From: an uncultured Gammaproteobacteria bacterium
GTDB taxonomy: Bacteria; Pseudomonadota; Gammaproteobacteria; JAADHQ01
NCBI GenBank assembly: GCA_947258655.1
Contig: CAMYJD010000008.1
Coordinates: 1 to 64,000 of the forward strand
DNA: 64,000 nucleotides
Direction: 5' to 3'
Shown here one piece after another: positions 1 to 64,000 of this stretch. How positions within the stretch are numbered: the stretch's first letter is position 1; the number at the start of each line of letters is the position of its first letter. The notes beneath the pieces were generated by a model, which had not been told where the DNA came from, did not search any database, and saw only the letters and a program-made list of their open reading frames with translations. The position numbers and the translations under genes were made by a program.

Positions 1-110
1 GCACAAGGATACAGGATTTTTGAGATTGCTTCGCTGCACCGCTCTCGGCCATCCATGGCCTACGCGGCATAAGACCGTCCTGGCCAAAGCTCGCAATGAC
101 AGGGTTTTAC
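1..110. repeat. Degenerate intergenic repeat of the 'TCATTGCGA ... GCAATCT' type
   Basis: No gene is seen in the first 148 bases. The stretch carries AGATTGCTTCG near 24-34 and CTCGCAATGAC near 95-105, the same words that bound the right arm of the repeat at 58639-58673. Between them is a short palindrome at 48-61 (GGCCAT, two bases, ATGGCC). The window begins inside this repeat or just before it, so its outer boundary is unknown. It lies just downstream of the glycosyltransferase stop and might act as an RNA structure there, which is inference. Confidence 0.5.
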
Positions 111-148
111 AGCGACACACCCTGCAGATACCCGCATGGTTTGTCGCG

Positions 149-1264
149 TCAGCTCGTTAGCACACGGTATAAATCCAGCGTGGCTGTCAACATGGAGTCT
201 AGACTATAGGGATGCCGCTCAGGTACAGGCGGCGGGTTTTCGAGCAGCGCCTGTACCGTCTCAATCAGGGCATCTGGATCGCACAATGGCACACAGCCCT
301 GTGGATAGATATGTTGCAGGATCTCACCGACACCGCCATGTGCATAGGCAGCAACAGGCGTTCCGAGACTCAGCGCCTCGAGGCTCGTACGCCCAAAGGA
401 CTCGGGCTTGGTCGACAGGGACAAAACCAGATCCGATATGGCGTAGATCTCGCGCATGTCATTACGGTGTCCGGTCAGGATCAGATGCTCACTCATACCG
501 GCGGCATTAATGGTGTCCCTGATTTCCTGTGCATAGGCTTGCCTGCGTGGGTCTTCGCCACCGACAATCATACCAAAAACATCTATACCCCGCTCGCGCA
601 AGCCTTTCATCAGTTCAATAAAATCCATATGGCCTTTCAGGCGCGTCAGCCTGCCCGGCAAGGTAATCAGCTTGTGTCCGCGTAATTGCGGATACTGCTT
701 ATGCCAGGCCTGTATCCAATCCGGGTCGGGGCGATGCCCAAACGGAAATTCTCCCGCATCAACGCCACGATGAATAACCTTGATCCTGCCTTCATCGACG
801 TCGGGATAATTATCGAGAATATATTTTTTTACCGTATCGGAGACGGCGACAACAACTTCGCCTCGCGTCATGATCGCACTGTATTTTTTTACCGAATACA
901 GGCCATGCACGGTGGTCACAAAGCGTGGGCGCTGCTTCACAGCCATGCTCCGCCATGCCAACCAGGCCACCCATGCCGGCAAGCGCGAACGCGCATGCAC
1001 AATATCCACATTGTTATTTTTCAGGTAGCGGCGCAGACGTAATACGTACTTCAGGGTCAGCAGGGATTTTTTGCCAATATCCCATTGCACATGCTCGGCA
1101 CCGATTGCCTCGAGCGCCTGCACCAATCTACCGCCAGCGGAAATGACGATGGCACGATGTCCGCCCTCACACAGGGCCCTTGCCACCTCGACCGTGCCGC
1201 GCTCGACGCCACCCGACTCCAGCGACGGCAGCAGTTGCACAACTGTCATTGCCCTGTCAGACAT
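149..1264 (-). CDS. Family GT4 glycosyltransferase
   Basis: A 371-residue protein predicted to transfer a sugar from a nucleotide-sugar donor to a cell-envelope acceptor such as lipopolysaccharide core. It opens with LLPSLESGGVERG, the usual GT4 N-terminal glycine-rich turn, and has the C-terminal KPESFGRTSLEAL segment, the EX7E donor-binding motif of this fold. The start at 1264 overlaps the end of the upstream ELM1-family gene by 8 bases, which indicates translational coupling; an ATG five codons further in is possible. It is the last gene of the minus-strand group. The acceptor and sugar cannot be told from sequence. Confidence 0.85.
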   Translation of the reverse strand: MSDRAMTVVQLLPSLESGGVERGTVEVARALCEGGHRAIVISAGGRLVQALEAIGAEHVQWDIGKKSLLTLKYVLRLRRYLKNNNVDIVHARSRLPAWVAWLAWRSMAVKQRPRFVTTVHGLYSVKKYSAIMTRGEVVVAVSDTVKKYILDNYPDVDEGRIKVIHRGVDAGEFPFGHRPDPDWIQAWHKQYPQLRGHKLITLPGRLTRLKGHMDFIELMKGLRERGIDVFGMIVGGEDPRRQAYAQEIRDTINAAGMSEHLILTGHRNDMREIYAISDLVLSLSTKPESFGRTSLEALSLGTPVAAYAHGGVGEILQHIYPQGCVPLCDPDALIETVQALLENPPPVPERHPYSLDSMLTATLDLYRVLTS

Positions 1265-2162
1265 ACTTGAGCAGCAAATCGGCAACACGCTGCGCTTCGT
1301 TCAATGGCGCGTCATTGGCTTTAAGACCGCCGGTTCTGAACCATTCATCAAATGTGGTCAGCCTGCCTTTTTCGACAAGTTTATCGATACCGGCACTGAC
1401 ACGATTGTCGCGTTTACGCTGCACCGGTAACAGGCCACAGTCCGCACCCGATGTCAGTGCTTCATAGACCATTGAAACACTGTCTTCGGAAATCCATACC
1501 CTGCCCGAACATTGCAATTGCTCCGCTATCCAGTCCGGGCCGGTCGCTGCTGCAAAACAGATATCCAGATTATCCAGCGTCTCATATTTGAGCTTATCAA
1601 CAAAGGAATCCGGCGTTCTGCGTGATGTGGTTAACAACCAATGCCTGCTATCGCGCTCAACGATCATGCGGATGCGCTCGAGCATCGCATCATCATGCCA
1701 GTCATAGTGCGCCGACGGGCCACCGATTAGAATCAGACCGCGATCCTGATCCAGTTGTGTTGATGGCCTGATACGATTGAGTACACCGATACTGGTAATG
1801 ACATGCCTGCCTGCAGCGAGCCCGTCATGCTCGGGCACGATGCAATGATCGAACATGAATGTCGGTAACGAGGGTTTCATCAGGATCACCGAGCGACCGC
1901 CCGCAGATCTTTTTGCCGCCAGCACCGACAGATGGGTGGCATGGCCTGCACCGATAATCAGGGAGGGAAGCAGGCGATCCTGTAGCGGCAGGGATTTCTT
2001 CAGAAAAAGTCTGATTGCCTCCTTGAACGGCAGTGCTTCAAGGTCATAGACCTCGATATCGACCTGCTCCGACAATGCCTCAACCAGACCCAGCGACTGG
2101 TTTTCATGGCCGGGTTTGGTATCGGTAAATCGCCAGATCACCAGGGGCGAAGAAGAAGCCAC
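1257..2162 (-). CDS. ELM1-family (DUF1022) protein, probable GT-B type envelope protein
   Basis: A 301-residue member of the family named after plant mitochondrial fission protein ELM1, whose bacterial members sit in glycosyltransferase loci. Recognisable segments are WRFTDTKPGHENQSLGL at the N-terminus, the GAGHATH turn near residue 71, and a GGPSAHYDW segment near residue 150. The fold resembles GT-B glycosyltransferases, but no bacterial activity can be assigned from sequence. Four bases separate it from the upstream zf-CHCC gene and it overlaps the downstream glycosyltransferase by 8 bases, so the three are very likely cotranscribed. A role in envelope glycan assembly is inferred from that context. 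Confidence 0.85.
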   Translation of the reverse strand: MASSSPLVIWRFTDTKPGHENQSLGLVEALSEQVDIEVYDLEALPFKEAIRLFLKKSLPLQDRLLPSLIIGAGHATHLSVLAAKRSAGGRSVILMKPSLPTFMFDHCIVPEHDGLAAGRHVITSIGVLNRIRPSTQLDQDRGLILIGGPSAHYDWHDDAMLERIRMIVERDSRHWLLTTSRRTPDSFVDKLKYETLDNLDICFAAATGPDWIAEQLQCSGRVWISEDSVSMVYEALTSGADCGLLPVQRKRDNRVSAGIDKLVEKGRLTTFDEWFRTGGLKANDAPLNEAQRVADLLLKYV

Positions 2163-2166
2163 GGTA

Positions 2167-2364
2167 CTAGTCTCTCAGTACATACTCCGCGCCACAGTAC
2201 GGACACACGGCCTTGCCTGTTTCCTCAATGGGAATGAATACACGTGGATGCGAATCCCACAGACTCATACCCGGCATCGGACAATGCAGGGGCAGATCGG
2301 CATGCGTCACTTCGAATTTACGACGACTGCTGTCCTGCGCTGGTTTATTATTTTGCATCGACAT
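2167..2364 (-). CDS. Small zf-CHCC zinc-finger protein
   Basis: A 65-residue protein with the zf-CHCC arrangement: C28, H39, C54 and C57, the last two in a VCPYCGAEY loop. The family is related to the zinc-binding NDUFS6 subunit of mitochondrial complex I, but the free-standing bacterial form has no settled function. An AAAGGAGG ribosome-binding site precedes the chosen ATG. It lies between ilvE and the ELM1-family gene. Zinc binding is likely from the four ligands; any role beyond that is unknown. Confidence 0.85.
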   Translation of the reverse strand: MSMQNNKPAQDSSRRKFEVTHADLPLHCPMPGMSLWDSHPRVFIPIEETGKAVCPYCGAEYVLRD

Positions 2365-2437
2365 ATAAATCCTCCTTTCAACTGCGTGAATGACTGTTTA
2401 TTATTATTTTCTCAAGTCCTGTTGCAAGCAGGCGCCG

Positions 2438-3358
2438 CTAAACCAGCGCCAGCCATTGCGGGTATTGTTCGCGGCGGCCATGTACCTGATCAAAATACAG
2501 CTTTTGCAATTTGGCGGTAATCGGCCCGCGTTCGCCGATACCAATGCTGCGATCATCGAGTTCACGAATGGGCGTAACTTCAGCCGCAGTGCCGGAAAAA
2601 AAGGCCTCATCGGCAATATATATTTCATCACGTGTAATGCGCTTTTCAACTACCCTGATTCCCTCGTCTTCGGCCAGCTGAATAATGGCATTACGGGTAA
2701 TGCCATCGAGCGCCGAGGTCAGATCCGGCGTATACAACACACCATTGCGCACAACAAAGATGTTCTCACCACTGCCTTCCATGACAAAACCGTCCGTATC
2801 CAGCAACAGGGCCTCGTCATAACCGCTGGAGAGGGCCTCCTGCAGGGCCATCATTGAATTGATGTAATGACCATTGGCCTTGGCACGGCACATACTGACA
2901 TTGACGTGGTGGCGCGAAAATGACGAGGTGCGGATCCTGATACCCTTCTCCAGGGCCTCGCTACCAAGATAGGCGCCCCACTCCCAGGCCGCAACCATGA
3001 CATGCGTTTTCAGGTTGTCGGCACGCAGCCCCATACCCTCGGAACCATAGAAACACATGGGCCTGATATAGGCGGTCTCCAGGTCGTTTTCACGCACGAC
3101 AGCACGGCAGGCCTCGTTGATGGTCTCCTTGTCGAACGGGATCGCCATATTCATGATATGCGCCGAACTGAACAGGCGATCGGTATGCTCCTGCAATCGA
3201 AAAATAGCCGTGCCCTTGTCGGTCTTGTAGGCACGCACACCTTCGAACACGCCCATACCATAATGCAGGGTATGGGTGAGCACATGGACCTTGGCTTCGC
3301 GCCAGGGAACCATCTCACCGTCCATCCAGATAACGCCATTGCGGTCTGCCATCGACAT
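2438..3358 (-). CDS. ilvE: Branched-chain amino-acid aminotransferase
   Basis: A 306-residue fold-type IV PLP enzyme of typical length that interconverts leucine, isoleucine and valine with their 2-oxo acids using glutamate/2-oxoglutarate in the cytoplasm. The PLP lysine is K160 in CRAKANGHYINS, and the MEGSGENIF segment near 192-200 binds the cofactor. HTLHYGMGVFEGVRAY at the N-terminus is also characteristic. AAGGAG lies 8 bases before the ATG. It is 73 bases upstream of the zf-CHCC gene and 184 bases downstream of glnE. Confidence 0.95.
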   Translation of the reverse strand: MSMADRNGVIWMDGEMVPWREAKVHVLTHTLHYGMGVFEGVRAYKTDKGTAIFRLQEHTDRLFSSAHIMNMAIPFDKETINEACRAVVRENDLETAYIRPMCFYGSEGMGLRADNLKTHVMVAAWEWGAYLGSEALEKGIRIRTSSFSRHHVNVSMCRAKANGHYINSMMALQEALSSGYDEALLLDTDGFVMEGSGENIFVVRNGVLYTPDLTSALDGITRNAIIQLAEDEGIRVVEKRITRDEIYIADEAFFSGTAAEVTPIRELDDRSIGIGERGPITAKLQKLYFDQVHGRREQYPQWLALV

Positions 3359-3542
3359 AGACCGTACTCCTTATATACTAGAAAACTTACAGGAAATCAT
3401 TGTAACGGATTTTGTCGCCGAGGGGCAGATGCGACAGCCACTTTCTGCCGCCGGAAGCAGCCACTGTCCATGCCCGTCACCGGCTGTTAACAGCGTCTAC
3501 CCGATTCTATACATGGATTGCGGCATGATACTGGAGTTCCGG

Positions 3543-6428
3543 CTATTGCAGCGGCTCCAGCATAATCTGCTGCCACATCGCCTTTACCCGCTGGCGCGAT
3601 TCGATAAAACAGTCTGTGCCGACATATGAGGGTTCATCGGTCAATGCCTGACGGTGGCCGCGTGCACGATAGGCTCTGTAGGCCTCGAACAACTCATCGG
3701 CATCGACGGGCCTGAGTATACCATGCCGTTTCAAGCCCTCCAGCTGGCGCAGATTATCACTATAGTCGACCAGATCCGGGTAGGTATGCGCCCAGCGCAA
3801 CACCAGGTACTGGACAATAAATTCGATATCGGCCATACCACCGGCGTCCTGTTTCAGGTGAAAGCGATCCTTGTGCTTACTACCCAGCTCGGTGCGCATG
3901 CGTTCGCGCATCTCGACGACATCATTGCGTAACTGTAACGGATCACGCTGTTGACAGAGTATCTCCCGTCTAAGTTGTGCAAATGCATCGATCAACTCGG
4001 GATCACCGACAATCGCGCGTGCGCGCACCAGGGCCTGATGTTCCCAGGTCCAGGCCTCTTCGAGCTGATACTGTCTGAAGGCTTGCAGACCGGTGACCAG
4101 CAGACCCGAGGCCCCGCTGGGACGCAGGCGCATATCGACCTCATACAATACACCCGATGCAGTCGGGGTGTTGAGGATATGAATAAATCGCTGCCCCAGA
4201 CGGGCGAAAAACACCGCATTGTCGAGTTTTTTCGGTCCCGCCGTCTGTTGTTTCTTACCCGTAGAATTGTGCAGGAACACCAGATCCAGATCGGAACCAT
4301 ACCCCAACTCAATACCACCGAGTTTGCCATAGCCGATGACAATAAACCCGGCCGTTTTCCTGTCCCGACCGCCGCCGCAGACAGGGTGACCATATTTTTT
4401 TACCAGCGTGCGCATAACAATATCCAGCACCTGCTCGAGAATCACTTCGGCGATCTCGGTCAGATGATCACTGACCCTGATCAGTGAAATAGCATTGACG
4501 AGATCGGCTGCAGCTACATGCAACACATGAGATTGCTTGAAATAACGCAGAGACTCCATCTGCTGTTCGAGATCATCATCGGCGATATGCGCCAGTATAT
4601 TGTCGAGTTCACGATGCAGGTCCTGTCGTCGTAACGGCGCATATAATGTACGTGGATCGAGAAATTCATCCAGCAGTACCGGGTGCTGAGTCAGGTGCTC
4701 GGAGATCCATTCGCTCTGCGCAAACAATTGCACCACCTGCGACAGGGCCATCGGATTTTCTGTCAACAGGGCCATATAGGTGCTACGCCCGGAGATTGCC
4801 TCGAGCAACTTGATCAGCCTTAACAGGCACTGGTCAGGCTGATGTGCACGTGCGGCCGCACCCAGCAGTAACGGCATCAGACGGTCCATACGCTCCTGAC
4901 CGATCTTGCTGCGACTGCTGTATGCATAGCTGGAGCGCAGACCCTTGACCAGATCCAGCGCATAGCCGGCATCCGTGTAGCCCTGTTCCTGCAATAGCGC
5001 GGCGGCGATATCATCGTCCAGCTGCCCCTGCCAGAGCGTGGACAGGCGCTCGGAAACATCGGATTCGACACTGACTTGAGGCGCGGTCATAATCTGCTCA
5101 AAGGCGCTGTGCACGGCCTGGCGGTGACGTTGCAACTCGCTATAGAAGTCATCCCAGGCGCAATAACCCATCGATACCGCAAGGCTGGCACGCTCTTCCT
5201 CATCCGTTGGCAACACATGGATCTGTTGCTCGGCATAGGCCTGCATATGGTTTTCACTATTGCGCAAAAACGTATAGGCCTGCAGTAATTGCTTGGTAAC
5301 ATAATCCGGCAAATAGTCTTTGTGCGCCAACCACTTTAATACTGGCACAATGCCCCTGATCTGCAGCTCCGGTTCGCGTCCGCCACGAATCAACTGAAAG
5401 GCCTGACCGATAAACTCGATTTCACGGATTCCTCCGAGCCCGAGCTTGATATTTTCCTTCATGCCCTTACGTTGAACCTCGCGCGCGATCATATCCTTCA
5501 TTTCACGCAGTGATTCAAATGCGCTGTAGTCCAGATAACGGCGATAGGTAAACGGGCGCAGTTCTGCCATTAAAGCTTGCCCGGCAACAAAATCACCCGC
5601 GATGACACGCGCCTTGATCAACGCATAACGTTCCCATTCCCTGCCCTGATACTGGTAGTATTCCTCCATTGCATCAAAACTGACGGCCAGCGCGCCGCTA
5701 TCACCGTAGGGGCGCAGGCGCATATCGACCCTGAACACAAAGCCCTTGTCGGTGCTGCTGTCGATAACGCGAATCAGCTGGCGCCCGAGCTGGTTGAAAA
5801 ACTCTTCGCAACTGAGGCCATTACGTTTACGTGTCTGCCCGTCCTCTGGATAAGTGAATATCAAATCTATATCGGATGAAAAGTTCAGCTCATAGGCACC
5901 GAGCTTGCCCATGCCCAGCACTACCAGTTGCTGCGCTTTGCCGTCACTGCTGCGTGGCACACCCCATTGCTTGCAGGCCCATTGATAGAGTATGGCCAGT
6001 GCCAGGTCTACGCAGGCATCCGCCAGTAATGACAGGTCGCGCAGGGTCTCGCTCAATGGTGCCCAGCCGGCCAGATCCCGCCAGGCAATGCGAAACATTT
6101 CACGCTGACGGAACTGGCGCAACTTATCCATCAAATCGTCCTCGCTCTCAGGTTTTCCCAGTGTCTGTTGCAAGCGCAGACGATATTCATGCGGCCGATA
6201 ATCGCGATGCAGTTCTCCTGCATGCAACATTTCGATAAACACCTCGGGATGATCGATACAGACACGGCTGATAAAGCGGCTGCCTGCCCAGACCTGCATC
6301 AACACCTTTTTAAAATCCTGTCGGGGCGAGTATGTCAGCGAGGCCTGCTGCAGGGCTTGCTCGAATGCATCCCAGTCGCCTTGCAGGCGCTCAACGAGGA
6401 CAGCAGGTAATGCGGTTTCAGTCATCAT
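3543..6428 (-). CDS. glnE: Bifunctional glutamine synthetase adenylyltransferase/adenylyl-removing enzyme
   Basis: A 961-residue protein of the normal GlnE size. It switches glutamine synthetase off by attaching AMP to a tyrosine and on by phosphorolytic removal, in response to PII and glutamine. Two nucleotidyltransferase domains are visible: GMGKLGAYELNFSSDIDL (about residues 171-188, the deadenylylating half) and GYGKLGGIELGYGSDLDL (in the second half, adenylylating). Both keep the G-S-D-x-D metal site. It is divergent from pilU, and the 199-base gap 6429-6627 must hold both promoters; I could not assign -35/-10 boxes with confidence. Confidence 0.96.
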   Translation of the reverse strand: MMTETALPAVLVERLQGDWDAFEQALQQASLTYSPRQDFKKVLMQVWAGSRFISRVCIDHPEVFIEMLHAGELHRDYRPHEYRLRLQQTLGKPESEDDLMDKLRQFRQREMFRIAWRDLAGWAPLSETLRDLSLLADACVDLALAILYQWACKQWGVPRSSDGKAQQLVVLGMGKLGAYELNFSSDIDLIFTYPEDGQTRKRNGLSCEEFFNQLGRQLIRVIDSSTDKGFVFRVDMRLRPYGDSGALAVSFDAMEEYYQYQGREWERYALIKARVIAGDFVAGQALMAELRPFTYRRYLDYSAFESLREMKDMIAREVQRKGMKENIKLGLGGIREIEFIGQAFQLIRGGREPELQIRGIVPVLKWLAHKDYLPDYVTKQLLQAYTFLRNSENHMQAYAEQQIHVLPTDEEERASLAVSMGYCAWDDFYSELQRHRQAVHSAFEQIMTAPQVSVESDVSERLSTLWQGQLDDDIAAALLQEQGYTDAGYALDLVKGLRSSYAYSSRSKIGQERMDRLMPLLLGAAARAHQPDQCLLRLIKLLEAISGRSTYMALLTENPMALSQVVQLFAQSEWISEHLTQHPVLLDEFLDPRTLYAPLRRQDLHRELDNILAHIADDDLEQQMESLRYFKQSHVLHVAAADLVNAISLIRVSDHLTEIAEVILEQVLDIVMRTLVKKYGHPVCGGGRDRKTAGFIVIGYGKLGGIELGYGSDLDLVFLHNSTGKKQQTAGPKKLDNAVFFARLGQRFIHILNTPTASGVLYEVDMRLRPSGASGLLVTGLQAFRQYQLEEAWTWEHQALVRARAIVGDPELIDAFAQLRREILCQQRDPLQLRNDVVEMRERMRTELGSKHKDRFHLKQDAGGMADIEFIVQYLVLRWAHTYPDLVDYSDNLRQLEGLKRHGILRPVDADELFEAYRAYRARGHRQALTDEPSYVGTDCFIESRQRVKAMWQQIMLEPLQ

Positions 6429-6627
6429 TTTCTGATTATTTTATTGTGGTTACGGGGCTCTGTCGGGCAATTTGCATAGACTTTAACCGAAAATGTGACA
6501 GATACAATCTTTTTCAAATGGAAATTGCTTAAGAACCCTGACGATTGGCCGAAATATCGGCCACATGAGGACGCTATTTTATCATCTGCAGGACAAAGCG
6601 TAACTGCACTTAACATCTGGAAATGCA

Positions 6628-7788
6628 ATGGAATTCAAAGATTATCTAAAAATCATGGTCATGAAAGATGCATCCGATATTTATCTGACGACGGGTGCCC
6701 CGCCGAGCGCGAAATTCGATGGCGTACTACGACCGATAGAAAAGGCCTCCATGCCTGCCGGCAAGGTCAAGGAAATAGCCTATAGCATCATGGATAATGA
6801 ACAGATTTCCGAATTCGAACACAAGCCCGAAATGAACCTGGCCCTGTCCGAACCCGGGATTGGCCGTTTTCGCGTCAATATATTCAAACAACGCAACCAG
6901 GTCGCCATGGTTATCCGCAATATCAAGACCGATATCCCGCAGATGGAAGACCTGGGACTGCCGTCAATCCTGTCCAAGATCATTATGTCCAAGCGCGGCC
7001 TGGTATTGTTTGTCGGCGCCACCGGCTCCGGTAAATCGACATCACTGGCATCGCTGATTGATTATCGCAACACCAACAGCACCGGGCATATCATCACGAT
7101 TGAGGATCCGATCGAGTTCGTGCACCAGCATAAAAAGAGCATTATTAACCAGCGCGAAGTGGGTATGGATACCGACTGCTACGAAGATGCGTTGAAAAAC
7201 ACACTGCGACAGGCGCCCGACGTGATCCTGATTGGCGAGATCCGTGATCGCGAGACCATGGAACATGCGATGGCCTTCGCCGAAACCGGCCACCTGGCCA
7301 TATCGACACTGCACGCCAACAACGCCAACCAGGCCATGGACCGTATCATCAACTTCTTTCCGGAAGAACGCCGCAACCAGCTGCTACTGGACCTGTCACT
7401 GAACCTGCGCGGTTTCGTATCACAGCGATTGATACCGACCGTCGATGGTAAACGCTGTGCGGCCATCGAGGTCCTACTGGGAACACCGCTGGTATGCGAC
7501 ATGATCAAACGTGGCGATATCTCCGAACTGAAAGAAATCATGGAGAAATCCGCAAACCTCGGCATGCAGACCTTCGATCAGGCACTGTTCGACCTGCACA
7601 AGGCCGGCAGGATCAGCGAAGAAGAAGCCATACGTAACGCCGATTCGGCCAATAACCTGCGCCTGAAGATCAGCCTGTCTGAAGGACGCACTGCAGATAT
7701 GGGTAATAGTTCGCTGGCTTTGAACGAAGGGCAGGATGAGGAGCAGCCAGAGCCGGCGGTGGGGGGATTGAGTTTGTCGCTTGAATAG
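6628..7788 (+). CDS. pilU: Type IV pilus retraction ATPase of the PilT/PilU class, PilU-like
   Basis: A 386-residue hexameric secretion-ATPase family protein that powers pilus depolymerisation and twitching with PilT. Visible are the Walker A motif GATGSGKS (130-137), the aspartate box IITIEDPIEF (155-164), the Walker B region DVILIGEIRD (198-207) and the histidine box TGHLAISTLHANN (220-232). The C-terminal extension of about 40 acidic, low-complexity residues and the overall length favour PilU over PilT. No pilT is present in the window. It converges on groEL and shares a bidirectional terminator with it. Confidence 0.9.
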   Translation: MEFKDYLKIMVMKDASDIYLTTGAPPSAKFDGVLRPIEKASMPAGKVKEIAYSIMDNEQISEFEHKPEMNLALSEPGIGRFRVNIFKQRNQVAMVIRNIKTDIPQMEDLGLPSILSKIIMSKRGLVLFVGATGSGKSTSLASLIDYRNTNSTGHIITIEDPIEFVHQHKKSIINQREVGMDTDCYEDALKNTLRQAPDVILIGEIRDRETMEHAMAFAETGHLAISTLHANNANQAMDRIINFFPEERRNQLLLDLSLNLRGFVSQRLIPTVDGKRCAAIEVLLGTPLVCDMIKRGDISELKEIMEKSANLGMQTFDQALFDLHKAGRISEEEAIRNADSANNLRLKISLSEGRTADMGNSSLALNEGQDEEQPEPAVGGLSLSLE

Positions 7789-7790
7789 AC

Positions 7791-7866
7791 AAGTAGCGAG
7801 TAGCTAGTTACTAGTAGCGAGATTAACAGAACAAACACCTGGCTACTCGCCACTCGCTACTAGCCA
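7791..7866. repeat. Degenerate GTAGCGA-type heptamer repeat, inverted pair
   Basis: Two bases after the pilU stop a run of AGTAGCGAG-like words begins (7791-7821), and a second run in the opposite orientation follows (about 7843-7866, CTACTCGCCACTCGCTACTAG). The two arms could fold into a long imperfect hairpin. The same heptamer is present as eight perfect copies after purH at 25489-25544. Confidence 0.75.
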
Positions 7867-7869
7867 CTG

Positions 7870-7928
7870 CCATACACGGCCCAAAAAAAAACCGCCCTGA
7901 AGGGCGGTTTTTTTTGGGCCGTGTATGG
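7870..7928. terminator. Bidirectional terminator between pilU and groEL
   Basis: A near-perfect 59-base palindrome. The core stem is CCGCCC / GGGCGG with a TGAA loop at 7892-7907, flanked by nine A on the left and eight T on the right, then by a further GGCC-containing arm of about 12 bases on each side. It would act as an intrinsic terminator in both directions. The right arm stops one base before the groEL stop codon, so the groEL transcript forms the hairpin immediately after translation ends. Confidence 0.92.
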
Positions 7929-7929
7929 C

Positions 7930-9902
<1,973 letters not shown>

Positions 9903-9974
9903 CGAAAAGTTCTCCTCACTTCGAAGATTAACAAGTTGTTTTCTATAAAAAAATGACTGAGCACCAATAACGGA

Positions 9975-10001
9975 TTAGCACTCTTGATTATTGAGTGCTA
10001 A
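9975..10001 (-). promoter_or_regulatory. CIRCE operator (HrcA binding site)
   Basis: A perfect match to the CIRCE inverted repeat: TTAGCACTC at 9975-9983, a nine-base spacer, and GAGTGCTAA at 9993-10001. CIRCE is the operator of the heat-shock repressor HrcA. It lies about 75 bases upstream of groES and directly abuts the -10 element of the sigma32-like promoter, so the predicted transcription start falls inside it. hrcA itself is not in the window. Confidence 0.95.
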
Positions 10002-10029
10002 TAATAGGGGCAAATTTTCGAGAGTCAAG
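10002..10029 (-). promoter_or_regulatory. Sigma32-like heat-shock promoter of groES-groEL
   Basis: Read on the minus strand: CTTGACT (10029-10023), a 12-base spacer, then CCCCTATTA (10010-10002). This resembles the RpoH consensus CTTGAAA-N(11-16)-CCCCATNTA. It abuts the CIRCE element. A sigma70-like reading (TTGCCC, 17 bases, TAATCA) of the same region is also possible, so the sigma factor is not settled. Confidence 0.7.
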
Positions 10030-10274
10030 GGCTGGAGGGCAGATTCATGATAAATTTTGTCGGCTATGCGCTATTTGCCAATGCAGGACTGCCGGCGGTC
10101 ATGCTGCCCTTGCCGGCGAATACACGTATATCGTCTCTGGGACCAGGGCAGATGCTGACATTTTCAAACCCGATCTCTGTATCTGCAGCCAGGCACTACA
10201 GTCCGGGCCGATACAGCTTCATTATATTGCTATAAATTTCACTATATTAAGAGCATATATAGAGCGTGATTCTA
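10030..10274. other. Intergenic region without a recognisable gene
   Basis: The 245 bases between the groESL promoter and the end of the histidine-kinase gene hold an AT-rich tract near 10205-10270 but no hairpin with a T-run. Open frames here are short and resemble no known protein. Confidence 0.5.
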
Positions 10275-12554
10275 TTAACCCTGGTTCACCTTGCAATTCA
10301 CCACCCGCTCGATGGATTCAAGCAATTCGACCACGTTAATCGGCTTGGTGACGTAGCCTTGAAAACCGGCCATCCGCCCCCTTTCGATATCGCTGGCGGC
10401 TGCCGCTGCACTGATGGCAATAACTGGAATATGCCGGGTTTCGCTATAGTTACGTAAGCGTAACAAGGCCTCATAGCCATCCACACCAGGCAGATTGATA
10501 TCCATCAGAATGACGCCCGGAATTTCCCGGCGCGCCAGCTCCAGACCCGCTTCAGCCGTTGTCGCTGCATACAGCGCTACCATGGGTTTGCTATAGAGTA
10601 TTTTTTCTATCAAGCGCATATTCGCCGGATTATCTTCAATACATAATACCTTACATGCATCAGAAATGATGGGCACATTGATATCTACGCCATCCTTGCC
10701 ACGGCTATCAACTCTGATTATCGTCGGGCTGAGATTACAGTCGATCCAGAATGTAGTGCCGTTACCCGGCAAGCTGTGCACACCGACAGCACCACCCATC
10801 AACTCCATCAGACGCCTGCTAATCGTCAATCCGATCCCGGTCCCATTCGTGTTCGTGTACTCGGCACCCAGACGATTGAAGGGCTCAAACATCACACTCT
10901 GTTGCTCTTGGGTCAAACCCGGCCCGGTATCGACTATACTGATACGCAGCCGGCTATCCGATCGTTGTTCACATTGTATGTATATGTGGCCATTATCATG
11001 GTTATATTTAATCGCATTGGTGAGAAGATTGACCACAACCTCCTTCAGACGCTCCCGATCCATGTGCAGATACATATCACTACAGCTATGCAAATCTACA
11101 TCGACCTTAATCCCACGCTCTCCCGCCATTGGCTGCACCAGGGCCAGACACTCATCCACACAGTCGCGCAGATGGAAATCCTCAAAGGACAGATTGATAT
11201 TGCCGGTTTCAATAATCGACAAATCCAGCACATCATCAATAACGTATAGCAAGTGCTTGCCCGCGCGCATTATCTCATCAACGGAATCCAGCTGATCCGA
11301 CTCGAGTTGCTCCTGCCTTAGTAACTGCGCAAAGCCCAGAATTGCATTCATCGGTGTGCGCAACTCATGACTCACGCGACTTAAAAATTCCGTTTTCAGT
11401 TGATTGGCCCGCTCTGCCTCATCCTTGGCATGCATTAATGCCTGCGTGCGCTCTGCCACCTTTTCTTCCAGGTTACCATGTGCCAGCTGTAAGGCTTGCC
11501 GTGCTTTTTTTTGTTCCGTCACATCAAACATAAAACCCTGCAGACGTACCGGCACGCCATTATCCTTAACGACGATAACGTCATCATGAATCCACACAAT
11601 ACTGTCGTCTGCTGCACGCATACGATATTCGAACTCATGATCAGCACCCTGCTCTGTTCTTTTCCTGCAATACGCGATCACATACTCAGAATCTTCGTCA
11701 TGTATGTGATTGACCCAGAAATTAGCCTGATACCAATCGCGTAATGGATAACCAAGAACCTGCTCTGCCTGTTTACCGACATAGGTAAACCTGAATGTAG
11801 CCAGATCGAGCTCCCAGGGTATTGCATTGGAGTACTCTACGAGTGATCGATAACGCGCATTACTCTCATGCAGTTTATCAATCGAGCTGGCCTGCCTTGA
11901 TTGCATCTCGTTATATGCATAGACTAGATCATCAAGCTCATCGGCCTTATGCTGCTTGCGATCCAGTACTAGCTTTTTTCGGTTGTTTATATCAAACGCC
12001 CTGGTAAACGCAGCAATTTTCACGATATGCCTGGTAACCAGGTAATGAAATATGAAAAATATAAATATCGCCACCAGAAATGTTTTTATACCATTACTTA
12101 CCAGTATCGTTATAACCTTGTCATATAAACGTTCGTAGACACCGTCAAGGCTTGCTGCCAGTTTAAGCGTGCCGATACTGATATCCTTGCCTTTATATGG
12201 ATAGGTTATCGGGTATTCTCGCAATATAACATCGTCTTCTTTCATTGCGCCGACAACAGCCCATTGTTTATCCTCGTCGCGAACTTCCAGATACTGCATA
12301 TCCCGCAAACGCATGATACCGTCCGCCAACGTTTTCAATTCATCCGTATCTGACGTCCACAACAATGCCGACAGGCTTTGCAAATGTACGTCTTCAACCT
12401 GTTGCAGCTGTGCTTCGATCCTGTCTATATCGTTATTATAATCCCGATATAACTGCACAAGCGTAATAAGCAAGGTCAGCACTGTACTAAACAGCACAAT
12501 ACTGGTCATTATCTTCCTGCCGATACCGGATTTTATGTATTCAATAATCATCAC
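10275..12554 (-). CDS. Membrane hybrid histidine kinase with PAS and receiver domains
   Basis: A 759-residue sensor. Domains in order: membrane helix about 15-36, extracytoplasmic sensing region about 37-145, second helix about 150-172, a HAMP-like linker, PAS domain about 230-348, HisKA with phospho-acceptor H396 in SRVSHELRT, HATPase_c with DTGPG and GTGIGLTIS motifs (about 500-607), and a receiver domain with phospho-acceptor D685 and conserved K737. It ends at the receiver, so a separate HPt protein and response regulator must exist elsewhere. It overlaps the upstream binding-protein gene by 14 bases, which suggests that the binding protein delivers the signal. The ligand is unknown. Confidence 0.92.
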   Translation of the reverse strand: MMIIEYIKSGIGRKIMTSIVLFSTVLTLLITLVQLYRDYNNDIDRIEAQLQQVEDVHLQSLSALLWTSDTDELKTLADGIMRLRDMQYLEVRDEDKQWAVVGAMKEDDVILREYPITYPYKGKDISIGTLKLAASLDGVYERLYDKVITILVSNGIKTFLVAIFIFFIFHYLVTRHIVKIAAFTRAFDINNRKKLVLDRKQHKADELDDLVYAYNEMQSRQASSIDKLHESNARYRSLVEYSNAIPWELDLATFRFTYVGKQAEQVLGYPLRDWYQANFWVNHIHDEDSEYVIAYCRKRTEQGADHEFEYRMRAADDSIVWIHDDVIVVKDNGVPVRLQGFMFDVTEQKKARQALQLAHGNLEEKVAERTQALMHAKDEAERANQLKTEFLSRVSHELRTPMNAILGFAQLLRQEQLESDQLDSVDEIMRAGKHLLYVIDDVLDLSIIETGNINLSFEDFHLRDCVDECLALVQPMAGERGIKVDVDLHSCSDMYLHMDRERLKEVVVNLLTNAIKYNHDNGHIYIQCEQRSDSRLRISIVDTGPGLTQEQQSVMFEPFNRLGAEYTNTNGTGIGLTISRRLMELMGGAVGVHSLPGNGTTFWIDCNLSPTIIRVDSRGKDGVDINVPIISDACKVLCIEDNPANMRLIEKILYSKPMVALYAATTAEAGLELARREIPGVILMDINLPGVDGYEALLRLRNYSETRHIPVIAISAAAAASDIERGRMAGFQGYVTKPINVVELLESIERVVNCKVNQG

Positions 12555-13296
12555 TGGCCTGCGGATTTATTTTTTTCGTTAACGGCAGCAATGTCCTGTC
12601 ATATATTCTTTGATAAGAGCCATCATTCTTCATGTCAGACAACGCCTGACTCAATGCGGGCACCAGTTGCCTATGCTTCTTATGCAAATACATAAACATA
12701 TTCTTGACGGCCAATGGCGGCGTGATTATTTTTATATTCTCAAGTTTTTTCTCCTTGATAATATTTAACCCGCCCCAGCGTTCAAAAATAATGATATCGG
12801 TCCTGCCCTTCTGCAACATGCCAAACAATTGCTGCGGATTTTTTACTTTGCTGATTACTGCCTCAGCAGGCACATTCCTTTCAAGAATTTTCCAGCCGTT
12901 AATAAACGACACTGCATAGGGGGAAAGTCCTGACCACGAACCGCCAATAGGTATGTCTTTATTTGTAAATGCACTGAATTCCCAGCGCATGATTTTTTCC
13001 GGTACTCTGATCAGATTTGGATAAAGCGCTTCAAGCCCGGCGATCCGGGAAATCTCGCCATCATCTATACCGGCATTCGCGTTTGCCAGGCCACGCTCTG
13101 CAGGTAATTGCACTGTCTCCAGGCGATAACCGATTCGACGCAGGGCCTCCGCAGCGACCTGATCCATAAAGCCATCACGCTCCAATGTATTCAGAGGTGG
13201 CTTGCCTGTCGTGTTAAAGACCAGCACATTGGATGCATGCACATGTGCAGATGCCACACAACAAAACAACACATATAACATTCCTGTAAATCGCAT
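12541..13296 (-). CDS. Periplasmic substrate-binding protein, family 3-like
   Basis: A 251-residue protein with a signal peptide (hydrophobic residues 6-17, likely cleavage after a VHA segment). The body resembles the amino-acid/polar-compound binding proteins of ABC importers (SBP_bac_3): a short first lobe, the MKNDGSYQRIYDR motif near the C-terminus, and two-lobe length. No permease or ATPase genes are nearby; instead its end overlaps a hybrid histidine kinase by 14 bases. It therefore more likely senses a solute for the kinase than imports it. The solute is not deducible. Confidence 0.8.
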   Translation of the reverse strand: MRFTGMLYVLFCCVASAHVHASNVLVFNTTGKPPLNTLERDGFMDQVAAEALRRIGYRLETVQLPAERGLANANAGIDDGEISRIAGLEALYPNLIRVPEKIMRWEFSAFTNKDIPIGGSWSGLSPYAVSFINGWKILERNVPAEAVISKVKNPQQLFGMLQKGRTDIIIFERWGGLNIIKEKKLENIKIITPPLAVKNMFMYLHKKHRQLVPALSQALSDMKNDGSYQRIYDRTLLPLTKKINPQASDDY

Positions 13297-13736
13297 AATG
13301 CTTGCTCCAAACTTGTCTGCATTGACCAGATAGCAATCTTTATTTACCGCGTATAAGAACTATACCGGCAGAGCGGACAGGAATTGAACATGATTCTGTG
13401 AACAATTGTGCGGATTCTGTGAACTATTGTAACAATCAGCCGATATAAAATAAGTTGTACAATGTTCGCTTGCCGTTTAGCACACGCATAGCATCAATCG
13501 AATGGCGGCACCGATATTGCCTGATAGCATTCGATAATGAATTTTACAAACAAGGTGATACGAGATTTGATATAAGGTTTATAATTGCGCCAACACTGAC
13601 CTTTCCAGCGATGCCATCAAAGTAAAGTAAAGCGGCAAAATAGCAAGATTTGCGCTGGACAACGCCAGGATTCGACACTAAAGCACAATTGAGTAGTATC
13701 TCAGGTTACATGCAGCAATTACCGCTAGTGGCCACT
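13297..13736. other. 440-base intergenic region holding a tandem operator-like repeat
   Basis: This gap separates the start of the binding-protein/kinase operon from the end of fxsA. Besides the direct repeat at 13392-13430 it has an ATCGAATG ... CATTCGAT inverted pair (13498-13535 region). No protein-like frame or RNA gene is recognised. Confidence 0.5.
13392..13430. promoter_or_regulatory. Tandem 18-bp direct repeat, candidate regulator binding sites
   Basis: GATTCTGTGAACAATTGT at 13392-13409 is repeated at 13413-13430 with one change (A to T at the 13th base). The repeat distance is 21 bases, two turns of the DNA helix, so two protein copies would bind on the same face. It sits about 100 bases upstream of the binding-protein gene, a position suited to activator binding. 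The cognate protein is unknown. Confidence 0.6.
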
Positions 13737-14186
13737 TCAGTCATCGTCGCGGGTGAATTCGCCATTAATGACATGCTTGCCGGAGCCGCCGGCAGGTGGG
13801 CCCTGCTGATCGTCACCCGGCGGCTTGAAACGCTGTAGACCCATTATTTTCCTGATCAGCCACAGGCGCAATGGTGATATGAGCAAGAAAAAACCCACCG
13901 CATCGGTAATAAATCCCGGCACAATCAATAAGATAGCAGCTGCAAACACAAACATGCTCTCGAACATGGCCAGCGCCGGTATCTCCCCTCTTTCCATGCT
14001 CTGGCGTATGCGCGACATGTTGCGCAGACCTTGCTGGCGCAACAGCAATCCACCTAAAACACCTGTAAAAACAATAACAAAGATCGTCGTGATCGCACCG
14101 ATAGACGTGCCGACCTCGATCAGAATATACAGTTCCAGCAACGGGAACCCGATAAAAAGTATAATAAATAGTATGCGTGGATCCAT
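13737..14186 (-). CDS. fxsA: FxsA family membrane protein
   Basis: A 149-residue inner-membrane protein. Hydrophobic segments lie at about 5-25, 30-48 and 75-110, and the family signature PLLELYILIEVG is at the N-terminus, followed by the VPGFITDAVGFFLLISPLR segment. The C-terminal 30 residues are polar and glycine-rich. E. coli FxsA is known for suppressing F exclusion of phage T7; its normal function is unclear. It stands alone, divergent from cutA. Confidence 0.92.
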   Translation of the reverse strand: MDPRILFIILFIGFPLLELYILIEVGTSIGAITTIFVIVFTGVLGGLLLRQQGLRNMSRIRQSMERGEIPALAMFESMFVFAAAILLIVPGFITDAVGFFLLISPLRLWLIRKIMGLQRFKPPGDDQQGPPAGGSGKHVINGEFTRDDD

Positions 14187-14278
14187 AAAATATCCCGTTC
14201 ACTGGGTACATGCACAGTGACAAGTCAAATCGCAACAGTTAGGCTATAGCCCGGTTTAATATTACAGAATTATAAAAC

Positions 14279-14602
14279 GTGCAACCAGAATACCAGATTA
14301 TCCTTAATACATGCCCGGATCATGAGTTCGCCGTGCATATAGCCAACGTGCTGATTGATGAAGGCCTGGCGGCCTGTGTCAACATTGTACCGGGTTTGAC
14401 CTCAATATATAAATGGCAGGGTAAAAAGGAAACGGGTACCGAGGTACTGTTAATTATCAAGTCACGCAGCGATTGCTACGCACGGCTTGAATCGACGATT
14501 ACATCGCTCCATCCCTATGAACTTCCGGAGATAATTTCAGTCCCAATACAACACGGACTGAAAAGCTATCTTGACTGGATCGATAACTGCACAGGTAAAT
14601 GA
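14279..14602 (+). CDS. cutA: Divalent-cation tolerance protein CutA
   Basis: A 107-residue trimeric CutA1 protein of standard length. Visible signature segments are LIDEGLAACVNIVPGLTSIYKWQGK and the C-terminal HPYELPEIISVPI. It starts with GTG at 14279. The family is linked to copper/divalent-metal tolerance, though the biochemical role is unsettled. Its stop overlaps the first ATG of dsbD (ATGA), and cutA next to dsbD is a common order in gammaproteobacteria. Confidence 0.94.
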   Translation: MQPEYQIILNTCPDHEFAVHIANVLIDEGLAACVNIVPGLTSIYKWQGKKETGTEVLLIIKSRSDCYARLESTITSLHPYELPEIISVPIQHGLKSYLDWIDNCTGK

Positions 14603-16953
14603 TAATGAAAAAGCTGTTCGCATCAATGCTTGCCCTGTTATTACTGGGCCCTGCCCCGCTCCTGGCCGAGGAGGAACCGTTACCTCCCGCCGAGGCCTTT
14701 CCGATGACGGCCAAGGCCAAAGATGCTGACACAATTATCGCAGAATGGGCCATCGCCGATGCCTATTACCTGTATCACAACAAATTCACGTTCCGCACCG
14801 ATACCGAAGGCGTACAACTGGGAACACCGCGCATCCCTGCAGGCAAGGTCAAGAAAGACCCCTATTTCGGCGATGTCCAGATCCTGCGTGGCAAGATCGC
14901 CGTGGAGATACCGATTACCCGCAGTCTCGCTGATATCAACAGCATGAAACTGATTACCCGCTCGCAGGGTTGTGCCGATATGGGTCTGTGCTACCCACCC
15001 TACGAACAAAGTGCCCAGATTGAACTGGTAGCGGCTGGCGCCGTAAGTGCAGCCGTTCCTGGCGCTGATCCATTACAGGCGATCAGTGAACTCGGCAAGG
15101 GCATGGGACTGGAAGAGGAGGAATTCCTCGAACCCGACAAGGCCTTCGTACTGAGTACAAGCAGCGGCGACCAGCAAAGCCTGATAGCACACTGGATGAT
15201 CGCCGATGGCTATTATATGTATCGGGATAAGTTCAAATTCAATCTCAAGAATGCTCCGGCAGGCATATCCCTGGGCGAGCCCATCCTGCCCGAGGGAGAA
15301 ACCAAACATGATGAATACTTTGGCAAGATCCAGGTGTTCCACAAGGTTGTCACGGCACAGATTCCGATCATCGGTAATCTGCAAGGACAGAAAGTGCAGG
15401 TCGAACTGGTCTACCAGGGATGCGCCGACGCCGGTCTATGTTACCCGCCGATCTTCAAGACAGCAGTGTATGATCCTGCCGGCATCAGCAGCGTCAGTGA
15501 CAGCGTGGCCGCGACCACCGATGCCGTCAGTGAAACACCTGCTATAGCTACCACCGACAGCGAGGGCCTCAGCAAAGACGAGGAACTGGTGCGTATGTTC
15601 AAAGGTGAGAACCTGTGGACCATCCTCACCAGCCTGCTCGGTTTTGGCCTGCTCCTGGCATTTACCGCATGCATGTATCCGATGATCCCGATCGTCTCCA
15701 GCATCATTGTCGGACACGGCGAAAAGGTCACGGCGATGAAGGGCTTCACGCTATCGCTGATCTACGTACTGGCAATGGCGGTGACGTTTGGCATTATCGG
15801 CGCAATATTCGGCTTTACCGGTGAAGCCAGTAACATCGCCGCACAAATGCAGAAACCGTGGGTGCTGGTATTGTTCGCGGGGCTGTTTGTACTGTTATCA
15901 CTGTCGATGTTCGGTTTCTATAATATCCAGATGCCGAGTGCAATCCAGAGTCGCCTGAATGAAATCAGCAATCGACAACGAGGCGGTTCCTTGCTCGGTG
16001 TGTCGATGATGGGCGTCCTGTCAGCCTTGATTATCGGCCCCTGCGGTGGCCCCGTCCTGCTGGCTACCATTGCCGGTGCAGCCGCCTCCAACAGTGCATT
16101 CCTGGGTTTCCTGTATATGTTTGTACTGGCTCTCGGCATGGGCTTGCCGCTGCTGCTGGTTGGCGCAGGCGGTGGTAAATTACTGCCGCGCGCCGGCACC
16201 TGGATGGATGCTGTCAAGGCCGTTGCCGGGGTCATCCTGCTCGCCGTGGCGATCGTATTTCTTGAGCGTGTACTGAGCAGCATTATCTTCATGAGCCTGT
16301 GGGCCATTCTGTTTATCGTCTCAGCCACCTACATGGGCGCATTCGAGCCGATCAAGGAAGGCAATAGCGGCTGGAGGAAACTGTTCAAGGGGCTGGGGCT
16401 GGTATTGTTTGTATATGGCATCATTGTCCTGCTTGGCGGTCTTACCGGCGCACGTAACTTTAATGACCCGCTGCATGGCTCAAGCCTGATCGCGAGCAGG
16501 ACGCCGCTGATGGCCGCCAGCAGTGCAGGCCCACGCCCTGCCTATGTCGAATATGCGCAGGGCAAGAAATCCGTCGTCAAGGGCGGACTGACTTTCATCA
16601 AGGTCAAGACCGTGGCCGATTTCGAACGTGAACTGCAGGCCGCGAACCAGGCCGGCAAGACCGTGATGCTGGATTTCTATGCCGACTGGTGCACCTATTG
16701 CAAACAGTTTGATGATTACGTCTTTTCCGATGCTAAAGTGCAACAGGCCCTGGCCAACACGGTCCTGCTCCAGGCCGACATCACCCGCCAGGACACAGAA
16801 GACAAGGCAGTGCTAAAACGTGTCGATGTGATCACGGCCCCCGCCATCCTGTTCTTCAATATCGAGGGGCAGGAAATACGCAAGCAACGTGTACTTGGCC
16901 TGATGAAGGCCGAGGAATTTCTCGCCCGCGTCAACAATTCATTCAATCTGTAA
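14599..16953 (+). CDS. dsbD: Thiol:disulfide interchange protein DsbD with duplicated alpha domain
   Basis: Carries electrons from cytoplasmic thioredoxin across the inner membrane to periplasmic reductases such as DsbC and TlpA-type proteins. At 784 residues it is about 200 longer than E. coli DsbD. The extra length is a second copy of the periplasmic alpha domain: each copy ends in a GCADxGLCYPP motif, with C125/C131 and C275/C281. The membrane domain carries C358 (TACMYPMIP) and C482 (GPCGGP), and the C-terminal gamma thioredoxin domain has C698/C701 in ADWCTYC. An ATG two codons later (14605) is an equally plausible start. A signal peptide spans about residues 1-23. The tlpA-like gene follows by 14 bases. 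Confidence 0.95.
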   Translation: MIMKKLFASMLALLLLGPAPLLAEEEPLPPAEAFPMTAKAKDADTIIAEWAIADAYYLYHNKFTFRTDTEGVQLGTPRIPAGKVKKDPYFGDVQILRGKIAVEIPITRSLADINSMKLITRSQGCADMGLCYPPYEQSAQIELVAAGAVSAAVPGADPLQAISELGKGMGLEEEEFLEPDKAFVLSTSSGDQQSLIAHWMIADGYYMYRDKFKFNLKNAPAGISLGEPILPEGETKHDEYFGKIQVFHKVVTAQIPIIGNLQGQKVQVELVYQGCADAGLCYPPIFKTAVYDPAGISSVSDSVAATTDAVSETPAIATTDSEGLSKDEELVRMFKGENLWTILTSLLGFGLLLAFTACMYPMIPIVSSIIVGHGEKVTAMKGFTLSLIYVLAMAVTFGIIGAIFGFTGEASNIAAQMQKPWVLVLFAGLFVLLSLSMFGFYNIQMPSAIQSRLNEISNRQRGGSLLGVSMMGVLSALIIGPCGGPVLLATIAGAAASNSAFLGFLYMFVLALGMGLPLLLVGAGGGKLLPRAGTWMDAVKAVAGVILLAVAIVFLERVLSSIIFMSLWAILFIVSATYMGAFEPIKEGNSGWRKLFKGLGLVLFVYGIIVLLGGLTGARNFNDPLHGSSLIASRTPLMAASSAGPRPAYVEYAQGKKSVVKGGLTFIKVKTVADFERELQAANQAGKTVMLDFYADWCTYCKQFDDYVFSDAKVQQALANTVLLQADITRQDTEDKAVLKRVDVITAPAILFFNIEGQEIRKQRVLGLMKAEEFLARVNNSFNL

Positions 16954-16967
16954 CAAGGGAACACCAT

Positions 16968-17534
16968 ATGAACAAAGGAATAGCTGCAGCAATACTGGCG
17001 GCTGCCAGCCTCGCAGCCGGATGGGCGGTCTACCATTATACTCAACCCGCAGCCGAACAAGCGCAGACGACCGCGGGCACGCCGCAGACCGGGCAAAAAA
17101 AGCCATTGTCGGTTATTAACACAACACGCGCCGAATTCAGCCTGCCCGACCTGGCAGGCAAACAGCATTCCATCAGCGAATGGGATGGCAAGGTCATGCT
17201 ACTGAATTTCTGGGCTACCTGGTGCCCACCCTGCCGCCGTGAGATCCCTGCATTCATAGAATTACAGGAACAGTTTGGACCACAGGGCTTTCAAGTCATC
17301 GGCGTCGCCATCGACGAAAGGGATGCCGTAGAGGATTATGCCGACGGCCTCGGCGTAAATTACCCGATGCTGATCGGCAATAACAACGCACTTGATATTA
17401 GCGCCGCCTATGGTAATCGCTTTGGACAATTACCCTACAGCCTGATCATCGATCGCCAGGGTATCATCCGCTTCGTCGGTAAGCGCGAACTCAGTTTTGA
17501 GGATATAGAGAAACAGATCAAACCCCTGCTGTAA
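16968..17534 (+). CDS. TlpA-family periplasmic thioredoxin-like protein
   Basis: A 188-residue protein anchored by an N-terminal hydrophobic segment (about 4-22), with a thioredoxin fold and the active site WCPPC at C86/C89 in NFWATWCPPCRREIP. It probably reduces specific periplasmic disulfides, for example in cytochrome c maturation, using electrons supplied by DsbD, whose gene lies 14 bases upstream. Conserved cis-proline is in GQLPYSLIID. Whether it is a CcmG/DsbE equivalent or a general TlpA cannot be decided here. Confidence 0.9.
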   Translation: MNKGIAAAILAAASLAAGWAVYHYTQPAAEQAQTTAGTPQTGQKKPLSVINTTRAEFSLPDLAGKQHSISEWDGKVMLLNFWATWCPPCRREIPAFIELQEQFGPQGFQVIGVAIDERDAVEDYADGLGVNYPMLIGNNNALDISAAYGNRFGQLPYSLIIDRQGIIRFVGKRELSFEDIEKQIKPLL

Positions 17535-17801
17535 CGGCCGATACGGCATTTCATCCACGTGTGAATTGGCATTTGCCTATTTCCATATTATCTATATAGT
17601 TATAAGCTGCATTTGCCCTTAATTAGCATCGATCTGCATCGATCTGCGTGTAATATGACATAATATTGGACAATTACATATCATTCATGCACAATCGCAG
17701 CCTTCGAAGCCTATGCTGTGTGGTCTTGCAGTAAATTACAGGCATTTATCGTATATCTTGCTTTATTTAGTCGGCAAACGCGTTTATTGAGACTGTAACT
17801 C

Positions 17802-18242
17802 ATGGCCAGAATCCTTGTATTAAATGGACCCAACCTGAACCTGCTGGGGACACGCGAGCCGGAAATATACGGCAAGGATACACTGGACAACATCATGGGC
17901 AGTCTGACAGATAAGGCCCGCGCCGATGGTCACACGCTGGAAAGTTTTCAGGCCAATGCCGAGCATGCACTGGTGGAACGCATCCATGCCGCCAGCAAAA
18001 ATGGTACTGACTTTATAATCATCAACCCGGCGGCTTTTACCCATACCAGTGTCGCCCTTCGTGATGCATTGCTGGGGGTTGCCATACCGTTCATAGAAAT
18101 ACACCTGTCCAATGTCAGTCAACGTGAGGAATTTCGCCAGCATTCCTATTTTTCCGATATCGCTGTTGGTGTTATCAGCGGTTTTGGTGCGCAGGGTTAT
18201 GACCTTGCTCTACAGGCCGCACTGGCCCAGTTAAACCAGTAA
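17802..18242 (+). CDS. aroQ: Type II 3-dehydroquinate dehydratase
   Basis: A 146-residue dodecameric dehydratase catalysing the third shikimate-pathway step. It shows the N-terminal [21 protein letters not shown] with the catalytic tyrosine at about residue 23, [18 protein letters not shown] with the catalytic histidine, and [17 protein letters not shown]. It is followed 25 bases later by accB, the aroQ-accB-accC order found in many gammaproteobacteria. The 267-base region before it contains a 10-base direct repeat (GCATCGATCT at 17626 and 17636) and no gene. Confidence 0.96.
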
Positions 18243-18267
18243 ACAAGTATTTACAACAGGAAGTATC

Positions 18268-18735
18268 ATGGATATTCGTAAAATTAAAAAACTGATAGAA
18301 CTGCTGGAGGAATCCGGCATTGCAGAAATAGAGATCAAGGAAGGCGAGGAATCGGTACGCATTAGTCGCAATGCACCAAATGCCGCGACACCTATGATAA
18401 TACCTGCCACCGCCCCACAGACCAGCATGGCGGTCGCGCAACCCGCTGCACCGGTCGAGAGCAGCGCCAGTCCGGAAGCGGAAACATCAGCGATACCGGC
18501 AGGGCATATCATCGAATCGCCCATGGTGGGTACATTTTATCGCGCACCTTCGCCGACAACACCCGTGTTTACCGAAGTGGGCAAGAGTGTCAGCGTCGGC
18601 GACACACTGTGTATCATCGAGGCGATGAAAATGTTCAACCAGATCGAGGCCGACAAAAGCGGCGTAGTCAAGGCGATCCTGGTTGAAAATGGTGAGCCGG
18701 TCGAATACGGGCAGCCCTTGATCGTGATCGAATAG
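18268..18735 (+). CDS. accB: Biotin carboxyl carrier protein of acetyl-CoA carboxylase
   Basis: A 155-residue carrier that shuttles carboxyl-biotin between AccC and the carboxyltransferase in fatty-acid synthesis. The N-terminal region is [16 protein letters not shown], a proline/alanine-rich linker spans about 35-75, and the biotinyl domain carries the target lysine K121 in EAMKM. An AACAGGAAG ribosome-binding site precedes the ATG. accC follows by 40 bases. Confidence 0.97.
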
Positions 18736-18775
18736 GCACCGGGCTACATAATTATTCATAGAGTGATCCTGATTT

Positions 18776-20119
18776 ATGTTGGACAAGATTGTTATCGCCA
18801 ATCGTGGCGAAATTGCACTACGTATACTGCGCGCATGTTCCGAGCTGGGGATTAAGACTGTAGCCGTACATTCCACGGCGGACAGTGAGCTTAAACATGT
18901 ATTGCTCGCAGATGAATCGGTCTGTATAGGACCCGCGCCCTCTGCAGACAGTTACCTGAACATCCCCGCACTGATCAGTGCTGCCGAGGTTACCGATGCG
19001 GTGGGCATACACCCAGGCTACGGCTTTCTGTCCGAAAATGCCGATTTTGCCGAACGCGTCGAACAAAGCGGCTTTACCTTCATTGGCCCGAAAGCGGAGA
19101 CCATTCGCAGCATGGGAGACAAGGTCGAGGCCATCAAGGCAATGAAGAAGGCCGGCGTACCCTGTGTTCCCGGCAGTGACGGACCACTCAACGATGACGC
19201 CAACCGTAATCTGGAACTCGCCCGCAAAATCGGTTACCCAATCATCATCAAGGCCGCCGGCGGCGGCGGTGGCCGTGGTATGCGTGTCGTGCATAGTGAA
19301 TCGAATCTGTTGAACGCCATCTCGCTGACCAAGAACGAGGCCGCAGCCGCTTTCGGCAATGACGTCGTCTACATGGAGAAATTCCTCGAGCATCCCCGCC
19401 ATATCGAATTCCAGGTCCTGTCCGACACCCACGGCAATGCCATCCACCTGGGTGAACGCGACTGTTCGATGCAACGCCGCCACCAGAAGGTCATCGAAGA
19501 GGCGCCGGCTCCGGGCATATCGGACAAGCAGCGCAATAAAATGGGCAAGGTCTGCGCCGATGCCTGTCGCAAGATCGGCTATCGCGGTGCCGGCACATTC
19601 GAGTTTCTGTATGAAAATGGTGAATTCTACTTCATTGAAATGAACACCCGCATACAGGTTGAACACCCGGTCACAGAAATGATCACCGGTATCGACATCA
19701 TCAAGGAACAGATTATGATCGCCGCTGGCGAGCCGCTACCCATCAAGCAGGACGATGTCAAAATCAATGGCCACGCAATCGAGTGTCGCATAAATGCCGA
19801 AGATCCTGACAGCTTCCTGCCCAGCCCCGGCAAGGTACTCGAATTCCATGCGCCAGGAGGCCCGGGCATACGCATAGACACGCATATCTATGACAACTAC
19901 ATGGTCCCGCCTCATTATGACTCGATGATTGGCAAACTGATTGCTCATGGCAATAGCCGCGAAAGCGCGTTACGCCGTATGCGTACAGCATTACTGGAAA
20001 TCTATATCGAAGGGATCAAGACCAACATCCCGCTACATCAACGCCTGATTGATGACAGCGCCTTCCAGGCAGGCGGGACCAACATCCATTATCTCGAGAA
20101 GAAGCTGGGCCTGTCCTGA
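18776..20119 (+). CDS. accC: Biotin carboxylase subunit of acetyl-CoA carboxylase
   Basis: A 447-residue ATP-grasp enzyme that carboxylates biotin on AccB with bicarbonate and ATP. It starts [21 protein letters not shown], has the glycine-rich ATP lid [14 protein letters not shown] near residue 159-172, [20 protein letters not shown] near 230-250, and [14 protein letters not shown] near 288-301. Length is standard. A 282-codon open frame on the opposite strand is a shadow of this GC-rich gene. Confidence 0.98.
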
Positions 20120-20192
20120 TAATCCATGCCCCGCTAATGAATCCGACCGGTGGGATCAGTACCAGGACGCTTAGCATACGGAACATATACTC

Positions 20193-21071
20193 TTGAGCTG
20201 GCTTCAATTCTCCATTCAGACCGACAAGGCACATGCCGAAGGCAGCGAACAGGCCCTGCTGGAAGCAGGTGCGCTGTCGGTGACGGCCACTGATGCCGCC
20301 GACCAGGCATTGCTGGAGCCGGCGCCCGGCGAAACCCCGTTGTGGGACCAGATCATCATGACTGGACTGTTCCCGGCAGACATCGACCAGGCGGCAGTAC
20401 GCGCCCGAATCAGTCAATCCGCCGACGTGGATGCACAGCGCATCCACGTCGAGGAACTGCCGGACCAGGAATGGAGCCGGGCATGGATGGATCACTTCGA
20501 GCCGATGGCGTTTGGGCGGCGCCTGTGGGTGTGTCCACACGGATATGAACCAGCCGACGCCGACGCCGTGAACTTACGCCTGGATCCGGGCCTTGCCTTC
20601 GGCACCGGCACCCACCCAACCACGTCGCTATGCCTGACATGGCTAGATGGACACGATCTCCAGGATCTACAGATACTCGACTATGGCTGTGGCTCAGGCA
20701 TCCTCGCGATAGCGGCGATACTGCTGGGCGCGACCAAGGCCTGGGCCGTCGACAATGATGAGCAGGCCCTGATCGCCACCAGGGATAATGCTACCAATAA
20801 CCACGTCAGCCAGCAGATACAGACCTGCCTGCCGGATGAGCTGCCATCAATCCAGGTGGATGTCGGTGTTGCCAACATTCTCGCCGGACCACTATGCACG
20901 TTGGCCTCGCGCCTGGCCCACTCTGTACATGCCAACGGACATATAATCCTTTCCGGGATACTGGCAGAACAGGCCGATGAGGTACGCCAATGCTATGCGC
21001 CATGGTTTGATATGGATACCACGCTCGGCAAGGAGGGTTGGGTATTATTGCACGGAAAACGCCGGGCATGA
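20193..21071 (+). CDS. prmA: Ribosomal protein L11 methyltransferase
   Basis: A 292-residue SAM-dependent enzyme that trimethylates ribosomal protein L11. The SAM site LDYGCGSGILAIAA (about 164-177) and the N-terminal L11-recognition domain with EQDWSRAW-like DQEWSRAWMDHF (about 91-102) are clear; GLAFGTGTHPTT is the second family hallmark. The frame starts with TTG at 20193 with only a weak GGAAC upstream; the family N-terminus (W-LQF...) agrees with this start. It follows accC by 73 bases, as in many gammaproteobacteria. Confidence 0.95.
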   Translation: MSWLQFSIQTDKAHAEGSEQALLEAGALSVTATDAADQALLEPAPGETPLWDQIIMTGLFPADIDQAAVRARISQSADVDAQRIHVEELPDQEWSRAWMDHFEPMAFGRRLWVCPHGYEPADADAVNLRLDPGLAFGTGTHPTTSLCLTWLDGHDLQDLQILDYGCGSGILAIAAILLGATKAWAVDNDEQALIATRDNATNNHVSQQIQTCLPDELPSIQVDVGVANILAGPLCTLASRLAHSVHANGHIILSGILAEQADEVRQCYAPWFDMDTTLGKEGWVLLHGKRRA

Positions 21072-21157
21072 ACCATGCCTGCGGATAAAACATCAGCAAA
21101 GCGATTGCCTGCCACAAGCATTTACCTTGACCGCCATGCTCTGGTAATCTGATCGCC

Positions 21158-22366
21158 ATGCATACCACCTGTCCAGAATGTTCCAGTGTTTTTCGGGTAA
21201 CTGCCGAACAGTTAAATATTGCCCATGGACAGGTACGCTGTGGTTATTGCCAGGCTGTCTTTGATGCCCTCGGTAGTCTTGAGGATGACTGGAAGGAAAA
21301 CCTGCCAGGACATGATCAGACCAGTGAGGACAGCGGTCACTTACTCAATATTGACGACGATGGAGCGGATACAGCAAGCGCTTTGGCCGATGCAAACCAG
21401 AACGACACGCATTCGGCGGACCAACAGCATGGTGAAGATTCACTACTGGATGAACTACTGACAGATAAAGACGATGGCGCTCCTCGCCCCCGGGGGCCTA
21501 TCGCGACAGAAGATGAGCCCTCAGTCCTGGCTGAACTCGAGGCCGGCAAGCGCGGCAACATTCCTTCCGCTGATACGGATTACCACCCGCTGGAAGCTGT
21601 TGATATCAAACAACAGGCACAAGCCCTGTTTGGCAAATTGCAGGCGCAGATTCAGCATGGAGGGAATACACAGGATCCGACGCCAGAATGCACCAATATT
21701 GAGCATTCACAAGAAGTAATGCAGGATGATACCGAGATGGAGGGTATTATCGCCGCTGACAGCGATATAGCAGACTATGTCCTGGACAACGCAGAAGATT
21801 CCGCGAACGCCGGCGAAGACAGCTCGACGGATGCGCCGCATATCCTGCGCGAGGAGCTTGCCGCGATCGCCGAACACAGTGAAGACAGATTCCCTTTCCT
21901 GTGGCCTGCAGGAATTGCGCTACTGATCGCATTGCTGGCACTGCAAGGCCTTTATTACTTTCGTAACGATCTGGCCAAACATGACAACTATCGTGGTCTT
22001 GTCGTATCGATGTGTAACATCCTGTCCTGCGAAGTGCCACTGCGTAACGATGCACAACAGGGAATTAAAACATTACTGATGCGCAGTCATGCGATCAGCG
22101 CGGTACCTGGACAGGCAAACCGCTTACAAATTACAGCCGTGTTCACCAATACAGCCAATTACCGCCAGGCCTATCCGCTGATCAAAGTTAACATGACCGA
22201 CGAAACCGGAAAGGTTACCGCCATGCGCAGATTTCTTCCGCAGGAATACCTTGCGCCACATATAGACATCAGCGAAGGCCTGCCTGCACAAACATCGATA
22301 GAAGTTATTATCGATATCATTAAACCACGAACACCCGTCATTTCTTATCAACTGGATTTTCTGTAA
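21158..22366 (+). CDS. DUF3426 zinc-ribbon membrane protein
   Basis: A 402-residue protein. The N-terminus is an MJ0042-type zinc ribbon with C5, C8, C28 and C31; then about 200 acidic, low-complexity residues; one membrane helix at about 248-268 (WPAGIALLIALLALQGLYYF); and a C-terminal DUF3426 domain of about 130 residues with LQITAVFTN and PLIKVNMTDETG. The family's function is unknown; it is usually encoded beside prmA, as here. Topology is likely ribbon in the cytoplasm and DUF3426 in the periplasm. Confidence 0.88.
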   Translation: MHTTCPECSSVFRVTAEQLNIAHGQVRCGYCQAVFDALGSLEDDWKENLPGHDQTSEDSGHLLNIDDDGADTASALADANQNDTHSADQQHGEDSLLDELLTDKDDGAPRPRGPIATEDEPSVLAELEAGKRGNIPSADTDYHPLEAVDIKQQAQALFGKLQAQIQHGGNTQDPTPECTNIEHSQEVMQDDTEMEGIIAADSDIADYVLDNAEDSANAGEDSSTDAPHILREELAAIAEHSEDRFPFLWPAGIALLIALLALQGLYYFRNDLAKHDNYRGLVVSMCNILSCEVPLRNDAQQGIKTLLMRSHAISAVPGQANRLQITAVFTNTANYRQAYPLIKVNMTDETGKVTAMRRFLPQEYLAPHIDISEGLPAQTSIEVIIDIIKPRTPVISYQLDFL

Positions 22367-22561
22367 ACGCACAGCACCATATTTTTCTTATGTCAAGCCC
22401 GCATAAGCCGCTGAAATATTAAACTAAAAAATTTCACTTTATTGCGTTGCAAATAAGCGGTATTATTTGCGATCTGCTTTTACGAATGCGCTAGAAAAAA
22501 AACAATACGCATCATCGGAAATTTACAGAAATATAATTCAGGCATCAGGTTTTTTTACAGA

Positions 22562-23548
22562 ATGAAAATTGGCACCCACATTCTTAAAAACAATCTTGTC
22601 CTTGCACCCATGGCCGGTGTAACGGACAGACCGTTTCGTCAGTTATGCAAGGAATTGGGTGCAGGTATGGCTGTGTCTGAAATGGTCTCCTCCAACAGCC
22701 TGTTGTGGGGTAGCAAAAAAACCCAACGCCGTGCTGACCATAGCGGCGAGACTGAACCCAAGTCGGTACAGATTGCCGGAGCCGAGGCAGCGATGATGGC
22801 AGAAGCCGCACGCCATAATGCCGATAACGGCGCGCAGATTATTGATATCAATATGGGCTGTCCGGCAAAAAAAGTATGCAATGTTATGGCCGGTTCTGCA
22901 TTATTACAACACGAAAAACTGGTGGCCGAAATCCTTGAGGCCGTTGTTGGAGCAGTAGATATTCCGGTAACGTTGAAAATACGCACTGGCTGGGACAAGG
23001 AACATCGAAATGCGCTGAATATTGCGCGCATTGCGGTTGAATCCGGTATCCAGGCACTGGCCATACACGGGCGCACACGCGCCTGCCATTATAAAGGCGA
23101 GGCAGAATACGACACTATTCGTGCGGTAAAAGAATCCGTCAATATTCCGGTTATTGCCAATGGCGATATCACCACACCCGAAAAGGCCCGGCAAGTGCTT
23201 GAATTAACAGGCGCTGACGCGATCATGATTGGCCGCGCGGCACAGGGAAGACCGTGGATCTTCCGTGAAATCGAACATTATCTGAGCACCGGTAGCAAAC
23301 TGGCCGAACCGCCGGTCAGTGAAATCCGTGACATCATGCTCGGACACCTGCACAACCTGTATTCATTCTATGGTGAATACACGGGCGTTCGGGTGGCACG
23401 TAAACATATCTCCTGGTACAGCAAGGGACAAGCGGGTGGCGCCCGCTTTCGTAATGCTGTCAACCGCGTAGAAACAATACAACAACAACTAGCCATGACG
23501 CATGAATTTTTTGAGCACCTGGCACAAGAAGAGGAGTTAGCTGCATGA
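22562..23548 (+). CDS. dusB: tRNA-dihydrouridine synthase B
   Basis: A 328-residue FMN enzyme that reduces a uridine in the tRNA D-loop. It shows LAPMAGVTDRPFRQLC at the N-terminus, the catalytic cysteine in DINMGCPAKKVCN (about residue 100), KIRTGWD, and AIHGRTRACHYKGEA. Its stop overlaps the fis start by 4 bases, the classical dusB-fis operon. The 195-base AT-rich gap upstream is likely its promoter region, as for the E. coli fis operon. Confidence 0.97.
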   Translation: MKIGTHILKNNLVLAPMAGVTDRPFRQLCKELGAGMAVSEMVSSNSLLWGSKKTQRRADHSGETEPKSVQIAGAEAAMMAEAARHNADNGAQIIDINMGCPAKKVCNVMAGSALLQHEKLVAEILEAVVGAVDIPVTLKIRTGWDKEHRNALNIARIAVESGIQALAIHGRTRACHYKGEAEYDTIRAVKESVNIPVIANGDITTPEKARQVLELTGADAIMIGRAAQGRPWIFREIEHYLSTGSKLAEPPVSEIRDIMLGHLHNLYSFYGEYTGVRVARKHISWYSKGQAGGARFRNAVNRVETIQQQLAMTHEFFEHLAQEEELAA

Positions 23549-23835
23549 CTATGTCCACCGGCCAAGAAACAGCAGAAAAACGTGCAGAACAACACGTAGA
23601 CATCAATCGCATTCCACTCGCTAAACATGTTAAGGCTGCCATGGAGATTTATTTTCAGGATCTGGAAGGACACACACCCTCTGACCTTTATCGCATGGTC
23701 ATTAATGAAATAGAAAAACCTCTGCTGGAAAGCGTCATGAAACAGGTACGTGGCAACCAGAGTCGTGCCGCAGAGATGCTGGGACTCAACCGCAGCACAC
23801 TGAGAAAAAAACTGCAGTTACATAATCTGTCATAG
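23545..23835 (+). CDS. fis: DNA-binding protein Fis
   Basis: A 96-residue nucleoid protein that bends DNA and activates rRNA and other growth-related promoters. The C-terminal helix-turn-helix is [21 protein letters not shown] (about 71-91), and [10 protein letters not shown]-type residues precede it. It overlaps dusB by 4 bases. purH follows 80 bases later. The true start may be the second Met (MSTG, 23551). Confidence 0.96.
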
Positions 23836-23915
23836 TTACAAATCCTGCTGCTAACATAGTGGCACACTCGCCAAACTGTCGCAGCACCCCCGTTCCCGCA
23901 CACACGAGGTTAAAT

Positions 23916-25481
23916 ATGAGTCGCATCCAACGCGCACTGATCAGCGTTTCAGACAAAACCGGTATTGTTGATTTTGCCCACCAGCTTATGGCCATGAAGA
24001 TTGAAATACTATCAACCGGCGGGACTGCTGCACTGCTGGCCGACAATGGCATCAAGGTCATCGAGGTTTCTGACTATACCGGTTTTCCGGAAATGATGGA
24101 CGGACGCGTAAAAACACTGCACCCGAAGATTCATGGCGGACTGCTGGGCCGCCGTGGCACTGATGATCAGGTCATGCAGGAAAACGGCATACCCGCTATC
24201 GATATGATTGTCGTCAATCTCTATCCCTTCGAGCAGACCATCGCCCGACCGGACTGCGATCTGCCACTGGCGATAGAAAATATCGATATAGGCGGGCCCA
24301 CGATGCTACGCGCTGCAGCAAAAAATCATGCAGATGTCACTGTTATCGTTGATGCCAACGACTACGCACCTGTACTGGCAGAGATGCAAGGCAATGACGG
24401 CGCAGTCTCTACTGCGATGCGCTTCAACCTCGCCACCAAGGTCTATGAGCACACAGCACGTTATGATGGCGCCATAGCCAATTACCTTGGCAGGTACAAC
24501 CAGGACAACACCCAGGCTGAATTGCCACGCACCTATAACAGCCAGTTTGTCAAAACGCAGGAAATGCGCTATGGCGAAAACCCGCATCAACAGGCCGCCT
24601 TCTATCGTGAACATACACCGGCCGAGGCCTGTGTCGCGACGGCGACGCAGATCCAGGGCAAGGAACTGTCCTATAACAATATCGCCGATACCGATGCCGC
24701 CCTCGAATGCGTCAAACAGTTCGATGTCCCTGCCTGCGTCATTGTCAAACACGCCAATCCCTGCGGTGTTGCCATTGGCAGCAGTATTCTCGAAGCCTAT
24801 GACCGTGCCTACAGCACCGATCCGACCTCGGCATTTGGCGGCATTATTGCCTTCAATCAGGCCCTCGACAAGGACACGGCCAGCGCCATTATCGACCGCC
24901 AGTTTGTAGAGGTCATTATTGCCCCGAGTGTCAATGATGATGCCATTGCGATGCTGAACACGAAGAAAAATGTGCGTGTATTGAGCTGCGGTCAATGGGG
25001 TGAGGAACGCATCCCCGGCCTCGATTTCAAACGCGTCAACGGCGGCCTGCTGGTCCAGGACAGAGACCTTGGCATGGTAAATACTGATGATTTAAAAGTC
25101 GTAACAAACCGCGTCCCCGACGCCCAGCAGATGCAGGACCTGCTGTTTGCCTGGAAGGTCGCCAAGTATGTCAAGTCGAATGCAATTGTCTACTGTAAAC
25201 AGGGCATGACGATTGGCGTTGGCGCCGGCCAGATGAGCCGTGTCTATAGCGCCCGTATCGCCGCGATCAAGGCCGCCGATGCCGACCTCGAGGTCATGGG
25301 TTCGGTCATGGCCTCGGATGCGTTCTTCCCGTTCAGGGATGGACTGGATTCCGCCGCAGAGGTCGGTGTCTCCGCAGTCATTCAGCCCGGCGGCTCGATG
25401 CGCGATGATGAGGTCATCGCCGCTGCCAATGAACACGATATTGCAATGGTGTTTACCGGCATGCGCCATTTTCGGCATTAA
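23916..25481 (+). CDS. purH: Bifunctional AICAR transformylase / IMP cyclohydrolase
   Basis: A 521-residue enzyme for the last two steps of de novo purine synthesis. The start at 23916 ([16 protein letters not shown]) is chosen because GAGG lies upstream and the family begins there; an in-frame ATG at 23859 would add 19 unconserved residues. The N-terminal cyclohydrolase shows GGTAALL and [14 protein letters not shown]; the C-terminal transformylase shows [27 protein letters not shown] and [11 protein letters not shown]. Ten bases after the stop an eight-copy heptamer repeat begins. Confidence 0.97.
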
Positions 25482-25488
25482 GATCCAA

Positions 25489-25544
25489 GTAGCGAGTAGC
25501 GAGTAGCGAGTAGCGAGTAGCGAGTAGCGAGTAGCGAGTAGCGA
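25489..25544. repeat. Perfect heptanucleotide tandem repeat, (GTAGCGA)8
   Basis: Eight uninterrupted copies of GTAGCGA start 8 bases after the purH stop codon. Read in the other direction the unit is TCGCTAC. Related but degenerate words are found after pilU (7791-7866), and TAGCCACTGGCTACTGG at 25635-25651 echoes it near the end of the diguanylate cyclase gene. Copy number in such repeats is expected to vary between strains. Confidence 0.95.
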
Positions 25545-25655
25545 AAGATTATTACTTAAGATGATAATCATACAGTCCTGTTAATCACTTTAACTATCAC
25601 TAAAATCAATTAGATCTAAAGCACTCAGACTAATAGCCACTGGCTACTGGTATTA

Positions 25656-27380
25656 CTACCTCTCGATACTTGATTTAACAGAAATCGTATTCCGGCCATT
25701 ATCCTTGGCATCATACAACGCACGATCGGCGCCATGCAGCAGTTCTTCTATATCATAACCGTCATTGTAACGCTGCCTGTGCAGGCCGATACTGACCGTG
25801 ACCGACACCGGGTTGTGCTGCCAGCGGAATTCGGTGCGGCTGATTTTCTGCAATATATCTGCGGCCAGTAATTCGGCCTGGTGCGCATCAATTGTCGCCA
25901 GGATGACAAATTCATCACCGGCAAAACGCGCAATCAAATGCTCCTTACCCACTTGCTTCCTAAGGGTATCCGCCATACTGATGAGTATATGATCGCCGGC
26001 TGCATGCCCGTACTGGTCATTGATGCTTTTAAAGTTATCGATGTCCAGCATCAACAGATTCAGGTCAGCACTATGCGCTGTCGCCGCGCTGACTTGCTCG
26101 GCCAGATACAACTCAAAATAACGCCGGTTATACAGGCCTGTCAGATAATCCCGCGAAGCAACATGCTGCAACTGTTTATTGGCCTTCTGCAACTCGTGGG
26201 TAGCTTCGTCCACGCGGGACTGCAGGGACTGGTTTATATTATCCAGTTCGTCGCGCGCGCCCTGCAAGCCCTTTACCATGGTATCAAAACTTGTACACAG
26301 AGACTGCACTTCATAGGGTGCATAGCGCGATATCGCCGGCAAACCGCCTTTAAACTGGTTGCCAGGCATACCGCTGGCCACCGCGCTCATCTTCTTCATT
26401 GGCACCGAAATCCAGCGCGCCAGTAGCCATGCAATCAACAGCGCCAGCGCCAGACCGATCAGCCCCCAGGTTAACTGCGCATGCAGGATGCGATTGACGC
26501 GTGCCTCGACCTCAGGTTTCGGCTGCGGCACCATGATCCCCCAGTTTATACCTGGCACCGCAGCATAACCGGCCACCATATTCGCCTTGATAAAAGGTGA
26601 ATAAAATTCGGTAACGCCCGTTTCGCCCCGCATCATCTTTTGCACTATTGATAACGATGCCAGGTCTTTCATACTGGCCATCCAGTCCGCATTTGGATGT
26701 GCGACGACCCGCCCGTTCTGGTCCATAATGGCCGAATGCCCCTTGATGCCGAATTTTATCCGCTGGCGCAGCTCCTCGATCAGGTCGATGCGTAATTCCC
26801 CCATCAAAACTGCGCGTTGTCGTCCGTCGCTATCATGCACTGGCATTGACATCATGACAGCAGGCTGCAGGTCAAATGGGCTTTGCTTGATCCCCGACAG
26901 GAACCATTTGTCATTGCTGCGGGTATACAGGTAGCACTTCTCACGCTCGAACAAGGCGCGTTCGTTCGCGGCCAGGTCCTTGCGTGTGGATATCACGATG
27001 CTGCCCTCCAGGTTGACCAAGGACACAGAACGAAACCCATCCAGACGTTTCATCGCATCACGGATCACCTGATGTCGTTGTATATCGATACTGTCTATTG
27101 GACCTTTAGCATGTGCATAATTGATAAAACTGCTCAATAGCCCCAGCGCTGTCATTTGGTCCTCAACATACAGCGAAATTGGAGCGGCAAGATTCTGTGC
27201 CAACAATTGATGTTTTTCGGAAATTTCGCGCCAGGCTTCCTCCCACGCTAGCTGATAAAGCTTGAAACCGAGAAAAATCAGCGGCACCACTGCAACCAAT
27301 GCAAGACCAGTTAATAATATCCGATGCAGGGGTTGGGCAAAAATACTGCCCGAGTGCTTATTATTGGTTTTATTATTCAT
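25656..27380 (-). CDS. Membrane-bound dCache-GGDEF diguanylate cyclase
   Basis: A 574-residue sensor predicted to make c-di-GMP. After the start at 27380 come a membrane helix (ILLTGLALVAVVPLIFLGF), a periplasmic dCache-type ligand domain of about 260 residues, a second helix (LTWGLIGLALALLIAWLLA), a HAMP-like linker with a coiled coil, and a C-terminal GGDEF domain with AGDEF as its active site and DYLTGLYNRRYFE. There is no RxxD inhibitory site five residues before AGDEF. A GTG start at 27515 would add 45 residues including another hydrophobic stretch; I prefer 27380, though its GGAG is unusually close to the ATG. It lies between purH and purD on the opposite strand. Confidence 0.88.
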   Translation of the reverse strand: MNNKTNNKHSGSIFAQPLHRILLTGLALVAVVPLIFLGFKLYQLAWEEAWREISEKHQLLAQNLAAPISLYVEDQMTALGLLSSFINYAHAKGPIDSIDIQRHQVIRDAMKRLDGFRSVSLVNLEGSIVISTRKDLAANERALFEREKCYLYTRSNDKWFLSGIKQSPFDLQPAVMMSMPVHDSDGRQRAVLMGELRIDLIEELRQRIKFGIKGHSAIMDQNGRVVAHPNADWMASMKDLASLSIVQKMMRGETGVTEFYSPFIKANMVAGYAAVPGINWGIMVPQPKPEVEARVNRILHAQLTWGLIGLALALLIAWLLARWISVPMKKMSAVASGMPGNQFKGGLPAISRYAPYEVQSLCTSFDTMVKGLQGARDELDNINQSLQSRVDEATHELQKANKQLQHVASRDYLTGLYNRRYFELYLAEQVSAATAHSADLNLLMLDIDNFKSINDQYGHAAGDHILISMADTLRKQVGKEHLIARFAGDEFVILATIDAHQAELLAADILQKISRTEFRWQHNPVSVTVSIGLHRQRYNDGYDIEELLHGADRALYDAKDNGRNTISVKSSIER

Positions 27381-27535
27381 ACTCCGGGTATGATGTCTGG
27401 ATGACAAGGTTATAATAGTCTTTATTACATCAACTGTCAGCACTATCAACGCAGCAATATAGATCCATCGACGTTTTAAAACGGTATAATACTTATTGTT
27501 ATTGATATTACACACATACTATACAAGGGTTTTAT

Positions 27536-28822
27536 ATGAATGTACTGGTTATCGGAAATGGCGGGCGCGAACATGCACTGGCCTGGAAAGCGGCACAATC
27601 TGAGCGGGTTGAAAGCGTATATGTTGCGCCGGGTAATGCCGGGACTGCGCGCGAACCGCGGCTGGAAAATGTCGACATCGGTGCCGATGATCTTGTGGCA
27701 TTGGCTGATTTTGCTGCCAACAACGATGTCGGGCTGACCATCGTCGGCCCGGAAGTTCCGTTGGTTGCCGGTGTGGTCGATTATTTCCAGGCACGTGATC
27801 TGCCGATATTCGGCCCGTCACAGGCATCGGCACAACTGGAGGGCTCGAAAAGTTTCAGCAAGGATTTCCTTGCCAGGCACAACATCCCGACAGCTGCATA
27901 CCAGACATTTAACGACATCGATGCTGCCATCGCTTATATCAACAAGATGGGGGCGCCAATTGTCGTCAAGGCCGATGGTCTGGCCGCCGGCAAGGGCGTC
28001 ATTGTCGCTACGAGCGTGGACGAGGCCACAGATGCGGTCCGCGATATGCTTGCCGGCAATGCCTTTGGCGAGGCCGGTCATCGCGTCGTCATCGAGGAGT
28101 TCCTGCAGGGTGAGGAGGCCAGCTTTATTGTCATGGCGGATGGTCAACATATATTACCGCTGGCCACGTCACAGGATCACAAGGCGCGTGACGAGGGTGA
28201 CAAGGGTCCTAATACCGGCGGTATGGGCGCCTATTCACCGGCCCCGGTCGTCACTGCGAACATGCACGAGCGCATCATGCAGGAAGTCATCAGACCCACG
28301 GTCGAAGGCATGGCGGCCGAAGGTCATCCCTATACCGGCTTCCTCTACGCTGGCATTATGATCGCGCCTGACGGAACACCGAAGGTGCTGGAATTCAATT
28401 GCCGCTTCGGCGACCCGGAGACCCAACCGATCATGCTACGTCTGCGTTCCGACCTGGTCGAGTTATGCCTGGCCGCACTGGATAAACGCCTGGACCAGGT
28501 CAACGCCAAATGGGATGAGCGTGCCGCGCTTGGCGTCGTCCTCGCTGCCGGCGGCTACCCGGGCAGTTACCACAGTGGCGATGTCATCCATGGGCTGCCC
28601 GACGATGAGGTCGCGGATAACAAGGTATTCCATGCCGGCTCGGGCGAAAAGGACGGCACCATCGTCACCGCCGGTGGACGCGTGCTCTGTGCCGTCGCCC
28701 TCGGCAAGAATGTCACCGAGGCACAAGCCAATGCCTATGCGTTGGTCAATAAAATCAGTTGGGACGGCATGTATTACCGCCGTGATATAGGTTACAGAGC
28801 AGTAGAGAGAGAGGCAGAGTAA
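27536..28822 (+). CDS. purD: Phosphoribosylamine-glycine ligase
   Basis: A 428-residue ATP-grasp ligase catalysing the second step of de novo purine synthesis. The N-terminus MNVLVIGNGGREHALAW, GPEVPLVAGVVDYF, KADGLAAGKGV (near 140-150) and EFNCRFGDPETQ are all diagnostic. AAGGG precedes the ATG. Its promoter must lie in the short divergent region with the diguanylate cyclase gene, or inside that gene's 5' part. Confidence 0.97.
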   Translation: MNVLVIGNGGREHALAWKAAQSERVESVYVAPGNAGTAREPRLENVDIGADDLVALADFAANNDVGLTIVGPEVPLVAGVVDYFQARDLPIFGPSQASAQLEGSKSFSKDFLARHNIPTAAYQTFNDIDAAIAYINKMGAPIVVKADGLAAGKGVIVATSVDEATDAVRDMLAGNAFGEAGHRVVIEEFLQGEEASFIVMADGQHILPLATSQDHKARDEGDKGPNTGGMGAYSPAPVVTANMHERIMQEVIRPTVEGMAAEGHPYTGFLYAGIMIAPDGTPKVLEFNCRFGDPETQPIMLRLRSDLVELCLAALDKRLDQVNAKWDERAALGVVLAAGGYPGSYHSGDVIHGLPDDEVADNKVFHAGSGEKDGTIVTAGGRVLCAVALGKNVTEAQANAYALVNKISWDGMYYRRDIGYRAVEREAE

Positions 28823-28830
28823 AGAGAAGC

Positions 28831-28856
28831 AGAGAACAGAGAACAGAGAACAGAGA
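28831..28856. repeat. Short heptamer tandem repeat, (AGAGAAC)3 plus a partial copy
   Basis: Three perfect AGAGAAC units followed by AGAGA, beginning 8 bases after the purD stop and preceded by similar AGAGA words. The unit differs from GTAGCGA but the length (7) and position just after a stop codon are the same. Confidence 0.85.
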
Positions 28857-28860
28857 TTGT

Positions 28861-28877
28861 GGCAGGCTGCGCCTGCC
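28861..28877. terminator. Possible hairpin terminator between purD and DUF302 gene
   Basis: GGCAGGC and GCCTGCC with a three-base loop form a stable stem. The following plus-strand sequence is pyrimidine-rich (CTTTTCCCTTTTATCTTT) but has no uninterrupted T-run directly after the stem, so termination for purD is plausible rather than certain. Confidence 0.45.
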
Positions 28878-28929
28878 GTTCATATGCTTTTCCCTTTTAT
28901 CTTTACTCTTGTATCTTTTACCTGCCTTT

Positions 28930-29421
28930 CTAATTTATTGCATCGTTGACGATGCCATCCAACAAATCACCAATCGCCTTCAATGATTTTTTCGATTCTT
29001 CGCTACCGACCAGCAATGGCTTGCGATAGGTGATATAGATAGTACCCGGTTCGGCGTTAAGCTCATAGATGGTGATGATATACGGACAAAAGGCGACATT
29101 ATGCGGGTCCGCTTCCATCGTTGCGCGTGACAGTGTCGAACTGCAGAAGTTGTAGGCCTGCGCATGCTTGTAAATATCCCTTGTCGCCCCCACGGCTGCG
29201 GCGGTACGACGCAACATCTTACCGATGAAATTGACGCCATTGATCTTGATCCCACGGTCACCAATCGCGCCCTTGATCGAATCGACAACAAAGGCATAAT
29301 CGTCTTTGACTACACGGGTCGTTTTATAATCTGTATTGAGCGGATCCTCACCGGGGGCGCCGGCAACAACGGACAGGCTGCATAACATCAATGCAACATA
29401 CAACAGGGATAGTTTTCTCAT
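28930..29421 (-). CDS. Secreted DUF302 protein
   Basis: A 163-residue protein with a signal peptide (MRKLSLLYVALMLCSLSVVAGA). The start at 29421 is chosen because GGAG lies 6 bases upstream; an ATG five codons earlier lacks such a site. The mature part is a DUF302 domain, a small family of unknown biochemical function, with YAFVVDSIKGAIGDRG and FCPYIITIYEL segments and two cysteines (one in YNFCSS, one in AFCPYI). It stands alone, convergent to purD. Confidence 0.8.
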   Translation of the reverse strand: MRKLSLLYVALMLCSLSVVAGAPGEDPLNTDYKTTRVVKDDYAFVVDSIKGAIGDRGIKINGVNFIGKMLRRTAAAVGATRDIYKHAQAYNFCSSTLSRATMEADPHNVAFCPYIITIYELNAEPGTIYITYRKPLLVGSEESKKSLKAIGDLLDGIVNDAIN

Positions 29422-29580
29422 AGGGATCTCCGCCAATAATACAGCGTATATTATAACGTCCTGAATTATTAAATAGCCAGACCGTCAATATCAACACAAT
29501 TACTAATGTTATGCTATTGCCGTGGAATAAAAAAATAAATACTATGCAGGCTACTGAATCGCCAAGCAGAGGAATCCTTT

Positions 29581-30138
29581 ATGGAAATTGGTAGCTGGAT
29601 AGGTATCGGCATCATTGTCGCCCTGATCATCTGGATCATAGGCATCTTCAATAATCTGGTCAGTCTGCGCAACCAGGTCAAGAATGCATGGCGTCAGATC
29701 GATGTGCAGTTAAAACGCCGCCATGATCTGATCCCGAATCTGGTAGAAGTCGTCAAGGATTATATGTCCTATGAGCAGGAGACCCTGGAGAAGGTCATCC
29801 AGGCGCGCAACGGCGCCGTCAATGCCCACAACCCTGAAGAAGCCATTGCTGCGGAAGGTATCCTGACCGGTGCGCTCGGTAAATTATTTGCACTGATGGA
29901 AAACTACCCCGACCTGAAGGCGAATGAGAATGTCAGTCGCCTGATGGAGGAACTAAGCGGCACCGAGAACAAGATCGCCTTTGCGCGCCAGTTCTATAAC
30001 GATAGTGTCATGGCCTTGAACAATGCTGTCGAGAGCTTTCCATCCAATATCGTCGCCAATATATTCTCTTTCAAGCACGCCACTTATTTTGAGGTTCCTG
30101 AAGCAGAAACGGCCACACCAGCAGTCAACCTGCGCTAG
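29581..30138 (+). CDS. lemA: LemA family protein
   Basis: A 185-residue membrane-anchored helical protein. One N-terminal membrane helix (IGIGIIVALIIWIIGIF) is followed by the signature NQVKNAWRQIDVQLKRRHDLIPNLV and a coiled-coil bundle with ARQFYNDSVMALNNAVESFPSNIVA. LemA genes are often paired with membrane M48 proteases, as here (24 bases to the next start); a joint role in membrane protein turnover is inferred, not shown. Confidence 0.93.
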   Translation: MEIGSWIGIGIIVALIIWIIGIFNNLVSLRNQVKNAWRQIDVQLKRRHDLIPNLVEVVKDYMSYEQETLEKVIQARNGAVNAHNPEEAIAAEGILTGALGKLFALMENYPDLKANENVSRLMEELSGTENKIAFARQFYNDSVMALNNAVESFPSNIVANIFSFKHATYFEVPEAETATPAVNLR

Positions 30139-30162
30139 CCAGACGGCCGTTACGACGCTGTC

Positions 30163-31278
30163 ATGCCCCAGCAGACGACCCCCTGCCCGGAATGTGGCAC
30201 CCTCAACCGCAAGGGAAACGCTACCTGCCGCCTGTGCGACGCCCTGCTCAAGCCCGCCGGTAGCGTTGACAAACCTCGCATTCGCAAGAAAATTCTGCGG
30301 CGCACGGACTTCATTGCCGCCAGTCGTGCCAATCAGACGGCAACCCGCAGACTGATCACTCTATTACTGGCTATCGCTGCTGTACTAGGTTACCTGGCAG
30401 GCTGGAGCCTGCAGGTAGGAACGGGGCATAGGCCGCTATCTGCCGACTCGATCTTTTTTTTCAGTTCCTGGGGTATGCTGGCGTCCTTTATCCTGCTTGC
30501 CCTGAGCCTGCTGTGGACATGGTTCGCGTTTAAACGCGGCGATCGTATTGTCATGAAAATAACCGGCGCGCAATTGGCTGATCGTCAGCACGAGGCGCAG
30601 CTATATAACGTTGTTGATGAAATGGCCATCGCTGCCGGCATCAGCACGCCCTCCGTGTATATTATTGAAACCGAGGCGATGAACGCATTTGCAACCGGCA
30701 TGTCACCGACGACCGCCTCACTGGCCGTGACCCGTGGATTGCTGAACAAGCTCAACCGTGAAGAGCTACAGGCCGTTATCGGCCATGAGATGGGCCATGT
30801 CGTCAACTGGGATATACGCTATGCGACCGCAGTAAGCGTTCTGGTTGGACTGATCGTACTGCTCAGCGATGGTTTTTTACGCGGATCCTTATATGGTGGC
30901 GGTCTGGGTCGCGGCAGGGGTGGCCACAAGACAGACAATAGCGCGACTGCAATCCTGTTTATCGTAATGCTGGTATTTGCAATACTCGCCCCGCTGATTG
31001 CCCGTCTGGTGCAAATGGCCGTATCCAGGCAGCGTGAGTTTCTTGCTGATGCGACCAGTGTGCGCCTGACACGAAACACGTATGCCATGATTTCCGCACT
31101 GGAAAAGCTGTCACAGGAAACGGTCCTGTTCGATCGTGCGAATCGTGCTACCCAGCACCTGTTTATCGTCAATCCGCTACGGAATTTCAGCGAAAAAGCC
31201 AGTTCGCTGATGGCAACTCATCCTCCGATCACCAGACGCATACAACGCCTGTACAACCTCGGTGACAAAGACTATTAA
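30163..31278 (+). CDS. M48 (HtpX-like) membrane metalloprotease with N-terminal zinc ribbon
   Basis: A 371-residue protease. Residues 8-25 form a zinc ribbon (C8, C11, C22, C25) not found in E. coli HtpX. Two membrane helices lie at about 65-82 and 103-122, then the catalytic domain with HEMGH (H208, E209, H212) and third zinc ligand E292 in SRQREFLADATSV, with two further helices at about 224-240 and 262-282. It likely degrades misfolded membrane proteins. It lies 24 bases after lemA, forming a lemA-htpX type unit. The ribbon may serve substrate or partner recognition (inference). Confidence 0.9.
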   Translation: MPQQTTPCPECGTLNRKGNATCRLCDALLKPAGSVDKPRIRKKILRRTDFIAASRANQTATRRLITLLLAIAAVLGYLAGWSLQVGTGHRPLSADSIFFFSSWGMLASFILLALSLLWTWFAFKRGDRIVMKITGAQLADRQHEAQLYNVVDEMAIAAGISTPSVYIIETEAMNAFATGMSPTTASLAVTRGLLNKLNREELQAVIGHEMGHVVNWDIRYATAVSVLVGLIVLLSDGFLRGSLYGGGLGRGRGGHKTDNSATAILFIVMLVFAILAPLIARLVQMAVSRQREFLADATSVRLTRNTYAMISALEKLSQETVLFDRANRATQHLFIVNPLRNFSEKASSLMATHPPITRRIQRLYNLGDKDY

Positions 31279-31557
31279 GCCTTATTGTTTAATCATAATC
31301 TTTTTCACCACGAAGACACGAAGAAACAATATTTTTGTTTATGTGCTACTGAATAACCGGCACGCAGGTCTACTGTGTTATCTGGAAAGTCAATAACTTC
31401 AATTGGTAATATAGCAGCATTTGATTTGTGACAGGCTGCGATCGGTTCCTGTGTATGACAGTAGACACAATACTGCTCAAACTATAAAAAACTTCGTGTC
31501 CTTCGTGGTAATACTGTCAATCTAATCGAGTCATGACAAATAACAAGCTTGCTGTTA
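31279..31557. repeat. Intergenic region with inverted CACCACGAAGACACGAAG repeats
   Basis: The gap between the M48 protease and the outer-membrane protein gene is bounded by an 18-base repeat at 31306-31323 and its inverted copy, with one base inserted, at 31492-31509. About 170 bases lie between the arms without a protein-like frame. Both genes point toward this region, so a processing or terminating RNA structure is possible. Confidence 0.7.
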
Positions 31558-32220
31558 TCAGAAACGATACAATACTCCCAACGACATCACCGGATTCCAT
31601 TTCTGTGTCGCAATATCAGATTTCAGGGTACGCGATCCCGACTCGATTTCTGCAGTCAGCGTCGCGCATTGTATTGCTGTCAGCGCGGGCGAGCAGTTTA
31701 CATTCAGGCTGACATCGGGATCACCCTGATAAAGCACACCCAGATCCCAGGCCATCCCCCAGCCGTGTTTTGCCGAGGATACATTACCCCAGCCAATACC
31801 CAGATACGGTGCAGTGGCAGGATAAGCCAGGCCACCGCGTAATGACACCGCATCGTTGACATCAGAGGGGGTCACGTTGATATTACGCGTCGTTGAGAAG
31901 GACCTTGCACCTGGACCGGCCTCATTGTTACTGAAATAGCTGCCGACGGTAAAGCGGAAAGCCCTGCCCCCAGGATACCAATCCAGTAAAAAACCGGCAC
32001 TGTAGAGTTCTCGTGCAACGTCATGGTCAACTGCGCCTGTGGTCACAGGATCCTGATTGTTGAGCATGTTTGAGTTAAATCGCGCGCCATTATGGGCACT
32101 CAGGGATTGCCCCGGATCGGCAGACAGCCCCAGGCGACTGACCCGGCCTGACAGGTACCAGTCATTAGCCGAAAGCGACAACGGCAGTATTGATAGCAAT
32201 ATAATAGACAGCTTTTCCAT
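31558..32220 (-). CDS. Small outer-membrane beta-barrel protein
   Basis: A 220-residue protein with a signal peptide (MEKLSIILLSILPLSLSA) and a mature part of alternating polar/aromatic strands ending in LGVLYRF, a C-terminal phenylalanine typical of BAM substrates. The start at 32220 has GGAG at a good distance. Segments such as FLLDWYPGGRAFRFTVGSYF recall OmpW-like or other eight-stranded barrels, but no specific family is certain. Transport or adhesion role unknown. Confidence 0.75.
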   Translation of the reverse strand: MEKLSIILLSILPLSLSANDWYLSGRVSRLGLSADPGQSLSAHNGARFNSNMLNNQDPVTTGAVDHDVARELYSAGFLLDWYPGGRAFRFTVGSYFSNNEAGPGARSFSTTRNINVTPSDVNDAVSLRGGLAYPATAPYLGIGWGNVSSAKHGWGMAWDLGVLYQGDPDVSLNVNCSPALTAIQCATLTAEIESGSRTLKSDIATQKWNPVMSLGVLYRF

Positions 32221-32325
32221 GCACATACTCCATTTCATCTAAGAAGTGGATACTATTCCGGAACATCGGCAGCAAAGATGAACCCTTTAGCTTGAAATGC
32301 AGAAAAAATTGCTGCGTTTTGCCAT

Positions 32326-32352
32326 AAAAAAAGCGCCATCGGATGATGGCGC
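32326..32352 (-). terminator. Intrinsic terminator of rho
   Basis: On the minus strand GCGCCATC, a four-base loop and GATGGCGC (32352-32333) are followed by seven T (32332-32326). It lies about 40 bases after the rho stop codon. Confidence 0.92.
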
Positions 32353-32394
32353 TACTGTCACGGGCCCGCTTTCAGCGGCAGGGAATGAATCGCA

Positions 32395-33654
32395 CTATCC
32401 ACGCTTCATGGAACTGAAGAATTCCTCATTGGTTTTTGTATCTTTGAGCTTATTCATCAGGAATTCCATCGCGGCAATTTCATCCATCGGATGCAGTATC
32501 TTGCGCAGGATCCAGACCATCTGCAGTTCATCCTGGGCGGTGATCTTTTCTTCGCGGCGTGTGCCCGAGCGGTTGATATTTATTGCCGGGAAGATACGTT
32601 TTTCGGCGATGCGTCTGTCGAGGTGAACCTCCATATTACCGGTACCCTTGAACTCCTCATAAATAACATCGTCCATACGAGAACCGGTATCGATCAATGC
32701 AGTGGCGAGGATGGTAAGGCTGCCGCCCTCCTCGATATTCCTGGCTGCACCAAAAAATCGCTTCGGGCGATGCAGGGCATTGGCGTCGACACCCCCGGTC
32801 AATACCTTTCCAGAAGAAGGAATCACCGTGTTGTAGGCACGCGCAAGACGGGTGATGGAATCCAGCAGTATGACGACATCTTTCTTATGTTCTACCAGAC
32901 GCTTGGCCTTCTCGATGACCATTTCAGCCACCTGAACATGACGGCTGGCGGGTTCATCGAAGGTACTCGAGATCACTTCACCGCGCACGGAACGTTCCAT
33001 TTCTGTCACTTCTTCAGGTCGTTCATCAATCAATAACACGATAAGATGACATTCAGGACAATTGCTCGCGATCGATTGCGCGATACTGGCCAGCATCATG
33101 GTTTTACCCGCCTTGGGCGGGGAAACGATCAGACCACGCTGCCCCTTGCCGACAGGCGATGCCAGGTCAATGATCCTTGATGTGATATCTTCGGAACTGC
33201 CGTTACCGAGCTCCATACGCAGGCGTTCTGTCGGGAACAGCGGTGTCAGGTTCTCGAACAGAATCTTGTTTCGCGCATTATCCGGCGTATCAAAATTAAT
33301 CTCATTGACCTTGAGCAGAGCAAAGTAACGTTCGCCATCCTTGGGGGGGCGTATTTTGCCTGAAACCGTATCACCGGTGCGCAGACTGAAGCGGCGTATC
33401 TGGCTTGGAGATACGTATATATCATCGGGACCAGCAAGGTAGGAGCTGTCGGCCGAACGCAGGAAACCAAAACCGTCCTGCAGGATCTCCAGCACACCAT
33501 CACCGAAAATGTCCTCACCGTTCTTGGCTTGCGCTTTCAGAATGCCGAATATCACATCCTGCTTGCGCGAACGGGCGAGGCCTTCGAGCTTCAGTGAGGC
33601 AGCAATATCGACAAGTTCAGAGGCAGATTTCTTTTTTAATTCAGTAAGATTCAT
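32395..33654 (-). CDS. rho: Transcription termination factor Rho
   Basis: A 419-residue hexameric RNA helicase that ends transcription at Rho-dependent sites. The N-terminus [18 protein letters not shown], the RNA-binding OB fold with DGFGFLRS, the Walker [10 protein letters not shown] (about 179-187), [14 protein letters not shown] and the Q/R-loop region [20 protein letters not shown] are all present. trxA is upstream in the same orientation, separated by a 195-base leader; leaders of rho genes are often autoregulated, which may apply here. Confidence 0.98.
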
Positions 33655-33849
33655 GATTAGTAATTCTTAAAGGGGATTGTAAAAACAGGTGGCCACAGGG
33701 GACCAGCATTTATAAATCTAATATCTGGGAGATTCCCGGGTTATTTCTTTCTAAGAGAAGATAGATTTAAAAAGAATTATTCTTGGTATGTAAAGGTAGC
33801 ATGCCTGGGCTTGTACGTCCAGCCTTTTCACGGGCTGGACGCCATTAAT
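33655..33849 (-). promoter_or_regulatory. trxA-rho intergenic leader with hairpin
   Basis: The leader holds a 9-bp stem CGTCCAGCC (33816-33824) / GGCTGGACG (33833-33841) directly after the trxA stop. No T-run follows the stem on the minus strand, so it is more likely a processing or 3'-protecting structure than an intrinsic terminator. The rest is AT-rich up to rho and could contain the rho promoter and an autoregulatory leader. Confidence 0.5.
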
Positions 33850-34176
33850 TTACAGATTACTGTCCAGAAATGCTGTCAATTGTGACTTCGACACGGCGCC
33901 GACCTTGGTTGCCTCTACATTACCAGCCTTGAACAGCATCAGGGTAGGAATCCCGCGGATACCGTATTTAGGCGGTGTCTCGGGATTGTCGTCAATATTC
34001 AGTTTGGCTATTTTAAGCTTACCTGCATATTCTCCGGCAATCTCATCAAGGATGGGAGCAATCATTTTGCAAGGGCCACACCACTCTGCCCAGTAATCCA
34101 CCAGCACAGGCTGATCAGACTTGAGGACTTCATCCTCGAAAGAACCATCAGAAAGGTAAACAATCTGCTCACTCAC
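33850..34176 (-). CDS. trxA: Thioredoxin 1
   Basis: A 108-residue cytoplasmic thiol reductant of classical size, with [16 protein letters not shown] holding the WCGPC active site and the conserved cis-Pro segment RGIPTLMLF. It supplies electrons to reductases and, across the membrane, to DsbD. It is divergent from rhlB and upstream of rho, exactly as in E. coli. Confidence 0.98.
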
Positions 34177-34490
34177 GCCGACTTATCTCCTATTATTTAT
34201 CATTAAGTTATCAAGTTTAAGACATGCAGGTTAAATGACTAGGGACTTCACCCTGCTATAAAACCATCATTTCATTCACAGAATTCTAGACCATTTGAGC
34301 TGAAACTGCGAAAGAAAACAAGCCTTTCGTATCCAGGTATTTAACAATCGTGAAAAAAAAATCGGCTAAAACATACGATTTACACAATAAAACTGTTAAG
34401 ATCAATGTCTTATTGACGAAGTATCATGAATGATATAGGCCCGTGTGTCACTAATACTGGGCGCTTGCTAACAACTGAAACACAAACTAC
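34177..34490. promoter_or_regulatory. Divergent trxA / rhlB promoter region
   Basis: A 314-base AT-rich gap with no protein-like frame or RNA gene. It must contain promoters for both trxA-rho (leftward) and rhlB (rightward). A TTTACA (34379) with TTAAGA 17-18 bases on is a candidate for rhlB, but no box pair is strong enough to call. Confidence 0.4.
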
Positions 34491-35771
34491 ATGTCTGAAG
34501 ATAAGCATTTAACTGATATAACCTTTGACCAATTGGGTCTATGCCAGGAATTACTCAAAGGCATACATGAATCCGGATTCAGCTATTGCACCCCGATCCA
34601 GGCCGAAACCCTGCCTATCGCACTGGCAGACAAGGACATTGCCGGACAGGCGCAAACAGGGACCGGAAAAACAGCCGCTTTTCTGTTGGCGACATTCAAT
34701 CATCTGCTCAAACATGCCGGCGATGATACCAGCACAGGCAATAACCCACGCGCGCTAATTATTGCACCAACGCGTGAACTCGCCATTCAAATACATAAAG
34801 ATGCATGTCAGCTGGGACAATACTGTGATTTCCGTACTGCTGTCGCCTATGGTGGCACCGGCTACGAAGAGCAACGACAGACCATTGCCGACGGCGTGGA
34901 CATTCTGATCGGCACCCCTGGACGTCTGATCGATTATTTCAAGCAAAAGGTATATAACCTGCGTCATATACAGGTCATGGTTGTTGATGAAGCCGACAGA
35001 ATGTTTGACCTGGGTTTCATTAGCGATATTCGCTATCTGTTTCGCAGGATGCCAAGCCCGGAAAAACGCCTGAACCTGCTGTTTTCCGCGACCCTGAATT
35101 TCAAGGTCACGGAGCTGGCCTATGAGCATATGAACCAGCCGCAAATGATCAAGATCGAAGCCGACAAGGTCACCGCAGACAAGGTCAAACAAACAGTCTA
35201 CTATACCGCCAACAGCGAGAAGATCCCGGTACTGATTAACCTGATCAAGTCACATGATGCCAGTCGCAGCATCATCTTTGCCAACACCAAACGTATGGTC
35301 GAAAAAATCTGGGCCAGTCTCGAAGGCAATGATATCAAGGCCGCCATATTGTCCGGCGATGTGCCACAAAAAAAACGCCAGTCACTGCTGAAACGCTTCC
35401 AGGAAGGAGAGCTGCCGATTCTTGTCGCAACGGATGTTGCTGCGCGTGGCCTGCATATATCCGGGGTCAGTCACGTTTTTAACTTTGACCTGCCCCAGGA
35501 TCCGGAAGATTACGTACACCGTATCGGCAGGACGGCGCGCGCAGGCGCAAGCGGTGATGCCATCAGTTTCGCATGTGAGGATTCTGCCTACTCATTACCC
35601 GATATTGAGGAATATATCGGGCACAAAATCGAGCAACAAAGCGTGACCACGGAATTATTGAATGAGATCAGGCCCGCAGTTAAGATAGCGCGCTCTCCAC
35701 GCAACAGGCCCGCAAACTCCCGCCAGGGAAAACCGACAAACAAATCACGCCGTCGACAGCAGCGACACTAA
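34491..35771 (+). CDS. rhlB: DEAD-box RNA helicase RhlB
   Basis: A 426-residue ATP-dependent RNA helicase associated with mRNA decay in gammaproteobacteria. Motifs in order: Q motif FSYCTPIQAETLP, I AQTGTGKT, Ia PTRELAIQ, II VDEADRMFD, III SATL, V ATDVAARGLH, VI HRIGRTARAGA. A basic tail (residues 400-426) can bind RNA. The position opposite trxA-rho identifies it as RhlB rather than another DEAD-box member. A PilZ-like gene starts 10 bases after the stop. Confidence 0.95.
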   Translation: MSEDKHLTDITFDQLGLCQELLKGIHESGFSYCTPIQAETLPIALADKDIAGQAQTGTGKTAAFLLATFNHLLKHAGDDTSTGNNPRALIIAPTRELAIQIHKDACQLGQYCDFRTAVAYGGTGYEEQRQTIADGVDILIGTPGRLIDYFKQKVYNLRHIQVMVVDEADRMFDLGFISDIRYLFRRMPSPEKRLNLLFSATLNFKVTELAYEHMNQPQMIKIEADKVTADKVKQTVYYTANSEKIPVLINLIKSHDASRSIIFANTKRMVEKIWASLEGNDIKAAILSGDVPQKKRQSLLKRFQEGELPILVATDVAARGLHISGVSHVFNFDLPQDPEDYVHRIGRTARAGASGDAISFACEDSAYSLPDIEEYIGHKIEQQSVTTELLNEIRPAVKIARSPRNRPANSRQGKPTNKSRRRQQRH

Positions 35772-35781
35772 CAGCTTCGCT

Positions 35782-37347
35782 ATGAGCACTATGGAAAAGG
35801 TCATTATCAGGACCCCGCCACAGATGGGTTTCCATAATCCCGAGGTCATCACCAATATACGCGAACTGAGAGAATGGCTTGATTCCCTGCCCCTGTTAAA
35901 GCCGGCGCCGACGGTCAAGCAACTGATAGATGCCATTGATGCTAACAATCGTCAACAACTGAACCCGAAAAAACGCCAGCTACTGTTGCATGAGTATCGC
36001 CAGGTGGTCCTGCAGATCAATCCGTCACTGAACCTGAATACCCTCCAACGCCAGTCGCTGACGGAACAGGAACGTGAACAGCTGCAGCTACAGACTACGA
36101 CATTATGTGCTGTTCTGGCAGATGGATATAAAATCATTATCAAGGAGGCACTCGAAGAGGGTATTGCGCACAAGCCAGACATCCTGTTCGAGCCACTTTA
36201 TCTTGCCCTCGAAGCACTATCATTGGCATTACTGAACTGCTTCCGTTCATATAAATCCGCACCCAAAAACCTGTATCAGGATACACACCAGCTTTACATG
36301 CTGGCCGAGCACACTGATTTACTTGAACATGAGATCGAGCCAGACAAGCTGAGCCTGTCCGCCGTGAATATAGGCAATCTGTATAAACAAACAATGATAC
36401 TGGCATATATCGATCCATATCATCTGCCTTCAGGAATTGCAGAAAGACTGTACGAACGACTGTCACGCCTGTCGATGCATTGCAATCTTCTCGACAGGCT
36501 TCCTGCCGCTGATACCGAGAAAGCCTTCATTACAGACCTGTTCTCCGATGAAGCACCAAGGGCGATATACAAGATTCCGCAACCCGCCGCGTTAAAGATG
36601 CCGCGGGTATTCGATCTGCAAGCGATGACCGTCAAGATACAGGCCGAGATAGAAACCCTACAGGAACAGCAAGCTGGACTGTCTGTTGACAACGAGATCA
36701 GCCTGCTAAAGAGACTGTTGCCTGCCGGCAAGGAGGAGCAGACACGCAAAGCTCCACGCATCGACAGCGAACGCTCATGCAAGGTAAGTTTCGGCATTGA
36801 CGCCGTCCATTATTTTCTGAACATTGGCAAACGGGAGCTGGAACAGGTTTTGAATTCCAATGCTGACCGATTTGGCCCACATTTGCTGGAATCGTGGGCG
36901 GTTATCAACGAAAGTCAGGGCGGACTCAGTCTGAGCAGCGAGCACATAACCCGGCACGATGTCAGGGTAGGAGACATCATTGGCCTGTTAAGCGAAAAGA
37001 ATGGCGCAGATGAAAAGCACGGAAGCATCGCGATTATCCGCTGGGTGCGTAACGACAAACAAAACCAGATTAACATAGGCGTTGAATACATCAACGGTAA
37101 CCTGCTGCCGGCGATCTGTCGCTTGATCGATGGACCTGACACCAACAATACCTTCGCCGCCATATTCGTCAGCAGTATGTCCCTGAACGACATGCCGGCC
37201 ACTCTGATAACAGCGAAAAAGGTCTACCAGCGTGGCAGAATAATGGAAGTAACGATTGGCGACCAGCCTTTGCGTATCAAGGCAGGTTATCTTCGTGATG
37301 ACACCTTCACTTTCGACCGTTTCGATTTCACCAGTCTGAACAACTGA
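35782..37347 (+). CDS. Large protein with C-terminal PilZ-like domain (paralogue A)
   Basis: A 521-residue protein of no named family that I can recognise. The first 300 residues are helical and variable, including HQLYMLAEHTDL and the IYKR-like LYKQTMILAYIDPYHLPSGIAERLYERL segment. The last 200 residues have features of a PilZ domain: RKAPRIDSERSCKV, then NESQGGLSL (N-x-S-x-x-G), then VRVGDIIGLLS and IAIIRWVRND. It aligns along its whole length with the protein at 50347, so the two are paralogues. Binding of c-di-GMP is inferred from the motif. It starts 10 bases after rhlB, so is probably cotranscribed with it. Confidence 0.7.
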   Translation: MSTMEKVIIRTPPQMGFHNPEVITNIRELREWLDSLPLLKPAPTVKQLIDAIDANNRQQLNPKKRQLLLHEYRQVVLQINPSLNLNTLQRQSLTEQEREQLQLQTTTLCAVLADGYKIIIKEALEEGIAHKPDILFEPLYLALEALSLALLNCFRSYKSAPKNLYQDTHQLYMLAEHTDLLEHEIEPDKLSLSAVNIGNLYKQTMILAYIDPYHLPSGIAERLYERLSRLSMHCNLLDRLPAADTEKAFITDLFSDEAPRAIYKIPQPAALKMPRVFDLQAMTVKIQAEIETLQEQQAGLSVDNEISLLKRLLPAGKEEQTRKAPRIDSERSCKVSFGIDAVHYFLNIGKRELEQVLNSNADRFGPHLLESWAVINESQGGLSLSSEHITRHDVRVGDIIGLLSEKNGADEKHGSIAIIRWVRNDKQNQINIGVEYINGNLLPAICRLIDGPDTNNTFAAIFVSSMSLNDMPATLITAKKVYQRGRIMEVTIGDQPLRIKAGYLRDDTFTFDRFDFTSLNN

Positions 37348-37384
37348 TTTATTTTTTTACTCCAGGACAGCACAGGAAAGAAAC

Positions 37385-37780
37385 ATGAGCAAGCCGACCT
37401 TACCCGATGTCGAAATAACTGCAGAAAACAAATGCGGTTTCTGCACTGGCTCAAAATGTTGCACCTATTTCACCCAGCAGGTGGAAACACCGCGTTCGAA
37501 ATACGATTTCGAGCATTTATTGTGGCAAATCTCGCATGCAAATACCCAGGTTTATCAGGACGAGGATGGCTGGTATCTGATGTTTCGCTCAACTTGCACG
37601 CACCTGCAGGATGACGGACGTTGCGGCATATACGATACGCGCCCCGAGATATGTCGCGTCTATGACAATGATTTTTGCGAGTATGATGAACCACCCGAGA
37701 AAAACTTCAAACGCTTCTTTGCCGATTATGCTGCCCTGCATGCATACTGCAAGAAACGCTTCAAGAAATGGGAACGCTAG
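37385..37780 (+). CDS. YkgJ-family cysteine-cluster protein
   Basis: A 131-residue protein with many conserved cysteines: CGFCTGSKCCTYF near the N-terminus, STCTHLQDDGRCGIYDTRPEICRVY in the middle and HAYCKKRF at the end. This CxxC(x)nCC / CxxL..GRCxIYxxRPxxC pattern defines the YkgJ (UPF0153) family, thought to bind zinc or an Fe-S cluster; the function is not established. It follows the PilZ-like gene by 37 bases and converges on nudE. Confidence 0.87.
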   Translation: MSKPTLPDVEITAENKCGFCTGSKCCTYFTQQVETPRSKYDFEHLLWQISHANTQVYQDEDGWYLMFRSTCTHLQDDGRCGIYDTRPEICRVYDNDFCEYDEPPEKNFKRFFADYAALHAYCKKRFKKWER

Positions 37781-37875
37781 GCATAACACTTACTTTCAAT
37801 GCATGTCCGTAGCGCGTGGATAATGCGGCCCTGGAAATCCAATAAAACATAATCCCCATCGCATGCGCTATGGGC

Positions 37876-38415
37876 CTATCCCATCAACCTGTCTCTGATC
37901 ATATAAAGCGCGGCAATACTGCGCGCCTCACTGAAATCATCGCGCAACATCAACGCGTCCAGCTCGCGCATGGACCAGGGCACGACTTCGATCTCTTCCG
38001 GTTCATCACCCTGTGCTGGTGATGCATACAAATCTGTGGCAAGGATAACATGCGTAGTATGGCCCAGGTAACCGGGTGCCAGTGTCAGCGAACTGACATG
38101 AACAAGTTTCCGCGATGCATAACCCACTTCCTCCTGAATTTCGCGATTGGCCGCCACCAGGATATCCTCATCTTTTTCGATCTTGCCTTTCGGCAGACCC
38201 AGTTCATAGCGATGCATTCCTGCAGCATACTCGCGAATCAGTAGTACAGTATCCGCGTCCAGCATCGGCACGATCAGCACTGCGCCGCGCTCTGATCCCA
38301 GCAGGCGCTCATATCGTGCTGTTACACCATTGGAAAACTCCAGCTCCAGTTGTTCGATCCTGAACAACCTGCTTTCGGCCACGATTTCGCTATTCAGTAT
38401 TTTTGGTTTCTGCAA
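37876..38415 (-). CDS. nudE: ADP-compound hydrolase NudE
   Basis: A 179-residue Nudix hydrolase that cleaves ADP-ribose, Ap3A and NADH. The Nudix box is GLPKGKIEKDEDILVAANREIQEEVGY in pieces: GLPKGKIEKDE then NREIQEEVGY, with all catalytic glutamates. The C-terminal PEEIEVVPWSM is NudE-like. In E. coli nudE lies near yrfG, and here a yrfG-type gene is about 800 bases away. Confidence 0.93.
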   Translation of the reverse strand: MQKPKILNSEIVAESRLFRIEQLELEFSNGVTARYERLLGSERGAVLIVPMLDADTVLLIREYAAGMHRYELGLPKGKIEKDEDILVAANREIQEEVGYASRKLVHVSSLTLAPGYLGHTTHVILATDLYASPAQGDEPEEIEVVPWSMRELDALMLRDDFSEARSIAALYMIRDRLMG

Positions 38416-38432
38416 GATATTTTCCCGCTTTA

Positions 38433-39113
38433 TTACTGTATTGCCTGCAATTTGAACCTGATCCTGGTCTCCAGTTTGCCTTCAAACCTGGCATCGAAGT
38501 GTATGCCCTGCCCATCTTTATCAATCCTGAAACCTGGTTGCTCTCCTGGCTCTATAGCCACAAAGACAAGATTTGCAGGCAACTTTATATCCATTGATAC
38601 CCGCATAGGAAAATAACCGTCGAGGAATTTTCGCATAAACGGCCCGTTCTTCATCAGGAAGGTGCCGTCTGCCTGTGGCAGCAGGGCACGACTCTCGGCC
38701 TCGACACACAGACTCGCATTGGCACCGATATTTTTCAATTGCACAGATGAGTCCTCCACCCACACCCTGGCGATATTCTTATGACTGGTCAGGCGTAAAT
38801 CACGTATCTTGTTGCGGTTATAGACAATCTGCGCGCTGGGAAATTCATCCAGATGCTGATGACACTGAACGAGACTAACCCAGCCGGTTCGAATGCTATC
38901 CGCACGTACAATCAGGGTATTATGATGATGATGCACCGGCTTGTCCGGAAGCTTTTCAAGAAATTTCAATTGACCTTCATTAATACTATTAAAGATCGCG
39001 TCAGTGTCCTGATCAAACCAGTCCGGATCTTCCGTTTCAGGTTGAGCCAGACATAGACTGCTTTGCAGTACAAATAGTACGATAATACGTGGCCAATTAC
39101 TCATATCAAGCAT
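38433..39113 (-). CDS. Secreted protein of unknown function
   Basis: A 226-residue protein that I do not recognise. The start at 39113 is chosen for its AAAGG ribosome-binding site. It has a signal peptide (WPRIIVLFVLQSSLCLAQ) and an acidic mature N-terminus, a run of four histidines (KPVHHHHNT), two cysteines (VQCHQH and SLCVEA) and a beta-rich C-terminal half with PMRVSMDIKLP. It is 17 bases upstream of nudE in the same direction and divergent from the nucleotidase. Periplasmic location is likely. Confidence 0.65.
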   Translation of the reverse strand: MLDMSNWPRIIVLFVLQSSLCLAQPETEDPDWFDQDTDAIFNSINEGQLKFLEKLPDKPVHHHHNTLIVRADSIRTGWVSLVQCHQHLDEFPSAQIVYNRNKIRDLRLTSHKNIARVWVEDSSVQLKNIGANASLCVEAESRALLPQADGTFLMKNGPFMRKFLDGYFPMRVSMDIKLPANLVFVAIEPGEQPGFRIDKDGQGIHFDARFEGKLETRIRFKLQAIQ

Positions 39114-39228
39114 AGCGAAACCTTTCTTGAAACTGCCTTTAAGTTTTAATCGTTTTGCTACAGATAGCAAGACGTAATTAGACAAAGTAGCACTGGCATT
39201 ATTCCAGTTCCGGGCATACTATGGCACT

Positions 39229-39900
39229 ATGAAACTTGACTGGTTGCATATCGATAGCGTTTTTCTCGACATGGACGGCACCTTGCTGGACCTGCATTTT
39301 GACAACTATTTCTGGCTCGAACACGTTCCATTACGTTATGCCCAGGCCAATGGCATCGGCGTTGAAGAAGCCAAGCAGGAACTCCTGCCGCGCTACCGCA
39401 AGATTGAAGGGACAATCGAATGGTACTGTATCGATTATTGGAGTAATGAACTGGGTCTGGATATTGCTTTATTAAAGGAAGAAATAGATCATCTGATAGC
39501 AGTTCATCCTCATGTCATTGATTTCCTCGATGCTGTTCGCAGGGCCAGCAAACGCGTCGTCCTGGTCACCAATGCTCACGGCAAGAGCCTGACCCTGAAA
39601 ATGGACCGCACGCAACTGGGTGGTCATTTCGATCGCCTCATTTGTTCGCATGATTTTGGCATTCCCAAGGAACAACCGGATTTCTGGAAGCAGTTACAGC
39701 AGAAAGAACCCTTCGACAGCCAGAAAACACTGTTGGTTGATGATAGCCTGTCGGTGCTACGCTCAGCGGACAGCTATGGCATAAAACACCTGTGCGCAAT
39801 CTATAAACCGGACAGCAAGGCACCGGCCAGGGATATTCTCGAATTCCCGGCGATACACAGTTTTCTGGAAATCATGCCCGCTGTTGTCGAGCGCACGTGA
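39229..39900 (+). CDS. yrfG: HAD-family GMP/IMP nucleotidase (YrfG-like)
   Basis: A 223-residue HAD phosphatase. Motif I is DMDGTLLDL (nucleophile D in FLDMDGT), motif II VLVTNAHG, motif III lysine in FGIPKEQPDFW, and motif IV LLVDDSLSVLRSA. The alpha-helical cap with EGTIEWYCIDYWS matches YrfG, which hydrolyses GMP and IMP in E. coli. Nearness to nudE supports the call. It converges on a small minus-strand gene 9 bases away. Confidence 0.9.
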   Translation: MKLDWLHIDSVFLDMDGTLLDLHFDNYFWLEHVPLRYAQANGIGVEEAKQELLPRYRKIEGTIEWYCIDYWSNELGLDIALLKEEIDHLIAVHPHVIDFLDAVRRASKRVVLVTNAHGKSLTLKMDRTQLGGHFDRLICSHDFGIPKEQPDFWKQLQQKEPFDSQKTLLVDDSLSVLRSADSYGIKHLCAIYKPDSKAPARDILEFPAIHSFLEIMPAVVERT

Positions 39901-39909
39901 ATGAAGATG

Positions 39910-40128
39910 CTAGCGCGAGGCCTGTTGCCTGATGTCGCAGGGCTGGTCATAAACCGACATAATGGCCTGTAATTCCTGCAGCACCATTTGCTTTTCTTCC
40001 GTGCTCAGTCCTGGTAGCGGAACCCCGTCGAGATTCTTCTCCATCGCCGTAATCGTGGCGTAAACCGCCGCACACCCGTTCTGGCACAGGCTTTCCACGC
40101 ATTGTTCAATCTTTAATCTATCGACCAT
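39910..40128 (-). CDS. Small cysteine-containing protein of unknown function
   Basis: A 72-residue protein starting MVDRLKIEQCVESLCQNGC. Three cysteines (C10, C15, C19) lie close together and a fourth is near the C-terminus (DQPCDI). A longer start at 40194 would add 22 hydrophobic, unconserved-looking residues. Similar short proteins are annotated as hypothetical in related gammaproteobacteria as far as I recall; the function is unknown. The cysteine spacing could bind a metal, which is inference. Confidence 0.6.
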   Translation of the reverse strand: MVDRLKIEQCVESLCQNGCAAVYATITAMEKNLDGVPLPGLSTEEKQMVLQELQAIMSVYDQPCDIRQQASR

Positions 40129-40315
40129 AACAACGATCCACTGACACAGGGAAATCCATGTTAATGGATTTATAGCTAAAACGCTAATTATCACTAAACG
40201 AATGATACATGCGGGTATAAGTTATTGTTTACATTTGTTGTTATAATAAATTGCTAATTGAAAATGCTTAAGCATACAATCATTTGGGTATATCATGGTA
40301 CATGACGATGCCCGG

Positions 40316-43300
40316 CTAAACGCTTTTCCATTGCTGCGCCAGGCGCTTCGCCGACACCGGATACGCGGTTTTCAACTCCTGTGCAAACAGCGACACGCGG
40401 AACTCTTCCAGCATCCAGCGGAATTTTTCCAGCTCGGGATTTTGCTGCCCCTGCGTACCCTGCGCTTGCACATAATCCAGATACGGCCGCCAGAATACAT
40501 TAAGCTCATTCAGCAAACGCGCATCACGATCGGCATGGCTGCCGAGCTTGTCGAGCCGTAGTTGTACGGCTTTCACATAACGCGGGTAATGGCTGAGGTT
40601 TTCATAGTCTGTGTGCCTGAGAAAGCCGCTGTAGAACAGCTGTTGCAGCTGCGCACGTATATCGGCCACCACTTTAAGCCACGAAGGCTGGATTGCATTA
40701 CCCAGACGTTTGTTTACCTGATGAAACTGCGTCAGCATCTCCAGCACCAGTGCTGACACCTCGTTGACTACCGTGACCAGGTTCTTGCGCGCCTGTTCTG
40801 CGCGATGGTCGAATGCCTCCTTGCTGCGAATAATACTGTCATCCAGGCCCAGTGCGCGATAAACAGACAAATAGATAATATCCTCTTTCAATGCATCGCA
40901 TTGACCGATAGGCGCATAATACAGGCAGGCCTGCTTGATCCCGGGAATGTGTTTACGAACATACTCCGTGTCTTTGCTATGCACGGCCTGGAACAGGTAA
41001 ACAAGTGCATTACGCGTTTCACGCTCGGCCTCCCCGGCCTGGTCCATCGACTTCAGTGACAGTTTGCCATTGCTCTCGACCAGGGCCGGATAGGAAAGCA
41101 GTTTGATCCCCATACGCTCCACCTGTACGCATTCGGCAAGATCACCAAAATCCCATGCAGTGATATTGCTATCCTTCTTTTCCAGCGTCTGTGTTTGCGC
41201 ATGTTTCGTAAAAGACGCCCTGGCCCTGCCCCGCAACTTCTCCTGTAACGCTGCCAGATCCCGACTCTGATCGATGAGACTACCGTCAGCATCAACAACT
41301 TGAAAGTTCATGCGCAAATGCAGCGGCAACCTGTCGCTTTGCCATAACGATGATTCCAGCTTGACGCCGGTCATGCGCTGCAAATGACTGCTGAACTGTT
41401 CGAGTAAACGCTGCTTTCCAGGCTGCAGTGCATGGAGACAGGCGCGCGCATATTCAGGTGCCGGAACAAAATTACGCCGCAGGCTCTTGGGCAATGTCTT
41501 GATCAGATGCACAAGTTTCTCCTCCAACATACCGGGCACCAGCCAGTCAAAATCCTGTGCCTGCAACTGGTTCAGAATCATCAGTGGCACCTTTGCCGTG
41601 ACTCCATCATCCGTCTCACCCGGCGCAAAGTGATAATGCAATGGCACTTGTAGGCCGCGTATGGACAGGCAATCCGGCCAGGCATCGGCACTCACAGTGG
41701 ACGCGTGCTCCTGGAGCAGCTCGTCCAGGCTTATATCCAGCAGCTCCGGCTGCTTCTTTTTCTGTTGCCGCCACCATTTTTCGAAGGCCGGCTGGCTGTA
41801 GATATTGCCAGGAATACGCCGATCATAAAATGCAAACAGGGCCTGCTCGTCCTGCATGATGTCGCGCCGACGTGTCTTGTCCTCCAGCACCTGCACCTGC
41901 TGCATCAATTCCATATTATGGCGAAAGAATTTTTCCCGCGTCCTGAAGTCCCCCTGCACCAGCGCACTGCGGATAAACAACTCACGCGACAAAACGGGAT
42001 CGATGGCACCGTAATTGACCTTGCGATTGCTGATCAACGTAAGGCCATACAGCGTCAGCTTCTCTCTCGCTGTGACCTGGCCGGGCCGGGCCTGCCAGCC
42101 AGGCTCACTATAGCTGTACTTGATCAGGTGTGGAGCCACCTGCTCGAGCCATTGCGGCTTGATTGTGGCAACAGTCCGTGCATACAGACGACTGGTCTCG
42201 ATGATCTCGGCCGCCATCAACCATTTTGGCTTTTGTTTACTCAGGCCGGAGCCGGGAAAGATCATGAATTTCTTACCATGGCTGCCCTGGTATTCACGCC
42301 CTTCGCTATTAAAGCCGATATTACTGACCAGGCCCGCCAATAATGCACGCAGCACCGACTCGTCCGCAGCATCTTCGCTGTTCAACTGCATGCCCATTTC
42401 CTTGACCTGATGACTGATTTGCAGATGCAGCTCACGCCATTCCTGCATACGGCGTGCGGCCAGATAATGCTGGTGACAAAGCTTGCGCAACTTGTTATGC
42501 GATAATTGCCTTTTGTGTTCGTTATAGAAGGCCCACAGGTTCAACAGCGCCCTGAAATCGGATGTTTCATCGCTGAACTTTTTGTGCGCCTCGTCGGCCT
42601 TTTGCTGCGCATCCAGAGGGCGCTCACGCGGGTCCTGGATCTCCAGCGCACAGACAATGATCAGGATTTCCTTCAGGCATCCCTCTTTGCGCGCTTGCAG
42701 GATCATACGCGCCAGGCGTGGATCGATCGACAAGCGTGCCATCTCCCTGCCAAGGCGGGTCAGTTGGCGCTCGCCGTCGACAGCACCAAGCTCGAACAAC
42801 AAACGATAACCATCATTGATAAAACGACGATCAGGCGGGTCCATAAATGGAAATGCTTCAACATCACCAAGGCCCAGGGTTTTCATGTTGAGGATAACCG
42901 AGGCCAGACTGGTGCGTTGTATCTCGGGTTCGGTGAACTGCGGGCGCAGGTGAAAATCTTCCTCATCATAAAGACGAATACAGACACCGGCACTGACGCG
43001 CCCGCAACGCCCCTTGCGCTGATTGGCCGAGGCCTGCGATACCTTTTCTATCGGCAAGCGCTGCACCTTGCTGCGGTAACTGTAACGACTGATGCGGGCC
43101 AGACCCGGATCTATCACATAACGTATGCCCGGCACGGTCAGTGACGTCTCGGCAACATTCGTGGCCAATACGATGCGTCTGCGGGAATGCGCCTGGAACA
43201 CACGCCCCTGTTCCGCCACCGACAGGCGCGAAAACAACGGCAGGATCTCGGTAGCGCGGGGATGATGCTTGCGCAGGGCCTCGGCCATGTCACGAATCTC

Positions 43301-44215
43301 GCGTTCACCGGACAGAAAGATCAACACGTCGCCCTGATCGATACGCGCCAGTTCATCGACTGCCGCCAGTACCGCTTCTTGCATCTGCAGGTCCTGCTCG
43401 TCCGGATCTTCGCTGTGTAACGGACGATAGCGGACCTCGACCGGATAACTGCGACCACTGACCTCGATCACCGGGGCATCATGAAAGTGGCGGGAAAACT
43501 TTTCTGTCGCGATCGTCGCCGATGTAATGATTAGTTTCAATTCGGGTCGTCGCAGCAGTAACTGTTGCAGATAGCCGAGGATAAAATCGATATTCAGACT
43601 GCGTTCATGCGCCTCGTCGATAATCAATGTGTCGTATTGCAACAGATCGCGGTCGGACTGGATCTCGGCCAGCAAAATACCGTCGGTCATCAATTTAATC
43701 CGCGTTTGCGGACGCACCTGGTCATGGAAACGCACCTGGTAACCGACCACGTTGCCCAGCTCGCTGCGCATCTCATCGGCAATACGCTGGGCCACGCTAC
43801 GCGCGGCGATACGTCGGGGCTGGGTATGACCGATACGCCCGAGCACACCGCGCCCCAGCTCATGACAAATCTTGGGTATTTGGGTGGTCTTGCCCGAACC
43901 GGTTTCACCGGCCAGGATCACGACCTGTGCACGCGCAATCGCGGCGGCGATTTCATCGCGTTTCTGTGAGACAGGCAGTTCATCGGGATAGTCAGGCACG
44001 CTATCCAGCGCTGTACGCATGGCCTTGAGCTGCAAGGACGCCTGTATGGCCTGATCTAACTTGTCGAGCGCACGATCGGCCGCTTTACCGGCGTCCAGCC
44101 TCTTTTTAATATACGCCAGTTGTTTATGTAGCGCAGGCCGATCAGCATACAGGCATTGGTCGATCTGCGCTGCGCGGTCGCGCAGCGCAGCATGGTCTGG
44201 AATTGAATCGTTCAA
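40316..44215 (-). CDS. hrpA: ATP-dependent RNA helicase HrpA
   Basis: A 1299-residue DEAH-box helicase of full HrpA length; the E. coli protein resolves stalled ribosomes. Motif I is GETGSGKTTQIPKI, II IIDEAHERSLNIDFILGYL, III SATI, and VI ANQRKGRCGRVSAGVCIRLY. The helicase-associated domain, OB fold and the long C-terminal DUF3418 region follow. The 187 bases downstream toward the small gene hold no further gene. Confidence 0.97.
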   Translation of the reverse strand: MNDSIPDHAALRDRAAQIDQCLYADRPALHKQLAYIKKRLDAGKAADRALDKLDQAIQASLQLKAMRTALDSVPDYPDELPVSQKRDEIAAAIARAQVVILAGETGSGKTTQIPKICHELGRGVLGRIGHTQPRRIAARSVAQRIADEMRSELGNVVGYQVRFHDQVRPQTRIKLMTDGILLAEIQSDRDLLQYDTLIIDEAHERSLNIDFILGYLQQLLLRRPELKLIITSATIATEKFSRHFHDAPVIEVSGRSYPVEVRYRPLHSEDPDEQDLQMQEAVLAAVDELARIDQGDVLIFLSGEREIRDMAEALRKHHPRATEILPLFSRLSVAEQGRVFQAHSRRRIVLATNVAETSLTVPGIRYVIDPGLARISRYSYRSKVQRLPIEKVSQASANQRKGRCGRVSAGVCIRLYDEEDFHLRPQFTEPEIQRTSLASVILNMKTLGLGDVEAFPFMDPPDRRFINDGYRLLFELGAVDGERQLTRLGREMARLSIDPRLARMILQARKEGCLKEILIIVCALEIQDPRERPLDAQQKADEAHKKFSDETSDFRALLNLWAFYNEHKRQLSHNKLRKLCHQHYLAARRMQEWRELHLQISHQVKEMGMQLNSEDAADESVLRALLAGLVSNIGFNSEGREYQGSHGKKFMIFPGSGLSKQKPKWLMAAEIIETSRLYARTVATIKPQWLEQVAPHLIKYSYSEPGWQARPGQVTAREKLTLYGLTLISNRKVNYGAIDPVLSRELFIRSALVQGDFRTREKFFRHNMELMQQVQVLEDKTRRRDIMQDEQALFAFYDRRIPGNIYSQPAFEKWWRQQKKKQPELLDISLDELLQEHASTVSADAWPDCLSIRGLQVPLHYHFAPGETDDGVTAKVPLMILNQLQAQDFDWLVPGMLEEKLVHLIKTLPKSLRRNFVPAPEYARACLHALQPGKQRLLEQFSSHLQRMTGVKLESSLWQSDRLPLHLRMNFQVVDADGSLIDQSRDLAALQEKLRGRARASFTKHAQTQTLEKKDSNITAWDFGDLAECVQVERMGIKLLSYPALVESNGKLSLKSMDQAGEAERETRNALVYLFQAVHSKDTEYVRKHIPGIKQACLYYAPIGQCDALKEDIIYLSVYRALGLDDSIIRSKEAFDHRAEQARKNLVTVVNEVSALVLEMLTQFHQVNKRLGNAIQPSWLKVVADIRAQLQQLFYSGFLRHTDYENLSHYPRYVKAVQLRLDKLGSHADRDARLLNELNVFWRPYLDYVQAQGTQGQQNPELEKFRWMLEEFRVSLFAQELKTAYPVSAKRLAQQWKSV

Positions 44216-44289
44216 ACGGATTGTCTTTGCTCAGTTACAAGTACAGTAACGCTATATTAACGTATATTACAGCAGTTGCGGGTGCGGTC

Positions 44290-44793
44290 TTAATCCAGCG
44301 GCGTTTGCAGGCGCACGCGGCCATGCTGGTCCAGCACCCGGATGCCCTTGTAATGTTGTCGCGGTATTGCCATTAACAGGCAGGGACTGGTCAAGGCCTG
44401 GGTCAGCATCATGCCCTGGGCCGGGATATTCCATGTTACCGGCAACACGGCCCAACCGTCCTGCAGCAAGGCCTTATCAGCAAGGCCGAGACTGTATCCG
44501 CCGGTGCGCTTCCTGCCCATGGACACAAGCACGATCAGGTCGCGGGCAAAAGCAGACCTGAACTGGTCATCCACACCATGTCCGCTGCTGCGAGCGATAC
44601 CTGCCAGGACCCGATCCAGCTGTTGGTCTGTGGTGATGACCGTTAGTGACGCTTGCGAAGATGTTGCAGCACAATGCACGGATGACAACAGCTGGCGCGC
44701 CGCCAGCCTTTCCGTCTCTGGGGCATGGCCCGAACCGGCACAAGCAGACAATGCCATCAGCACAACGGGTAGCAACAGTCTATGTAAATGCAT
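44290..44793 (-). CDS. PrcB-like lipoprotein
   Basis: A 167-residue lipoprotein: start at 44793 has AAGGA 5 bases upstream, and LMALSACAGSG is a lipobox. The C-terminal half shows the PrcB_C pattern: VLVSMGRKRTGGYSLGL, then WNIPAQGMMLTQALTSPCLLMAIPR. In Treponema denticola PrcB is a lipoprotein that stabilises the subtilisin-like protease PrtP in the dentilisin complex. Here the gene lies 38 bases after a subtilase gene, so the protein may accompany that protease. Partnership is inferred from order and families. Confidence 0.8.
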   Translation of the reverse strand: MHLHRLLLPVVLMALSACAGSGHAPETERLAARQLLSSVHCAATSSQASLTVITTDQQLDRVLAGIARSSGHGVDDQFRSAFARDLIVLVSMGRKRTGGYSLGLADKALLQDGWAVLPVTWNIPAQGMMLTQALTSPCLLMAIPRQHYKGIRVLDQHGRVRLQTPLD

Positions 44794-44831
44794 GTCGTTC
44801 CTTACGCTCAACGGACGGACCAATAACCATA

Positions 44832-47498
44832 TCAGGGCTGTATGCGCTTGAGCGCTATTCCTCGCACAGGCACTCCGGAAGTCGACGCACCGAGCAATGT
44901 ATTACTGGTAAAGTTGGCATCGAAGCGGGTCAGAAAATCGGCAGCGACCAGATCGGCATTCAAAATAAAGGTATTACTGCTGAACGATGCATCCGGATAA
45001 AAACCGCAAGCCTCACCCGGGTCACAGATGGCCCCGTCATTGTTCAGATCGGTACCCGCATAGACCTGGTACTCGCCGGCATCGACGTCATCAAACTGAT
45101 AATTATACACACCACTATTCACGTTGTCGGTAACTTGCTTGAGCACAGATGAAGTGGCGGGATCATATAGCAGGAAATAATGCAAACCGGCATCTTCCTC
45201 CGGTGCCACTGCCGAGGTCACCTGCATGACGACCGGGACACTGACGCTATTGACCGATGACGCAATATTGATTGTCGCCAGATAGGTTTCGTTGACCAGG
45301 CCTGTACGATTAACACGGAAAGTATAGTCTCCCAGACCCGTGCCATTGGCCGGCGGGTCATAGGACAACCAGCTACCCGTACCGCCGGTATCGACCGTGA
45401 CCGTTATTCCCGTCAACGGGGTTGCACCACTGCCGGTGTCGCGCAGTGTCAATGACAGGTTCGTCGTACCCACGCCAAAATTCAGTGCACATTGTGAAAC
45501 GGCCAGAAACGGATCATCCGCCAGGTTTAATTGATTATCGTTCAGTTGCTGCGCTGTCTGCACGGCCTTCAGCGCATCAATCATGCCATAGCCATACTGG
45601 TCATCCCTGCCGGCCGCACCCAGATCTTCGATAATCAAACCACTTTTCAATGCATTCTCAAACTGTGCAGGCGTCAGGCCGGGATAGACTGACTTCATCA
45701 ATGCGGCCACGCCGGCAATATGCGGCGCCGCCATCGATGTGCCCTGCTTCAGCCCGTAGGTAAATGTCACTGGCGGCGAGATATCGGAGCCCACGGTACT
45801 CATGACACTATCGGCACCATCGCCACCCGGTGCGGCAACATCGACAAAGCAGTTGAAATTCGAGTACGAGGCCCTTGCCTTGTCCCGCGCCAGCGCACTG
45901 ACCGAGATCACGGCATCATCATAGGATGCCGGGAACTCGGGCACACTGGATGATCCATTGCCGGCCGCGGCAACAATAATCACACCGGCATCACGTGCCT
46001 GCTTGTAGGCATCGGGGGTAGCACCGGAACCACCGGGCCCACCCAGACTCAGGTTAATGATATCGGCCTTTTGTGCAGGCACGGTCCCGGAATCATTGGG
46101 CAGGCCGGCGGCATACAATACGGCCTGCTCGACATCATAGGCGGTTCCGGAACCACCCAGGCCGAGCGCGCGCAGCGGCATGACCCTGACATTCCAGCCA
46201 ATCCCGGCAACACCGACGGCATTATTGGTTTCAGCGGCGATGATGCCTGCCACATGGGTACCGTGAAAGCTGCTGGCGGAACCCAGACTGCGGTCTCCCG
46301 GATCGTTCGGGTCGGAGTCGATGTCCTCGATAATGCCGGCGCTTTGACCGTCTGCCGCGATGGACGGATCACGGATAAAATCAAAGCCGGGCACGAGTTT
46401 ATTGGCAAGATCAGGGTGGTTGAGTAACACCCCGGTATCAACCGCCGCGACGATAACATTTGCCGACCCTGTGCTGACATCCCATGCCGCGGGCAGGTTG
46501 ATCAATGGGAAATGCCACTGTGAGGCATAATCGGGGTCGTTCGGAATCGCCGCGGCCCGATAGATATGGTTCAGACGCACGCTATCGACATCGGCGCGTT
46601 GTTTCAGCGCCTCGACGGTGCGGATCGTGTCCAGCTTACGCTGCAATGCGGAAACAGTGTTTGCAGTATGTTGCGCAATACCGAGACCTGGAGCCTTGTT
46701 AGCAGCGGATGGCGGCGCGCTATCGACAAGACGCATCAGCATGCTGCGCCCGGGTGCGCCACTGACCGCCTTCAGGCCCACCGCTTGCGCACGCATCTCC
46801 AGACTGTCTGTGCTCACACCGGCCGGAAGGACCGTATCCCTGAACCTGACAATAACCTCACCCGGGACAAAATCCCTGGCCAACAGGTCGTTGTCCGAAG
46901 CGGCCAGGGACAGACCGGCCGTCAATGTATAATTACTGACTCCAGCAATGGCCCTGACCTCGATATAGAAGGCTCGGGAGCCGGAAAAACTGCCCGGTAC
47001 CGTGATGCTCTCGTTCTGCCCGACCCCCAGTTGCGGCCTGGCCAGTTCATTCTGCCCGCTGTCATACAGGATCAGGTCCAGGTCCGCAATTTGACTGGCC
47101 AGCTTCAGGCCGACAACCTGACCGGCAAACAATTGCACCTGGAAAAAGTCCGTTGTATCGCCGACAGATGCAAAGTTGCTATTGCTCAGGCCCGAGCCTG
47201 TAACACTAGCAAAACCTCCGAGCGTCACCGGATTGGGCAGATCTTGCGCATCGGCAAAGGTATCGTTACTATCAAAAGCATAGTCAGGATCATTGACATC
47301 ACTGTCTATGCGCGAAGTGCTGACCGGTGTAACCGTGCCCGCGACCGTGTATGGGCCAGGATCCGGCGGCGCAGCACCACCGCCACCACCCCCACAGGCG
47401 TTCAGAATAAACACAGATAACATCCCGCAGAGCGGTAGCCATTTTCTGCTGGTGAAAAAATTTCCAATGAGTTGTGACAAGTTAAATGATTTACGCAT
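44832..47498 (-). CDS. Lipoprotein S8 (subtilisin-like) serine peptidase
   Basis: An 888-residue secreted protease. The lipobox is FILNACGGGG with C35, then a glycine/proline linker. Residues about 65-198 resemble a pre-peptidase (PPC-type) beta domain; about 205-315 look like an inhibitor propeptide; the peptidase covers about 330-660 with D354 (AAVDTGV), H412 (FHGTHVAG) and S588 (GTSMAAPHIAG). The C-terminal 200 residues are beta-sandwich like, with ...YLATINIASS and a second domain DADAG-type VDAGEYQVYAGTDLNNDG. Likely tethered to the outer membrane. The PrcB-like lipoprotein gene follows. Confidence 0.92.
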   Translation of the reverse strand: MRKSFNLSQLIGNFFTSRKWLPLCGMLSVFILNACGGGGGGAAPPDPGPYTVAGTVTPVSTSRIDSDVNDPDYAFDSNDTFADAQDLPNPVTLGGFASVTGSGLSNSNFASVGDTTDFFQVQLFAGQVVGLKLASQIADLDLILYDSGQNELARPQLGVGQNESITVPGSFSGSRAFYIEVRAIAGVSNYTLTAGLSLAASDNDLLARDFVPGEVIVRFRDTVLPAGVSTDSLEMRAQAVGLKAVSGAPGRSMLMRLVDSAPPSAANKAPGLGIAQHTANTVSALQRKLDTIRTVEALKQRADVDSVRLNHIYRAAAIPNDPDYASQWHFPLINLPAAWDVSTGSANVIVAAVDTGVLLNHPDLANKLVPGFDFIRDPSIAADGQSAGIIEDIDSDPNDPGDRSLGSASSFHGTHVAGIIAAETNNAVGVAGIGWNVRVMPLRALGLGGSGTAYDVEQAVLYAAGLPNDSGTVPAQKADIINLSLGGPGGSGATPDAYKQARDAGVIIVAAAGNGSSSVPEFPASYDDAVISVSALARDKARASYSNFNCFVDVAAPGGDGADSVMSTVGSDISPPVTFTYGLKQGTSMAAPHIAGVAALMKSVYPGLTPAQFENALKSGLIIEDLGAAGRDDQYGYGMIDALKAVQTAQQLNDNQLNLADDPFLAVSQCALNFGVGTTNLSLTLRDTGSGATPLTGITVTVDTGGTGSWLSYDPPANGTGLGDYTFRVNRTGLVNETYLATINIASSVNSVSVPVVMQVTSAVAPEEDAGLHYFLLYDPATSSVLKQVTDNVNSGVYNYQFDDVDAGEYQVYAGTDLNNDGAICDPGEACGFYPDASFSSNTFILNADLVAADFLTRFDANFTSNTLLGASTSGVPVRGIALKRIQP

Positions 47499-47779
47499 AA
47501 TTTACGCCGTTTTGTGCATCCATGACATTATAATTAGTGGGCCACCATGTTAGCGTAGATGACGACCCGACTCTATTGATTATATATTAACGGCGTGCAC
47601 CATAAAACAATGACTATGGTGTCACAATTAATTATCAAGTTATAGAAAAGTGATGATTTTGTTAATATTTTCGAGGGCTTCCCGCAACGCTCGGGATTGT
47701 GGGACGACTGACAATGGATGCTCTGTATTGCTGCAATAGCGCTGCAATCATAACTGACTGCATAGCGCGAAGGCGGTAT
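47499..47779. other. Intergenic region without a recognisable gene
   Basis: The 281 bases upstream of the subtilase gene and after the DUF2288 gene are AT-rich between 47570 and 47670, where the subtilase promoter probably lies. An imperfect CCCGCAAC...GTGGGA stem is seen near 47680-47703. Nothing protein-like is visible. Confidence 0.4.
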
Positions 47780-48091
47780 TTATACGATCTCCTGGATCAG
47801 CACCCAGGGCGCCGCGACCACGGCCCAGAAGCGCGGCTGGCGCAGGGTCCAGTCCTTGGCATCCTGTTCATCCGCATGTGCGATTTGCGCTGAGCTCATC
47901 CATTGATTCACCGCCTCCTGGTTATCTTCAACAACGGCGGCTGCCACCTCGATCAGGTCGAGGTCGGACGCGACCCTGACCACGACACCACGGGCAAAAT
48001 GCCGCTCCAGCTCCGGCCACGCCAACTGCCCCGTCTGTGCGTTGAGCATGGTACACAGTTCTTCGTGTGTATGCTCCGTGTCGTTATCCAT
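47780..48091 (-). CDS. DUF2288 protein
   Basis: A 103-residue cytoplasmic protein, start at 48091 chosen for AGGAG 5 bases before the ATG; an alternative ATG at 48109 overlaps the sulP stop as ATGA. It carries the DUF2288 pattern: ELERHFARGVVVRVASDLDLIEVAAAVVEDN, then WMSSAQIAHA and FWAVVAAPWVLIQE. The family's function is unknown. It follows the SulP transporter gene directly, so it is probably cotranscribed and may act with it. Confidence 0.85.
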   Translation of the reverse strand: MDNDTEHTHEELCTMLNAQTGQLAWPELERHFARGVVVRVASDLDLIEVAAAVVEDNQEAVNQWMSSAQIAHADEQDAKDWTLRQPRFWAVVAAPWVLIQEIV

Positions 48092-48105
48092 CCCTTCTCC
48101 TGCTG

Positions 48106-49632
48106 TCATGCCAACTGATCATCGGCAACATGGTACTTGGGATCTTCAAGTACATTGACCTCTACCAGGTTGCCGGCCTTCTTCAGCAAACCCCTGCATT
48201 CCGGGCTCAGATGGCGCAGATGCAGGGTCTTGCCTGCCTTGATATATTTTTCCGCGAGGTTATCAATCGCCTCGATGGCGGAGTGATCGACCACGCGCGA
48301 GTCCTGAAATTCGATAATAACATCATCCGGGTCCGTTGCGGGATGAAAGAAATCACGGAAATGCTTGACCGAAGCAAAAAACAGCGGCCCGCTCAGCTCA
48401 TAAATCTTGGAGCCATTATCATCGATATAGTGCTGCACGCTGATTTGCTTGGCATGTTCCCAGGCAAATACCAGCGCCGAAACGATCACACCCACTATGA
48501 CGGCAATGGCCAGGTCGGTGACCACGGTCACGGCCGATACCAACACCAGTACGAACACATCGCTGCCAGGCACCTTGCCGATCACGCGCAGACTCGACCA
48601 TTCAAATGTTGCCATAACGACAATAAACATAACACCGACCAGTGCCGCCAGCGGGATCTGTTCGATCAACTGGTAACCGAACAGGATAAAGCTGAGCAGA
48701 AACAAGGCCGCCGCAACAGCAGACAGGCGTTGATGTCCGCCCGAATTGATATTGATCATGCTCTGCCCAATCATCGCGCAACCGCCCATGCCGCCAAACA
48801 GTCCGGTCACGGTGTTGGCAATCCCCTGCCCAACGCACTCGCGGTTACCACGCCCGCGGGTATTGGTCAGGTCATCGATCAGGTTCAGGGTCAACAGGGA
48901 TTCGATCAGGCCGATCGCGGCCAGGATAACCGCGTAGGGCAGAATGATCTTCAGGGTCTCGAGATTCCAGGGCACATCGGGTATATGAAAGTCAGGCAGA
49001 CTGCCTTGCAGTGAACTCAGGTTACCGACCGTCGTGGTGTCGATATCGAGGCCAATGACCAGTAGCGATACAACGACGATGGCTGCCAATGAAGACGGGA
49101 TCGCCGTGGTCAGTTTAGGCAGGTACTGAATAATGACCATCGTCAACACAATCAGGCCGAGGAAAGTCCATAGCACCGTATCCGCCATCCATTGTTTGGC
49201 GTCATCCGGCCCGACCTGAAAATGCTGCAACTGCGACAGGAGAATGACAATCGCCAGGCCGTTAACAAAACCCAGCATGACCGGGTGCGGGACGATGCGA
49301 ATAAACTTGCCCAGCCTCAGAACCCCGGCCGTCATCTGCAACAACCCGGTCAACACCACCGTCGCGAACAAGTACTCGACACCATGGTCTGCAACCAGGG
49401 CGACCATGACCACGGCCATGGACCCGGTCGCTCCCGAGATCATGCCCGGCCGCCCACCAAAGATCGCCGCCAGCAGGCCGACCATGAAGGCCGCATACAG
49501 GCCGACCATCGCCGGCACATCGGCGACAAACGCGAAGGCGACAGCCTCGGGGACCAATGCCAGTGCGACCGTCAGACCGGACAGGATTTCATTACGAAAA
49601 CAGACACGGCTGGCGCAACCTAGCTGAAACAT
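48106..49632 (-). CDS. SulP-family anion transporter with STAS domain
   Basis: A 508-residue SLC26/SulP transporter. The membrane part has about 11-14 helices and starts with EILSGLTVALALVPEAVAFAF, the family signature; SGATGSMAVVM and GMGGCAMIGQSMININSGG follow. The C-terminal STAS domain is about 385-490 (IIEFQDSRVVDHSAIEAIDNLAEKY in part). Substrates in the family include sulfate, bicarbonate and dicarboxylates; which one cannot be told. GAGG lies 6 bases before the ATG. Confidence 0.93.
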   Translation of the reverse strand: MFQLGCASRVCFRNEILSGLTVALALVPEAVAFAFVADVPAMVGLYAAFMVGLLAAIFGGRPGMISGATGSMAVVMVALVADHGVEYLFATVVLTGLLQMTAGVLRLGKFIRIVPHPVMLGFVNGLAIVILLSQLQHFQVGPDDAKQWMADTVLWTFLGLIVLTMVIIQYLPKLTTAIPSSLAAIVVVSLLVIGLDIDTTTVGNLSSLQGSLPDFHIPDVPWNLETLKIILPYAVILAAIGLIESLLTLNLIDDLTNTRGRGNRECVGQGIANTVTGLFGGMGGCAMIGQSMININSGGHQRLSAVAAALFLLSFILFGYQLIEQIPLAALVGVMFIVVMATFEWSSLRVIGKVPGSDVFVLVLVSAVTVVTDLAIAVIVGVIVSALVFAWEHAKQISVQHYIDDNGSKIYELSGPLFFASVKHFRDFFHPATDPDDVIIEFQDSRVVDHSAIEAIDNLAEKYIKAGKTLHLRHLSPECRGLLKKAGNLVEVNVLEDPKYHVADDQLA

Positions 49633-50106
49633 AGACGACCTCGAATAATTAGGGCTTGGAAATAGCGCGCATAATATCAGATATACCTTATATACCCCAG
49701 TGGTTTGTCAGTTGACGTTTTTGAAAACCCGGGTATTGGATCACTGGCATGGACGCTAACGACGATCCCGAACGCCGGTATTAATGCAAGTACCACTGAA
49801 CATTCGGGCTGGTCACTAACCTGAACCGTAAAATTGAACAGCTCCGGCTGTGTGCGGACATGTCACGCCAATCACTTAGCGCCGTCTCGATATCGGCAGT
49901 GCGTGCAAATTATTTATTATATTACAGATAGTTATATAAACATCGACGGCGTGGGCCGGGGTACCCTGGACGCCACGACGTCCGCCATTTTGCAATTTAT
50001 AGATCCGGGTACCTGTAATAATAATTCAGAAGTAAAAAAATAATGTTAAAATTTATTAAACTTTTTCTTGCAATATCACTACACATTGTACTACTATAAT
50101 CACACA
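49633..50106. other. Intergenic region upstream of sulP and of the riboswitch
   Basis: A 474-base gap between divergent genes. It must carry the leftward sulP promoter and, near 50040-50100 where it is AT-rich, the rightward promoter for the riboswitch transcript. TTGCAA (50070) with TATAAT (50095) at a longer than ideal spacing is a weak candidate. No protein-like frame is convincing here. Confidence 0.45.
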
Positions 50107-50195
50107 ATCTGACAAGGGCAATTCTATCCGAAAGGTGGGGGCGCAAAGCTACCGGTCTAAAAGTCACGCGACTTACGACGGCGGGGTTACCAGAT
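50107..50195 (+). promoter_or_regulatory. c-di-GMP-I (GEMM-I) riboswitch aptamer
   Basis: The sequence matches the GEMM-I aptamer typified by Vibrio cholerae Vc2. A closing helix ATCTG (50107-50111) / CAGAT (50191-50195) encloses AGGGCAA, a first stem capped by a GAAA tetraloop (TATCC-GAAA-GGTGG), the conserved GCGCAAAGCTACCGG, TCTAAAA, a second stem GTC-ACGC-GAC, and GGCGGGGTTACC, the tetraloop-receptor side. The conserved G and C that contact the ligand in Vc2 are kept. It lies 152 bases upstream of a PilZ-like protein gene on the same strand, so c-di-GMP very likely controls that gene's expression. Confidence 0.92.
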
Positions 50196-50346
50196 ACACG
50201 CGTACTGTTCAGCATCGCTGATAACGCTACCCCCCTTGGCCTTATTGGCCGCACCGGATCCACCTGTTCAATTGTGTATTTATGCTGGCTTGCAGTCAAT
50301 CAACACTATCGGCTGCTGCTATTAACCGATTTTTTGGAACAACTTG
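50196..50346 (+). promoter_or_regulatory. Likely riboswitch expression platform
   Basis: Between aptamer and start codon are a GGCC-TTATT-GGCC hairpin (about 50238-50250) and, just before the start codon, ATCGG (50308-50312) / CCGAT (50326-50330) followed by TTTTT (50331-50335) and the GGAAC ribosome-binding site. The latter stem is short but could work as a terminator or hide the binding site. Whether c-di-GMP turns the gene on or off cannot be told. Confidence 0.45.
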
Positions 50347-52203
50347 ATGAATCTGACCACACAATTCACTGAATCTGGTAAACCTGCCCTGGATAAAATA
50401 TTGCACGCCGACCTGTTGGGGCAATGGCTGGCGCAACTACCGGCAGCGGATTCTATTACCAGCGCAAATATGTTGCTTGAATTGCTGACCCAATTTAACC
50501 ACCAGGCCTGCAGTGCCAACAAACGCTTCGAACTGTTGGCTACGCTGCAAGCGGATATGGACAGAACGCTGAAGGCATTGAAAAAACGTTGCAGACACGC
50601 GACTGTGCCGCTGCCCCACAAAAAACAGATCATCTCCACTCTGCGTAAAGACCTGCTGAGCGAGTATGCCAATGCCTACAAGACCATCGCGGCAGACATC
50701 ATCAATGCGGACCATCGCAATAAAAAACAGTCCGGCTTGCTCAGCGAGGCCATTTATCAAGCGATCAGCCTGATGTCACAATATATAATCGAGACCTTTC
50801 TGTTATATCAACCATTACCGCATGATTGCTGGAGAGATATTCATCAGCTTTATGCCCATGCAGAAGGAAATCATATAGCACACGCACCTGTCCGCGACCT
50901 GAATGACAGGACCATCACCCATATATACAAACGCATTGTACTGCTGGCACTGGCCAATCCATATCAAATGATGTCCGGCGAAGCGGAAAACGTATATGAC
51001 AATCTGGACAACTGGGCCACGGCCTGTAGCATCACTGATCTGGGCACAGCATCTCCCGCAGGCAAGTGTTTTATCGATTTATCCCATGACCTGCCGCCCA
51101 GACGTCTACGCGCCAACGAAGGCTGGAGCAGGGTCACGCCGGTTGAGGGTCGAATTATCAACATTGATGGTTTGCTGGAACAAGTTAACACATGCATAAA
51201 TGCCGTTCATACAGGCAGACAACAGACAAAACTGAAAAATCGCCTGCAACGTGACCTGTGCCTGCGTCTGGTGCAGGCCTGGGGACCCAGGCAGGAACGT
51301 CAGCATGAGCGTATCGATAGTAACGGAAATGTGCTTATGGCCGCCGGCCTGAGCGCTGTCCATTATTATCTTAACGGGGAAGCACCGTTTAAGCCTGCAC
51401 TGGATCCTGCTGCCGAGGCTACGCCTGACAATCACCAACCGATTGATAAGCAGCACGGACTCAATCTGATGCCACTGGATGAACACTATCTCGGCAATGA
51501 TGCCGGCATCAATAATGCCGCAACAAGCCATTCATCTTCTTCAACAAAGCCTGTGTTTAATAGTAATCAGCTCAATAATCCGTGGGATACACAGACGCAG
51601 ATCAACACGTACATGAACACGCAGGCTGAGGCGGAAGGGAAACATGCACCCTATATTTCTTCCATATGGACAGCGCAGAATCAATCGCAAGGTGGCATGG
51701 CGCTGTACTGCAATGTCGATACTATCAATACATCTTCGCCGCAAAACCTGTCTGATCATGGCGCATCACTATCGTTCAATGGTGATCATCGCCTCAGGGT
51801 TAATGTAGGCGATATTGTTGTTTACCAGGAAAAACAGAAAAATAATGGCTGGGCCACAGGCGTTATTCGTTGGCTCAGGTCTGACACCGGAGTACGTCTG
51901 GATGTGGGCATTAAAAAGATTTCCGGCACTGCGATGGCCGTATCAACGCAGGCCGTGGTCGGCACCGGTAAGGGTGGAGATTGCTTTCGCGCTATTATTA
52001 TCCGTGAAGTGAACGCTAACGGCACAGATTTCTCGATCATCACGCCCTCCGTGATCTATGACCTTGATACGATACTGGAGGTCCGCAACAACAAGCGCAA
52101 ACAGTACATCAAACTCGAAACAATGCTGGATTCGACTGCTTCCTACTCCCATTTTACGTTAACAAGGATCAGCTTCCCCAGCAGTGCCAGTCGGGCCGAC
52201 TGA
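50347..52203 (+). CDS. Large protein with C-terminal PilZ-like domain (paralogue B), riboswitch-controlled
   Basis: A 618-residue paralogue of the protein at 35782. I start it at ATG 50347; a TTG one codon earlier is possible. Matching segments include WRDIHQLYAHAEGN, IYKRIVLLALANPYQMMSGEAENVYDNL, HERIDSNGNVLMAAGLSAVHYYLN, and the PilZ-type NQSQGGMAL (N-x-S-x-x-G) with LRVNVGDIVVYQEK and VIRWLRSDTG. A roughly 100-residue polar insertion precedes the C-terminal domain (about 345-435). Function is unknown; c-di-GMP binding is inferred. It follows the GEMM-I riboswitch and converges on the serine-hydrolase gene. Confidence 0.72.
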   Translation: MNLTTQFTESGKPALDKILHADLLGQWLAQLPAADSITSANMLLELLTQFNHQACSANKRFELLATLQADMDRTLKALKKRCRHATVPLPHKKQIISTLRKDLLSEYANAYKTIAADIINADHRNKKQSGLLSEAIYQAISLMSQYIIETFLLYQPLPHDCWRDIHQLYAHAEGNHIAHAPVRDLNDRTITHIYKRIVLLALANPYQMMSGEAENVYDNLDNWATACSITDLGTASPAGKCFIDLSHDLPPRRLRANEGWSRVTPVEGRIINIDGLLEQVNTCINAVHTGRQQTKLKNRLQRDLCLRLVQAWGPRQERQHERIDSNGNVLMAAGLSAVHYYLNGEAPFKPALDPAAEATPDNHQPIDKQHGLNLMPLDEHYLGNDAGINNAATSHSSSSTKPVFNSNQLNNPWDTQTQINTYMNTQAEAEGKHAPYISSIWTAQNQSQGGMALYCNVDTINTSSPQNLSDHGASLSFNGDHRLRVNVGDIVVYQEKQKNNGWATGVIRWLRSDTGVRLDVGIKKISGTAMAVSTQAVVGTGKGGDCFRAIIIREVNANGTDFSIITPSVIYDLDTILEVRNNKRKQYIKLETMLDSTASYSHFTLTRISFPSSASRAD

Positions 52204-52218
52204 TGGGGACCGTGTATC

Positions 52219-54015
52219 TCATTGAGCCGTTGCGCGCACGATTTCATATCCCGAGTAAAGCAGGAACTGCTCACCATCACGTTGCAGCAGGCGCATAGTC
52301 TCTCCCATACCGCGACCGATTCCGGCAATTACGACCGCGTCATCTGCAACCGGCAGTAACGCCATCTTGATCTGTTGATCGGCGAAAACAGGCATACGAT
52401 AACGGACGATGATCAGGCCATCTTCAACGGCCAGCTCGATATCCTCTATCGGCATGGCCGAGTCCGGGTTTCTGATGCGTAAACGCCCCAGCCAGTTATG
52501 TATTTTTTCCGGTATGGCCTTTTTGCTTATTTTTTCGGCCAACAGGAATTCCCTACCTCCGGATCTAAGAACCAACACTTGTCGACCATTGATAACTGCC
52601 GGCCTGATCAACAGCCCGTCCAGGCCTGAAACGGACAATGGTATCAGGCCCAACAGTTTGTATTGCGGACTCATCCAGCCCCCTTTGCGCGCCCGTAATG
52701 ACAGGTTTTTTCCGATCGCCCTGGCCGTGTACTGCCTGTCCTTGCGCTCGACTTCAATCAGACCTGCAGCACCCGCATAATAACCTTCGAGCGGGAAGGG
52801 CAGGTTTTCCATGGCATCGACAAGAGCAGGTAATTCCTCTGTATTATTGTCGGCCGGTTTACGCCCTGTTGTGACTTCCAGCGCCAGTTTCAGCGCCGCG
52901 TCTGCAACCTTGTCCACCACCGCCCTGCCTGATGCAGCATTACTCAGGACAATGACGCCGAGCTTGTGGTCCGGCAATATCGCCAGTTGACTGTGATAAA
53001 GTAAGGTACCACCCGCATGTGAAGCCTTGCGTTCTCCCCCCACCTTCGACTTCGATTCGAGAAACCAGGCCAGACCCATCTCAAGATCAAAATCCAGCGC
53101 GACATCGGCATTCTGACGCGCCAGCATCTCGGTCAACGTGTCTGCCTGTATAATCTGCCGGCCACCACTGGCACCATTTGCGAACACCATTTTGACAAAT
53201 TGCGACAGGTCCTCGACGCTGGTATGCAGTGCGCCAGCCGGGACATCCCTTAACCCAACCAGCTCGACCGCAGCACCATCACGATACCCGGTGGCCATCA
53301 TTGCCATATGCTCTGTCGAAGGCTGAAAAGACGAGTCGTGCATATTCAAGGGCTGGAACAATGCCTGCTCCATATGTTGTGCATATTCCCTACCGGCCAC
53401 AGTGGCTACGGCATGACCGAGCAGGCTGTAACCGAGATTGGAATATAAAAAGGCCTGCCGTGGCGGCAACGCGACATACTCATCCCTGATCTGCTCTACC
53501 AGCCTTGTATAAGGCTCGGGATTATCAACCCACATCCCGGCGTTACGGCTATTCGGCAAACCTGCATGATGGGTCATCAGATGACGCGGGGTAATCTTGA
53601 TATCAGATTCAAAACGGCTTTTGATGGAGAACGCAGGCAGGTATGTCGTCAATGGTGCATCGATATCCATGTTGCCCTGTTCGACGAGTTGCATCGCAGC
53701 CGTTGCGGTAAACAGTTTCGATATCGAGCCGGCACGATACAGTGTTTTGCCGCTGGCCTGTTTTTTCCCGGCCACATCGGCATAACCAAATCCCGCGGAC
53801 CATACAATACGCTGATCATCCACCAATGCAATGCTGACGGCCGGCACATTGGCGTCCTTCATTTCCTTTTCAATCAGCCATGACAGGTATTGCCTGGCAT
53901 AACTATAGTCACCCTGCGACAGGTTGTGCGGTTTTTTCGGCGCTGTAGAACAGGCGCTGAGCAGCAGCGGCACCAGAAAAGGTAACATCAAGCGTTTTTT
54001 TCGTATTTGCATCAA
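52219..54015 (-). CDS. Lipoprotein serine hydrolase of the class C beta-lactamase family
   Basis: A 598-residue lipoprotein (lipobox LLLSACSTA, C22). The N-terminal 370 residues are a penicillin-binding-protein-like hydrolase with S97-x-x-K100 (SISK), Y191-x-N193 (YSN) and an HAGG motif at H333 in place of KTG. About 210 C-terminal residues form a beta-rich extension of unknown role. Members include D-aminopeptidases, esterases and peptidoglycan carboxypeptidases; beta-lactamase activity should not be assumed. It stands alone, convergent with the PilZ-like gene (15-base gap). Confidence 0.88.
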   Translation of the reverse strand: MMQIRKKRLMLPFLVPLLLSACSTAPKKPHNLSQGDYSYARQYLSWLIEKEMKDANVPAVSIALVDDQRIVWSAGFGYADVAGKKQASGKTLYRAGSISKLFTATAAMQLVEQGNMDIDAPLTTYLPAFSIKSRFESDIKITPRHLMTHHAGLPNSRNAGMWVDNPEPYTRLVEQIRDEYVALPPRQAFLYSNLGYSLLGHAVATVAGREYAQHMEQALFQPLNMHDSSFQPSTEHMAMMATGYRDGAAVELVGLRDVPAGALHTSVEDLSQFVKMVFANGASGGRQIIQADTLTEMLARQNADVALDFDLEMGLAWFLESKSKVGGERKASHAGGTLLYHSQLAILPDHKLGVIVLSNAASGRAVVDKVADAALKLALEVTTGRKPADNNTEELPALVDAMENLPFPLEGYYAGAAGLIEVERKDRQYTARAIGKNLSLRARKGGWMSPQYKLLGLIPLSVSGLDGLLIRPAVINGRQVLVLRSGGREFLLAEKISKKAIPEKIHNWLGRLRIRNPDSAMPIEDIELAVEDGLIIVRYRMPVFADQQIKMALLPVADDAVVIAGIGRGMGETMRLLQRDGEQFLLYSGYEIVRATAQ

Positions 54016-54171
54016 CTGACTCCTTGTTGGCGGGCAGGTTAAATCCCTGCAGGTTTTAGCATAAAAATATTACACGTAAATATGATGATACTACTATTCG
54101 AGCGTACAACTTCCATTACCTGGTGCCAGATACGCATCCGATGTACGCTAATAGGGAATTCAACATTGAAT

Positions 54172-54771
54172 CTAGCGCGTCAATCCGGCCAGATAATTCT
54201 CGACCAACGAATCGATCAGTTCATAAACAGAATCGACACCGACTACATCCAGCTTACGCGTTACGGCCAGCATCGTGATACCGTGCACACTGCCCCATAA
54301 CACGCGTGCGGCCTTACCTACCTGTTGCTGATTATGTGTTGCGACGATCGGTTCCAGCACCTGTTCGAGCATCTCGAAACCGCGCGTGATGCGTTGTTGA
54401 TACCAGTCAGGCAAGGCATCCTTGTCCGGCAACGCGTGTTCAAAAATAAGCAGCCAGCGCTTGCTGTGTGCGGCTGCATAATCATAGTAGGTTCGACATA
54501 AAGCCTTGATGCAGTCCCCAGGTACCTGTTGTGTCGAGATCGTTGTTTCCATGGCCTGGTACAGTTCATCCAATGTGCGGCTATTGATATGCAGTATGAA
54601 CTCTTCCTGATTTTTGAACACCAGATACAGTGTACCCACCGTATAACCGATCTCGGTGGCGACCTTGCGTGCGCTGAGACCCTTGTAGCCCTGCGCATTG
54701 ATCAGGCGTTCGGCCGCCGCCAGCGCCATTTCCCTGATTTCATCACGACTGTGATCACTGCGGCGTGCCAT
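54172..54771 (-). CDS. TetR/AcrR-family transcriptional regulator
   Basis: A 199-residue regulator with an N-terminal helix-turn-helix (about 28-50: LSARKVATEIGYTVGTLYLVFKNQEEF) and a helical ligand domain containing WGSVHGITMLAV, seen in TetR_C_13-like members. It is divergent from the VIT/vWA-rhombosortase operon; three palindromes TGAACA-N-TGTTCA lie in the shared promoter region and are its likely operators. It probably represses itself and that operon until an unknown ligand binds. Confidence 0.9.
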   Translation of the reverse strand: MARRSDHSRDEIREMALAAAERLINAQGYKGLSARKVATEIGYTVGTLYLVFKNQEEFILHINSRTLDELYQAMETTISTQQVPGDCIKALCRTYYDYAAAHSKRWLLIFEHALPDKDALPDWYQQRITRGFEMLEQVLEPIVATHNQQQVGKAARVLWGSVHGITMLAVTRKLDVVGVDSVYELIDSLVENYLAGLTR

Positions 54772-54817
54772 ATAACCCCCTGAGCAGAATAATATTTTAA
54801 AAAAACTATAGCTAATT

Positions 54818-54834
54818 ATTGAACAATGTTCAAT
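54818..54834. promoter_or_regulatory. TetR operator candidate 1
   Basis: ATTGAACAATGTTCAAT, a perfect 17-base palindrome about a central A at 54826, 47 bases upstream of the TetR start. Closest of the three copies to tetR, so it probably mediates autoregulation. Confidence 0.8.
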
Positions 54835-54852
54835 TGCATGCTATAAATTAAC

Positions 54853-54865
54853 TGAACAGTGTTCA
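54853..54865. promoter_or_regulatory. TetR operator candidate 2
   Basis: TGAACAGTGTTCA, perfect apart from its central base at 54859, which is 33 bases from the centre of copy 1. Confidence 0.8.
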
Positions 54866-54910
54866 TTTATTCGCAAAAAACCCTGACGGGTATTTTATTT
54901 GAGCATTAAT

Positions 54911-54923
54911 TGAACAGTGTTTA
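54911..54923. promoter_or_regulatory. TetR operator candidate 3
   Basis: TGAACAGTGTTTA, one mismatch from the consensus, centred at 54917 and 68 bases upstream of the VIT/vWA start. A small ACCC-TGAC-GGGT hairpin followed by ATTTTATTT (54880-54900) lies between copies 2 and 3. Confidence 0.72.
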
Positions 54924-54984
54924 TTTATATGATTAGTTATATTTATCAATTAGTTATTAATATATGGATAGGGAGAAACAGACA

Positions 54985-57156
54985 ATGAAACACAGCAAAT
55001 CATTGCTAAAACGTATTAACAGCATCATGGCCATGGCCATGTGCATGCTGGGCGTACAACCACTCATGGCCGCTGGGCTGTTGACGCCGACCAACAGTAA
55101 TCTGCCGCCCCTCGAGATCCGTGATCACGAAGTCACGGTCACGATCGAGGACGGCTATGCGATCACGCGTGTCGAACAGGTCTTTCATAATCCGCATGCC
55201 CAGGACCTCGAGGCACGCTATTCGTTCCCGGTCCCCGAGCATGGTTCGGTCGCCGAGATGACGTTGTGGATCGACGGCAAACCGGTCAGCGGCGAGGTGC
55301 TGGAAAAGAAACAGGCACGCCAGCTCTATGAACAGGAAAAACAGGCCGGTCGTGATGCCGGCCTGACCGAGAAGGACAGCTACAAGACCTTCGAGGTCAT
55401 GGTTTCACCGGTGCGCGCAGGCAAGGACACGCGCGTGCGCATAGTTTATCTGCAACCGGCGCATATCGATACCGGCATCGGCCGCTATGTCTACCCGCTC
55501 GAGGAAGGCGGTGTCGATGAACAGAAACTGGCTTTCTGGACCGCGAACGACAAGGTCACAAACAAGTTCAATTTTAACCTGCAGATCAAGTCCGCCTACC
55601 CGGTCGATGCGGTACGGGTGCCTAACCACGGCAATGCCGCCATCAAGCAACACAGTGCCGGCGAATGGAACGTACAGATCGGTCATCAGGCAAACCCATC
55701 TGCGCTATCGAGCAACGCAAAGCCGAGCACTGCTGACGATGGTGCAGGTCCGGCGGCTGGAGCAAGTGCGAGCACGACCAATACGTCACACCCACTGGAA
55801 GGCAGTAACCCACCTGCAGCGGTTAACTTCAAGCCACAACAGGGAAATGCCGTATATACCCTGGACAAGGATCTGGTCGTTTACTGGCGTCACAAGCCCG
55901 GCCTGCCCGGCAGTGTCGACCTGGTAACCTATAAACCCGATGCCAGTGAACGCGGAACATTTATGATGGTCGTCACCCCCGGTGAAGACCTGAAACCGAT
56001 CAGCAAGGGCAAGGACTGGGTGTTTGTACTCGACATCTCCGGTTCGATGCAGGGTAAATATGCAACCCTTGCCGATGGTGTGCAGCGTGCATTGAAAAAG
56101 ATGCGTGCCGATGACCGTTTCCGCATTGTGCTGTTTAATAATCGTGCCACTGACCTGACTCCCGCTTACATCAATGCGACGCCGGACATGATCAAGCAAT
56201 ATAGTGACAAGCTTGCTGCGATCCAGCCGAACAGCGGCACTAACCTGTATCAGGGTCTGGCCAACGGCATCGGGCATATCGATGCCGATCGTACCAGTGC
56301 GATCGTGCTGGTAACCGATGGCGTTGCCAACGTCGGCGAAACCCATCAGCGTAAATTCATCGAACTGATCAGGCACAAGGACATTCGCCTGTTTACGATG
56401 ATTATGGGTAACAGCAGCAACCGTCCGATGCTCGAGGCGATGACGCGCGAATCCGGTGGTTTTGCAATCAGCATATCCAACAGCGATGATATCGTCGGTC
56501 AGATCCTGAAGGCCAGCAGCAAGGTCACGCATGAGGCGCTGCATGGCGTCAAGATAGAGATCGATGGCGTCAAGACCGCCGATATCACGCCGCACAAGAT
56601 CGGCAGCCTGTATCGCGGTCAGCAACTGGTTGTACTCGGCCACTACTGGGGTGACGGTCAAGCCACAGTCAGGATCAACGGCAAGGTGTCCGGCCAGACC
56701 AAGAGCTACCAGACCAACTTCAGCTTCCCGGGCACTAGCAGCGAGAATCCTGAAATCGAACGCCTGTGGGCCTATGCCAGCATCGAGGACATGATGGAAG
56801 AGATCAATAACTTCGGTGAGAAGGCAGACATCAAACAGGCGATTGTTGATCTCGGTGTCGAGTATGGCCTGGTCACTGACTACACGTCGATGATTGTGTT
56901 ACGTGACGAGGTGTTCACGGCGCACAATATCGAGCGCAGTAACCGCAAACGTCTGGCCGTCGAACAGGCCGCGCAACAGCAGCGCCAGGCACGTCCGGCC
57001 ACGAATCGACGCGTGGATACGCAACAACCGATGTATAGCTCCCCTCGTCCGAGCTTTGGCGGTGGCGCCATCGATCCGTGGAGCCTGGCATTGTTCGGCC
57101 TGTTGGCAGCCACGCTGGTGATCACAATCCGCAAGGAAAAAAGAAATGCCGCTTGA
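54985..57156 (+). CDS. VIT and von Willebrand A domain surface protein with GlyGly-CTERM-like tail
   Basis: A 723-residue exported protein; start at 54985 follows GGGAG by 9 bases. It has a signal peptide (about 1-30, ending MAA), a VIT domain (about 38-165), a low-complexity linker (about 235-280), and a vWA domain (about 335-520) with an intact MIDAS: D350-x-S352-x-S354 in DISGSMQG. The C-terminus is PSFGGGAIDPWSLALFGLL... followed by IRKEKR: glycine cluster, membrane helix and basic end, as in GlyGly-CTERM sorting signals. It resembles the 'marine proteobacterial sortase target' family but no sortase is present; the next gene, overlapping by 11 bases, is a rhombosortase. Confidence 0.9.
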   Translation: MKHSKSLLKRINSIMAMAMCMLGVQPLMAAGLLTPTNSNLPPLEIRDHEVTVTIEDGYAITRVEQVFHNPHAQDLEARYSFPVPEHGSVAEMTLWIDGKPVSGEVLEKKQARQLYEQEKQAGRDAGLTEKDSYKTFEVMVSPVRAGKDTRVRIVYLQPAHIDTGIGRYVYPLEEGGVDEQKLAFWTANDKVTNKFNFNLQIKSAYPVDAVRVPNHGNAAIKQHSAGEWNVQIGHQANPSALSSNAKPSTADDGAGPAAGASASTTNTSHPLEGSNPPAAVNFKPQQGNAVYTLDKDLVVYWRHKPGLPGSVDLVTYKPDASERGTFMMVVTPGEDLKPISKGKDWVFVLDISGSMQGKYATLADGVQRALKKMRADDRFRIVLFNNRATDLTPAYINATPDMIKQYSDKLAAIQPNSGTNLYQGLANGIGHIDADRTSAIVLVTDGVANVGETHQRKFIELIRHKDIRLFTMIMGNSSNRPMLEAMTRESGGFAISISNSDDIVGQILKASSKVTHEALHGVKIEIDGVKTADITPHKIGSLYRGQQLVVLGHYWGDGQATVRINGKVSGQTKSYQTNFSFPGTSSENPEIERLWAYASIEDMMEEINNFGEKADIKQAIVDLGVEYGLVTDYTSMIVLRDEVFTAHNIERSNRKRLAVEQAAQQQRQARPATNRRVDTQQPMYSSPRPSFGGGAIDPWSLALFGLLAATLVITIRKEKRNAA

Positions 57157-57772
57157 ACACGGCCATAACCGACGCCATGGCAGACCCAGTCTGCCATGGC
57201 GTACCTTTTTGTTGAGTCTGCTGGCAACACTGGCCTACATCGGCGCCGGCCCGGCACCCGAGGCCTGGGTATTTAGCCGCGAGGCAATCAACCAGGGTGA
57301 GCTGTGGACATTGATCAGCGGACATTGGGTACATAGTGACAGCCGGCACGCCATCTGGAATATCGCAGCCCTGTCAATACTCGGTAGTCTGTTTGAATAC
57401 CGACTCAAGCACCGCATCTTTACCGAACTATTATTGGCCTCACTGTTACTGTCTGTATGGATCGGCAGGTATATGCCCGAATTACAGGCCTATTGTGGGC
57501 TGTCAGGCATACTGAATACGTTGCTGGTTACCGGCGCCATTGCATTATGGCAACGTTATCGCAGCATGTCGCTATTGTTGATACCGGGGCTTGCCCTGGT
57601 CAAGAACCTTATAGAACTGTTCAGTCAGCAGGCCATCTTTACCCATACGGCATGGCCGAGCGTACCGCAGGCGCATCTGGTTGGCATGGGTATCGGGCTG
57701 TTGCTTGTATTGCTCAGGTCAGGCTTCTCTTCCCAGGCAAGATCAGTACTTACTGCTGCAAGGCCTGAATGA
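57146..57772 (+). CDS. rrtA: Rhombosortase (rhomboid-family intramembrane serine protease)
   Basis: A 208-residue membrane protein with about six helices. Rhomboid hallmarks are SGHWVHSDSRHAIWN (GHxxH...HxxxN, about 58-72), the catalytic serine S120 in YCGLSGIL and the catalytic histidine H177 in QAHLVGMGIG. Its short size and the WTLISGHWVHSD motif match rhombosortases, which process GlyGly-CTERM proteins at the inner membrane. It overlaps the VIT/vWA gene by 11 bases, implying coupled translation and a dedicated enzyme-substrate pair. Its 3' end overlaps the convergent peroxiredoxin-like gene by 23 bases. Confidence 0.9.
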   Translation: MPLEHGHNRRHGRPSLPWRTFLLSLLATLAYIGAGPAPEAWVFSREAINQGELWTLISGHWVHSDSRHAIWNIAALSILGSLFEYRLKHRIFTELLLASLLLSVWIGRYMPELQAYCGLSGILNTLLVTGAIALWQRYRSMSLLLIPGLALVKNLIELFSQQAIFTHTAWPSVPQAHLVGMGIGLLLVLLRSGFSSQARSVLTAARPE

Positions 57773-58487
57773 TCTGTGCCGGCTCCATACGTTCTTTATA
57801 ATCATGTTCGGCATGTGCTGCCTTGATAATACCGTCCTTACCTATCACAAACGTACCCGGGATGGGCAAGGCCACTCTGCCCTTGCCGTTGTATGACTCG
57901 ACATCGAGGCCCTTGCGTTTATACAGACTGACCAGATCATCGGACAGTTTATAGTACAGGCGATACTGCTTCATGACCGCGTCGTCAAGATCGCTCAAGA
58001 CCTCGAATGGATAGCCCTTCTGCTTGATCTGTTTGACTGACTGGTCCGGTTGCTGCGGCGTGACCGCTACCAGGCGTGCGCCGTATTTCCCGAACGCGGC
58101 GCGGTTCTTTTGTAATACATGCAAATGCAGATTACAGAACGGGCACCAGGCCCCGCGATAGAACACCAGCACGACCGGACCATGTTGCAACAACGCCGAC
58201 AAAGTCACCGGCTTGCCGAAGGCATTTGTCAACGTGAAGTCCGGCGCCTTTTGCCCGGCCTTCAGACCCGGTGAGGGATCATGTTTTAGTGCCTGTACTA
58301 ACGCATCCTGCATCAACTTGCGCTCGGCAGGACTGAACTTTGCCCCTGATTTCTTTTGCTGTTGCGCGCTCTTTTTCAGCATTAGATCGCGCTGCTCTGT
58401 ATAACTGGTTGCACCTTCGGCATATACGCCAGGCATCTGCCACAGGCACAATGCCAATAACGGGATTGAAATTGATGGTTTTTTCAC
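57750..58487 (-). CDS. Secreted peroxiredoxin-like (AhpC/TSA) protein
   Basis: A 245-residue protein. I start it at GTG 58487 because AAGGAG lies 6 bases before it and a signal peptide follows (KKPSISIPLLALCLWQMPGVYA). The thioredoxin fold begins near residue 80 with GQKAPDFTLTNAFGKPVTLSALL, and the active region is VLVFYRGAWCPFCNLHL, a CxxC in place of a single peroxidatic cysteine. A FxxG-like PGTFVIGKDGIIKAAHAEHDYKERMEP closes it. Probably reduces peroxides in the periplasm; donor unknown. Its last 23 bases overlap the rhombosortase gene. Confidence 0.88.
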   Translation of the reverse strand: MKKPSISIPLLALCLWQMPGVYAEGATSYTEQRDLMLKKSAQQQKKSGAKFSPAERKLMQDALVQALKHDPSPGLKAGQKAPDFTLTNAFGKPVTLSALLQHGPVVLVFYRGAWCPFCNLHLHVLQKNRAAFGKYGARLVAVTPQQPDQSVKQIKQKGYPFEVLSDLDDAVMKQYRLYYKLSDDLVSLYKRKGLDVESYNGKGRVALPIPGTFVIGKDGIIKAAHAEHDYKERMEPAQIIQALQQ

Positions 58488-58557
58488 GTCAAGCTCCTTG
58501 TGCTGCTCATACAACTATAGAACAATTCAGCGCATAGGATTTCAATCCTCTTATTCC

Positions 58558-58705
58558 TTAAAGAAACTCTGATTAATTCAAAATAATTGAGTCATTGCGA
58601 ACGTAGCGCGGCAATCTGTTAAATAGAATCATATAGTTACAGATTGCTTCGTCGTTGCACTCCTCGCAATGACATAAAATGTCGAATTTATCAGAGGTTC
58701 TTTAA
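58558..58705. mobile_element. MITE-like element with nested inverted repeats
   Basis: A 148-base element without coding capacity. Outer inverted repeats of 23 bases lie at 58558-58580 and 58683-58705 (20 of 23 positions pair), each beginning TTAAAGAA. Inside, GTCATTGCGA...GCAATCTGT (58591-58619) faces ACAGATTGC...TCGCAATGAC (58639-58673). The terminal TTAA could be part of the repeat or a target duplication. A remnant of the inner module is seen at 1-110. No transposase is in the window, so mobility is inferred. Confidence 0.65.
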
Positions 58706-58850
58706 CATAAACTCCGGATTAGAACTATCTTGTCAATAGTTGCTGTTATATATTGTCACAAAGATACATGATTGTTGTTGCATGCGCTGCAACGTTATTT
58801 TGCATGGCCGCAGGTCAGCAAGCCTAGAATTAACATCAGGATCAGGACGT

Positions 58851-59267
58851 ATGAAATCAATATCAGCCACAGGTATTTTTACACGCTTTATTGTCGCCAT
58901 CGTGTTGGTGTTCTGTACCTATAACCCGGAAGGCTACTCGTACTATGACTGGGTACTCAAAGACCTGAAGGACATCACCCCACTGAAGGTATTGGCCGGT
59001 ATCGTATTACTGATCGGCTGGATCATCTACATTCGTGCAACGATCCGTTCACTCGGCGCGATTGGCCTGATCCTGGCCTTTGCATTCTTCGGCACATTGG
59101 TGTGGCTGGTCATCGACTGGGGCCTGATCCCGACCGACAGCGTGCGTGCCGTGTCGTATATCATCCTGTTCCTGCTCTGCGCGGTACTGGCGATCGGCAT
59201 TTCATGGTCGCATATCCGCCGTCGCATCAGCGGCCAGGTCGATGTGGATGAGATTGAGGAGGATTAG
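58851..59267 (+). CDS. DUF6524-type small membrane protein
   Basis: A 138-residue protein with four likely membrane helices (about 10-25, 45-62, 68-90, 97-117). The start at 58851 has AGGA upstream and gives MKSISATGIFTRF. The core CTYNPEGYSYYDWVLKDL and the LVWLVIDWGLIP segment match the DUF6524 family as I know it. Function is unknown. It stands alone, between the nested repeat element and the convergent DksA-like gene. Confidence 0.75.
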   Translation: MKSISATGIFTRFIVAIVLVFCTYNPEGYSYYDWVLKDLKDITPLKVLAGIVLLIGWIIYIRATIRSLGAIGLILAFAFFGTLVWLVIDWGLIPTDSVRAVSYIILFLLCAVLAIGISWSHIRRRISGQVDVDEIEED

Positions 59268-59284
59268 CACAGGCTTGTTGGCGA

Positions 59285-59635
59285 TCATTGTTCGTTTTTA
59301 TCGGCGCATTCGATGCATAACGGCGTCGACGGATCGAACTCGAGTCGCTTCAAGGCGATCTCTTCCTCGCATAGGCTGCAGTAACCATAGTCGCCATTTT
59401 CGATACGTTGCAGCGCGGCAGTGATCCTGTTTAGTTCAAGCTGTCGACGTCGTTCGCGCTCCTGCGACATGGCCTGTCCCTGCAACGCATCCATCCTCGA
59501 CAAACGTCCCACGCTCGTTTGATCCAGGGTGACGGTACTGCTGGCATCTTTCCCTGTTTGTGCAAGGGCAAGTAACTCCATGCGTGACTGCAACAACCGT
59601 TCCCTGAAGCTCTGTATCTGTTCGACAGTCAACAT
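59285..59635 (-). CDS. Short TraR/DksA-family zinc-finger protein
   Basis: A 116-residue member of the DksA/TraR family, which binds RNA polymerase in its secondary channel. The coiled-coil region holds SVGRLSRMDALQGQAMSQ, typical of the short DksA-like proteins, and the C-terminal zinc finger has C86, C89, C107 and C110. Its ATG (59635) overlaps the DUF4824 stop as TAATG, so it is translated with the upstream genes. A gene frame extending further 5' is ignored for that reason. Confidence 0.88.
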   Translation of the reverse strand: MLTVEQIQSFRERLLQSRMELLALAQTGKDASSTVTLDQTSVGRLSRMDALQGQAMSQERERRRQLELNRITAALQRIENGDYGYCSLCEEEIALKRLEFDPSTPLCIECADKNEQ

Positions 59636-60504
59636 TACTGCGCCGACGGCAGCGATACTGCATCGATGATCCACGGCTCCAGGCGTTTGCCGTAGGCCAC
59701 AGACAACTGATAACGTGGCGCCTGTTGCAAGACGCGGCTTGAGCGCGGCCTGTCCAGAATCCCCTCGAACAGCGAACGGTATTTCCACGGCACCGTGACT
59801 TCCCTGATAGCGACAGAGTGAATATTGCCGCTCAGCTCCCATACCCCACCTTTTACCACATGTAGCGAGATCCCGACCTTACCCGCGACAATGATATAGC
59901 GTGCACTATCTGCGTATTGTTTGCGCAGGGACTGTTCGTCGTTACCGACATCGATGACAAACAAACGCGAGTTCCTGGTTTGCTCACGCTCCAGCATACG
60001 CTCGGCATTCTTTAACTGGTTTTGATAAATGTCGCTATGCGGATCACGATCGAGCTGCTGCCGTTTTTCAAGCAGGCCTTTCTGAGCATGGTCGAGCGCC
60101 GCCTGATAGGTAGCACCGTCATATTCCAGCACCAGCAGGGCCTCTCTGCTGCGCAATTTTTTATACGCGCGTCGCCCCTGTTCGCTGTCCACTGACGGCG
60201 ACACGTCGTAGCCCACGAGCGCAAGTTTTTTTCGGTCAAACCATGCCGGCGAACCCGAACCGGACAAATAATATTTATGCGCGCGGCCGCTGGCGACACG
60301 ATAGTTCAGGCGCAGGGCAATACCGCTGTTCTCGCGGTTTCTTCCATACCGGTAAGGCAATGTCAGTTCGCGCTCGGTCAATGTTATCCTGCGCACATCG
60401 TCGCCCGCGCGATTATAGTAGACGCCTCCCAACACGACGGCATTTGTCAGCAGCAACAATGCAATGCCGATCAGCAACGGTTTTCTCAGCCTTGAATCCT
60501 TCAT
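59635..60504 (-). CDS. DUF4824 protein
   Basis: A 289-residue protein with one N-terminal membrane helix (LLIGIALLLLTNAVVLGGVYY) and a periplasmic domain of about 250 residues with RELTLPYRYGRNRENSG and a charged middle region (about 140-180). The family has no known function and is typically found next to a DUF2157 gene, as here. Its start overlaps the DUF2157 stop by 4 bases (ATGA), and its stop overlaps the DksA-like start. Confidence 0.8.
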   Translation of the reverse strand: MKDSRLRKPLLIGIALLLLTNAVVLGGVYYNRAGDDVRRITLTERELTLPYRYGRNRENSGIALRLNYRVASGRAHKYYLSGSGSPAWFDRKKLALVGYDVSPSVDSEQGRRAYKKLRSREALLVLEYDGATYQAALDHAQKGLLEKRQQLDRDPHSDIYQNQLKNAERMLEREQTRNSRLFVIDVGNDEQSLRKQYADSARYIIVAGKVGISLHVVKGGVWELSGNIHSVAIREVTVPWKYRSLFEGILDRPRSSRVLQQAPRYQLSVAYGKRLEPWIIDAVSLPSAQ

Positions 60505-61577
60505 CGCGCCTCCTTGATCGACAATAGACCCGCGCTGCGCAGGCGTTTGAAAATAAACAGGAACAGGATCGCGGTCAGACCGATGATCAGGAAGAACAGG
60601 TATTTCGGCATGATTTCCCACCACCAGTCGAACATCTTCGTATACAGAAAGATGACGAAAAAGACATTGCCGGTATTGACGACTTCGGCCCATTGCCGGC
60701 GCAGCCCGATCCAGATCGCCAGCGCGCTGATGATAAAACCGGCCAGTTGATAGCCTCCCTCGATCAATTCGTCATCGGCGTCGATATAACTGGCATCACC
60801 CCAGTTGGCCAGTACCAGCACAGGCAACAATAACATTAACAGGCCAAACACGCGGTAAATCGGCGCAAAGCCCCAGTAATGCCGATGATCGATGAATTGC
60901 GGCACCATGAATATGATCACAGCCGCCGGTAAAAAGTTTTCCGGGCGTTCGCCAAAATCCAGCCAGTACATGCCAGACCAGGTGCCGGTACGTGCCGAGA
61001 TAAATGCGGATATGCAAATAATCCCGGCCGCCAGTAACAGGCGCGCGTCGCAACTATAGGCGAGTAGAAACGCAAACGCCGCCCACACAATAAATGCCTT
61101 GTCGGATGGAGTGATATTGAAGATCTGTCCGAGCATGACCAGGTTTAGCACAAAACACGCAAACGCAACCATTGCCGCAAGTTTGGCGAAATAGCCGCTC
61201 TGGTCACGTGCCACAATCAGCATCGTGACTAAGAACATGAATACCGGCGCAGCGATCAGCAGTGTCACCTGCGTGCTGGTATTGATGCGTCCCCAGTACT
61301 GATAGAACAGGAAGAACACACTCGCCGCCAGCGCCAGCGCACCAAGAAATGAAGCAATGCGCATGCCCAGCGACAGCTGGCGGGTGCGCTGGTCATGGTC
61401 GATATCATAGGACTGACTTAATTGTGCGACCAGCCCAGCATGATAATCATCCAATGCCTGGCGTTGCGCATTACTCAATTGTAGGACGCGCTCACGCTCG
61501 AGTTGTTGCAATTCGAGCTGAAAGGCGCTGATGCGGTCGGCCCGTTCCTGGGCTTCGGACTTGCTCAGTTGTTGCAT
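60501..61577 (-). CDS. DUF2157 multi-span membrane protein
   Basis: A 358-residue protein starting MQQLSKSEAQERADRI at 61577; upstream residues in the frame are unconserved. A coiled-coil N-terminus of about 75 residues is followed by about ten membrane helices, with ASVFFLFYQYWGRI and a WLDFGERPENFLPAA loop. DUF2157 proteins are of unknown function. It is the first gene of a tightly overlapping DUF2157-DUF4824-DksA-like operon. Confidence 0.82.
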   Translation of the reverse strand: MQQLSKSEAQERADRISAFQLELQQLERERVLQLSNAQRQALDDYHAGLVAQLSQSYDIDHDQRTRQLSLGMRIASFLGALALAASVFFLFYQYWGRINTSTQVTLLIAAPVFMFLVTMLIVARDQSGYFAKLAAMVAFACFVLNLVMLGQIFNITPSDKAFIVWAAFAFLLAYSCDARLLLAAGIICISAFISARTGTWSGMYWLDFGERPENFLPAAVIIFMVPQFIDHRHYWGFAPIYRVFGLLMLLLPVLVLANWGDASYIDADDELIEGGYQLAGFIISALAIWIGLRRQWAEVVNTGNVFFVIFLYTKMFDWWWEIMPKYLFFLIIGLTAILFLFIFKRLRSAGLLSIKEAR

Positions 61578-61891
61578 TATTATATTAGCCCTTGTGCATA
61601 TTCCACTACTTATACTAATCCAGTCATATCCAATTGCCCAGCCGGGTTTGTAGGAATATTCTGACAAACAATAGATAAGTAGTGGCCTGCAGGCGTCACA
61701 AGCTTTCCCATATAAACAACTAATTATAAAAATATTTAATGGAATCGCGTAGAAATCTTGCATATCCATTCAATTACCATCAAAATACAAGCCTTAATTT
61801 CAGTTAACAACATTATCAAATGCATGGACCCACCTGATCAATCTCAGGTGTATGATCGATCCGGAGGGGCCGATGTCAGGGAGGAATCATA
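61578..61891. promoter_or_regulatory. Divergent DUF2157 / traT promoter region with leader hairpin
   Basis: A 314-base AT-rich gap. Near traT a 7-bp stem CACCTGA (61831-61837) / TCAGGTG (61844-61850) with a six-base loop lies about 40 bases before the start codon, followed by CGGAGGGGCC and the AGGGAGG ribosome-binding site. A role in traT expression is possible. No gene is seen. Confidence 0.45.
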
Positions 61892-62638
61892 ATGAATCTT
61901 AATCATTCCATAAAAGTTCTCGGTATAATCACAGCAGTAACAGTACCCGTCTATTTATCTGGCTGTGCCGCGACCTCGGTTGCGATTGCCAAAAAAGATC
62001 TGGATGTGCAGACCAAGATGAGTGACACGATCTTTCTCGATCCCGTCTCACCAGACAAAAAGGTCATTTTTATCCAGGTTCGAAACACATCAGATAAACA
62101 GAATTTCGATATCGAGGGACCGATAAAACAGGCCATCCAGTCCAAGGGCTATCGCATTACCCAGGATCCGGAAGCGGCCCACTACCGTCTGCAGGCGAAT
62201 GTGCTGAGTGTCAGCAAGGCCAGTCCCACTGCCGCACAGGCAGCACTTAATAACGGTTACGGCGGCGCCATTGTTGCCGGTGCTGTAGCCGGTGGCGCTA
62301 TTGACAGGAGTTACCGCGGTGCAGCCGTCGGTGGTCTGCTCGCTGGCGCCGCTTCACTGATAGCAGACAATGCGGTCAAGGACGTAACCTATATGGCCAT
62401 CACCGATATACAACTGTCGGAAAAGGCCAAAAAAGGGGTGTTGATTCGCCAGGATAACAAGCAGGATGCCAAGCAAGGTATCGGCGGAAGCCAGCGCCAG
62501 ACATCTTCCGAGGTCACGAACCTGAAGAAATACCGTACACGCGTCGTCAGTACTGCAAACAAGGTCAATCTGGAATACACAGAGGCCGCACCATTGTTGA
62601 CCAGTGGTTTGACACGCTCACTTTCAGGTTTGTTCTAG
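61892..62638 (+). CDS. traT: TraT-family complement-resistance lipoprotein
   Basis: A 248-residue outer-membrane lipoprotein (lipobox YLSGCAAT, about C25). The TraT signature includes VAIAKKDLDVQTKMSDTIFLDPV, TQDPEAAHYRLQANVL and a glycine/alanine-rich hydrophobic stretch GGAIVAGAVAGGAI near 130-145. Plasmid TraT blocks conjugative entry and complement; chromosomal relatives like this may have another envelope role. No transfer genes are nearby. Confidence 0.92.
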   Translation: MNLNHSIKVLGIITAVTVPVYLSGCAATSVAIAKKDLDVQTKMSDTIFLDPVSPDKKVIFIQVRNTSDKQNFDIEGPIKQAIQSKGYRITQDPEAAHYRLQANVLSVSKASPTAAQAALNNGYGGAIVAGAVAGGAIDRSYRGAAVGGLLAGAASLIADNAVKDVTYMAITDIQLSEKAKKGVLIRQDNKQDAKQGIGGSQRQTSSEVTNLKKYRTRVVSTANKVNLEYTEAAPLLTSGLTRSLSGLF

Positions 62639-62654
62639 ACGGCAGGCACAATAA

Positions 62655-62675
62655 AGGGGCGCATGTTGCGCCCCT
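62655..62675 (+). terminator. Terminator after traT
   Basis: AGGGGCGCA, loop TGT and TGCGCCCCT form a nine-bp stem followed by GTTATTATTT, a moderate T-rich tail, 17 bases after the traT stop. Confidence 0.8.
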
Positions 62676-62707
62676 GTTATTATTTACCGGTCGGTCACTA
62701 AGGAACA

Positions 62708-63040
62708 CTACCAGTAGTAACGTCCATAATAGTGATGATAGTAACGGCAGTTCCGGTAGTCATAATATGAACGTGAGTATCGATACAGGTCTGCGCAGGT
62801 GTAACCTCGCTTCCAGTGCTTGCCCTTATATTCTGCAGGCTTCACATTGCTCTTGGTCGCCTGTTCAATATACTTGTTGATCTTGCCCTCGTCGGGAACA
62901 CTAAATGGTTTTGCCATGGTTTCCTGATTGAGCCGCTTCTGCATTTCCGCCATATCGTCAGCTGATACAATACCGACATTAACAATGCATAGACCGAGCA
63001 ATACCCCATTAAATAACTGCATAAAGTTTTTTCTCGCCAC
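62708..63040 (-). CDS. Small secreted tyrosine-rich protein of unknown function
   Basis: A 110-residue protein. I start it at GTG 63040, 7 bases after AAGGAG; an ATG six codons in and a frame to 63070 are alternatives. A signal peptide (about residues 7-26, ending IVSA) is followed by an acidic region and then a C-terminus with 12 tyrosines in the last 31 residues, plus two cysteines (TCADL, RNCR). I recognise no family. Such tails occur in envelope or matrix-associated proteins, which is only a hint. Confidence 0.6.
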   Translation of the reverse strand: MARKNFMQLFNGVLLGLCIVNVGIVSADDMAEMQKRLNQETMAKPFSVPDEGKINKYIEQATKSNVKPAEYKGKHWKRGYTCADLYRYSRSYYDYRNCRYYHHYYGRYYW

Positions 63041-63070
63041 TTCCTGTCTCCTTTGTTCCTTAAGAATCAA

Positions 63071-63434
63071 ATAAACTGACTATTGATGAAATCCTGCCCA
63101 TTCACGCCTGAAAATGAAATCACCCCCCGGATCCGTATGAGCTGATTGAAATCATAATAATTATTGCGGAAATTTTCAATCCGTATACAACGCATACCGC
63201 TGTGTTTGTCGGTCGATATTATTCAGATATGCAGATCAGAAGAATAGCTGTAGCAGCACATATTTGATTATGAACGGGTATGCGCGGCTGTAACGTGGCG
63301 ATAGATTGTAAGTGGATCTTACAGGAACTTGCACTGGCGGCTACTCACGAACATCTCAGCAGATTGTGTTTTCTCCGTGGTAGCTACCAGCCAAGTGAAG
63401 CCACATGACCTTGATCAATTAATATGATTGATCT
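63071..63434. other. Intergenic region without a recognisable gene
   Basis: A 364-base gap. A TGTAAG-TGGAT-CTTACA stem lies near 63308-63324, and GATCAAT (63413-63419) / ATTGATC (63426-63432) forms a stem directly after the stop of the DUF4426 gene that might act as its 3' end. No T-run follows either on the coding strand of that gene. Confidence 0.4.
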
Positions 63435-63875
63435 TCAGAATTGCTTGGTGAATTTGAATTCCTTTTCCTGCGTTTCACCTTCGGGCTTGACCGAAAGTGC
63501 AAAGGTCAATCTTTCACCATTGCGCACGCCGAAATCACTGATGTAATAGACCGCTCCACGGTCCTTTAACTCACGTAATTTCATGCGCCGCATCATACCG
63601 GTCAGGTTGAAGGCATTGCCATTGACATTGGCCTTGACCGACTCGGGTGCATCACCCGCCTTGTTCCGGTTTATGACAACGGTCACGACCGCGCGTTTCG
63701 GATCCCGTTTGATACCCACTGCCTTGGCCACATTCGGCTGCAAATGGTCACTGGGAAACGCGTTGTAATGGATGGTATAATCCTTGTAATTAATCTGGTT
63801 TGACTCTGCAGCAAGCAACTGCGGACTTAGATATACCGTGACTATTAGAACAACAAGTCGAAATAAATTAAACAT
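63435..63875 (-). CDS. Secreted DUF4426 protein
   Basis: A 146-residue protein with a signal peptide (MFNLFRLVVLIVTVYLSPQLLAA) and a DUF4426 domain: INYKDYTIHYNAFPSDHLQPNVAKAVGIKRDPKRAVV near the N-terminus and YYISDFGVRNGERLTFALSVKP near the C-terminus. The family is periplasmic with unknown function. The 125 bases upstream run to the window end and hold AT-rich sequence and a weak promoter only. Confidence 0.85.
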   Translation of the reverse strand: MFNLFRLVVLIVTVYLSPQLLAAESNQINYKDYTIHYNAFPSDHLQPNVAKAVGIKRDPKRAVVTVVINRNKAGDAPESVKANVNGNAFNLTGMMRRMKLRELKDRGAVYYISDFGVRNGERLTFALSVKPEGETQEKEFKFTKQF

Positions 63876-64000
63876 AACCTACCTCCTGCCTATTGCTGCT
63901 ACGCGTCTATTAATTTAGACATTCGCTATTGATAATATATATTCCATGAATCCTGTATTCGCTAATTAAAGTTACTTATGTGCGTACATATGAGTATTAG

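Follow-up and report, generated by a model that had tools for sequence, protein, structure and literature searches.

Identification of a c-di-GMP-I aptamer

The window (the whole stretch of 64,000 nucleotides analysed here) carries on its forward strand a c-di-GMP-I (GEMM-I) aptamer at positions 50107-50195, a long leader that runs from it to the start codon (50195-50346) and a gene for a 618-aa protein at 50347-52203. The ATG at 50347 lies 152 nt past the aptamer on the same strand, with no other sizeable gene in between. The sole Rfam match within the 64-kb window was RF01051 (c-di-GMP-I) at 50107-50194(+), which spans model positions 1-87 of 87 and reaches 67.9 bits (E=3.6e-11) against a gathering score of 35 bits. 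When a permissive filter was applied to 49600-50700, the RF01051 aptamer was again found alone (E=6.2e-13). The initial annotation had proposed a c-di-GMP-I riboswitch and named this search as a check, and the significant, full-length score bears the proposal out.

The structure of the aptamer can be read directly in the sequence. P1 is perfect, with AUCUG (50107-50111) paired to CAGAU (50191-50195), which agrees with the closing helix claimed earlier and confirms the 3' end given there, 50195. The GAAA tetraloop helix can be traced, as can the GCGCAAAGC segment and the receptor segment, so that the tetraloop, receptor and ligand-contact segments previously listed are indeed present, with a single receptor base off consensus (UACG vs the model-favoured UAUG).

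Two bases bear on the ligand. The G at 50117(+), model position 11 in the RF01051 alignment, corresponds to G20 of Vc2, the c-di-GMP/cGAMP selectivity base (PMC9262584, PMC7288161); this position helps to discriminate between cyclic dinucleotides (PMC9262584). The C at 50190(+) is taken from its position as the equivalent of Vc2 C92, which contacts the other guanine (PMC4744006, PMC7288161). As cGAMP-sensing riboswitches are variants within the GEMM-I family (PMC7266159), the aptamer might sense 3',3'-cGAMP instead of c-di-GMP. This is very improbable, because the G20 equivalent is G and not A, and it is G20A that accommodates cGAMP (PMC6274999, PMC7288161) and is tied to its recognition (PMC9262584, PMC6274999). 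Since G50117 is the G20 equivalent, c-di-GMP is therefore the expected ligand.

Predicted folding of the leader

A candidate -10 element, TATAAT, is located at 50095-50100(+), its 3' end 6 nt upstream of the aptamer. The candidate lacks a good -35 and, for that reason, is omitted by the consensus promoter scan. When the leader is folded from 50107 to its minimum-energy structure, positions 50132-50144 are predicted to pair with 50226-50237(+), a C-rich candidate anti-aptamer strand (GC..CCCCCCUU), and the tetraloop helix of the aptamer is thereby opened. Competition between this strand and the tetraloop helix would be the most plausible switch, although it is a guess from folding without comparative support. 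The direction and level of control are likewise a guess.

Other switching elements were considered and rejected. An intrinsic terminator AUCGG(50308-50312)..CCGAU-U has a weak 5-bp stem and a 13-nt loop, shows a pairing probability of ~0.001 and is outcompeted by a GCAGUC/GGCUGC hairpin. The anti-P1 pairing CAAGGG/CCCUUG has a pairing probability of 0, while ACACAAU/AUUGUGU would require a transcript start upstream of the candidate start site. RBS sequestration was dismissed, as the states do not differ in the predicted ensemble: the RBS, the AUG and the terminator-like hairpin behave the same in free and aptamer-enforced folds of the leader. A possible 21-codon leader ORF (MLACSQSTLSAAAINRFFGTT) at 50282-50347(+), which may be a chance occurrence, ends in a TGA that shares its A with the ATG of the 618-aa gene (TGATG). 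No Shine-Dalgarno was seen for it, and its overlap with the start codon could allow translational coupling.

Fold prediction thus gave no convincing terminator or RBS switch in the leader. Together with the off-consensus receptor base and the lack of conservation of the aptamer at the equivalent position in relatives, this could mean that the riboswitch is degraded, i.e. that the aptamer still folds but has lost a working expression platform. We regard such decay as improbable. The high score and the intact P1 and core bases are not what a decaying element would be likely to retain, and Vc1 of V. cholerae, whose long leader has no visible terminator or anti-SD, still regulates gbpA, and does so positively (PMC4744006).

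Another GEMM-I is present in the source genome, before a gene for an Ig/cadherin-like secreted protein. A congener likewise has one before an Ig/cadherin-like gene, plus another before the gene of a very large protein. The leader before the Ig/cadherin-like gene is conserved (L034:5876-6025 and L036:6847-6985, minus strand), and in it a downstream CCUUU(A/G)CAG is able to base-pair with the 5' strand of the aptamer and sits next to an SD-pairing segment, which suggests a translational OFF switch. An element of this type is absent from the window leader, and the OFF-switch model is therefore not carried over.

The downstream gene encodes a PilZ-like protein

According to the ORF, the family alignment and AlphaFold, the 618-aa protein consists of a helical N-terminal domain, a predicted PilZ barrel and further C-terminal strands. 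It belongs to an unnamed family of ~600-aa proteins with homologues in 173 of 369 genomes, an even sample of the class. Standard models recognize it poorly. PF07238 (PilZ) gave 12.3 bits (E=0.22), below the Pfam cut-off of 22.5, and matched just 2 of 38 family relatives at E<0.01; nine genes of the source genome pass the Pfam PilZ cut-off, and the gene at 50347 is not among them. NCBIfam had no match for the protein, and sequence searches of the PDB returned nothing useful. Because the Pfam cut-off is missed, we term the protein PilZ-like, or split PilZ, and not a member of PF07238.

The family alignment comprises 38 members at 19-30% identity to the 618-aa query. It reveals an RxxxR motif, RQHER (aa 318-322; 51298-51312, +), of which both arginines are invariant in 38/38 relatives, and an (N/D)xSxxG motif, NQSQGG (aa 445-450; 51679-51696, +), which is largely conserved, with G450 invariant and the serine kept in most relatives. 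Y154, Y194, R318, R322, G450, G488 and G521 are the invariant residues of the alignment. The motifs are separated by 122 aa (aa 323-444; 51313-51678, +), in which the alignment and AlphaFold place one strand and a helix followed by a poorly conserved insert, with pLDDT < 50 at aa 353-410. It is because this insert separates the motifs that the PF07238 model fails. A second N-x-S-x-x-G, NLSDHG (aa 467-472; 51745-51762), falls in a stretch of ~22 aa hardly found outside this protein; the motif there is probably a chance occurrence. The initial annotation was hence right in calling the protein PilZ-like and in pointing to an N-x-S-x-x-G motif, which occurs twice. Its grounds were partly incomplete: the family's conserved site is NQSQGG, the second copy is not a true motif, and the RxxxR motif (RQHER) went unmentioned.

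AlphaFold modelled the full-length protein with a pLDDT of 82.8 and the C-terminal part (aa 226-618) with 77.2. When the C-terminal model was searched with Foldseek, PlzA:c-di-GMP ranked first and BcsA:c-di-GMP third, the latter with a probability of 1.00 and 20% identity over 97 columns. VCA0042, MrkH, PP4397, MotI and YcgR appeared as further PilZ matches. PilZ proteins made up most of the leading matches, a highly consistent picture, although the E-values were modest (3e-3 to 0.2), with no match of this model at E <= 0.001. The search with the full-length fold was uninformative, yielding 14-3-3, BamD and Cry noise. The PilZ-like assignment, weak by Pfam alone (12.3 bits), is strengthened by the 38/38 RxxxR, the conserved (N/D)xSxxG and the fold matches to BcsA, PlzA, VCA0042, MrkH, PP4397 and YcgR.

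Structural, non-binding PilZ domains usually lose RxxxR and NxSxxG. Here both RxxxR arginines are invariant in 38 sequences that are only 16-30% identical to the query, and NxSxxG is retained as well. It is therefore unlikely, if somewhat less so than decay of the riboswitch, that the aptamer functions while the PilZ domain no longer binds c-di-GMP, leaving the RNA alone to sense it. Such a structural PilZ would fit the low Pfam score and the unusually long motif-to-motif distance, and some PilZ domains that do not bind c-di-GMP are known (PMC3131395). From its motifs and predicted fold, the 618-aa protein very probably binds c-di-GMP.

The genome encodes two paralogues of the protein, one of them within the window at 35782-37347. 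This 521-aa paralogue has the motifs RKAPR and NESQGG and a shorter insert. Its gene lies directly behind a DEAD-box helicase gene, has orthologues in 3/3 congeners and has no riboswitch. The GC content of the 50347 gene (0.498) is below that of its neighbours and equal to that of this paralogue, and therefore does not argue for transfer.

Genomic context and recurrence of the pairing

In the closest relative (G003), the flanking genes are those for a SulP permease (87% identical) and for TetR-like and VIT/VWA proteins, but the gene that they enclose is a different one, of 743 aa; the same interval of the window holds the riboswitch, the 618-aa protein gene and a serine beta-lactamase-fold gene. 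Homology to G003 upstream of sulP stops near 49705. From sulP to the TetR-like gene, window positions 49705-54100 are wholly unlike G003, whose interval is the single 743-aa gene. As the content of the interval differs between the two, the riboswitch-gene pair lies in a variable segment, and a comparison of the sequences suggests that it was either gained in the source genome or lost in G003.

GEMM-I is present in 66 of the 369 genomes of the class. We collected 110 GEMM-I loci and examined the gene behind the aptamer for 102. Among these ~102 loci, the split-PilZ family profile matched downstream of GEMM-I at two, the window and G238, a genome from a different family of the class in which GEMM-I lies 79 nt before the family member (L099). 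A canonical PilZ gene follows GEMM-I at three more loci, all of the response-regulator-PilZ kind (L106, L108 and L102; genomes G243, G338 and G335). Other GEMM-I targets in the class include GGDEF, EAL, subtilases, Ig/cadherin proteins and M23 peptidases. The rough chance expectation was ~0.05 for the split-PilZ family and ~0.34 for any PilZ, vs 2 and 5 seen, where the expectation rests on assumed gene numbers per genome and G243 and G338 are relatives. The pairing of the riboswitch with a PilZ gene is thus uncommon yet recurrent. A search of an open-access library found no paper that describes it.

At 20 other loci of related proteins, GEMM-I was found in 0/20. None of the genus relatives has a riboswitch before a gene of the 50347 type, and the comparison within the lineage thus cannot demonstrate that the pairing is under selection. 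The protein tree places the two riboswitch-linked family members together with low support (76/82), and one of the two has a long branch; a single origin and convergence would both fit. A DUF1631 gene of G335 (795 aa, 555 bits; L101:137-2521, minus strand) has a GEMM-I 12 nt in front of it, so another family of unknown function is linked to c-di-GMP.

Proposed mechanism and comparison with known systems

Taking the aptamer, its position, the gene, the conservation of the motifs in the family and the predicted fold together, we consider it probable (about 0.8) that a c-di-GMP-I riboswitch controls production of a split-PilZ c-di-GMP receptor, with binding and regulation as the inferred steps. 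Placed at the start of the leader, the aptamer would control how much is made of a receptor whose PilZ domain, with RxxxR and NxSxxG separated by an insert, stands behind an all-helical N-terminal domain. c-di-GMP would set the amount of this protein via the RNA, perhaps through competition of the tetraloop helix with the 50226-50237 strand, and its conformation or partner binding via the PilZ domain. That c-di-GMP acts twice, as proposed earlier, is thus inferred from sequence for both ligand binding and regulation of the gene. Points against this explanation are the sub-cut-off Pfam PilZ score, the modest Foldseek E-values, the lack of a predicted state change, the missing -35 and the absence of the riboswitch both from the 20 other loci and from the gene's genus relatives.

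The locus offers a compact, testable case in which one second messenger would act on an mRNA and probably also on its protein product, the riboswitch target being a probable receptor. Of more use is that the analysis recognizes a widespread split-PilZ family, almost wholly missed by the Pfam and NCBIfam models. Because an insert splits the motifs and the models overlook the PilZ-like domain, c-di-GMP receptors in the class are probably undercounted.

Compared with known systems, the riboswitch and the protein each belong to a known kind or stand near one. The aptamer resembles RF01051 and V. cholerae Vc2 and Vc1 in its full-length covariance-model match, P1, GAAA tetraloop and ligand-contact bases, and its leader is likewise long and free of a visible terminator or anti-SD, as in Vc1 (PMC4744006). 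It differs from Vc2 and Vc1 in its target, a split-PilZ protein gene instead of gbpA or a tfoX-like regulator. The protein shares RxxxR, (N/D)xSxxG and, by Foldseek, the beta-barrel with the PilZ domain (PF07238; the BcsA C-terminal PilZ, PlzA, VCA0042, YcgR). However, 122 aa that include an insert separate its motifs, it misses the Pfam cut-off, and it adds a large all-helical N-terminal domain and further C-terminal strands. The response-regulator-PilZ genes of G243, G338 and G335 also follow a c-di-GMP riboswitch, but their products, a receiver plus a canonical PilZ of ~260 aa, have an unrelated architecture. The pair in the window is thus a well-supported, if fairly ordinary, instance in which a single signal would act at two levels.
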